A stretch of DNA of 28,685 bases from the IMG/VR virus record IMGVR_UViG_3300034068_000071, positions 1 to 28,685 of that record, one strand, 5' to 3'. Shown here piece by piece: positions 1 to 28,685 of the stretch. The DNA is from a virus. The notes beneath the pieces are model-generated. The model was given only the letters and a program-made list of their open reading frames with translations. It was not told where the DNA came from and did no database searches. The translations under genes were made by a program, and so were the position numbers. Numbering within the stretch: position 1 is the first letter of the stretch; each line of letters starts with the position of its first letter.

Positions 1-127
1 ACCTATCAAGTATTTCTTTATAAGCATTTAAATCGCCTTTAAATGCCTTTTGTAATACAACTAAGTCTAATCTCTCAGCAACCGTAAACTCTTCTTTATC
101 TCCTGTTATTGGATTTGTTTGTACTGA
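1..127. repeat. Terminal direct repeat, left copy (circular assembly overlap)
   Basis: These 127 bases are identical to 28559-28685. The length of exactly 127 is a common assembler k-mer size, so I read the repeat as the overlap of a circular contig rather than a biological terminal repeat. Removing one copy gives 28,558 bp. The overlap lies inside the terminase small subunit gene and joins its two halves in frame. Confidence 0.93.
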
Positions 128-244
128 AACCAATTCCAATAATCTTAATAATCTTGTCTTGCTATTAGGTACTCCTTTTGGTCTGCCATTTGGGTTTCTT
201 ACCTCTCCTTTTTGCGCCGGTATTAAGTTTTGTTCGTTCGCCAT
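1..244 (-). CDS. Terminase small subunit-like protein (DUF5681-like), N-terminal part
   Basis: ATG at 244-242 opens 81 codons that run off the left end. The frame continues in the right-end copy to a TAA at 28457-28455, giving a 115-residue protein when the ends are joined. Residues 16-24 read RNPNGRPKG, the hallmark of DUF5681-type proteins often found just before the large terminase. The rest is helical and charged. Its role is probably DNA recognition for packaging, judged from its position directly before the terminase large subunit gene; sequence similarity alone would only say DUF5681-like. A TATCTTTG promoter-like box lies 26 bases before the start. Confidence 0.8.
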   Translation of the reverse strand, partial: MANEQNLIPAQKGEVRNPNGRPKGVPNSKTRLLRLLELVSVQTNPITGDKEEFTVAERLDLVVLQKAFKGDLNAYKEILDR

Positions 245-267
245 ATCTCTAATTACTTTCTAATTAA

Positions 268-696
268 TTACAAAGATACGCCACAATTAGGGCAAACCTT
301 GCCACCTTTAATGTTATCTTGTTTTTCTGCTATGTCATTATTTGCAAATGCCGGTATATCTAAACCCCAATCGTCCAGGTCTTCTATGTTCCATTCGTTA
401 GCCAATAGTTCCCAATTATGCTCACCGAAACTTATATTGTCCTTTATGATAAACTCTTTCTTTTGCTCTTCGGTTAAATTGTTAGCGTGAATAACTGGCA
501 CCTCATTAAGTCCGGCCTCAATACAAGCCTTTAATCTCATATTGCCACCCAATACAATATTGTTTTCGTCTATAACTATCGGCCTAAGTTCTAGCATTTG
601 GGGAAAGTCCTTTATAGACTTTACCAACTGTTTAAACTTATGGTCCTTGCAAATTCTTGGATTGTTCGGGTTGGGTTTGATTAATGTTATTAGCAT
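268..696 (-). CDS. ParB/Srx-like N-terminal domain protein
   Basis: A 142-residue protein with a ParB-like fold. The N-terminus (LITLIKPNPNNPR) and the core VLGGNMRLKACIEAGLNEVPVI region (about residues 47-69) match the ParB N-terminal nuclease/CTPase-like domain, in which the GG.RR/GGNMR loop contacts nucleotide. A C-terminal CPNCG (near residues 135-139) gives only half of a zinc ribbon. In many phages such a domain is joined to, or next to, a DNA methyltransferase; no methyltransferase is seen here. Its start ATG overlaps the stop of the upstream 40-residue gene (ATGCTAA). The place just before the terminase genes suggests a role in packaging or DNA marking, but that is inference. Confidence 0.8.
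   Translation of the reverse strand: MLITLIKPNPNNPRICKDHKFKQLVKSIKDFPQMLELRPIVIDENNIVLGGNMRLKACIEAGLNEVPVIHANNLTEEQKKEFIIKDNISFGEHNWELLANEWNIEDLDDWGLDIPAFANNDIAEKQDNIKGGKVCPNCGVSL
271..278 (-). promoter_or_regulatory. Candidate Bacteroidota -7 box (TATCTTTG) before the packaging/head genes
   Basis: The minus strand reads TATCTTTG, matching TAnnTTTG, 26 bases before the terminase small subunit start. The same 8-mer is the -7 box of the early promoter candidate at 6486-6493. No TTTG box sits 19-21 bases upstream; the nearest TTTG is 14 bases away (296-293). It overlaps the end of the ParB-like gene. Confidence 0.4.
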
Positions 697-812
697 CTGC
701 CTTGGCCTTTATACGCCTTTGGGCGTGGTGAATGTTTATTGTAAGACTTCTTTGCCTTACCACATTTTCTTTTACCAAATGTTGTTTTTCCGTTACTTGT
801 TAATTTCGCCAT
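690..812 (-). CDS. Small, very basic protein, 40 aa
   Basis: ATG at 812-810 to TAA at 692-690. The product begins MAKLTSNGKTTFGKRK and ends with a KAYKGQGRC tail, with roughly a third of its residues lysine or arginine. It starts inside the last codons of the NinG-like gene (20-base overlap) and its end overlaps the ParB-like start, so it fills the interval exactly. Small proteins of this GKRK/NKH/YKGQGR pattern occur in phages of Bacteroidota, but I know of no function. The charge suggests nucleic-acid binding. Confidence 0.7.
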   Translation of the reverse strand: MAKLTSNGKTTFGKRKCGKAKKSYNKHSPRPKAYKGQGRC

Positions 813-1176
813 AGTATTCTATTATTGCTTGTAATTCGTATCTACTCCATTTTTTAATTAGTCTATGTTGTTGCTCTAATTCCATAACTTTACGTTCGCC
901 TACTTTATCAATTAGGTTTCTACGATAGCCTATTAAATGGAATTGGTCAAAGCCGTTGCATCTTTTACATTCACCGTTTACATTGTACTCGTCAAAGCGT
1001 AAAGCTGAACTACCCTTAACAGGAACGTAGTGTCCGGCATCCATTAAGTCGGTTGCTTTAACCTGGCCGCAACTAATACAAGTAAAGTACCCATCTTCGC
1101 TATCTCTTTGCCTTATATATCGGTTAAATATAGTTTGAGCCTTTGTAGTTAGTTTAGGGATTGTTATTAATGCCAT
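793..1176 (-). CDS. ninG: NinG/Rap-like recombination nuclease
   Basis: A 127-residue protein resembling lambda NinG (Rap), a structure-specific endonuclease acting on Holliday junctions and D-loops. Seen in the sequence: N-terminal KLTTKAQTIFNRYIRQRD, a CxxC at residues 33-36, the AGHY element at 47-50, LRFDEYNVNGEC leading to a second CxxC pair (C70, C73), then YRRNLIDKVG. The order CxxC, GH, N..C..C is the NinG zinc/HNH-like core. It lies in the same run of genes as the ERF annealing protein, which fits a phage recombination module. Confidence 0.88.
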   Translation of the reverse strand: MALITIPKLTTKAQTIFNRYIRQRDSEDGYFTCISCGQVKATDLMDAGHYVPVKGSSALRFDEYNVNGECKRCNGFDQFHLIGYRRNLIDKVGERKVMELEQQHRLIKKWSRYELQAIIEYYGEINK

Positions 1177-1189
1177 ATTGCAAAACTAG

Positions 1190-1396
1190 CTATTTTACTA
1201 TTCTAAAACAAACTGTCCGGCCGTTTACCTCAAATCGTTTCTTTTGCATTGGGTTTAAGCCGCCTCTTATTGCATATATATTTATCCCTGTTACCCTTAC
1301 TGCATAAGCTATCGACTTGTAAACTGTTGCTTTTTTTGTTTCTATGTCAATCATTTTTATTGCCCTACTATTCATTAATCCTTTTATTTCGCTCAT
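1190..1396 (-). CDS. Small protein with NUMOD1/HTH-like segment, 68 aa
   Basis: The product has a central segment SIAYAVRVTGINIYAIRGGLNP (about residues 28-49) that resembles the short helix-turn-helix DNA-binding motif of NUMOD1-type modules, followed by a hydrophobic strand-like end (NGRTVCFRIVK). No nuclease domain is attached. Its ATG overlaps the TGA of the upstream microprotein (ATGA), indicating translational coupling. DNA binding is inferred from weak motif resemblance only. Confidence 0.6.
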   Translation of the reverse strand: MSEIKGLMNSRAIKMIDIETKKATVYKSIAYAVRVTGINIYAIRGGLNPMQKKRFEVNGRTVCFRIVK

Positions 1397-1485
1397 ACTT
1401 TTTTTATTAATCTAATCAATGTCGCCATTCCATAAATGATACAAGATAAAGGAATGCTAATAAAAAAAAACTTTATATATTTCAT
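1393..1485 (-). CDS. Membrane microprotein, 30 aa
   Basis: ATG 1485-1483 to TGA 1395-1393. It starts MKYIKFFFISIPLSC and continues with a hydrophobic stretch to residue about 24 (IIYGMATLIRLI), then ends KKV: one membrane helix with positive ends. It is joined by ATGA overlaps to genes on both sides, which is the main support that it is translated. No function recognised. Confidence 0.55.
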   Translation of the reverse strand: MKYIKFFFISIPLSCIIYGMATLIRLIKKV

Positions 1486-1574
1486 TTCTCTTCGTTTGTG
1501 TCGTTAAATAAATAGATTGTAGTACATAATGCAGTAAATATAATTACGCATAAAAAGCCTAATAAGAAATTCAT
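1482..1574 (-). CDS. Membrane microprotein, 30 aa
   Basis: ATG 1574-1572 to TGA 1484-1482. The product MNFLLGFLCVIIFTALC... has a single hydrophobic helix at residues 3-23 and an acidic tail (FNDTNEEK). The start overlaps the stop of the HTH gene upstream (ATGA) and its stop overlaps the start of the next microprotein. No known family. Confidence 0.55.
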   Translation of the reverse strand: MNFLLGFLCVIIFTALCTTIYLFNDTNEEK

Positions 1575-1816
1575 ATTTGATTGTTTTTACGGTATTGCCA
1601 TCTTGAGCCTAGATTGTTTTGTTTTGCCAATCTATAAACTGTTCGTTCGCTTAATCTTAATTCAATTACTATGTCGGTTACTGTTGGATATTTAATTGTG
1701 TTTTGCCATCTCTTTTTAAGCTCCTGGGTGTAAAGGTTTTCTAGGTTTAAATCTTCGCCTTTGTATTGTACATTCGGATATTTATTGCAAATGTGTTCGT
1801 ATAATTTATTGCTCAT
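1571..1816 (-). CDS. Helix-turn-helix-like protein, 81 aa
   Basis: The C-terminal half carries VTDIVIELRLSERTVYRLAK (about residues 46-65), a plausible helix-turn-helix with LSERTVYR as the recognition region, followed by a basic tail. The N-terminal half is charged and unrecognised. It is the first gene of a chain of ATGA-coupled genes running down to 1190 and follows a structured leader at 1827-1883. It could be a transcription regulator or a terminase-small-subunit-like HTH; I cannot choose. Confidence 0.65.
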   Translation of the reverse strand: MSNKLYEHICNKYPNVQYKGEDLNLENLYTQELKKRWQNTIKYPTVTDIVIELRLSERTVYRLAKQNNLGSRWQYRKNNQI

Positions 1817-1826
1817 AGTTTAAAAA

Positions 1827-1883
1827 TGTCCCCACCGATTTATAACCAACATCCCGGTTTGTTAATAATTTGTGGCAGGGACA
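1827..1883 (-). promoter_or_regulatory. Structured leader / possible attenuator
   Basis: On the minus strand TGTCCC (1883-1878) and CAC (1874-1872) pair with GTG and GGGACA at 1835-1827, a 9-bp stem with a 3-base bulge, followed at once by TTTTT. The loop contains a further AACC/GGTT hairpin around GGGATGTT. It fills most of the 73-base gap between the 174-residue gene and the HTH gene, ending 10 bases before the start codon. It could be an attenuator, a weak terminator or a protein-binding site. Confidence 0.45.
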
Positions 1884-1889
1884 ATAGGT

Positions 1890-2414
1890 TTATTTTGTTC
1901 TTAAATATTGTTGCATTGCGTTTCTATTAGCTTCTTTGTCTATGTCCTGGCTTGTTCGGTTACTATCGCCCATTGCTTTAAATTGTGCGTGTGCTTCGTC
2001 TTTACCATTCATAAAAGCTAGATGCCGTTCCTCACGGTATTTCTCAAGCATCTCAAAGAATGTAGGCATATCCATTCGGTCGTAAACTTTGCCGTATTTG
2101 TATTTAATCATTCCGTCAAGGAATAACAAAACGTCCTGGATAGCTAGTTGGTCCTGTTCGGCTTCGTCTAATATCGCATAGCATAGATCGGTTATTTGCT
2201 CCGGTGTCATTGCTACCCTTAAATTAAAGTTGTTTAATGCTCTTGTAACTGATTTACTAAGAACGGCTGCTATCTTATCGTTGCCGTATATTTTTACTAA
2301 AGCCGGAAGCCTTTCACTTACTGGCACTAACTCAATAATTTTTAATGGCAATGCTTCGCCTTTGTCTTTGAACCGGCATAGCTCATTGTGAACGCCGCCA
2401 TTATTTCCACTCAT
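1890..2414 (-). CDS. Replication-region protein of unknown function, 174 aa
   Basis: I choose ATG 2414-2412 (MSGNNGGVHNELC), which overlaps the end of the DUF4373 gene by 14 bases; an in-frame Met 26 codons upstream (2492) would lie deep inside that gene. The product is mostly helical, with IIELVPVSERLPALVKIYG early, a MTPEQITDLCYAILDEA helix in the middle and a charged tail (NRNAMQQYLRTK). Its position directly after the initiator is where phages commonly encode a helicase loader or a DnaD/DnaC-like partner, but I see no Walker motif, so that role is only suggested by context. Confidence 0.7.
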   Translation of the reverse strand: MSGNNGGVHNELCRFKDKGEALPLKIIELVPVSERLPALVKIYGNDKIAAVLSKSVTRALNNFNLRVAMTPEQITDLCYAILDEAEQDQLAIQDVLLFLDGMIKYKYGKVYDRMDMPTFFEMLEKYREERHLAFMNGKDEAHAQFKAMGDSNRTSQDIDKEANRNAMQQYLRTK

Positions 2415-3150
2415 TATGTCGTTTAATAAAGGCTTCGTGTAACTGTTGTTCGGTAACTTTTGGAGCGATTTTGTTTGAGTTGTTAGTTGCATTGTTTTCG
2501 GTTTTTAGTTGGAATAATCCTTGCCAACCTTTAGCAATAGACTGTTCGATTATTTTAATTGCAATTTGTTCTTGTCCGTTGGAAAGTTTTACTAATTCAT
2601 TTAAGGTAGCTTGAATAGATATACTTGATTTATAAGTAAAGTTAAATTGTTCCTTCTTAAATTCAACCCATAAGGACCAATATTTTTTAAATACATCACT
2701 ACCAAAAGGGAATGTTATTTCCTTTCCTTTATTTACTTTCTTTTCTTTTATTTCCTTTACTTTACTTTCCTTTATAGCATTGCCATCGCATTGCGACTGC
2801 ATTGCGTTCGCATTAGTCCATCGCTTACTTGCTGATTGTCTTGCCTTTACGCTTTTACTATATCTCTCATCTAAGCGTTTTTGCACTGATAAACTACCAA
2901 AAGTTTCGCCATCAAATACAAATAAATCAAAGTCATTAATAACTGATTTTACTACTTCGCATTCCACCCTATAATCAAACGAAATGCCTTCGTAATCCGT
3001 TCGCAATGCGTTCGCATTATTGTATAAATCTTCAATGATTGCCCAAAATAACCCATATCCAGTTATTCCGTGTTTCCTTAATAGAAACTTTATTTTTTCG
3101 TCGTTCCGGCTATTATAGTCGTGCGAAAAGTAAAACGTATCTTTTGGCAT
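2401..3150 (-). CDS. DUF4373 (Lin1244/Lin1753-like) replication initiator / replisome organiser
   Basis: I take the start at 3150 (MPKDTFYFSHDYNSRND), giving 249 residues; a Met 7 codons earlier (3171) lies in the leader hairpin. Residues 1-95 match the DUF4373 N-terminal winged-helix-type domain (ARNDEKI-like, KHGITGYGLFWAIIEDLYNNA). A lysine-rich linker follows (about residues 112-142), then a C-terminal helical domain (YWSLWVEFKKEQF, ELVKLSNGQEQIAIKIIEQS, GWQGLF). Such proteins are thought to bind the origin and recruit replication factors. The linker is encoded by an iteron-like array and a G-free tract (2715-2815), suggesting the origin lies within the gene, as in lambda O. Confidence 0.82.
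   Translation of the reverse strand: MPKDTFYFSHDYNSRNDEKIKFLLRKHGITGYGLFWAIIEDLYNNANALRTDYEGISFDYRVECEVVKSVINDFDLFVFDGETFGSLSVQKRLDERYSKSVKARQSASKRWTNANAMQSQCDGNAIKESKVKEIKEKKVNKGKEITFPFGSDVFKKYWSLWVEFKKEQFNFTYKSSISIQATLNELVKLSNGQEQIAIKIIEQSIAKGWQGLFQLKTENNATNNSNKIAPKVTEQQLHEAFIKRHNEWK
2715..2776. other. G-free, pyrimidine-rich tract beside the iterons (candidate origin unwinding element)
   Basis: The plus strand has no G for 62 bases and only 8 A, the rest T and C. It directly abuts the iteron array. It encodes a lysine/glutamate-rich linker, so coding for AAA/GAA codons contributes to the bias. The pairing of iterons with an adjacent AT-rich, strand-asymmetric tract inside an initiator gene is the known layout of lambda-type origins. 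Confidence 0.5.
2777..2815. repeat. Iteron-like array, GCATTGC every 11 bp
   Basis: On the plus strand GCATTGC occurs at 2777-2783, 2788-2794 and 2799-2805, followed at the same 11-bp step by GCATTA at 2810-2815. The four-base spacers differ. The 11-bp period is about one helical turn, so a bound protein would contact one face of the DNA. The array is inside the initiator gene, in the part coding for its linker. Confidence 0.65.
3003..3019. repeat. Inverted copy of the iteron motif (palindrome)
   Basis: The plus strand reads GCAATGC, the reverse of the iteron, then GTTC and GCATTA. The core AATGCG-TT-CGCATT is a perfect 6-bp palindrome. A 13-base word TGCGTTCGCATTA is shared with 2803-2815. 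It lies about 190 bp from the main array, in the same gene. Confidence 0.45.
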
Positions 3151-3153
3151 AAT

Positions 3154-3206
3154 AAAAAAGGCTCTCGGCATTCCCCCCAGTAGGATTGAGGGTTCAGCTT
3201 TGAGCC
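3154..3206 (-). promoter_or_regulatory. Hairpin with U-tract in the initiator leader (possible attenuator)
   Basis: GGCTC (3206-3202) pairs with GAGCC (3164-3160) on the minus strand and is followed immediately by six T. Inside, CCC (3192-3190) can pair with part of a run of six G (3178-3173). The structure ends 4 bases before the chosen initiator start at 3150 and encloses an alternative ATG at 3171. The outer stem is short (5 bp), so a strong terminator is doubtful. Confidence 0.4.
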
Positions 3207-3240
3207 AATAAGTTTAATAATGGATATCCTACATCCGCTG

Positions 3241-3274
3241 CAAATATAAACTATTTTACCGAATAACTTGCAAA
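3241..3274 (-). promoter_or_regulatory. Candidate promoter for the replication initiator
   Basis: The minus strand has TTTG at 3274-3271 and TATATTTG at 3248-3241, separated by 22 bases, close to the Bacteroidota consensus TTTG-N19-21-TAnnTTTG. Transcription would begin near 3235, giving a leader of about 85 bases that includes the hairpin at 3154-3206. Confidence 0.5.
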
Positions 3275-3445
3275 AGTCTTATTCCCAATAGTTACATTCT
3301 TAGTTGCAATCTTTAAACCATCGTTTCTTAAATCACTTATCCTGGCAGCTAATCTAAAGCAGCCAAATTTATTTAAAGCGTCAATAGGAGTTAATGATTT
3401 GCCCTTAGTTAAAAAGGCTTTGATTTGTTGGTTTTGAGTTTTCAT
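3251..3445 (-). CDS. Helix-turn-helix domain protein (HTH_39-like), 64 aa
   Basis: The whole protein fits a small winged-helix family: MKTQNQQIKAFLTKGKSLTPIDALNKFGCFRLAARISDLRNDGLKI..., where TPIDALNKFGCFRLAARI (about residues 18-35) is the typical HTH and the final GNKTFASYSVK forms the wing. Such proteins are common in phages and mobile elements of Bacteroidota, usually near replication or regulatory genes, and are taken to be DNA-binding. It lies just before the promoter candidate of the initiator gene, so it might act on that region; this is inference. Confidence 0.75.
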   Translation of the reverse strand: MKTQNQQIKAFLTKGKSLTPIDALNKFGCFRLAARISDLRNDGLKIATKNVTIGNKTFASYSVK

Positions 3446-3466
3446 AGTGGTTAAGTTAAAGTTTTG

Positions 3467-3745
3467 TTAAAATGGTAAATCCAAATCTTCGTTTTCTTGT
3501 TTGTTAACGGCGTTAGAATATTCCTTTTTTTCGAAGTTGTACTCTTTGCCGTTACCGCAATATTGCTTTTTAGCTTTCTCAGCTCTTTGCTCTTTTGACT
3601 GATTGTTAGCAACTGTATGTGTGTTTTCGTAATTGTCTTTCTCTTTACGTTTGTCAATTACTAGACTAGCATAATGCTTTACGCCTGATTTTGTTTGCAC
3701 GGGTTTCCAATTAATGTCCTCCTGTGCGATTGAAATTACTATCAT
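3467..3745 (-). CDS. Small protein with SSB-like acidic C-terminal tip, 92 aa
   Basis: The product ends ENEDLDLPF, which strongly resembles the acidic tip (DDDIPF type) of bacterial single-stranded DNA-binding proteins, the part that docks onto other replication and recombination proteins. The N-terminus (MIVISIAQEDINWKPVQT, then VKHYASLVIDKR) could be strands of a short OB-like or RNA-binding fold, but at 92 residues a full SSB OB fold is not evident. It lies between the ERF gene and the initiator, where many phages encode SSB. I call it an SSB-like or SSB-mimic protein with moderate confidence. Confidence 0.65.
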   Translation of the reverse strand: MIVISIAQEDINWKPVQTKSGVKHYASLVIDKRKEKDNYENTHTVANNQSKEQRAEKAKKQYCGNGKEYNFEKKEYSNAVNKQENEDLDLPF

Positions 3746-3747
3746 AT

Positions 3748-3948
3748 TTATTTATTTTGTTTATTTATTACTTCATTTTCTACTATACTAAAAAGATTAT
3801 ATTTTTCAATTACATCCGTTTCAAACGATAATTGTAAAGCATTAATTGCTTTTAATACATCTTCAAGTGTTTTTAATTCCTTTAATCTAAACCATTGGTC
3901 TTTTGCTAATACAAATTGTCCATCTTTAAATAGAATATTTGGTTTCAT
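3748..3948 (-). CDS. Hypothetical protein, 66 aa
   Basis: No recognised domain. It has a strand-turn start (NILFKDGQFVLAKDQWFRLKEL) followed by helices (TLEDVLKAINALQL, DVIEKYNLFSIVENEVI). It follows the preceding gene by two bases; the stop of that gene (AAA TAA) and this ATG lie within one AAATAAATATG string, the same string that precedes the next gene at 3745. It is part of the recombination cluster. Confidence 0.6.
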   Translation of the reverse strand: MKPNILFKDGQFVLAKDQWFRLKELKTLEDVLKAINALQLSFETDVIEKYNLFSIVENEVINKQNK

Positions 3949-3950
3949 AT

Positions 3951-4370
3951 TTATTTATTTAATGTGATTACGAAAGATTGCTTATAAGACTTTAAGGGTA
4001 TTTGTCCACGCTCAAACTTCTTGCCCTCTTCTTCAATGTCTTTTTGCTCGGCCTTTAATACATCGATTTGCGCCTGTAATTCAGCCCATCTAGGCGAGTA
4101 TGAAGCATAGTCATAGGTTTGTGTATCCTTGAGGCTTAAAGAGGCTCCTAAGTGGTCGTATTTGCCTTTAGGGCATTTATCCAGGAAGTCGATAATATGC
4201 TCCTCACTTTTTGCCCTTAATGTTTTAGTAAAGTTTTCCATTACTGAAATCTTTACGGCTACGTCCTCGGCTTTGATTGTGCCTTCGGATAATTCATTGG
4301 CTACGTTTTGAGCCAACGTTTCTATTTCGCTTTTAGAGGGTGCGATTTCCCAAATTGCTAGAGTATTCAT
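3951..4370 (-). CDS. Coiled-coil protein next to ERF, 139 aa
   Basis: Mostly helical and charged. Residues about 92-122 (PRWAELQAQIDVLKAEQKDIEEEGKKFERG) form a likely coiled coil, and DKCPKGKYDHLGASLSLKDTQTYDYA is a probable strand region. The stop is one base from the preceding ERF stop/start junction (ERF ends 4372). Proteins in this position beside annealing proteins are often exonuclease or annealing partners, but I see no nuclease motif here and do not assign a function. Confidence 0.6.
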   Translation of the reverse strand: MNTLAIWEIAPSKSEIETLAQNVANELSEGTIKAEDVAVKISVMENFTKTLRAKSEEHIIDFLDKCPKGKYDHLGASLSLKDTQTYDYASYSPRWAELQAQIDVLKAEQKDIEEEGKKFERGQIPLKSYKQSFVITLNK

Positions 4371-4371
4371 T

Positions 4372-4938
4372 TTATAGATGGTTTTTCTTTGAGGTAAATA
4401 ATGCTTGAATAGCTGGGTTTATTAATTCTTTGTTTAAGCCGTGTAATTTAGCTAACTCTTGAACGTTTTCGCAAAAGTCTATTGCCAATGTTAAATCGGT
4501 AATATTTTTATGCTTTTTTAAATAGGCCGGCAAATCGTATTCCTTTTCTCCGGCTGCATCCGTATCCTTATCGGTTACTAAGCCAAAGAATGAAGCTAAA
4601 GCATATCTGCGATAATAAGTAATTCCCGATCCTAAAGACTGGTATTCATTCATACCCCTAAGAACGATTTGAGGTATTGTAACCTCGCTAGTAATTGTTT
4701 CGCTTGTCTCCGTGTGGAAAACAATAGTCTGCAATTTGTCGTCCTGTAAAGGCTGAATAAACCCTAGTTTATGCTTCCTTAATAGTGGCATAATTACCTT
4801 AAAGATTGCCGGTAAATCGGCATAGGTGTAATTGTGTCCAGTAGTCCCCTTATGGATTACAGGGCATTCTTGTTGAAAGTCTGCAATGGCCTTATATAGT
4901 TTTAAGCCTTTGCGAAATTCATTCGTTGTCTCATTCAT
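4372..4938 (-). CDS. erf: ERF family single-strand annealing protein
   Basis: A 188-residue member of the ERF family, which anneals complementary DNA strands in phage recombination and genome circularisation. The diagnostic segments are present: YTYADLPAIFKVIMPLLRKH (37-56), TIVFHTETSETITSE (71-85), GMNEYQSLGSGITYYRRYAL (95-114) and ASFFGLVTDKDTDA (115-128). The RYALASxxGL element is the strongest signature. It precedes the SSB-tip and initiator genes, and a NinG-like nuclease is further down, forming a replication-recombination module. Confidence 0.92.
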   Translation of the reverse strand: MNETTNEFRKGLKLYKAIADFQQECPVIHKGTTGHNYTYADLPAIFKVIMPLLRKHKLGFIQPLQDDKLQTIVFHTETSETITSEVTIPQIVLRGMNEYQSLGSGITYYRRYALASFFGLVTDKDTDAAGEKEYDLPAYLKKHKNITDLTLAIDFCENVQELAKLHGLNKELINPAIQALFTSKKNHL

Positions 4939-4992
4939 AGCGTTGAATTTTGGTTAAATAATAATTAAAAATAATAAATAAATGTGAATAAA

Positions 4993-5331
4993 TCAAATAA
5001 TCTCCATTAATTTTTTAATCTCTTCCTGGTAGTCATTGTCAAACCTTAAACTTAATACCTCTTCAATAGTTTGTACGGCGTGTATTATGCTTGTATGGTC
5101 TCTATGAAATAACCTGCCAATCTCTTTAAGCGTTAAGCCTGTTCGCTTCCTAATTATATAAATAGAAACAAATCTAGCTTTTACATATCCTCTAAGCCGG
5201 CATTTGCCTTTTACTTGGGCGGTAGTAAGACCGTAAAAGTCGCAAACGTTATCCACTATTTGTCGAGCGTGTTTTTGGTCGTTTAACAATATCTTGCTCA
5301 TCTTTCTGCTTGGTGCGGTCCAGTACGTCAT
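4993..5331 (-). CDS. Stand-alone DnaA domain IV-like DNA-binding protein
   Basis: The 112-residue product matches only the C-terminal DNA-binding domain of DnaA: DFYGLTTAQVKGKCRLRGYV (31-50), ARFVSIYIIRKRTGLTLKEIGRLF (52-75) and the signature RDHTSIIHAVQTIE (77-90). The AAA+ domain is missing, so it cannot bind ATP but should recognise DnaA-box-like DNA. It could recruit or compete with host DnaA. The start at 5331 is preceded by an A-rich stretch; a second Met at 5301 (MSKILLNDQK) is an alternative. Its 5' end overlaps the 59-residue coiled-coil gene in another frame. Confidence 0.85.
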   Translation of the reverse strand: MTYWTAPSRKMSKILLNDQKHARQIVDNVCDFYGLTTAQVKGKCRLRGYVKARFVSIYIIRKRTGLTLKEIGRLFHRDHTSIIHAVQTIEEVLSLRFDNDYQEEIKKLMEII

Positions 5332-5428
5332 TTTTTAGTTTTTTAATTTGTGTTCGAAGTAATTCGTTTTCTAGTTCTAGTATTTGTATCTCTCTAATTA
5401 GTCCGTGTTTATTATCTATATAACTCAT
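5249..5428 (-). CDS. Coiled-coil (leucine-zipper-like) small protein, 59 aa
   Basis: ATG 5428-5426 to TAA 5251-5249. Residues about 10-37 carry heptad-spaced leucine and isoleucine (LIREIQILELENELLRTQIK), a clear coiled coil, followed by a basic tail. The ATG overlaps the upstream stop (ATGA), which supports translation. It shares 83 bases with the DnaA-domain gene in a different frame; either both are read or the coiled-coil gene stops being real past that point. No known family. Confidence 0.5.
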   Translation of the reverse strand: MSYIDNKHGLIREIQILELENELLRTQIKKLKNDVLDRTKQKDEQDIVKRPKTRSTNSG

Positions 5429-5649
5429 AATTTTTCTATTTCTTTTTTAACTTCTTGCCAATAATCAACACCATCTTTAGATAAAAATGTATCATCTGGG
5501 TCATTTACTGCTTTTAATATCTCATCTACTGCTATTAATGCACATTGTTTAACATACGGAATAGATGATACTCTATCTATTAAACTTTCAATTTTAATCA
5601 TACTAAAATATTTAAAATACAATTCTATTGCTTTTTCTTTTGGTGTCAT
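5425..5649 (-). CDS. Hypothetical protein, 74 aa
   Basis: Start chosen at 5649 (MTPKEKAIELYFKYFS), where the ATG overlaps the upstream TGA (ATGA); a longer frame upstream would lie inside the previous gene. The product is helical, with IDRVSSIPYVKQCALIAVDEILKAVN in the middle and an acidic/lysine end (VKKEIEKL). This TPKEKAxELxxKF pattern is common among small phage proteins of Bacteroidota, with no known role. Confidence 0.68.
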   Translation of the reverse strand: MTPKEKAIELYFKYFSMIKIESLIDRVSSIPYVKQCALIAVDEILKAVNDPDDTFLSKDGVDYWQEVKKEIEKL

Positions 5650-5942
5650 AAAAAGGTGTTTACAGGTAACATAAATTGATCCGTTATTTCGTATAAGTCC
5701 AGAATAAGCCAATGATAGCTTTTAAGTATTCTCTTTTGTACGTCATTCATACGAGCAATCTTAATAAGTATATCCTCTTCCTTAGACATTAAGCGAACCG
5801 GCTCCTCGTTAATACCTTTGCGCCATAAGGATAAATCCTTTTGAAATAGGTCTTGGCGTCTTTGTGCTTCCTTTAATAACTCTAGTAAGCAAGTTGCTCT
5901 TTTGTGCAACTTTAATTGTTTCCCTTGATAAATTAGTGTCAT
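5646..5942 (-). CDS. Hypothetical protein, 98 aa
   Basis: Begins MTLIYQGKQLKLHKRATCLLELLKEAQRRQ..., with long charged helices and a C-terminal half that is more hydrophobic (WLILDLYEITDQFMLPVNTF). No motif recognised. It is coupled to the following gene by an ATGA overlap and follows the preceding gene by 11 bases. Confidence 0.6.
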   Translation of the reverse strand: MTLIYQGKQLKLHKRATCLLELLKEAQRRQDLFQKDLSLWRKGINEEPVRLMSKEEDILIKIARMNDVQKRILKSYHWLILDLYEITDQFMLPVNTFL

Positions 5943-5953
5943 AGCTTTTGGTT

Positions 5954-6166
5954 TTATTGGTTATCTGCAAACATTAAATTATAATACTGATTACATTCTC
6001 TCCGGCCATCGTTTCCGTCTCCAGAGTTATAAGCGTTCTTTATTTCACGCTCAAAGTAAATATCAATATCGTTTAAGAACTCTAGTAAGTCAACTCCTAT
6101 ATGGTATTGCTTTTGCTCCATAAATTGCTTAATTAACTGTGACGGTGTTTTTTTATACTGTGCCAT
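5954..6166 (-). CDS. Hypothetical protein, 70 aa
   Basis: The product contains LIKQFMEQKQYHIGVDLLEFLNDIDIYFEREIKNAYNSG and ends with a polar tail (CNQYYNLMFADNQ). No family recognised. Its start overlaps the end of the preceding gene by 14 bases. It is the second or third gene after the early promoter candidate, a location where phages often encode small host-takeover proteins, but there is no direct evidence for this. Confidence 0.6.
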   Translation of the reverse strand: MAQYKKTPSQLIKQFMEQKQYHIGVDLLEFLNDIDIYFEREIKNAYNSGDGNDGRRECNQYYNLMFADNQ

Positions 6167-6338
6167 GTTTTTCTAGTTTAGTAATTAATAAATTATATCT
6201 TTCATTTTTTACAATATGATACTCTACAAGGTTTGGGAAATTAGTATATCTTAAAATTGCTTCATTATTATTTTCAATCTCTTGATTTAAAAGCATTCTT
6301 AAATCTAATGTTTCCGAGTAGGTTAATTCAATGTTCAT
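6153..6338 (-). CDS. Hypothetical protein, 61 aa
   Basis: Helical small protein (MNIELTYSETLDLRMLLNQEIENNNEAIL..., ending LLITKLEKHGTV). It starts 10 bases after the 37-residue membrane peptide and overlaps the next gene by 14 bases. No function recognised. Confidence 0.6.
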   Translation of the reverse strand: MNIELTYSETLDLRMLLNQEIENNNEAILRYTNFPNLVEYHIVKNERYNLLITKLEKHGTV

Positions 6339-6348
6339 AGCGTTTAGT

Positions 6349-6462
6349 TTAAAGGTTATCGGCTAAGCAGCCAATTAAAATACAAATGATAAAAATTACG
6401 ATGCCAGTTGTAAGGTTTACACTATCTTTAATGTAGTCCTTGTTTTGTTCTTTCCAGTTCAT
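6349..6462 (-). CDS. Membrane microprotein, 37 aa, first gene of the early unit
   Basis: ATG 6462-6460 to TAA 6351-6349. A charged start (MNWKEQNKDYIKDSVN) is followed by a hydrophobic helix (residues about 17-34, including VIFIICILIGCL) and a short DNL tail. It is the first reading frame after the promoter candidate at 6486-6516, 24 bases downstream of the -7 box. Function unknown; a membrane-acting early protein is possible. Confidence 0.55.
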   Translation of the reverse strand: MNWKEQNKDYIKDSVNLTTGIVIFIICILIGCLADNL

Positions 6463-6485
6463 AGATTTTTGTTTTGGTTATAAAG

Positions 6486-6516
6486 CAAAGATATATCAAC
6501 ATAAGTTATAAACAAT
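6486..6516 (-). promoter_or_regulatory. Candidate early promoter (Bacteroidota type)
   Basis: The minus strand has ATTG at 6516-6513, a 19-base spacer and TATCTTTG at 6493-6486, one mismatch from TTTG-N19-TAnnTTTG. It lies in the only long gap of the genome, in very AT-rich DNA, and faces the replication genes. Transcription would start near 6480. Confidence 0.62.
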
Positions 6517-6579
6517 AGTTTTACACAATTATTTTATATTTTTAGCATAATTTTAACATTTAGGCCTTTATCAGTCAAT

Positions 6580-6612
6580 AATGAGCCGTTTATCAATCAT
6601 TTGCGGCTCATT
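6580..6612. repeat. Perfect 9-bp inverted repeat
   Basis: AATGAGCCG at 6580-6588 and CGGCTCATT at 6604-6612 are exact inverted copies with a 15-base loop. There is no T-run on either side, so it is not a typical terminator. Its place between the early promoter and the terminators suggests an operator or a structured RNA or DNA element. Confidence 0.55.
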
Positions 6613-6645
6613 CCGAATAGGCTGGAATTGTCCAGTTAATTACAC

Positions 6646-6671
6646 AAAAAACCCCTCGTAGAAACGAAGGG
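6646..6671 (-). terminator. Rho-independent terminator, minus strand
   Basis: CCCTTCG (6671-6665) pairs with CGAGGGG (6658-6652), 7 bp with one G-T pair and a 6-base loop, followed by six T. It closes transcription coming from the lysis and exonuclease genes. Confidence 0.8.
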
Positions 6672-6732
6672 CTTAACCATTTGTCTATGCTATGAAATCA
6701 GGACAAAATTAGTCCATTCCTTTATAACTACA

Positions 6733-6766
6733 AAATAAAAACTGCCTAGCTTTTTACACTAGGCAG
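6733..6766 (-). terminator. Second terminator, minus strand
   Basis: CTGCCTAG (6766-6759) and CTAGGCAG (6749-6742) form a perfect 8-bp stem with a 9-base loop, followed by a T-rich stretch (TTTTTATTT). It lies 37 bases after the stop of the HExxH gene and works in tandem with the terminator at 6646-6671. The gap 6463-6802 holds these elements, the inverted repeat and the promoter, and no other gene that I see. Confidence 0.75.
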
Positions 6767-6802
6767 AAACCACTATGAAAACAACATTACAAAGATAACT
6801 TT

Positions 6803-7072
6803 TTATTTAGAGCCATCTTGTAGGGGTAAATGCTTCGAATTATCGACTTTGCGATAACCTAGTTTCCATAATAACTTAGTCAATATAATACTCTTCTCTA
6901 CGACTTCCTCTTCACTTGCTTCGCCATACAGTATATGCCAACACTCGTGAATTAGTATCTCCATTTCCTTGCGGCCACGCAATCGAGGGTCAATATAGAT
7001 TACCCCATCGCTTTCGGCTAAGCCGTGCGCTTGTTCTCTTCCTAGCTTTTTATATATTACTTTTATATTCAA
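6803..7072 (-). CDS. Small HExxH zinc metallopeptidase-like protein, 89 aa
   Basis: The sequence IHECWH (41-46) gives a perfect HExxH zinc-binding motif, within a helix after a strand pair (GVIYIDPRLRG), as in ImmA/IrrE and SprT-like minimal zincins; an acidic stretch (EASEEEVVEKS) follows and could supply the third ligand. The start is a TTG (7072-7070) overlapping the upstream TGA (TTGA); no ATG is available before residue 37. It is the last gene before the tandem terminators. Cleaving a host regulator is possible in analogy to ImmA, but this is inference. Confidence 0.68.
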   Translation of the reverse strand: MNIKVIYKKLGREQAHGLAESDGVIYIDPRLRGRKEMEILIHECWHILYGEASEEEVVEKSIILTKLLWKLGYRKVDNSKHLPLQDGSK

Positions 7073-7257
7073 GATTTTAACTGTATTTCGTCCGGCCTTG
7101 TTTCTACTGTTATATACTTAGTCCCACCTCTAACTTTAGCCAAAGCCTGTTTTATCTCTTTCTCCAAAGTGTAAATCATATTTAAGTTCTTTACTAATAT
7201 CTCTTCTTGTTCTAGTAGGCTCATAGAGTTGAATTTTTTAGGTAATTTTATTTTCAT
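7069..7257 (-). CDS. Hypothetical protein, 62 aa
   Basis: Short helical protein (MSLLEQEEILVKNLNMIYTLEKEIKQALAKVRGG) with a C-terminal strand (KYITVETRPDEIQLKS). It touches the exonuclease stop (shared base 7257) and overlaps the following TTG start. No family recognised; coupling suggests it works with one of its neighbours. Confidence 0.6.
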   Translation of the reverse strand: MKIKLPKKFNSMSLLEQEEILVKNLNMIYTLEKEIKQALAKVRGGTKYITVETRPDEIQLKS

Positions 7258-7991
7258 TATTTATCGGTTTTTGTATGCATTTTATTACAAGTCTTACACT
7301 TATATTGTACTTTAACTACTCCGGTTGCTGTTGCTCTTTTGCTGCTTCTTATTATGTCGTCCGATCCACATTCAGGGCAAGATCCTCTACCTTCGCCAAA
7401 GATAACCCCATAATGAGTTTTAGCCGGTATATGATTGTTTAATTCTTTGTGAACTGCTTCTAATAATACTACGTCCTGGATACAATAGTCAATCATTTTA
7501 TCCAATGCTACTTTGTCATTATTTAGCATAATATCTTTCCACAAATTAAAGTCAGTATGTATCTTTTGCCCTAAGCCTAAGAATTTACCTATATAGTCTA
7601 GTCTATTAGAATTAAATCTAAACTTAGACCTAGCTATCTTTAAAGTGTCTATTGTAACATAAGTTGGAAACATTTCAATCCTATGGAATAGGCATCTTGT
7701 TCTTATCCACGCTAAATCAAATTTGTCGCCATTGTGGCCAACTAATTCGTCTGCTTCATTTGCAACCTCAATAAATTCTTGTAGTAACTTTTTATCGCAT
7801 TGTTTCCTATCCCAGTTAAGATAGTAAACATCTTTTGCCTCTTCCCATTTGTAGCAAATGCAAATAACGGCACGTTCTTTTATTATGTTCTCCGTTCCAA
7901 TTTGTAGCTTGTAGCCGGATTGCCAAAATAAGCCTACGTTCGCTGATACTTCTATATCGAAGTAGAGCCGTTTGCGTTTTGTTGTTGTCAT
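7257..7991 (-). CDS. DEDDy 3'-5' exonuclease with C-terminal zinc ribbon
   Basis: A 244-residue RNase H-like exonuclease. Motif I is FDIEVS (D12, E14), motif II GHNGDKFD (85-92, D92), motif III YCIQD (Y169, D173; YxxxD), the arrangement of the proofreading domain of family B polymerases, but no polymerase domain follows. The C-terminus has CPEC (205-208) and CKTC (232-235), a zinc ribbon for DNA or protein binding. It lies after the lysis genes and before the terminators, away from the replication module. A role in DNA degradation or repair is likely; a proofreading subunit is also possible. Confidence 0.85.
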   Translation of the reverse strand: MTTTKRKRLYFDIEVSANVGLFWQSGYKLQIGTENIIKERAVICICYKWEEAKDVYYLNWDRKQCDKKLLQEFIEVANEADELVGHNGDKFDLAWIRTRCLFHRIEMFPTYVTIDTLKIARSKFRFNSNRLDYIGKFLGLGQKIHTDFNLWKDIMLNNDKVALDKMIDYCIQDVVLLEAVHKELNNHIPAKTHYGVIFGEGRGSCPECGSDDIIRSSKRATATGVVKVQYKCKTCNKMHTKTDK

Positions 7992-8005
7992 TGTGTTGGT
8001 TTGTT

Positions 8006-8611
8006 TTATGCGATTGAGTCTCGAATTAAGTCTGCTTCAGCTTCTCTCCGAATAACTAGGCCATCGAGTCCTTTCCCTTCCCAAAGTCTTTTACTCTTTT
8101 CTATTTCCTCAGCTATTCCGTGATAATTTTTTTTAGCTACCAATTCAACGATTGCTTTCATTTCCTTTCTTGACTCACCGTTTAAACTTGAACCTCTATT
8201 AAACACCAAAGAAACTAATGCGCCTTGGGTGTCTTCGTTTAATTCCTCTAATTGTGGATAAATAGATTTAGTTAACGCAAAATATCTAGGAATACTATTT
8301 TTAGCAAATACTTCATAAGCTGCTAAATAAGGTACTCTTACGTTTAATATTTCGCCTTTAATCATTGCCTTTGCTTTATCTCCTTTGATGCCTAATACCG
8401 GCCTTAAAGCGTTAACAAAGTTTAAATTTAACACAGGAGACCAGTCAATCATAAATTGCTTCTCGGTATTATAACCTAGATCGTAGCCTAAGCCAATAGT
8501 AACTCCACTTTGACCACCTGGCCAAGTTGGCTTTTGTAGAAACTTCTCATAATAAGCCTTCCCACCGGCTTCGTGCTGGATAATAAAATCAATCGCTTTC
8601 TTAGAAATCAT
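8006..8611 (-). CDS. Endolysin, lysozyme-like (pesticin/T4 lysozyme type)
   Basis: A 201-residue muramidase that would cleave peptidoglycan. IIQHEAGG places the catalytic glutamate at E14, and GGQSGVTIGLGYDLGY (32-47) gives T38 and D44, matching the E-D/T pattern of pesticin-like lysozymes; VFNRGSSL and RRLxEG-like (RLWEGKGLDGLVIRREAE) segments follow. No signal peptide, so it needs a holin. It follows the holin-like genes directly and overlaps the 28-residue membrane peptide (ATGA). Confidence 0.88.
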   Translation of the reverse strand: MISKKAIDFIIQHEAGGKAYYEKFLQKPTWPGGQSGVTIGLGYDLGYNTEKQFMIDWSPVLNLNFVNALRPVLGIKGDKAKAMIKGEILNVRVPYLAAYEVFAKNSIPRYFALTKSIYPQLEELNEDTQGALVSLVFNRGSSLNGESRKEMKAIVELVAKKNYHGIAEEIEKSKRLWEGKGLDGLVIRREAEADLIRDSIA

Positions 8612-8694
8612 AAAAACTTGTTTAAAATATATACTACTATTAAATCAAAAACTATTATTAGTGTTGTTATTATAATGTTTTTCTTATCCTTCAT
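8608..8694 (-). CDS. Membrane microprotein between holin candidate and endolysin, 28 aa
   Basis: ATG 8694-8692 to TGA 8610-8608. MKDKKN is followed by a hydrophobic helix (about residues 7-24, IIITTLIIVFDLIVVYIL) and NKFL. Its TGA overlaps the endolysin ATG and its start overlaps the previous gene by 11 bases, so the coupling is strong. It may modulate holin or release of the endolysin; no family is known to me. Confidence 0.55.
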   Translation of the reverse strand: MKDKKNIIITTLIIVFDLIVVYILNKFL

Positions 8695-8935
8695 TTTGTA
8701 TATTTTTATTGCCTTTAATATTCTCATATAAAGACTTAAAAAATGCAGCAAATACAATCGCTACAAAAGAATGATAAATCGTATCGCTTACTACTAAATC
8801 CCTACCTAAAAAGCCGGTACCAATATCCGATAATGCAAAAATACACATCATTATAAAAGCTCCCAAACCTATCGCCAAAGCACTATTTAAAGGTGACTTG
8901 TCGCTTAATAAATGCCAAATAAAGTTTTTAATCAT
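8684..8935 (-). CDS. Holin candidate, two membrane segments, 83 aa
   Basis: Two hydrophobic segments: about residues 18-37 (ALAIGLGAFIMMCIFALSDI) and 52-68 (YHSFVAIVFAAFFKSLY), with a charged C-terminus (ENIKGNKNIQNEG). Size, topology and position before the endolysin fit a holin. There is no clear sequence signature, so the call rests on topology and context. Confidence 0.65.
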   Translation of the reverse strand: MIKNFIWHLLSDKSPLNSALAIGLGAFIMMCIFALSDIGTGFLGRDLVVSDTIYHSFVAIVFAAFFKSLYENIKGNKNIQNEG

Positions 8936-8937
8936 TG

Positions 8938-9354
8938 TTAATCTAATTTAGAGAATTGAAATATTATTATAAATAGTAAAACGTATTTTACATATTGGTC
9001 ATATTTTTTAGTTGTTTCATAATCGTTTTCACGGTTGTAATAGACTTCTTTATTAGCTTTATATTTCCACTTCCAGTTATAGACGCTATCTTTTTCAGTA
9101 AGTATTGTATTGAATAAAGAGTCATATTTTGTCTTATTAGTATTTAAAGAGTCTTTTGTTTTGTTTAACGATAATTTAAGTTTGCCTATTGTGTCGCTAT
9201 AATTTATAAATAGTTTATTTATTTGTTTGCTTTGGTTTAATGTTAAAATTACAACTGTGTCATCTTTAATCTTTTTTACTATTGGATATTGGCAGAAAGA
9301 TAAATTTACTCCCAGTATCACTATCAATAGAGTCAAGTTTGCCTTTAACCTCAT
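8938..9354 (-). CDS. Membrane-anchored coiled-coil protein of the lysis region, 138 aa
   Basis: N-terminal signal or anchor (LTLLIVILGVNLSFCQ, residues 7-22), a long asparagine/lysine-rich coiled-coil-like centre (LKLSLNKTKDSLNTNKTK...), and a C-terminal hydrophobic segment (VKYVLLFIIIFQF). It begins inside the lipoprotein gene upstream and overlaps it by 89 bases in another frame, a feature often seen in spanin genes. It may be a third spanin-like component. Confidence 0.62.
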   Translation of the reverse strand: MRLKANLTLLIVILGVNLSFCQYPIVKKIKDDTVVILTLNQSKQINKLFINYSDTIGKLKLSLNKTKDSLNTNKTKYDSLFNTILTEKDSVYNWKWKYKANKEVYYNRENDYETTKKYDQYVKYVLLFIIIFQFSKLD

Positions 9355-9571
9355 TTAATTCGTTTTTTAAACTAACTATCTTATTTATCGTTTCGTTAAT
9401 TATTGTTTTTTGCTGCATATCGGCCTCTTCTTGGACTTTAACCCCTTCAATGGTCGTCTGCTTAACCTTATTCAATAACTGTTCAAATTCAGCGTCTTTA
9501 TTTAATTCTTTACTAGGTTCCTGTGCCGTAACCGAACAACCAAATAAAAATACAAATACTAGATACCTCAT
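9266..9571 (-). CDS. Lipoprotein, o-spanin candidate, 101 aa
   Basis: The N-terminus MRYLVFVFLFGCSVTAQ has a lipobox (LFGC) with the lipidated cysteine at residue 12. A charged coiled-coil region follows (residues about 20-85), ending ISNSKKD. It overlaps the upstream one-TM coiled-coil gene by ATGA, so the two look like an inner-membrane/outer-membrane spanin pair, which joins the membranes at lysis. The pairing is inference from topology and order. Confidence 0.68.
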   Translation of the reverse strand: MRYLVFVFLFGCSVTAQEPSKELNKDAEFEQLLNKVKQTTIEGVKVQEEADMQQKTIINETINKIVSLKNELNEVKGKLDSIDSDTGSKFIFLPISNSKKD

Positions 9572-9837
9572 TTTATCCCTTTTATCGCTCCTAATTCCCT
9601 CAAAGTGTTTAGTTTGGTATTTGATACCGCACTAATTGAGTCGGACTTTCGTAAGGCTTCCCCAACTAGATCAACTCTATTTTCTAACTTTTCAATCCTA
9701 TAATCTTGCGCTTTTGCTTGATTTTGGAACGTAGAACGCACGTCAATATATAACGCACCAATTCCGGCTAATACTATAAAAAGTGTAGCGACAACAGGGT
9801 TTTTAGCAAACTCCTTAAATGTCATTGGTAAAGCCAT
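9568..9837 (-). CDS. One-TM coiled-coil protein, i-spanin candidate, 89 aa
   Basis: Membrane segment at about residues 15-31 (VVATLFIVLAGIGALYI), then a periplasmic coiled coil (DYRIEKLENRVDLVGEALRK) to the end. The stop overlaps the lipoprotein start (ATGA). The topology and order match i-spanin followed by o-spanin, though small holin-associated proteins of XhlA type look similar. Confidence 0.6.
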   Translation of the reverse strand: MALPMTFKEFAKNPVVATLFIVLAGIGALYIDVRSTFQNQAKAQDYRIEKLENRVDLVGEALRKSDSISAVSNTKLNTLRELGAIKGIK

Positions 9838-9839
9838 AA

Positions 9840-10397
9840 TTAGAACAATTTTTTATAGTAACCAACCGAATATTGATTAGTTGAAGCACCAAAGATAAAT
9901 AAACCATTTTTAGGGGTTTTATACCCTAACCCTACTCCTAACCCTAATTTGTTGTCAAAGCGTCTTAAATCGCCTAAAACACCGAAATAAAAGGCATTCT
10001 TATCCTTATGGTATATATCGTTGGTAATTCTTATTGTCCTTTCCTTAATATCAGCCAAAAAACGCCTTCCTTGGATTGTGTTTTGACTAATGGTGTCAAT
10101 AATGGTGAATTTTGAACTATCTATTGTAAATGTGTCAGTAAAGACCTTAGTCGTTAAGTAATCTTTGACTATTGTAATTGTATCGTGTATTGTGTCGGTA
10201 AATTCGACTGTATGTATGTCGTTGTCAATAATAAAATAGGGAATGTCTTTCCCCTTGGTAAACTTAGTAAAAGTTTTCTCCTGGTAAACTGTGTCAATCT
10301 TTGTAAGGATTAACGGCTCGTCTTTAGTGTAACGGCTATTCCTAAATATAAAGAATATCAAAATAGCCACCAATAAAGTAATGACTACTTCTTTCAT
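9840..10397 (-). CDS. Membrane-anchored protein of the lysis region, 185 aa
   Basis: N-terminal membrane helix (residues 3-18, EVVITLLVAILIFFIF) and then a threonine/isoleucine-rich beta region (DTIHDTITIVKDYL, VFTDTFTIDSSKFTIIDTIS). The C-terminus, LGLGVGLGYKTPKNGLFIFGAST followed by a final aromatic KKLF, is like short beta-barrel or outer-membrane strands. Proteins of this shape occur in phages of Bacteroidota between fibre and lysis genes; function unknown. Confidence 0.62.
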   Translation of the reverse strand: MKEVVITLLVAILIFFIFRNSRYTKDEPLILTKIDTVYQEKTFTKFTKGKDIPYFIIDNDIHTVEFTDTIHDTITIVKDYLTTKVFTDTFTIDSSKFTIIDTISQNTIQGRRFLADIKERTIRITNDIYHKDKNAFYFGVLGDLRRFDNKLGLGVGLGYKTPKNGLFIFGASTNQYSVGYYKKLF

Positions 10398-10615
10398 TAT
10401 TCCCTGTCTTGTTTGTTCTCTAATGCTACAAATAACTTATTTAAGCTATTTTGAATATTGTCAAGTTTCTTGGCAATCACATCCTCTTGCTTTTCAACCA
10501 TATTAACTCGAACCTCAAGTTCTTTCAGTTTTAGACTTACTTTAACATAAATACTTATTAAACCTATGATTATGGCCAAGGCTTGTCCTGCCAAGAAAAT
10601 TGCAATACTTTCCAT
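10397..10615 (-). CDS. XhlA-like one-TM protein with coiled coil, 72 aa
   Basis: N-terminal hydrophobic helix (IAIFLAGQALAIIIGLISIYV, residues 4-24) followed by a heptad-repeat helix (LKELEVRVNMVEKQEDVIAKKLDNIQNSLNKLFVAL). This resembles holin accessory proteins of the XhlA kind, but the TM is at the other end. The ATG shares base 10615 region with the upstream stop (TAAATGG), one base apart. Confidence 0.62.
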   Translation of the reverse strand: MESIAIFLAGQALAIIIGLISIYVKVSLKLKELEVRVNMVEKQEDVIAKKLDNIQNSLNKLFVALENKQDRE

Positions 10616-10759
10616 TTAGTCCTGATTTACCTCTTGAGGTGGGTTTTGTTCAGCATTTAATTTTCCTAAAAACTGCAATAAAGGTAAACCGTAAGCAGTT
10701 GGGATAGTGTTAATGAATGCTTCTAATTCTTTGATTTGTTGCTCGTTTAATGTTAACAT
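10616..10759 (-). CDS. Small helical protein, 47 aa
   Basis: ATG 10759-10757 to TAA 10618-10616; starts MLTLNEQQIKELEAFINTIP and ends with a proline/glutamine tail (QNPPQEVNQD). It is followed at once by the XhlA-like gene. The tidy spacing supports translation; no function recognised. A promoter-like box lies 16 bases before its start. Confidence 0.6.
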   Translation of the reverse strand: MLTLNEQQIKELEAFINTIPTAYGLPLLQFLGKLNAEQNPPQEVNQD

Positions 10760-10775
10760 AGTTATTTATTTTATA

Positions 10776-10808
10776 CAAATATAAATTAATTTACTTGAGA
10801 TTGCCAAG
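10776..10808 (-). promoter_or_regulatory. Candidate promoter before the lysis genes
   Basis: The minus strand has CTTG at 10808-10805, 21 bases, then TATATTTG at 10783-10776, one mismatch from the Bacteroidota consensus. Transcription would begin close to 10770, giving a very short leader before the 47-residue gene. Confidence 0.4.
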
Positions 10809-11115
10809 GGAGCGGCAAAACGATAATCGGTGGATTAATTATGTTCTCTATTTGCTTGTCTAAGTTAGCGTCAATAGTTGGAACATCTAAACCTGCATCC
10901 AACCAACCCTCTACTTGCGCCTGTGTTAAATCAGGGTAAGCAGTAAAGTCCGTTTCACTTGGAGTTGTGCAATTCATAGTTCCGTAACTTGATACTACTA
11001 TTTCATCTTGCGTTGCTATCCTGTTCCAATGAATTACTACGACTACATCAGTTAAGCCATCAAGACTTGGAGCCGTATCAAGTTGATTTACCACCCAATT
11101 AAATTGCGTTGCCAT
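10786..11115 (-). CDS. DUF7936-like protein, 109 aa
   Basis: Starts MATQFNWVVNQLDTAPSLDGLTDVVVVIHWNRIATQD, the N-terminal pattern of small beta-rich proteins found beside tail-fibre genes in many phages (DUF7936-like), with PDLTQAQVEGWLDAGLD near residue 62-78. The ATG overlaps the end of the fibre gene by 17 bases. It may be a tail-tip or fibre-associated protein; function is not established. Confidence 0.7.
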   Translation of the reverse strand: MATQFNWVVNQLDTAPSLDGLTDVVVVIHWNRIATQDEIVVSSYGTMNCTTPSETDFTAYPDLTQAQVEGWLDAGLDVPTIDANLDKQIENIINPPIIVLPLPWQSQVN

Positions 11116-14100
11116 ATTTATTTATTTTAAGTTTTAATTCTTCTATTTGTTTTTGTTGCTCTTGTATTGCTTTTACTAAAGTTGCAGTTATTGCTTGATA
11201 ATCTAAACCGATAAAATCTTCCTTTTGTCCTTTTGTTTGAACGTAAGCCTGTGGAATAAATTCTTTTATCTCTTGTGCAATAAATCCTAAATGCTTTTCA
11301 CTACCTTCTTCATCTTTCATTCGGTATAAAGTAGGCTTTAAACCTAATATTGCATTAAGTCCTATTGTGCTATCCTCAAAATCTTTCTTTTTATTTATAT
11401 CCGATAAAGCAGTGTAAACTCCGGTTGTTTGATTTATATTAGCTTTATCAGTACTATCAAAAGCAAAGATTAAACTTGTTCCTAAATTATTATATATATC
11501 CCAAGCGTGAGATGGTGATTGTAATTTTATCATTGCATAACTACCAACTAATGCTAAATTATAGTTAGTATATCCTTGTGGAGCACTTGTTCCCCCAATT
11601 AATACATTCCCCCCACTTGTAATACGCATTCTTTCGGTATCATTAGTAGCAATTACAATAGGATAAGCTCCACTACTCCACATAACTCTTGCATAAGCGC
11701 CAGCACCAAAGCCTGTATTTGTAGAATTTTCTATACCTTGATAAAAATAACCGCTATCATTTTGCCATTGATTAATAGCAAAATTAGTAGTACCCGTAAC
11801 TCTTATTCTTGCTAATGTAGTTGAATAAGCATCTATAATATAACTTGGCGAACTTGTTCCTATACCTACATTGCCAATTGAAGATAATGTCATAGTAGTA
11901 GAACCACCACTAAAAAAAGTTAATTTATTTCCTGAACCTGTATATAAAAATGCTTCGTTAGTTCCCAATGCTCCCATTTGTAACTTTAAGTTACCGTCAG
12001 TTCCGTAAGAATTAAATAAACCATTATTCCCATAAGAAGAAGCATATACATTTATTTGTGCTCCTGAACTTGTACTACCTGAAATTATATTACTAGAGAA
12101 TGTAGCTGCTCCTGTGGATGCTAATCTTAAAGCTACTGTTCCTGTTGTATAAGGGTCTCCACCATTTGCAGCAGATGGTTTAAATTCTAAATCTCCCCAA
12201 TTCGTTCCGTTTGTAAATATTGCCCAATTTCGTGCAGTTGTTGTTGCAGTAGTTGTTGACATATTAATAATAGATGGATAACCACTATTATTTAATAAAC
12301 TTAATGTTGCAGTATTTGCACTATTTGTAAATCTTCCTGTACCATTAACATCTAATTGATATGCCGGTGTTGAAGTATTTATTCCAAAATATCCATTACT
12401 AGATAATATCCTAGCCCTTTCTACATCGTTTGTTCCTAATATTAAATCCCCACCGTTTCTAGTTCCTATTGCAAAGTTAGTAGCATAGTTACTAAAGAAC
12501 AAAGCTAAACCTGCTCTTGATATACCAAAGTCACTACCTGTTGCAGCCGTTGAATATTGTCTAAAATAAGAAGTAGCCGTTGAACTATTATTTCTAACTG
12601 CTATCTCCGAATAGTCAGTTGTGCTATTTGTTTGTAGTAATATAGTTGCAGCCGCACTTGAATTGAAAACGTGCAACTGTGCCAATGCTGAACTTGGGTT
12701 TCCTATTGTTAAATTAGTTCCGTCAAATTTAAAGTTACTAGAACTTGTTACGCTTGAAGTACCGTTAAAATAAGTTACTTGTCCACTTGTCCCTGTGCCG
12801 GTTACCGGATTTGTTATTGTGCTTTGCTTTGAATTAAAAGTATTCCAATCAGTAGAACTTAAATATCCATCTTGAGAAGTGTTAGCAACTTGAATGCTAA
12901 ATGCTCCTGTTGTATTATTATAACTTAATGGAGTTGTAGCACTTAAAGAAGTTAAACTAATACCACCTAAACCGGCTAAAGTATAAGTCGGTACGTTTAA
13001 AGTATTGGAAACTAAAGTAGCTGAACCACTATTCCCTGTTGTAGTTAAACTTAAAGTGCTTTGTTTATTATTAAATGTTGACCAATCTGCACTACTTAAA
13101 GCACCTCTATTTGCAGCCGAAGCCGTAGGCAAATTAAAAGTATGCGTTGCAGTTGAACTTGATATATTGAAATCAGTTCCACTTGTGCCTACTTGGAAAT
13201 ATTGCACTTGAGCAGTCAAACCATTTAACGCAGTTATTCCCGTTGAGAATGTTGTAATTATTTGGCATAAATGCCCGTTTTGTGTGTGTACTGTTGTAGT
13301 TTTTCCGCCACTATTTGTTGCGTATAACTTAACCGCCAATCTATCCGTAACCGTTAAAGTTGTAGTCGGAACGGCCATTGCAAAAGTGTACATATTTAAA
13401 GTAGTACCGTCGTATAAAATTTCGTTTGAACTTGTTGAAATCAAAGTAAAAGTCGTACCGTCGTATTTATATAACTCTGCATAAAGCTGAGGCGTTCCAC
13501 CGTTAGCACTCATTGAAACATAAATCTCATAGTTCCAATTACCGCCAGGAATATTTAATTGCGCCGGATCGTTAGCATCCGTTAAGAATGAAACTATTAA
13601 TCCGTTTCCGGTTTTAGTAAAGTCAACTCCGGTTCCTGTATCAGCCGTTTTACTCATTTCATAATAAGTAACCCCACCTATAACACCTTGACTTGTTCCA
13701 CCGTTAAGGTAATAAGAAACCGAAGAGCCACCGCCACCACTTGTAGGGAAATCCGCTAAAGTTCCGTCTCCTCTTATATATTGAGAAGCAACACCTGCTG
13801 CGGTTACTGCTAAAGTTCCACTTGTAGTAATTGGAGAAGATGCCACATTAAAAGCACTTGGCATTGTTAAACCAACCGAGGTAACTGTTCCACCTGTCAA
13901 ATCGCTAGTTAAAGCAACTGTTCCTGAAGCGTTAGGGAATGTATATGTATTATTAGTTGTAGCATCTGCAAAAGCAAAAGTCTTTTTGCCATCGTCAGCT
14001 AATCTTAAAGCCAATCCATTTACTGCGCCTACAATATTTGTATAGCCTAAACTAGCTCCAAAGTTAGCCGTTTCAAGTATTCCTATTCCTTGATTAAATC

Positions 14101-14725
14101 TTTGAGACCAAGTAGTAAATAAGTTAGCACCCGAAAATACATTTGAGTTAGTAAACGTTTTTACACCTGAAATAGTTTGAGTAGTCGTTAAAGTTACATA
14201 CCCCGTTAAATCAGGGAAAGTAACTAAAGCACCGTTTCCCGCTACATATTGCGAAGAGATACCGGCAAATCCTATATTGATTGTTCCACTTGTAGTTATT
14301 GGTGAGCCTGTAATTGTTAAAGCGTCCCCACTTTCAGTAACCGCAATACTTGTAACAGTACCCGAAGCACCACTTGCTCTTTGCCAAATACTCCCTGAAT
14401 AAATAACTTGGTCGCCAACTACAAAAGCAATCGGACCAGCTCCGAAGTCAGTCGTTCCGGCAACGTTACATAAATAAACATCTCCTTGGTTAAATGCTCC
14501 GCCATTCGTTAACGTTGGAGTATTAGTATTTGCGTTCCAAGTACCTTGATATTCCATTACTGAATTAGGTAATTGAGATACTAATATTTTACCGTTTACG
14601 TCTAATTGTGGAATACCATTTGAAGCGTTAATAGGCAAAGAGTCTAATACGCCGGTTGTCCCTGTGATTACACCGTTTAAACTTCTAACTTTTGCACCCG
14701 AACTTATGACTATTTGATTGCTCAT
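11099..14725 (-). CDS. Tail fibre with C-terminal S74 intramolecular chaperone domain
   Basis: 1208 residues. The N-terminal part has an attachment-like region followed by YQGTWNANTNTPTL and GDVYLCNVAGT segments (about 78-115). Repeated modules then share VTSxxV..PITTSGTxxxxxAGxxSQY followed by GNG/GDG and FP, twice, as in trimeric beta-helical fibres. Many LSSTDWNTFNSKQS-type repeats and a long beta region follow. The C-terminus (1106-1208) is a peptidase S74 chaperone: SDINKKK places the catalytic serine at S1108 and lysine at K1112, and GFIAQEIKEFIPQAY and YQAITATLVKAIQEQQKQIEELK complete it. It trimerises the fibre and is then cleaved off. The likely role is host receptor binding. Confidence 0.9.
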   Translation of the reverse strand: MSNQIVISSGAKVRSLNGVITGTTGVLDSLPINASNGIPQLDVNGKILVSQLPNSVMEYQGTWNANTNTPTLTNGGAFNQGDVYLCNVAGTTDFGAGPIAFVVGDQVIYSGSIWQRASGASGTVTSIAVTESGDALTITGSPITTSGTINIGFAGISSQYVAGNGALVTFPDLTGYVTLTTTQTISGVKTFTNSNVFSGANLFTTWSQRFNQGIGILETANFGASLGYTNIVGAVNGLALRLADDGKKTFAFADATTNNTYTFPNASGTVALTSDLTGGTVTSVGLTMPSAFNVASSPITTSGTLAVTAAGVASQYIRGDGTLADFPTSGGGGSSVSYYLNGGTSQGVIGGVTYYEMSKTADTGTGVDFTKTGNGLIVSFLTDANDPAQLNIPGGNWNYEIYVSMSANGGTPQLYAELYKYDGTTFTLISTSSNEILYDGTTLNMYTFAMAVPTTTLTVTDRLAVKLYATNSGGKTTTVHTQNGHLCQIITTFSTGITALNGLTAQVQYFQVGTSGTDFNISSSTATHTFNLPTASAANRGALSSADWSTFNNKQSTLSLTTTGNSGSATLVSNTLNVPTYTLAGLGGISLTSLSATTPLSYNNTTGAFSIQVANTSQDGYLSSTDWNTFNSKQSTITNPVTGTGTSGQVTYFNGTSSVTSSSNFKFDGTNLTIGNPSSALAQLHVFNSSAAATILLQTNSTTDYSEIAVRNNSSTATSYFRQYSTAATGSDFGISRAGLALFFSNYATNFAIGTRNGGDLILGTNDVERARILSSNGYFGINTSTPAYQLDVNGTGRFTNSANTATLSLLNNSGYPSIINMSTTTATTTARNWAIFTNGTNWGDLEFKPSAANGGDPYTTGTVALRLASTGAATFSSNIISGSTSSGAQINVYASSYGNNGLFNSYGTDGNLKLQMGALGTNEAFLYTGSGNKLTFFSGGSTTMTLSSIGNVGIGTSSPSYIIDAYSTTLARIRVTGTTNFAINQWQNDSGYFYQGIENSTNTGFGAGAYARVMWSSGAYPIVIATNDTERMRITSGGNVLIGGTSAPQGYTNYNLALVGSYAMIKLQSPSHAWDIYNNLGTSLIFAFDSTDKANINQTTGVYTALSDINKKKDFEDSTIGLNAILGLKPTLYRMKDEEGSEKHLGFIAQEIKEFIPQAYVQTKGQKEDFIGLDYQAITATLVKAIQEQQKQIEELKLKINKYGNAI

Positions 14726-14739
14726 TTATCTAATTTTTT

Positions 14740-15444
14740 CTATTGAAATAATGCCCTTACATATTCGCCACTTCCTAACGCTCTACTAAATGTTAAAATA
14801 CCCGTTCCTGAAACCCACTTAACCTCTTCATTTACCGGAGTGCCTGAACTAATTATATCTTGAACGTCAACCCCACCACGAGAAACATAAAGACAAGTCT
14901 TGCCTATCATATCCGCAAAAGTTACTGTTGTCTCTGCTCCGGCCGCCGTGTATCCTCTTGTATAAACTGCGCCACCTGCTATGATAACCGTACCGCCTGG
15001 ATCGACCGAAGTTCCTGTTGTAGTGTATGCGCCTGTTCCTTGTAAAGCAACCGCATAAGTAGCTATGTCTTTAAATGGCCCATTCATTTGGAAACTTGCT
15101 AAGTTGCAAGTTCCACTAATTACCACTAAGCCGTCTGCTCCATTATCAATAACAAACTTTATACTTATTGGAGTTCTTTCTTGCTGAATAGTTAAGAAAT
15201 TTAAATAGCCGTAACCATTTAAAGTAACTATGCCATCGCAACTAATTGTCCAGGTTGCTATATCTATTTTATATTCTCTATAATAAGCCGAGCTTTGACT
15301 CGTTACCTCTTTTTGGTCTGCTTGTACGTTAAAAGTACAGTTAGTAGAACACGCAAAAGGTATATCACGGCCATCGGGATATGCTTCCGAAGGAGCTTCG
15401 TGATAGTAAAGCATTATATTTTTTCCTTTTATTAAGTCTGCCAT
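14740..15444 (-). CDS. Second tail-tube-like protein with extra C-terminal domain, 234 aa
   Basis: The first 145 residues (KGKNIMLYYHEAP, IPFACSTNCTFNVQADQKEVTSQSS, YKIDIATWTISCDGIVTL, GPFKDIATYAVALQGTG) look like a tail-tube protein fold, similar in layout to the true tail tube gene at 20449-20889. A further beta-sandwich-like domain follows (TVIIAGGAVYTRGYTAAG, EEVKWVSGTGILTFSRALG). It sits between the hub and the fibre, so a distal tail or fibre-connector role is likely. The paralogy is inferred by pattern only. Confidence 0.7.
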   Translation of the reverse strand: MADLIKGKNIMLYYHEAPSEAYPDGRDIPFACSTNCTFNVQADQKEVTSQSSAYYREYKIDIATWTISCDGIVTLNGYGYLNFLTIQQERTPISIKFVIDNGADGLVVISGTCNLASFQMNGPFKDIATYAVALQGTGAYTTTGTSVDPGGTVIIAGGAVYTRGYTAAGAETTVTFADMIGKTCLYVSRGGVDVQDIISSGTPVNEEVKWVSGTGILTFSRALGSGEYVRALFQ

Positions 15445-15454
15445 AATTACAAAT

Positions 15455-17623
15455 TTAACTATAAATTTCTAGTATCTGCCCTTCCGAACTAATCTTATAA
15501 ACGTGCGTCTCCGTATCCATATCAAACTTATACCACAAGAACGAACCGTTAAACGGAGTTGAAAGTGTTGCATTATCAAAGAATAAATAACCCACCGGTG
15601 GATTTGTTTCGTCCGTACCCGCATAAACAAAGTCACTACCAACACTTGAAGCCGCAGCCTCTGCGCCTGTCTCAAAGCCTTCTCCTCTATATCTCACAAA
15701 TGACTCCTCGCTAGGGTTAACTACTGTAATATCATAATTTGTTGTTACTACTGCGTCCGGATTGTCTAAATCAGTTATCTCTAGTAAAGTAGTTTGAATA
15801 GTATCATTAAATAAATCCATTGTCGTACTACCTACGATATACTTTTTATCTTGTACTGTTATTTGTATTGGGTCGGTATCGTCAGCCGTTATTCTCATTG
15901 CACCGCTAAATCTTCCGCTTGTTGGCTCCATACTCATAAACGTACTATCTATATTAATAATGTTCTTAGATAATACATTTGCGTATTGCTTAACTACTAA
16001 CTCACTTAAAGAAGTATATAAGAAATCGGGATAGTTTAATGAATACCAATTATTCAAAGCTACTCCGTCAATGTCGCTTAAATATCCTTGATAGTAATTA
16101 AAATTAGAATTAGAACTGTTAAAGCCTGAACCTATATTAGCTTCGTAAACGTAATCATTGTTAGAGTTTATTGTGCTTGTAGTCGTTACACTTACAAAGG
16201 TTGACTCTTGTGTTAATACTACATTTTGCACCTCTACAACTTGATCTAAATAATTAACCGTTGAATTTTCTACTGATATTTCTATACTCATAGCACCGGG
16301 AATGTTACTCGGCGGTAAATCAATACTTATGTCGTAAACTGAAGTCCCCTCTTCATAAGGTTCGGTATAATAATTACTACCAAAATTGCTCCATTTTTTA
16401 TCCGGAGTTAAATACCAAGTACCAAAGCCGCCACCTTCAATTATTATCTTTACCATAACTACATTCGGTGGAGTTACACTAAAACTCTTTAACACACAAT
16501 TAAAAGAAAGGTTTCCTGTATCTCCAAAATTTAACCCTGGCAAATAAGTTGTCGTAATTCTAGCATAACCTGGATTTGTGCTATTCTTTTGTAAGTCTAA
16601 TCTCATAGCATTAAAGTCCGAATTAGGATTTTGCTTTAATTGTACAAATCCGTATGAAGTAGTATTAGTCCAAAAGGTAGCGTTATTTCCATCGGCTGAC
16701 TTAAACGTCCCGTTTGAAACATAGTTATCTATAAACTCCGCATCGTTCTTGCTTATAATCTTATTATAGCCTTTTCTTAATAGCTTAAACTGTGAGTTAT
16801 CAGTAAAAAATAAATTGCTTGTATTGCCCGTAAAGCCTTCTATATTTCCTAAGTCGGATATTGAGCCGCTACTAATTGCAATCGCATTCTCATAAAGAGT
16901 ATAATAATAACTATCGGCTGCAATTTGTGTTAAAGGAACAATATACCATACTCCTTTAGCCTGAAATAACCTACAACCAAATCCACTTATAATCATTGTT
17001 AAGACCTCTAAATAAGTCTTGCCTATAAATGATAAGTTTTGATAGTAAGATTGGTTTAATGGCTCGGCTTCGGCATCGTCAACTCTATTGTCCATAATAG
17101 ACGAATAGAAACTTATGCCGCTAATTATATTTAGATCCGTAGGGAATAATATCTTACTTAAAGCACTATTCACAAAGAATAAAGCCTTTTGTCTTGTTAA
17201 TACTGTTTCATTATTTGGATGCGAGAATGCAATCTTACCTAATAAACCTAAGCCATCTATTGCATTAAATGCTAATGTCTTTCTACCTGTTGAGAAACTA
17301 AACTGAACTATATCGCTAATTGTCCAACCCTCAAAGTCGTAATCGGTATCATTGTTTAATAGTTCTACGAAATATTTCCTATCGTCTAATTCAGTAAAAT
17401 CCGGCATTTGTTCTAGGTTATCCGTTACGTCTATTGCTACTGCTAATTGACTAACATATATAGGCTCAAACACATCGTCACTCATTGGTATATACTCAAA
17501 GGATATACTTTCAGCGGGGTATTCTATTAGGCTGCCTTCGTAGCCATCTTCGGATAAATATAAATAAGAAATGCTGCCACTTTTAGTAGCCATTGTAATT
17601 TTATACTTTCTATTATATGCCAT
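15455..17623 (-). CDS. Distal tail / baseplate hub-like protein, 722 aa
   Basis: The order tape measure, this gene, fibre marks it as the tail hub. The start (MAYNRKYKITMATKSGSISYLYLSEDGYEGSLIEYPAE) and the ISDIVQFSFSTGRKTLAFNAIDGLGLL segment (about 106-132) are of the kind found in hub proteins of phages of Bacteroidota; the centre and end are beta-rich and asparagine-rich. No catalytic motif is visible. Its start overlaps the end of the tape measure gene by 11 bases. The call rests mainly on synteny. Confidence 0.72.
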   Translation of the reverse strand: MAYNRKYKITMATKSGSISYLYLSEDGYEGSLIEYPAESISFEYIPMSDDVFEPIYVSQLAVAIDVTDNLEQMPDFTELDDRKYFVELLNNDTDYDFEGWTISDIVQFSFSTGRKTLAFNAIDGLGLLGKIAFSHPNNETVLTRQKALFFVNSALSKILFPTDLNIISGISFYSSIMDNRVDDAEAEPLNQSYYQNLSFIGKTYLEVLTMIISGFGCRLFQAKGVWYIVPLTQIAADSYYYTLYENAIAISSGSISDLGNIEGFTGNTSNLFFTDNSQFKLLRKGYNKIISKNDAEFIDNYVSNGTFKSADGNNATFWTNTTSYGFVQLKQNPNSDFNAMRLDLQKNSTNPGYARITTTYLPGLNFGDTGNLSFNCVLKSFSVTPPNVVMVKIIIEGGGFGTWYLTPDKKWSNFGSNYYTEPYEEGTSVYDISIDLPPSNIPGAMSIEISVENSTVNYLDQVVEVQNVVLTQESTFVSVTTTSTINSNNDYVYEANIGSGFNSSNSNFNYYQGYLSDIDGVALNNWYSLNYPDFLYTSLSELVVKQYANVLSKNIINIDSTFMSMEPTSGRFSGAMRITADDTDPIQITVQDKKYIVGSTTMDLFNDTIQTTLLEITDLDNPDAVVTTNYDITVVNPSEESFVRYRGEGFETGAEAAASSVGSDFVYAGTDETNPPVGYLFFDNATLSTPFNGSFLWYKFDMDTETHVYKISSEGQILEIYS

Positions 17624-19757
17624 TGCCTCTTCTTAGGTTAAGTGAATAATTACTTCTTTGCAAAGCTAAAACTAAATCGTTTCCTTTTAATACAAATTGT
17701 CCACTTCCACCGCCTGTTCCACTCATTGCTCCGGCTGCAAATGTGCTATTCATCATATTGCCTAATTTATTCAATGGCATAATAGCCTCGCTTTGTCCAC
17801 CCTCTCCAACCATTGCAACAGTAGGACGAGAAACAATTCCACCCTCGGCAAACCCTAATATCTTTTTAAATCCACCTATAAAGCCACCTGCAAACCCACC
17901 TTCTCCACCTAAACCAAATGCCATCATAACACCTTGTAATATTGCAGCTTGAATAGCTGCTTCGGCTAATTTCTTAACTAAGTTTCCTGCATAATCTCCT
18001 AATGCTTCTAATGGGTTTTCGCCACTTGCCATTGCATCAAACATAGTCATAAATCCTTCGGTTAAAGTTGTCGCAATTACGTCAGCATATTTTTCATACT
18101 GTTGCGTTAATTTCTTTGCGTCCTTTTGCTTTTCGTCTATGTCAAGAATTTTATAGTTCTTGTCCATATCCTTATAAGCCTTATCTAAATCCTGTATTGC
18201 TTTTGGATTGCTAGATAATGCCATCAATATTTTTATTTCAGCCATAGCCTTTTTGATGGCCTCTTTCTTTTTATCGTAATCGTCTCCGGATAACTTTGTT
18301 TCAATATCTAATTGGTTCCTTACGTTATCTAAAGCCTCCTTTGAAGCCTGTAATTGATTAGCTAACCTTTCTTTTGTTTGTTCCTTTTGGTCTTTTATAT
18401 ATTGATTGTCCGCAGCCTTAAATATCTTGTCTAAAGAATTACCCAAATCTATTGCGTTTTTCTCTAGTCCAATCTTAGCCTGTTCTTTTATATTTAATAT
18501 TTCGTTTGCACTTGCTTTATTAATTTTAGCTTTCTCTAATGCAACTCTTAACTCTTCATTTGTTATTTTATCAGCGTATATTTTAAACTCATAAACATCG
18601 TCTTTATATAGTTGTTGCTTCTTTTTTAATGTTGCTAAATCCGAACTATCAGCAGTTTCTTTTTCTACTTGTGCAGGTTTTGGCGCAGTTGTTCCAGTTA
18701 CATTATAATCACCTGCTTTAAATGATACTTTAGTTAAATCTGCTAAAGTGCCTTTTAATGCCTCAATAACTTTTTGAGTCTTAGTTACTTGATTTGCATT
18801 ATTAGCTAATGCGTCAGTAGTTAAATTTATACCAACTGCAGCAATTTGACCACCAGTGCCACCAAACGCACCTTTTATAGAACCGGCTGCAAAATCCCAC
18901 GCTTTAGTCCAACCCGATAAATCTCCGATTTGCTCTTCTAAATCTGCTGTTTGTAATCTTACTAATTCAGCGTATTTTTCTCCTATTATTTTTGCAGTAC
19001 CTTCTATTTGCGCCTTTCTTATTAAGGCTTGAGCCATTCTATCAATAACTCCAATTAATTTTTCGCCATCATTAATATCGGTCTTTTGTAATTCAACGTT
19101 GCCTTTATGAGCTTCTTTTAATTGTTTTAATGCAGCTTGTCTAGCTTCGGTTGACATTGTAACGTCATTAATTACCGCAACTAAAGACTCGTCACTTGCA
19201 ATCGTTGCTTCAACACCTTTTAAATTATCTATAAAGGATTTCCTTAATTCTGCTTGAGCCTTTTCTAATTCACTTGTATTTCCAATCAAACCCATTATGT
19301 CATCTCCAAATGCTACAATTAAAGAAGATACAACACCCAAAGCAATACCAATACCGGCCGGTCCTGATAAACCTGATACCATTGATTTCAATGCGCCACC
19401 TGCACTTCCTGTTTCTTTGCTTAATCGTTGAAAACTTTCTAATAATGGGTTCAAGTTATTTGCAATACCCATAAATCCATAAGGAGCATCTTGCGCAACC
19501 CTTGACAAGTTTGATAATGCGTTTGTAGCATCCGAAGAAGGCTTTTTAACGGAAGCCATTTTGGTATTAAGACCGTCAATTACAGTATTTAAGTTACTAA
19601 TTTGACTACTTAAATAATTTATTTCTCCAACGTTAGTGGATTTCTTTAATGCTGCTTGAAACTGGCCAAGTAAGTTTTCTGCTTTTTGTAATTGACTAGC
19701 AAAATCTTGCGTATTGGCTCCAATATTAATACTTAAATCTAAACTACTATCTGCCAT
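17613..19757 (-). CDS. Tail tape measure protein, 714 aa
   Basis: Long helical protein that sets tail length. N-terminal coiled-coil (ADSSLDLSINIGANTQDFASQL, then QISNLNTVIDGLNTKM), a hydrophobic glycine-rich region near residues 128-162 (SGLSGPAGIGIALGVVSSLIVAFGDDIMGLIGN), a long lysine-rich helical centre, and a second hydrophobic region near 600-650 (AALQAAILQGVMMAFGLGGEGGFAGGF-like). The C-terminal AEGGIVSRPTVAMVGEGGQSEAIMPL is typical of tape measures. It follows the chaperone pair and precedes the hub. Confidence 0.93.
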   Translation of the reverse strand: MADSSLDLSINIGANTQDFASQLQKAENLLGQFQAALKKSTNVGEINYLSSQISNLNTVIDGLNTKMASVKKPSSDATNALSNLSRVAQDAPYGFMGIANNLNPLLESFQRLSKETGSAGGALKSMVSGLSGPAGIGIALGVVSSLIVAFGDDIMGLIGNTSELEKAQAELRKSFIDNLKGVEATIASDESLVAVINDVTMSTEARQAALKQLKEAHKGNVELQKTDINDGEKLIGVIDRMAQALIRKAQIEGTAKIIGEKYAELVRLQTADLEEQIGDLSGWTKAWDFAAGSIKGAFGGTGGQIAAVGINLTTDALANNANQVTKTQKVIEALKGTLADLTKVSFKAGDYNVTGTTAPKPAQVEKETADSSDLATLKKKQQLYKDDVYEFKIYADKITNEELRVALEKAKINKASANEILNIKEQAKIGLEKNAIDLGNSLDKIFKAADNQYIKDQKEQTKERLANQLQASKEALDNVRNQLDIETKLSGDDYDKKKEAIKKAMAEIKILMALSSNPKAIQDLDKAYKDMDKNYKILDIDEKQKDAKKLTQQYEKYADVIATTLTEGFMTMFDAMASGENPLEALGDYAGNLVKKLAEAAIQAAILQGVMMAFGLGGEGGFAGGFIGGFKKILGFAEGGIVSRPTVAMVGEGGQSEAIMPLNKLGNMMNSTFAAGAMSGTGGGSGQFVLKGNDLVLALQRSNYSLNLRRGNGI

Positions 19758-19763
19758 TTTATT

Positions 19764-20084
19764 CTAATTTATTCCGTACAATTTTAAAGTCCTTGCTAGT
19801 TGTTCGTCCGTTAACATAGTTTTTTCGTCTTCCTCTTCAATGTCATCTATTTGCGGAATGTGCCAAAACGCTCTAAGTGATTTAGGGGATTTCTCCGCAG
19901 TGTTACTTAGGTATATAATATAGGCGAGGTTTCTAGTCCTCGCCCATTCATTTAACTCTTTCTTTTCTTTCCCCATTACAATAATGGAAAAGTCCTTCCA
20001 AGTCATATCCCAAAACTCATTGGGTCTTATATCGCATTCTGCGGCTTTAACTAATATGTCATCCCAGCTTAGTTTTGTTAGGCT
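19764..20084 (-). CDS. Tail assembly chaperone, T part made by frameshift (gpGT-like)
   Basis: This frame continues the upstream chaperone after a shift on A10, adding 106 residues (starting SLTKLSWDDILVKAAECDIRP, then NEFWDMTWKDFSIIVMG...). Codons before the first Met (20006) are conserved-looking (LSWDDI, EFWDMTW), which argues that translation enters from upstream rather than starting at 20006. A fusion of about 221-222 residues results. The T extension carries an acidic end (DDIEEEDEKTMLTDEQLART). It helps assemble the tail tube around the tape measure. A separate start at 20006 cannot be excluded. Confidence 0.72.
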   Translation of the reverse strand, partial: SLTKLSWDDILVKAAECDIRPNEFWDMTWKDFSIIVMGKEKKELNEWARTRNLAYIIYLSNTAEKSPKSLRAFWHIPQIDDIEEEDEKTMLTDEQLARTLKLYGIN

Positions 20085-20430
20085 TTTTTTTTTCCTCTTT
20101 AGTCACTCCTTGAACAGTTGTTACAGTAGTCGATATGATATACTTAACATATTCAATGAATTGACCTTCTACATTAAAAAGTCCGCCTATTTCATCGATC
20201 CAATCGCAAACATCGTCCTCAGTATATTCTACTGCTTCCTTGTTGCTTACACAAGCCGATTTATAACCTATATGTATCATTTTTACAACAAGGTCTAAAT
20301 CAAATTGCGTTTTCCCTAATAATTCAAAGTACTTATCAATCCCTATGTTATTTGCTACGCAAAATTCACGCATTGACCAAGTACCCCACTTTAAGGGGAT
20401 TGTTTTGTTGTTTAGTTTTAGTTCGAACAT
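20059..20430 (-). CDS. Tail assembly chaperone, G part
   Basis: 123 residues: MFELKLNNKTIPLKWGTWSMREFCVANNIGIDKYFELL, then a helical centre (VVKMIHIGYKSACV, VCDWIDEIGG) and a lysine-rich end (KEEKKKPNKTKLG). The layout, between the tail tube and the tape measure, is that of lambda gpG-type chaperones. The A10 run at 20084-20093 lies in the final codons (after E113) and supports the shift into the T frame. Confidence 0.8.
   Translation of the reverse strand: MFELKLNNKTIPLKWGTWSMREFCVANNIGIDKYFELLGKTQFDLDLVVKMIHIGYKSACVSNKEAVEYTEDDVCDWIDEIGGLFNVEGQFIEYVKYIISTTVTTVQGVTKEEKKKPNKTKLG
20084..20093 (-). other. A10 slippery sequence for programmed frameshift
   Basis: The minus strand reads GG, then ten A, then GCC. 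In the G frame it is GAA AAA AAA AAG; a +1 (or -2) shift reads AGC CTA and enters the open frame of the T part, 321 bases to the stop at 19764. A -1 shift meets TAA after two codons, so the useful shift is +1/-2. Slippage of RNA polymerase on the A run is an alternative mechanism. Confidence 0.68.
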
Positions 20431-20448
20431 AGTGTTTATTGTTTTTTA

Positions 20449-20889
20449 TTAAGCGGTTACTGTTTGAGTTAAAGGTGGAACTGCAACTGTAAAAGTCGCA
20501 CTAAATTTCACATCTTCTTTATCGGCTGCGGTTACATCAAAAGCAGAAATAAATACTGCGCCTGTGTAAATTACGTTACCTGCAACTGGAGTAGCTTCGC
20601 CCATTTTAATATCGAAAACTGTTCCTGCGATAAATGCAGCATACAACTGATTGTAGCTATCTTTTGAAGGTGTGCCGGTTTGGTCGATTGCAAATCCGTC
20701 AGCTTTGATTGTTTGGTTGTAAGCGGGTCCAGGTTGGAATTGGTCACCACATTTTGAAGTTGCGTCAATTACATTCAAAGAAGAGGTAATTGCGTTTGAA
20801 GTAAGACAAGCAACGGGCTTAAATGTTGCGTCGTCGTCAATGTCTGCGAATAATAGGTAGTCTCTACCTGATACTTTAGTTTCTGCCAT
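20449..20889 (-). CDS. Major tail tube protein, 146 aa
   Basis: MAETKVSGRDYLLFADIDDDATFKPVACLTSNAITSSLNVIDATSKCG... is the typical start of tail tube proteins of this phage group; DSYNQLYAAFIAGTVFDIKMGEA and DVKFSATFTVAVPPLTQTVTA complete the beta-rich fold. It stands between the tail terminator and the chaperone, the standard position. It would form the hexameric rings of the tail tube. Confidence 0.85.
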   Translation of the reverse strand: MAETKVSGRDYLLFADIDDDATFKPVACLTSNAITSSLNVIDATSKCGDQFQPGPAYNQTIKADGFAIDQTGTPSKDSYNQLYAAFIAGTVFDIKMGEATPVAGNVIYTGAVFISAFDVTAADKEDVKFSATFTVAVPPLTQTVTA

Positions 20890-20893
20890 TTTA

Positions 20894-21301
20894 TTAAATT
20901 TGAGTTATTGTTAAATTATATGTTATAAGCGTTCTAAATACATTATCCAAAGGGTTTAAACCGTCTAAATTTGATATACTATTTACATATAAACTTGACG
21001 AAGTCCATCCGCCAGGGAGTGTAATAATAGTATCCGAATTTATGTCAGCCAATACCAAATCGGAAATAGTTTCCGAACGTTTATAGCCAAAGTTAGCATT
21101 TTTTGTAACAATGTCCACTATGATAGTATTTGTATTTGTGTAACCTGATTTGCCTTGCTCTTGGCTTGAAGTTCTACCATTTAAAATAATATACTCCGAT
21201 AAGTTATTTTCGGGAGCAATACCATCGTAAACAGGCAATCCTGTGGCCGTTCCCAAATTGGTAACAAACCATTTCTTTATTTCAATATTAGGGTTTAGCA
21301 T
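20894..21301 (-). CDS. Tail completion/terminator protein, 135 aa
   Basis: Starts MLNPNIEIKKWFVTNLG; GLPVYDGIAPENNLSEYIILNGRTSSQEQ is the pattern of DUF3168/gp17-like tail terminators, followed by a beta-rich end (FRTLITYNLTITQI). It overlaps the upstream gp10-like gene by 14 bases and precedes the tail tube gene, as expected for the tail terminator. Confidence 0.78.
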   Translation of the reverse strand: MLNPNIEIKKWFVTNLGTATGLPVYDGIAPENNLSEYIILNGRTSSQEQGKSGYTNTNTIIVDIVTKNANFGYKRSETISDLVLADINSDTIITLPGGWTSSSLYVNSISNLDGLNPLDNVFRTLITYNLTITQI

Positions 21302-21836
21302 CTTTTATAATTTTTTCTATTGTAGCCTTTAATTTAATTTTTTCTAGTTCAAATGCCGGTATTAAAAACGGTTGAGGTCTTAATCCTTTTCTTAATATAC
21401 TTACGGCAATCATATAGGCAACTGATTTACTTTCCTTACCACTAGCAATTCCTTTCTTTTGCACCCATTCAGTTAAAGCTAATAACATTTCTTTAAACCT
21501 GCCTTTTGATTTAACTTTAAATTGCGCTGCATAACTTTCAAATCCTTTAGGAATTGAGACTTTGCCACCTGTTCCAAATTCTATATAAGGAGCATAACTA
21601 GCTGAACTTCCTATTTTAAATGTATATTGAGCATCGTTTTTTACCTCACTTTCTAGATATATTGATTGCCTCAAAGTACCTAAATTTACCGGAGCGTTTC
21701 TTTTAGCGTCGGATTGTATTTTTAATGCCGATGCAGCAACCTCGTCTTTAATACCTTGTTGAGTTTGCTTATTAAATTTATGAAGGGTGTCCATAACTTT
21801 ATTTATCCCAACAATATCAAATGTTATAGCGTCCAT
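21288..21836 (-). CDS. HK97 gp10-like neck protein, 182 aa
   Basis: I choose ATG 21836 (MDAITFDIVGINKVMDTLHKF), which overlaps the upstream stop (TAATG); an in-frame Met eight codons earlier is inside the previous gene. Residues about 46-64 read DAKRNAPVNLGTLRQSIYL, the hallmark of HK97 gp10-like proteins, followed by SASYAPYIEFGTGG and the end LRPQPFLIPAFE. These proteins act in head-tail joining or tail completion. Confidence 0.88.
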   Translation of the reverse strand: MDAITFDIVGINKVMDTLHKFNKQTQQGIKDEVAASALKIQSDAKRNAPVNLGTLRQSIYLESEVKNDAQYTFKIGSSASYAPYIEFGTGGKVSIPKGFESYAAQFKVKSKGRFKEMLLALTEWVQKKGIASGKESKSVAYMIAVSILRKGLRPQPFLIPAFELEKIKLKATIEKIIKDAKP

Positions 21837-22177
21837 TATGAATACATTTCTATTTCCCAAAATCTATGCGCATTGTCCACGTCCTTAATTGAGTGGATCG
21901 TGAATGTTTGCCCTTCTACAACTAATTGATAAGTATCGCCTATTGTTAGGTCGTATCTAAGAAATAGTTTTGCATATCTAGTAAAAGATAGCTGCATCTC
22001 TAATAACGCTCTATTTTGCGGCTGAGGCCTATAATCACCCCATACAGTCGCTTGAAGCGTAAAAGTTGTAGTAAAGCCGCCTTCGCCATCGCTTGTCCTT
22101 GTTGGAGCGTAAACGCCCACTAAACGAGTCATCGAATTAGCGTCAACGTAACTGTCTTTATGTAGTCCTATTCTCAT
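21836..22177 (-). CDS. Head closure / head-tail adaptor protein, 113 aa
   Basis: Start chosen at 22177 (MRIGLHKDSYVDANSMTRLVGVYAPTRTSDGEGGFTTTFTL), one base after the upstream stop; the longer frame to 22279 runs inside that gene. The VxxxxxxxDGxGG...T..F......W.....P........E............ pattern, with GDTYQLVVEGQTFTIHSIKDVDNAHRFWEIEMYS at the end, is typical of phage head-tail joining proteins (SPP1 gp16/HK97 gp7 group). It would plug the head and join the tail. Confidence 0.8.
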   Translation of the reverse strand: MRIGLHKDSYVDANSMTRLVGVYAPTRTSDGEGGFTTTFTLQATVWGDYRPQPQNRALLEMQLSFTRYAKLFLRYDLTIGDTYQLVVEGQTFTIHSIKDVDNAHRFWEIEMYS

Positions 22178-22178
22178 A

Positions 22179-22709
22179 TTATAATATTGGGCTTGTTCTT
22201 GTCCATCTTTGACACACTCGCCAAGTTTTCTCACATACACCCATATCGTCAACGTCCATCCCTCTATTCTCGTAACCATAGTTAATTTGGTCTAATATGG
22301 CAATCTTTATCTCTTTGGGAACGGTTGACATTCCAGTTGTATAAATAGCCTTCATATTTGCCCATTGCGGTCTTTGTAGGTTAGGATTTGGTCCACCTAC
22401 TAAAATATAAACATCGCTTGAAACTGCGTTACCGTTAGCGTCCGTTAAGCTAGTAAACGAAGTTACTGGACCATAAGGAAGTTGAAAATCACCGGCTGAA
22501 TTAGTAAACCATAAAGTCACCGTTTTAGCGGTGATACTTATGTTAGCGGCTTTCTCTACTGCTAATCTTGATTGGGTAATTAATTCATTAAACAAAGCAT
22601 CTTCAACGTTGTTGTCAACTCTGCAATATGCCTTTGCTTCTGCAAGTGTTACTGGCTCCGTGATGGTACCTAAGTCAACTTGCGTGTAATCTATAATGAA
22701 ATTGTACAT
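22179..22709 (-). CDS. Head-tail connector (HK97 gp6-like), 176 aa
   Basis: LAEAKAYCRVDNNVEDALFNELITQSRLAVEKAANISI (about 22-59) matches gp6-like connectors, in which VxLxExKxHLR.D...ED..L..LI..A...vE is conserved. A beta-rich middle follows (VTSFTSLTDANG), and PKEIKIAILDQINYGYENRG near the end. It forms a ring under the portal. It is the first gene after the terminator that follows the capsid gene. Confidence 0.85.
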   Translation of the reverse strand: MYNFIIDYTQVDLGTITEPVTLAEAKAYCRVDNNVEDALFNELITQSRLAVEKAANISITAKTVTLWFTNSAGDFQLPYGPVTSFTSLTDANGNAVSSDVYILVGGPNPNLQRPQWANMKAIYTTGMSTVPKEIKIAILDQINYGYENRGMDVDDMGVCEKTWRVCQRWTRTSPIL

Positions 22710-22742
22710 ATCTCTTTTTTACAAATTTACAATAATATAAAT

Positions 22743-22770
22743 AAAAAACCCCCACCAATTAAGGTGAGGG
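22743..22770 (-). terminator. Terminator after the major capsid gene
   Basis: CCCTCACC (22770-22763) pairs with GGTGGGGG (22756-22749), 8 bp including one T-G pair, with a 6-base loop (TTAATT) and a run of six T. It follows the capsid gene by 22 bases and may cut down transcription of the connector and tail genes, keeping capsid the most abundant product. Confidence 0.8.
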
Positions 22771-22792
22771 CAATTTTATAAGTAAAACTTAA

Positions 22793-23881
22793 TTAAACGT
22801 TACCTAAGTCAGCAAAAATAGCTGAAGTTGGTTGCATTAAGTTAATGTCCTCATAACACTCGATACGAGCAGTAACCATGTTTTGTTGGAAGTTACTTGC
22901 ATTCTCATAAGAGAACTCAATAGCTAAACCTTCAACTTCAACACGCTCACAGAAATTGTTATCTAAGATTAACACTTTGTCATCAGCTACCCAAGAAGCA
23001 GAGATAACAGGTGTTCCCCAAATAGTGATACCACCGTTAGGGTTAACAATAACTGATCCACTACCTGCGTAGTAACCTAAAGTGATTGTCTCTTTTAATA
23101 AACGTCCCATTTGAGTTGGAGAAACTAATGCAACCGAAGCTACAAAGTTTGCACTCTTTTGGTTTCCGATATAGTCAACTAATTGCTTTAAATCAACAGT
23201 TTCCGCAGTTGTTGTAGAACCTGTTGCAGCACCGCTTACAGTTGTATAGAAAGCACTGTTCTCAGCTTTGTAGAAATCTCTTGTCAACATTCTTGGTAAA
23301 GTTGTACTCAAGAAAGGAAGAGAACGAGCCATTTGCTTAGAGAAAGTTGAGAAACCAGCGATATAGTCATTAACTACTTTTACTTCGCTTAATGCGTAGC
23401 TGTTCTCGCCTTTGTTTGAACCTTCAGTTTGTGCAGCTATGTTGTTGGTAGTTGCAGTTTCTTTGTAGAATACATAAAGACCGCTTTCGCTACGAACTGT
23501 TGGAACTAAGTCACGGAAGTTTACCGCTTGACCTGGTAAAACTGAAGCGTTCGGAGCATAAGATGCTTGAGCGTCTCCTGTTAAAGAAGCTGATAAAGTC
23601 ATAGACTTTACATCGCTTAAATCTAAACGGAATTTACCGCTAGACTTCATTGTCTTTTCCATTTCGTCCATACGACCTTCTAACTTTTCAATGATAGCCT
23701 CGTCCATAAACTTAACTTGCTTAGAAGCAGCTTTCTTTTGAGCTACATTTTGTGCGTCGATTTGCTTTTGTGTTTCGTCCGCTAACACTTTGATTGAAGC
23801 TTTTACTTCATCGATTTGAGCAGTAACGTCGGATTTAATTCCTTTTACGTTTTCTGCCATTTCGTTAATTACGTTTTCCAT
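22793..23881 (-). CDS. HK97-like major capsid protein with N-terminal scaffold region, 362 aa
   Basis: Residues about 1-85 are a charged coiled coil (VKGIKSDVTAQIDEVKASIKVLADETQKQIDA...), the delta domain that scaffolds the prohead and is removed by the protease. The rest is the HK97 fold: FRDLVPTVRSESGLYVFYKE (E-loop region), FSTFSKQMARSLPFLSTTLPRML, and the C-terminal VEGLAIEFSYENASNFQQNMVTARIECYEDINLMQPTSAIF. It follows the prohead protease gene by 2 bases. Confidence 0.93.
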   Translation of the reverse strand: MENVINEMAENVKGIKSDVTAQIDEVKASIKVLADETQKQIDAQNVAQKKAASKQVKFMDEAIIEKLEGRMDEMEKTMKSSGKFRLDLSDVKSMTLSASLTGDAQASYAPNASVLPGQAVNFRDLVPTVRSESGLYVFYKETATTNNIAAQTEGSNKGENSYALSEVKVVNDYIAGFSTFSKQMARSLPFLSTTLPRMLTRDFYKAENSAFYTTVSGAATGSTTTAETVDLKQLVDYIGNQKSANFVASVALVSPTQMGRLLKETITLGYYAGSGSVIVNPNGGITIWGTPVISASWVADDKVLILDNNFCERVEVEGLAIEFSYENASNFQQNMVTARIECYEDINLMQPTSAIFADLGNV

Positions 23882-23883
23882 TT

Positions 23884-24648
23884 TTACTTTTTAAATAGAT
23901 TGTTAAATTGTTTAATTGCCTTTAGGATTTGCTCGTCATCTTCTTTCTTTTCGTCTTGCACCGGCTCAACTGATTGCTCGGGTTGAGTGATTTCTTTGAT
24001 TACTTCGATTTCTAATATCTCGCTTTGTATCCTTTTTATTTCAATCTCTATTAAGCTAAACGTTTCATCGGTGAACTTGCCACCTTTGAATGCTTTAATT
24101 AGCCTTTCGAGCCTGTTGTTTAATTCTTGTTTTTTATCTTTAATCATTTCACTTTTAAATCCTAGTGTTGGAGTTTCCGGATTTGCTGCCCAAAGAACGG
24201 CTGAACCTTCATAAAGTTTCAACTCGGTGATTGTTCTAACTCCCTCTTTGTCAACGTTAGATTGCATTGTGCTAAATCCTATTGAGTGTTGGTTAATAAG
24301 ACCAGCTTCATACAACTTGATAATATCTTCGCCTTTCTCAGTTTCTATAATTGGAGTAATTGCAATTAGCATATCATTCTCAATATATATTTGTTCAGGC
24401 TTTCCAATTACATAGTCCATTTCGGCGCAATGGTCAACTAAACTCCAAATAAGATTTTTACCGCTTGGTCCACGTTCTGCTAAGGTTTTAGTAAACGCTT
24501 CAGGTACGATAATATCGTTATCTAAATCTATGTTACCGCATCTTGCCCATACGGCTTTAACTCGGCGTTGCTCGGTGTCAACGTCCATAATGTTATAACC
24601 GTAATCGTCTTTTTGAACAAGTGTATTTTTTAATTGCATTATACTCAT
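23884..24648 (-). CDS. HK97 family prohead protease (U35)
   Basis: 254 residues. The protease part (1-170) has WARCGNIDLDNDIIVPEAFTKTL, the catalytic histidine in LVDHCAEMDYVIGKPE (H73) and serine in INQHSIGF (S122), followed by ITELKLYEGSAVLWAANPETPTLGF. A charged C-terminal helical tail (168-254) is likely a scaffold-binding or self-cleaved segment. It matures the prohead by cleaving the capsid delta domain. Confidence 0.92.
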   Translation of the reverse strand: MSIMQLKNTLVQKDDYGYNIMDVDTEQRRVKAVWARCGNIDLDNDIIVPEAFTKTLAERGPSGKNLIWSLVDHCAEMDYVIGKPEQIYIENDMLIAITPIIETEKGEDIIKLYEAGLINQHSIGFSTMQSNVDKEGVRTITELKLYEGSAVLWAANPETPTLGFKSEMIKDKKQELNNRLERLIKAFKGGKFTDETFSLIEIEIKRIQSEILEIEVIKEITQPEQSVEPVQDEKKEDDEQILKAIKQFNNLFKK

Positions 24649-24673
24649 TTCTACAAAGTTATTATTTTTTTAA

Positions 24674-25549
24674 TTATGTTAATGCGTCCGCTAATAATTG
24701 CCCTATTTCATAAGCGGCTAAGTTTGTTAATAGTTCCCAAAGTAACCCTGCGTCACCCATTGGCGGGTTGTCTGCTAATCTCTTTAATTTGCCATCCGGT
24801 CCTCGCACGGCTTCATATCCTAAAGTACATCGACAGTTGCAAACGTTTCCTGCTCTTGCCGTTGAGTCTCCAGGGTGTAACATATTGTCGATATATGTTT
24901 TTGCCGGTACTACAAACTTTTGGTCGATTGCTACTTGTATTCCGTCCATGTGATAATGGTCGTTTGCATCTCTTGGTATTCGTCTTGTCCTGTTATCTTT
25001 TGCTGCAATCCATTCTTTATTTGTAACTAAACCCGTTGACATTGCACCAACCATTGAACCGATATTAGCAGCTCTTGCCGTTTCCGTTCTAGCGATTAAC
25101 TCGGCTCTATAATTTGTTAGTCCTGAAGTTTTAAGCAATGCAATAATCTCGGTCATCGATAAGCCTTGTTCTTGTCCTTGTATTAAGAACTTTCTTATTT
25201 GCTCCTTTGTTGTATCGGTAATATCTCCGGCTAATTGAGCCAATCCTTTTGTCTCTAGGTACTTGATTATAACGTAAGCAAATAGATTAGTTTTAGCACT
25301 CTTTGTTTCCATTGGAATATAAACCCCTTTTGCGCCCTTTTTAACGTCTTTCTCAGCTATCAATCCCATTTTAGTACCTAAGGCAACGTGCAACTGTTTA
25401 ATCGTCTTCTCGAGGCTCTTATCGCTAATTGCGTCAAAGTCTTGAGTACGGCAATAAGTGTCCACCTGTTTTTGTAATTCCTTTTTGAATTTAGGAGAAT
25501 ACTGAACTAAGGCATTCATATAAAGTTTCCTATAATCTTGCCAAATCAT
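24674..25549 (-). CDS. Phage Mu F-like head morphogenesis protein, 291 aa
   Basis: IARTETARAANIGSM followed by KEWIAAKDNRTR, then DDHYHMDGIQVAIDQKF, HPGDSTARAG and CNCRCTLGY is the MuF (SPP1 gp7) signature, with the CxCR zinc-like end. The N-terminal 120 residues are helical. The gene is 3 bases after the portal gene and the protein is normally a minor head component carried into the prohead with the portal. Confidence 0.88.
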   Translation of the reverse strand: MIWQDYRKLYMNALVQYSPKFKKELQKQVDTYCRTQDFDAISDKSLEKTIKQLHVALGTKMGLIAEKDVKKGAKGVYIPMETKSAKTNLFAYVIIKYLETKGLAQLAGDITDTTKEQIRKFLIQGQEQGLSMTEIIALLKTSGLTNYRAELIARTETARAANIGSMVGAMSTGLVTNKEWIAAKDNRTRRIPRDANDHYHMDGIQVAIDQKFVVPAKTYIDNMLHPGDSTARAGNVCNCRCTLGYEAVRGPDGKLKRLADNPPMGDAGLLWELLTNLAAYEIGQLLADALT

Positions 25550-25552
25550 TGT

Positions 25553-26944
25553 TTATGGCTTTTGGGGTGTTGGCTCCGTGATAGTTAAAGGTTGGAATTG
25601 GTCAATAGGTTGTAGGCCACTAGGAACGTAAAGTTTTTCTAGCTCTTCGGTTGGAATATAATCCGGGTTTTTAAGTCCCATTATCTCCATCTTTTGCGCC
25701 GGTGAAATCCACCACGCAGTATTTAACCAAGCAACTTGCTCAGCTTTGTTTGCTTCTAATTCTTGATATACTTGAATGTCATATCCTATATAAACGTTCG
25801 TCCCTTTGTAACCCCAATCACTATGCAATTTTCTATTTAACTGTTCTGCAATAGCATCTAGCAAAGGAATAGCGCAACGCAATGTTAAAGCCTTTTCGCC
25901 CTCTCTTTGGTTGTTATATGTTTTGTTGTCTGCATCGTTTAATAATTGGCTAGGCACTCCGTAAATATTACAAAGTGATTTCATATCCCACTTCTCACTC
26001 TCGATAATGTTTAACTCAACCGGACTTAAACCGATTTGTTTCCAGTCAACCTTGTATCCTGAAACTGCAATAGAATTAAAGTTACTTGCTCCGCCTTTCT
26101 CGCTAATTGATTTCTTTAATGCTTGAGCTTGTTGAGTTCCGCTTGTAGGGTCAAACCTGTCGTCATTCATAAACAATACACCGGCCGGACCACCATTTTG
26201 GAACGATGCAACCGCAGCCGTTTTAGCTTCGTTGGATCGTGTCAATGTTCTAGCCGCTGCCATTAACGGCGATTGACCGTAAAGTTCGTTGCCTGTTACA
26301 GTCCAATAAGGGTTAAAGTATTTATCGTGTAATATTTCTTTTGTGCTGAATGACCATAACTTACCGTAGTATAATTGATAGCCTACTCTTGTAGGTGGAA
26401 ACACTTCTATATCCGCAATGATTGCCATAAACTGAGCCGGTAAAGCAAACAGTTCAAAGGGTTTGCCATCGTTAGCTCCGCCTTCAATCATTTTAGCATA
26501 GATAAAAGTATTGCCTGTCAATAGTTTAAATCCACACCATTGCTCTACTAAGTCCGCCCAGGTGTCCTCTTCGTTAGGATATTTAAGCAACTGATTTAAA
26601 CGTGCGTCTCCGTCGTATAACTCAAATGCTTTTTTATGTAATTGTGTTACTTCATTCCAATTCTCAATCTTATCCGGCTGCTTCATTAATGACTTGTAAC
26701 GCTTTGCTGCGGTTTGGTCAATAATTTTATAAACGTGGAAAGGAGCAAGTTTTGCTTTATCAGTAATTAACTTTACGATTGAATAAACTATATCATTTGA
26801 TTGATAACCGTCTCTAACGTAAGCCTGTGCGTTTTGCCCTTGCCAAGTAACTATCCCTTGTTGAATTGCTACTTGAGTATTGAACGGCATTTGAGGTAAA
26901 ACAGTATTTACTTTCTTTTTACTAAAGAAATCTAATAAGCCCAT
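25553..26944 (-). CDS. Portal protein (HK97 type), 463 aa
   Basis: A 463-residue portal that forms the dodecameric DNA channel. SNDIVYSIVKLITDKAKLAP near 49-68, a WYKLLTGNTFIYAKM-like core, TGNELYGQSPLMAAARTL, the GVPSQLLNDADNKTYNNQREGEKALTLRCAIPLLDAIAEQLNRKL region (about 334-378) and a proline-rich C-terminus are typical of HK97 gp3-like portals. It is between the terminase large subunit and the MuF-like gene, with a TAACTTTG box 16 bases before its ATG. Confidence 0.93.
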   Translation of the reverse strand: MGLLDFFSKKKVNTVLPQMPFNTQVAIQQGIVTWQGQNAQAYVRDGYQSNDIVYSIVKLITDKAKLAPFHVYKIIDQTAAKRYKSLMKQPDKIENWNEVTQLHKKAFELYDGDARLNQLLKYPNEEDTWADLVEQWCGFKLLTGNTFIYAKMIEGGANDGKPFELFALPAQFMAIIADIEVFPPTRVGYQLYYGKLWSFSTKEILHDKYFNPYWTVTGNELYGQSPLMAAARTLTRSNEAKTAAVASFQNGGPAGVLFMNDDRFDPTSGTQQAQALKKSISEKGGASNFNSIAVSGYKVDWKQIGLSPVELNIIESEKWDMKSLCNIYGVPSQLLNDADNKTYNNQREGEKALTLRCAIPLLDAIAEQLNRKLHSDWGYKGTNVYIGYDIQVYQELEANKAEQVAWLNTAWWISPAQKMEIMGLKNPDYIPTEELEKLYVPSGLQPIDQFQPLTITEPTPQKP

Positions 26945-26979
26945 AAATGTACAATTTAGTCAAAGTTAGTTATTTTATC

Positions 26980-28290
26980 CTAAAATACACTTACTACAAA
27001 TTTAGGAGTATATTCAAAAATCATTCTCATAGCTAAACAGTCGGAGAAATCCGGAGACCGGCCAATCAAAGCCTTTACTTTATCCTTTGGTATTATTCCA
27101 TTGCTACCGTCTTTGTCAACGTGCTTTTGTTTTACTTGCTCTAACTCTTCAATAATTAGTTGCTTTTGTTTGCCGTCTGCATTGATATATAAATTGCTAT
27201 TATTTATTAACTCGGCTAACTTATAATAGCATTGAGATTTAAGGTTATCGTAATTCTCTTTTGTCTTAGTGATTGGGTTTTCTAACGCCCTGGAGTTATT
27301 GACAAAGCCTTTGCACCTAAGTATATCACATACGCCGCCACCTACTCCGTCCTCGTCCACTACGATATTAGAGGTTGCTACTTGATATTCCTTTTGTAGT
27401 TTCTTTATGATTTCAGCGACTTCGACAACGCTTTTACCATTGTATTGAAACAGTTTAACACGATACCCACTCCATAAGCCAATGACAGTACTATCGCTAC
27501 CAAAACGAGCAACGTCGCAAGAAATGTAAGATGCGCCACTAGGTAAATAATCGCTAGTAAAGCAATCAAGTATTTTTTCATAGTCTATTAATTGAGCGGG
27601 ATCGGATAAGTATTCCCAGTTGCCAAATAGCAATCTCTCTTTGCTTACTTTGTCAAGGGATAAAAGGTTTTCTTTATAGTGTTTTGATATGAAAGGATTG
27701 TCATCTATTAACGAAGTTATAAAACGTTTATTGTTTGCTATGCTTCCGTCTTGCTGAGGCTTGTAGAACTCCGAATAAGTCCAATTCTTTGCAGGGTTAC
27801 AAGTATAAAGTATCTTAGGCACTAAGTCGTTTTGATCTAGTTGAAATCTTATCCTTGATTTAATAATGTTCCTAGCCTTATCGTCAACCTGGTTAGCCTC
27901 GTCAATAAATGCGTCCGTAATCTCAAGGGAACCTAATTCGTCAAAGTTAGGGTCACTTGGATAAGAATATAAATCTTTGAGTAGAATAGTTGAGCCGTTA
28001 AAGAACTCTATTTGGCTAGATTGTCCGTTGTACTTATAATGCTTATTAGCGTCTAAGCCTTGCATTTTTGCTACTTGAAAGAATGAAACTAAGGTAGTTT
28101 CTTTGAGCGTCTTTAATACCGCACGGCCTATTAATCCTCTAGTATTGGGATATTTTAATCTTTGCTTTAATTGCCAATAACAACCTAGTGCAGTTTTGCC
28201 ACCACCGGCTCCGCCACCGAATAGTATTTCGTTTGTTGTTTTATCCTCGAGTAAATCGAGTGCGACAGTTTGTTTAATGGATAGTTCCAT
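26980..28290 (-). CDS. terL: Terminase large subunit, 436 aa
   Basis: Start taken at 28290 (MELSIKQTVALDLLEDK), because the longer frame to 28365 reads through the tRNA-like element. The ATPase part has Walker A GGGAGGGKT (25-33) and Walker B ITDAFIDEAN (D130, E131). The RNase H-like nuclease has ISCDVARFG (D259), IVVDEDGVGGG (D312/D314) and PDFSDCLAMRM (D417), the three acidic positions expected. It packages DNA into proheads together with the small subunit. The type resembles headful-packaging terminases such as T4/P22/Sf6-like, but the mode cannot be read from sequence alone. Confidence 0.95.
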   Translation of the reverse strand: MELSIKQTVALDLLEDKTTNEILFGGGAGGGKTALGCYWQLKQRLKYPNTRGLIGRAVLKTLKETTLVSFFQVAKMQGLDANKHYKYNGQSSQIEFFNGSTILLKDLYSYPSDPNFDELGSLEITDAFIDEANQVDDKARNIIKSRIRFQLDQNDLVPKILYTCNPAKNWTYSEFYKPQQDGSIANNKRFITSLIDDNPFISKHYKENLLSLDKVSKERLLFGNWEYLSDPAQLIDYEKILDCFTSDYLPSGASYISCDVARFGSDSTVIGLWSGYRVKLFQYNGKSVVEVAEIIKKLQKEYQVATSNIVVDEDGVGGGVCDILRCKGFVNNSRALENPITKTKENYDNLKSQCYYKLAELINNSNLYINADGKQKQLIIEELEQVKQKHVDKDGSNGIIPKDKVKALIGRSPDFSDCLAMRMIFEYTPKFVVSVF

Positions 28291-28301
28291 AATTTTATTT
28301 G

Positions 28302-28451
28302 TAGTTAGGGCAGGGTTCGAACCTGCAATTTGGGTTACTTTAATTTCGCCTTGCCTTTGGACCATCAGTTATCCAAGAAACAGTCCTTTCCGTTTACACC
28401 CGCCCTTAACGGTCTTGGTTTCGGTGCGTGTTCCTAATTCGCCTCCTAACT
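28302..28451 (-). ncRNA. tRNA-like RNA, 150 nt, between the terminase genes
   Basis: The minus strand ends with a perfect T arm (GCAGG, TTCGAAC, CCTGC at 28326-28310) followed by CCTAACT (28309-28303) and A at 28302. The start, AGTTAGG at 28451-28445, pairs perfectly (7/7) with CCTAACT. Next comes a 3-bp D-arm-like hairpin (GCG, an 11-base loop containing GG, CGC). Instead of an anticodon arm there are about 100 bases with a nested helix, CCAAGA (28418-28413) with TCTTGG (28378-28373) enclosing CCGTT/AACGG. No CCA is encoded and no normal anticodon arm is found. It fills the 164-base gap almost exactly. It could be a split or intron-bearing tRNA, a tRNA mimic, or a relic at an attachment site. 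Confidence 0.6.
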
Positions 28452-28454
28452 ATT

Positions 28455-28685
28455 TTAAATGCTGCTATTATTAGCTACATAAGTTTTCTTTTCTTCCCAG
28501 TTTATTGTCATTCCACCGCTTACCTCTATTTCAGTTGATTGCTTTGCTCTACCCTCTAACCTATCAAGTATTTCTTTATAAGCATTTAAATCGCCTTTAA
28601 ATGCCTTTTGTAATACAACTAAGTCTAATCTCTCAGCAACCGTAAACTCTTCTTTATCTCCTGTTATTGGATTTGTTTGTACTGA
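28455..28685 (-). CDS. Terminase small subunit-like protein, C-terminal part (right-end copy)
   Basis: The reading frame runs from the right edge (at codon 40) to a TAA at 28457-28455. It overlaps the left part by the 127-base repeat; joined, the protein has 115 residues and ends KTYVANNSSI. The C-terminal half has a helical LDLVVLQKAFKGDLNAYKEIL region, then a charged IEVSGGMTINWEEKK end, similar to small terminases. It stops four bases before the tRNA-like element. Confidence 0.8.
   Translation of the reverse strand, partial: SVQTNPITGDKEEFTVAERLDLVVLQKAFKGDLNAYKEILDRLEGRAKQSTEIEVSGGMTINWEEKKTYVANNSSI
28559..28685. repeat. Terminal direct repeat, right copy
   Basis: Identical to bases 1-127; joins to the left end to close the circle. 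Confidence 0.93.

Follow-up and report, generated by a model that had tools for sequence, protein, structure and literature searches.

A probable replication origin embedded in the initiator gene of a phage

Record IMGVR_UViG_3300034068_000071 is a viral sequence of 28,685 bases, and the whole of it is referred to here as the window. It encodes a replication initiator whose PF14297 domain (Lin1244_N) was recognised by Pfam above the gathering cut-off (E value of 5 × 10−11; 43.6 bits against a cut-off of 25) and which resembles the replication initiation proteins of phrog_2562 in the PHROG database (E value of 3.9 × 10−20). The domain is followed by a linker and a C-terminal helical domain (Table 1). 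In two named phages, a DnaC-like helicase loader occupies the slot after the initiator, and the gene that overlaps the initiator gene of the window appears to sit where related phages have this loader. Downstream of the replication genes, positions 268-696 and 793-1176 encode a ParB-N-like protein and a NinG-like protein, respectively. Positions 4993-5331 encode a 112-residue phage protein that consists mainly of a DnaA C-terminal DNA-binding domain, without the ATPase part.

Table 1. Coordinates of the initiator gene and of the elements within and next to it (positions in the window)
Feature	Position	Strand	Evidence
Initiator gene, 256 aa: PF14297 Lin1244_N domain, linker and C-terminal helical domain	2401..3171	-	Pfam, PHROG
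N-domain part (residues 14-118), predicted winged-helix-like, putative iteron binder	2818..3132	-	AlphaFold2, domain/iteron swap
C-terminal helical domain part (about residues 151-235), swapped among relatives	2467..2721	-	
Array I, exact GCAWTGC core present three times with a spacing of 11 bp; GCAATGCagtcGCAATGCgatgGCAATGC on the coding strand	2777..2805	-	Shuffles, synonymous diversity
Fourth, degenerate iteron of array I (CTAATGC, two mismatches), in register with the 11-bp lattice	2810..2816	-	
C-free purine-rich tract (coding strand) of 5-bp tandem AAAGN units, adjoining the iterons; putative unwinding/loading element	2715..2776	-	
Cluster II, degenerate 11-bp array ATAATGC/GCATTGC/GGATTAC/GCATTTC, mismatches 2/0/2/1	2981..3020	-	
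Next gene downstream, overlapping the initiator gene; weakly DUF6633-like	1890..2492	-	PF20338, E value of 0.045, below cut-off

The AlphaFold2 model of the window initiator had a mean pLDDT above 90 for residues 31-90 of the N-domain, with the order helix-helix-helix-hairpin-helix, and linker residues 123-150 (pLDDT below 50) are predicted to be disordered. The same order of elements was seen in the model of a DUF1376 representative, in which the disordered linker spans residues 134-201. Since a Foldseek search of the PDB with both models gave no significant match (none with an E value below 0.25), it is the topology that suggests a winged-helix-like N-domain. The N-domain profiles of PF14297 and DUF1376 matched each other with an E value of 1.5 × 10−5 and a probability of 80% when hhalign was run with DUF1376-only rows; an earlier figure of 99% came from an alignment that mixed families and was discarded.

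The coding strand of array I reads CTAATGCgaac GCAATGCagtc GCAATGCgatg GCAATGC tata and then continues as AAGGAAAGTAAAGTAAAGG. The original prediction, made from the sequence of the window, had placed GCATTGC at 2777, 2788 and 2799 and GCATTA at 2810, and all of these positions were confirmed. It had also described an inverted copy with a palindrome at 3003-3019. A copy indeed lies at 3003-3009; however, GCA-W-TGC is symmetric about its own centre, so that the orientation of a core is uninformative, and we dropped the inverted-repeat reading and assigned this site to cluster II. The accompanying statement that all the elements lie in the part coding for the linker held for array I, whose cores fall in the segment for the predicted disordered linker, but not for 3003-3019, since cluster II encodes the N-domain segment NNANALRTDYEGI (also given as NNANALRTDYEGIS). 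Two pairs of cores spaced by 11 bp were present in the window, compared with none in 100 dinucleotide shuffles. When the protein was kept and its codons were resampled according to the codon usage of the phage, an array of three cores at 11-bp steps arose in 58 of 20,000 shuffles, and at least four GCAWTGC cores were found in 10 of 20,000 protein-preserving codon shuffles. We define a GCAWTGC-iteron initiator as a DUF1376 or PF14297 gene that carries at least three cores at 11- or 12-bp steps, and the initiator gene of the window belongs to this class.

The 62-base run without G that had been noted at 2715-2776 is real, and on the coding strand it forms an AT-rich, strand-asymmetric tract that is free of C and has a period of 5 bp. 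Its identity at lag 5 was 0.73, a value reached in none of 20,000 synonymous shuffles (P < 5 × 10−5), while the length of the C-free run (62 against a shuffle mean of 44) was not significant alone (P = 0.07). The reservation that the protein might itself cause part of the bias was well founded: the lysine-rich protein accounts for most of the no-G composition, but not for the 5-bp period. Among relatives, the tract persists where iterons and C-terminal domains differ. Bacteroidota have the 5-bp form (AAAGN) and DUF1376 genes have periods of 6-7 bp; in 145 non-redundant genes the best short period after GCAWTGC arrays was 5 bp in 49, 6 bp in 45 and 7 bp in 32. As many as 99 of these 145 genes beat synonymous shuffles at P < 0.05 for the best of five lags, a count that is inflated because the best lag was picked per gene, with about 30 expected at most. 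Most genes have a short-period, strand-asymmetric tract next to the array. In the encoded proteins, stretches of alternating residues (PSPSPS, NQNQNQ and KTKTKT, for example) look as if they were dictated by 6-bp repeats in the DNA.

We gathered 80 related loci by protein, and among the 78 relatives with the N-domain type of the window, 72 had two or more exact cores immediately behind the domain. Synonymous diversity was then compared in 32 relatives less than 97% identical, with P values obtained by permutation. Outside the elements, synonymous codon diversity averaged 0.41, compared with 0.10 in array I (P = 1 × 10−4), 0.14 in cluster II (P = 1 × 10−4) and 0.08 in the tract (P below 1 × 10−5). 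In cluster II, the residues A-L-R were always encoded by GCA TTG CGA in the relatives that share them, so that their synonymous diversity was zero, even though TTG and CGA are minority codons; in the AAAGN tract, the choice between AAA and AAG for lysine was strictly position-dependent. When the codons for A, N, Q and C were counted in bulk for the linker and for the sequence outside it, no clear signal emerged, as the choice of codon depends on the position; the per-column test was used instead. Regularly spaced iterons are thus found within the initiator coding sequence and conserved in relatives, with the 11-bp spacing kept at synonymous sites, which is the opposite of the outcome set in advance as speaking against the original prediction, namely a linker kept with its repeats lost. 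By the measure of synonymous sites, it is as DNA rather than solely as protein that the array, cluster II and the tract are conserved.

Several related loci combine the same C-terminal domain with a different N-domain. Loci with a different PF14297 N-domain (type 2; L304-L314, L316-L321 and L324), about half of which share the C-terminal domain of the window, have, in place of GCAWTGC, GCTAWTRGGGNG units spaced 12 bp apart where array I would lie, and retain the purine-rich tract after the iterons. The codons of these iterons are likewise frozen (diversity of 0.12 compared with 0.40; P < 2 × 10−5), and glycine was encoded by GGG in 34 of 38 cases within the iteron zone compared with 28 of 137 outside it. 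In a third N-domain type (L322 and L323), combined with a C-terminal domain of the window type, GCAATGC appears again. Because the iterons are swapped together with the N-domain under one C-terminal domain, iteron recognition appears to follow the N-domain and not the C-terminal domain.

An unbiased set of 37 non-redundant PF14297 genes from bacterial genomes, chosen by protein alone, was compared with synonymous shuffles. Linker periodicity was seen at lag 5 in 17 of the 37 genes at P < 0.02, at lag 10 in 12 and at lag 11 in 10; lags 15 and 20-22 were also prominent in the linker, lag 12 was not, and the C-terminal control was flat. The cores of many of these genes are different ones, such as ATTCCGGAA- or TGTTATAACA-like sequences, followed by a AAAGTAAAGTAAAGG tract, and in some of the 37 the exact cores were absent or the periodicity was unclear. 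In the related initiator gene of the human-gut phage MT836332 (L439:1854-1963), ATCGCCACCCR recurs at exact 11-bp steps.

We also searched 2.9 million viral contigs for the DNA pattern alone, three GCAWTGC cores at a fixed step, and called initiators with a local, uncalibrated profile seeded on the N-domain of the window and one DUF1376 member. The 11-bp step was found in at least 120 viral contigs, with initiator genes in 100 of 120 among the matches listed, and the 12-bp step in 86 contigs, 39 of them with initiators; these counts are not independent because many loci are close relatives. By comparison, 9 contigs matched at the control step of 10 bp and 8 matched a scrambled core spaced at 11 bp, none of them with an initiator. 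Independently of this profile, Pfam assigned 61 of 114 ORFs with 11-bp arrays, among the matches listed, to DUF1376 and 30 to PF14297, and 32 and 3, respectively, of 78 ORFs with 12-bp arrays. The median position of the arrays was amino acid 128, and all three reading frames were used (63, 46 and 27 matches); therefore, different peptides spell one DNA sequence. The 11-bp pattern also occurred in 101 contigs of bacterial genomes, whose sources included Bacteroidota, Pseudomonadota, Bacillota and Spirochaetota; the same uncalibrated profile called 43 of them initiators. A protein search of phage records with one DUF1376-type protein gave no match. In six loci (L113, L173, L188, L399, L404 and L406), the GCAWTGC array lies within the part coding for the N-domain and not the linker, at what seems to be about the place of cluster II in the window. 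Contig IMGVR_UViG_3300032323_002596 (59.9 kb) contains one initiator gene twice, in opposite orientations (L066 and L068), which may reflect an inversion made during assembly or a duplication of the region.

We read positions 2715-2816, probably together with 2981-3020, as a phage replication origin embedded in its own initiator gene, and on the sequence evidence we put the probability of this reading at roughly 0.83. It is supported by the synonymous sites kept among relatives and by the retrieval of initiator genes from unrelated phages with the bare pattern. Most likely, this is a lambda-type origin within the initiator gene that is read by a winged-helix-like N-domain. The term 'lambda-like' in the original prediction fits the architecture but not the protein family: PF14297 was the sole Pfam match of the initiator, no O-type N-terminal domain was found, and the O-like phrog_678 matched weakly and over residues 118-236 only (E value of 4.1 × 10−4). 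The N-terminal PF14297 domain would bind the iterons and build a nucleoprotein complex, in which the N-domains would line up on one face of the DNA because the iterons are one helical turn apart. This complex would open the adjacent AAAGN tract, and the C-terminal domain or the product of the next gene may recruit the host helicase; the assignment of the element that starts synthesis is one that we infer. An origin could sit in this part of the gene because a disordered linker tolerates whatever peptide the DNA sites spell. Cumulative GC skew showed no turning point near 2.9 kb, and it is uninformative in the window because nearly all the larger ORFs share one strand.

It is unlikely that the repeats instead constitute an intragenic operator, by which the initiator autoregulates its transcription or sets the copy number while the true origin lies elsewhere. 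Plasmid initiators commonly both replicate and regulate via such sites, and the covariation of N-domain and repeats points to recognition, not to its purpose. However, the adjoining short-period, strand-asymmetric tract in most genes is what an origin, not an operator, would be expected to have, the repeats are located some 350 bp inside the gene, away from a promoter, and 6463-6802, which had been named as a rival origin, is no other repeat-bearing candidate, with no direct repeats and one weak inverted pair. Another reader of the sites, such as the DnaA-C-like protein of the phage or a host factor, is more improbable still. A protein with a DnaA DNA-binding domain is indeed encoded 2 kb away (PF08299; E value of 9 × 10−20), but DnaA-box-like sites occur in the window at chance level, with none within the array; moreover, GCAWTGC arrays track the initiator domain in phages of many phyla, and the repeats change when only the N-domain of the initiator changes. 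It is very improbable that a conserved NANAMQ/NAI linker and a lysine-rich stretch produced the repeats as a side effect. The protein sequence does make the motif more likely and accounts for most of the no-G composition of the tract, but the synonymous sites are frozen, different genes carry the array in any of the three frames, and its peptide lies within a predicted disordered linker.

The replication origin proposed here has a well-known counterpart in lambda, where iterons and an AT-rich tract lie in the middle of gene O, the initiator binds both the iterons and AT-rich single strands, and, in lambda and Stx phages, extra iterons show up as extra linker residues (PMC7466680). Lambda and the Stx phages P27 and 933W resemble the window in that iterons and tract lie midway along the initiator gene and that the protein has separate N- and C-terminal parts. 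Lambda has four iterons, of 18-19 bp, and the Stx phages have six, all unrelated in sequence to and longer than the 7-bp core found here on an 11- or 12-bp step; the window type further differs from lambda in its 5-7 bp tandem tract and in its PF14297 or DUF1376 domain, which is not of the lambda O family. In SPP1 gene 38 and in lactococcal TP901-1, origin binding sites also lie inside the initiator gene; these initiator families and repeats differ from those of the window. Closer to the window are the DUF1376/YdaU proteins, whose N-domain is distantly related and many of whose phage members carry a GCAWTGC array after the domain, often with 12-bp steps and 6-7 bp tracts. We did not find a link of DUF4373/Lin1244 or DUF1376 to an origin in the open-access literature. 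This kind of origin is known; what seems to be new is the iteron family, how widely it occurs, and the tract with its short period.

The balance tips slightly towards a broader proposal, in which DUF1376 and PF14297 would form one origin-reading superfamily with iterons on an 11-12 bp lattice in their own linker, an iteron alphabet exchangeable together with the N-domain, and a 5-7 bp tract that serves as a second, separately conserved loading or unwinding element not described for lambda. If this is true, phage origins in thousands of genomes could be read straight from sequence, which would provide a sequence rule for finding origins in uncultured phages. It would also suggest a function, and the DNA that is bound, for two families of domains that occur in phages across many bacterial phyla; one of these families, DUF1376, is still listed as of unknown function. 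The natural swap pairs of N-domain and iterons would allow initiator-origin co-evolution to be studied where both share the same bases. Repeats that differ from GCAWTGC are found in ydaU of the Rac prophage of Escherichia coli K-12 (L435:7120-7977), where inspection by eye revealed GTTCAAACA-like repeats after the domain, followed by AAAGAT/ACAGAT 6-mers, possibly a relic origin in this laboratory strain.

Follow-up and report, generated by a model that had tools for sequence, protein, structure and literature searches.

We consider it probable that the element lying between the two terminase genes of the virus analysed here belongs to a family of phage tRNA-like RNAs in which a constant tRNA-Leu-type shell encloses an exchangeable, structured core of about 20–140 nt, and that these RNAs are matured by RNase P and RNase Z, stable and non-decoding. 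As judged by comparing members, the family appears to join the constant ends and elbow of a tRNA to an interchangeable RNA core standing where the anticodon arm would be. Neither in Rfam nor in the open-access literature on tRNA-like phage RNAs, tRNA arrays and decoys did we find such a family described, and it has apparently gone unrecognised so far.

An RNA element in the terminase gap

The window, by which we mean the whole stretch of DNA analysed, is an IMG/VR virus record of 28,685 bases whose minus strand holds nearly all of its long open reading frames (ORFs). A 127-bp direct terminal repeat (positions 1–127 and 28559–28685) splits the gene for the terminase small subunit (TerS), so that the contig probably represents a circular assembly whose opening point falls in this gene. 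The window also encodes a 1208-aa tail fibre-like protein (11099–14725, minus strand; phrog_1980, phrog_13892). A PHROGs scan of the 76-aa part of TerS gave no match. From the TerS stop codon (TAA, 28455–28457) to the start of the large subunit gene, TerL (ATG, 28288–28290), there are 164 nt, which the element fills but for 3 and 11 nt on the strand of the terminase genes, much as the initial annotation had said in describing it as occupying the gap almost to the base. A mechanically called TerL ORF opens at an ATG at 28365 and runs through the T arm; this is probably not the real start.

Table 1. Coordinates of the element, its parts and the flanking terminase genes (positions are those of the window)
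Feature	Position	Strand	Remarks
Whole tRNA-like element, 150 nt	28302..28451	-	5' end 28451, discriminator A 28302; same sequence in L001/L117 and L112
Acceptor stem, 5' strand AGTTAGG	28445..28451	-	partner 28303-28309, perfect 7 bp; covaries in relatives
Acceptor stem, 3' strand CCTAACT	28303..28309	-	
D arm	28426..28442	-	GCG 28440-28442, 11-nt loop AATTAGGAACA with GG, CGC 28426-28428
Variable core, 99 nt, replacing anticodon arm and variable arm	28327..28425	-	unrelated to relatives' cores, same position
T arm GCAGG-TTCGAAC-CCTGC	28310..28326	-	
Candidate inner helices CCAAGA/TCTTGG around CCGTT/AACGG	28373..28418	-	both sequence pairs present; single allele
Alternative helix GGACTGTT/GATGGTCC	28359..28386	-	from minimum-energy fold; crosses CCAAGA/TCTTGG helix
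Leader AAAT	28452..28455	-	U at -1; A at -4 common to TerS stop codon
Trailer CAAATAAAATT	28291..28301	-	C after discriminator; 11 nt before TerL
Terminase large subunit (TerL), 436 aa from ATG 28288-28290	26980..28290	-	phrog_2
Terminase small subunit (TerS), 3' part, continuing across contig end	28455..28685	-	by position and conserved neighbourhood

Read from 28451 to 28302, the element is AGTTAGG-AG-GCG-AATTAGGAACA-CGC, 99 nt, GCAGG-TTCGAAC-CCTGC, CCTAACT-A (Table 1). The perfect acceptor stem, D-arm hairpin and T arm that the initial annotation had reported are thus all in place, on the minus strand, and the roughly 100 bases said to replace the anticodon arm come to 99; its term for the whole, a tRNA-like RNA with no anticodon arm, was correct and holds for a large family. 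The nested helix it had drawn in the core fared less evenly, in that both pairs of sequences exist but the 8-bp pairing GGACTGTT/GATGGTCC crosses the outer one, a crossing that in the predicted fold could possibly form a pseudoknot. The core is known as one allele, identical in all three near-identical records that carry it. Sequence searches found no homologue of it beyond these three records, and no complementarity of 11 nt or more was found between the core and the mRNA strand of its own phage. Three extra records that matched the core were not tRNA-like and were judged to be chance.

Among known RNA classes, tRNA is one of the closest to the element. With tRNA-Leu of class II the family shares the acceptor stem, the D-arm signature GGCGGAAxxGG, the T arm, the U-1 and A-4 leader and the C after the discriminator; it differs in having no anticodon arm or anticodon and in its unrelated variable cores. 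The window element has the 7-bp acceptor, the D arm and the T arm, and holds 99 nt of unrelated sequence instead of a 5-bp anticodon arm, a 7-nt loop and an anticodon; removal of this insert restores no anticodon arm. The ARAGORN and Rfam checks that had been proposed recognised no normal tRNA or tmRNA: ARAGORN found 0 tRNA genes and no tmRNA in the window, and Rfam had no match at gathering scores, the tRNA model not matching even with E raised to 5, with the matches at permissive E-values being chance only. The window element falls short of the gathering score of the Rfam tRNA model (RF00005), whereas some other members of the family reach it, at 31–40 bits. As a tRNA, a tmRNA, a known Y RNA or an intron-bearing tRNA, it fails the tests applied. 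It resembles tmRNA in its tRNA-like end domain and in the replacement of the anticodon arm, but family members are 78–210 nt long, keep the D stem and have no tmRNA match in Rfam or ARAGORN. No true tRNA gene was found in the window, where the element is a lone copy.

Folding energy is uninformative for the window element on either strand, and the RNA is no stabler than its dinucleotide shuffles (z=+0.35). Energy alone would not have shown the element to be real; comparison does, because it has relatives at the same junction, because the acceptor stem covaries and because a control with the search pattern reversed gave 0 matches against 49. The window copy is a divergent member of the family, with A8 rather than U8 and T15 rather than A15.

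We compared the terminase junction across 80 fetched loci with related TerL. TerS and TerL overlap or abut (TATAATGG) with no insert in most of them, and a minority carry inserts of several kinds, namely HNH-like ORFs, small ORFs, repeats, terminator-like hairpins and tRNA-like elements; the junction is an insertion hotspot. The tRNA-like elements occur in the window (also L001/L117 and L112), L092/L241, L022/L023, L027 and L174, making five distinct elements with four unrelated cores that have their position and a CAAA trailer in common. L027 and L174 share a core while the D stem changes from GCG/CGC to GTG/CAC, and the GCG/CGC stem of the window is likewise GTG/CAC in L174 and L022. The window core is 32–53% identical to the other junction cores, with flanks 78–82% identical. 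Presence of the element varies among phages whose TerL proteins are 99–100% identical, and L002 has a TerL protein 100% identical to that of the window yet is without the element, which therefore seems to be gained and lost quickly at this site. A quick TerL tree, excluding L027 and L174, placed L001 among near-identical TerL sequences that lack it. No TerL relatives were found among bacterial genomes, so no host can be named; in the named phage relatives 11b and phi10:1, TerL overlaps the preceding gene and there is no element.

Other inserts at the junction deserve mention in their own right. HNH-like ORFs, recognised by eye from the reading frame, occupy the site in L253, L255, L256, L258, L259, L265 and L270. 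The gap of L103 and L113/L118 holds a different structured insert (GTGCAGTAACC.CAAGGG ... CTGCAC), which by its sequence appears to be a second small RNA type at this junction, and the inserts of L101 and L110/L025 have conserved ends (GGTTTGACCATTTAAA ... AAAATGGTATCTT) around differing middles, again an arrangement of constant ends and a variable core. A repeat insert, CTCGTACTACTCGTAGCACTCG / TACTACGA, varies in unit number among L048, L057, L060, L067, L076 and others.

A family of genes with a covarying shell

Most members of the family are not at the terminase junction. An IMG/VR search with a pattern built from the junction shells, its gap set too long for most tRNA-Leu genes, returned at least 120 matching rows. 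From the matches listed we extracted 183 distinct elements, of which 179 have a perfect 7-bp acceptor, although the extraction pattern made no demand for pairing with the acceptor 5' strand. At least 291 elements in 213 core clusters were found with a looser descriptor over fetched loci. The bulk of the family was gathered with patterns that fix parts of the shell, and its bulk shell statistics are partly built in; both the preponderance of AGTCAGG among shells and the breadth of the family depend on these patterns. The looser pattern used with the reversed control drew its 49 matches from 20 phage records, most over 100 kb, and one of the 49 resembles a tRNA-Leu of the ordinary kind. Genomes often have several members, with 8 within 3.2 kb in G019, 7 in G010 and 6 in G014. 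Among bacterial genomes only 8 contigs had pattern matches, all of them metagenome bins and about half labelled Bacteroidota.

Three annotated phage records, reached via short shell queries, carry members: the isolate Bacteroides phage BS-TP2 (PQ571275), Podoviridae sp. ctfjg026 (MW202828) and the 735-kb LR756501, with acceptor stems GGTATCG, AGTGCAG and AGTTAAG, respectively. The BS-TP2 element lies unannotated at record positions 19550–19657 (about 108 nt), between gp31 and gp32, with HNH genes nearby, and scores 40.1 bits against the Rfam tRNA model with the anticodon arm skipped. MT840030 has an identical element, the upstream flank being 92.3% identical and the downstream flank replaced. 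Searches of named phages by blastn with whole elements returned chance core matches.

Covariation was measured in 8 shells first met by position or sequence and not by pairing. Across them 98.3% of cells are paired and 6 of the 7 acceptor pairs have changed on both sides, giving a covariation score of 0.476 versus 0.161 when shuffled and at most 0.133 for slid versions. The compensatory acceptor and D-arm changes on which the initial annotation had staked its reading are therefore present for the family, and the window and junction elements share the features by which we recognise it, a Leu-type D-arm shell with a covarying acceptor. The constant shell ends about one base after the D stem (near base 26) and resumes 1–2 bases before the T stem. 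In 93% of members a T directly precedes the T stem, which fits a U48 partner of A15, and pairing among the bases 3–8 nt upstream of this stem exceeds that of shuffles.

The flanks are also those of tRNA genes. Family leaders have U-1 in 83% and A-4 in 73% of cases, and a C follows the discriminator in 97%; the corresponding values for true tRNAs in the same loci are 66%, 70% and 97.5%, and the window copy has all three features. In many bacteria U-1 is the leader base met most often, and the protein of RNase P makes contact with N-4 (PMC11143913). Of 311 element instances, only 18 fall within ORFs of at least 80 aa, against a background coverage of 68%. Within 1 kb of true tRNA genes there are 136 of the 311, every one (136/136) on the strand of the tRNA, while in 59 of 59 multi-element loci all elements share one strand and in 169 of 190 elements the strand matches that of the nearest ORF. 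Given this covariation, avoidance of ORFs, shared strand, tRNA-type leader and trailer, and T before the T stem, the elements of the family are genes.

Some loci combine members with other RNAs. The minus strand of L125:1-4957 holds a phage tRNA array of about 4 kb in which ordinary tRNAs alternate with tRNA-like units and small hairpins, and its units include several other shells, such as one with the acceptor CCATTCT/AGAATGG. Other non-decoding tRNA-like families probably exist.

Exchangeable cores and their possible roles

Core length varies between 21 and 138 nt, with a median of about 60, and the average core is more stably folded than its dinucleotide shuffles (mean z -0.74, SEM 0.07, n=221). 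In one core subfamily of eight, both partners have changed in 11 pairs, and the core helix accounts for 4 of these. At orthologous sites, defined by flanks that align on both sides, core identity is bimodal, at either 97–100% or 31–53% (about chance) with no values between. The first class comprises five pairs with flanks 82–94% identical, for example L027/L174, L282/L312 and L300/L323; the second, with flanks 73–93% identical, includes L287/L323, L312/L335, L128/L150 and the terminase junction. Gradual drift was absent from the orthologous sites sampled, which argues against reading the core as filler, as part of a decaying tRNA or as an intron; where cores are identical although their flanks have diverged, either recent transfer or purifying selection could be the reason. 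Some members have a second variable hairpin in the D loop that combines independently with cores (L214/L354/L125; L147/L348/L200). Such inserts are seen in the L147, L233, L348, L214 and L354 elements, and those of L147 and L233 have stems that differ compensatorily around a common ACTGATAAA loop.

In the pathway we envisage, the element would be transcribed along with its neighbours, host RNase P would cut its 5' end and the host tRNA 3' enzymes (RNase Z) its 3' end, and the matured product would accumulate as a stable tRNA-shaped RNA. The shell would provide the stable tRNA-like end and elbow, and the core would be the functional, swappable part, presenting an exchangeable structure whose alleles would either be maintained unchanged under selection or be exchanged entire when recombination takes place in the conserved shell and flanks. 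Having no anticodon arm, these RNAs cannot decode. At the window locus, maturation would split the terminase mRNA and uncouple TerL from TerS, leaving TerL with an 11-nt leader in place of the TerS overlap of most relatives.

What such RNAs might do is a matter for speculation. A part in the arms race between phage and host seems likeliest: with its tRNA shape the RNA might decoy or bind a host factor, for instance a defence nuclease that cleaves tRNAs. An arms race would be expected to bring about such rapid swapping of complete modules at constant positions. Phage tRNA arrays, for which anti-defence roles have been proposed, contain many family members on the same strand; the family differs from their tRNAs in its inability to decode, and the window copy differs in standing alone between terminase genes. 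Our tentative extension of these ideas, possible though well short of an expectation, is that the RNAs are modular effectors, in which a host-matured tRNA shell is the stable carrier of interchangeable cores, every core binding its own host factor or serving as a decoy for it, and cores pass between phages as host defences change.

Alternatively, the element may serve only to punctuate processing, with an RNase P/Z cut yielding separate TerS and TerL mRNAs and the core being filler. Tracts of this sort have a precedent, as mascRNA-type tRNA-like folds direct RNase P and RNase Z cleavage of longer transcripts, and the family likewise has a tRNA-like fold that would be expected to direct such cleavage, but it occurs in a prokaryotic virus, has an exchangeable core and is found both between operon genes and in tRNA arrays. 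Punctuation would suit an element set between co-directional genes with flanks like those of true tRNAs, and in most relatives TerS and TerL overlap and the element is missing, so that its insertion does alter the operon. We nevertheless think it unlikely, because cores stay nearly identical between diverged flanks or else are replaced outright, one core subfamily covaries, and members also occur in tRNA arrays. The initial annotation had listed an RNase P/Z processing signal among its readings; the signal itself agrees with the flanks but is insufficient as the whole function of a family with most members off the terminase junction, 136 of 311 near tRNAs, and cores conserved or replaced as units.

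Somewhat less probable again is a selfish or neutral cassette, in which gene conversion driven by homing endonucleases spreads cores via the conserved shell target with no benefit to the phage. HNH-like ORFs at the same TerS-TerL site (L253–L270), HNH genes near the BS-TP2 element, the mosaics formed by D-loop inserts and cores, and the presence or absence of the element among phages with nearly identical TerL are all consistent with this idea, as is the ability of SegB to cleave within tRNA genes (PMC13096335). By itself, however, it leaves the covariation of cores and the retained RNA processing signals unexplained, and homing endonuclease conversion may be the mechanism of swapping rather than a competing function.

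The remaining explanations carry very little weight. Degenerate tRNA-Leu genes that lost the anticodon arm and are now in decay would account for the Leu-type D-arm signature, and the arrays also hold ordinary tRNA-Leu; but decay is contradicted by the compensatory acceptor and D-stem changes, and the nearly universal perfect acceptor among the elements listed and the structured, conserved cores also speak against it. A tRNA with an unusual intron, also suggested initially, is more improbable still: ARAGORN with introns allowed makes some calls on members, but the constant parts contain no anticodon arm, the isotypes called are inconsistent (Pro, Tyr, Ser, Cys, Phe, Gln), and the inserts are too short for group I introns. 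Equally improbable is a Y-RNA-like partner of a phage or host Ro60 protein, a tRNA mimic of the YrlA type (a bacterial Y RNA), which has a tRNA-like fold that does not decode; the ends of YrlA form a Ro-binding stem, whereas the family RNAs end in an acceptor stem with tRNA processing flanks, and in seven member-rich loci the only Rfam matches are to RF00005, with no tmRNA or Y-RNA-type model. In its favour, Ro/TROVE proteins are encoded by some jumbo phages, and the cellular form of these proteins is partnered by a tRNA-like RNA (PMC7824862).

The family of tRNA-like RNAs with a constant shell and an exchangeable core has consequences for how phage genomes are read. These genes are passed over by annotation programs or wrongly labelled as odd tRNAs, and the phages that carry them range in size from 28 kb to several hundred kb, in places with more than one member in a genome. 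The BS-TP2 isolate, with its unannotated member, makes the question of function testable. If the cores are functional, phages own a tRNA-scaffolded, exchangeable RNA toolkit; this would bear on the reason for phage tRNA arrays and would offer naturally evolved RNA scaffolds.
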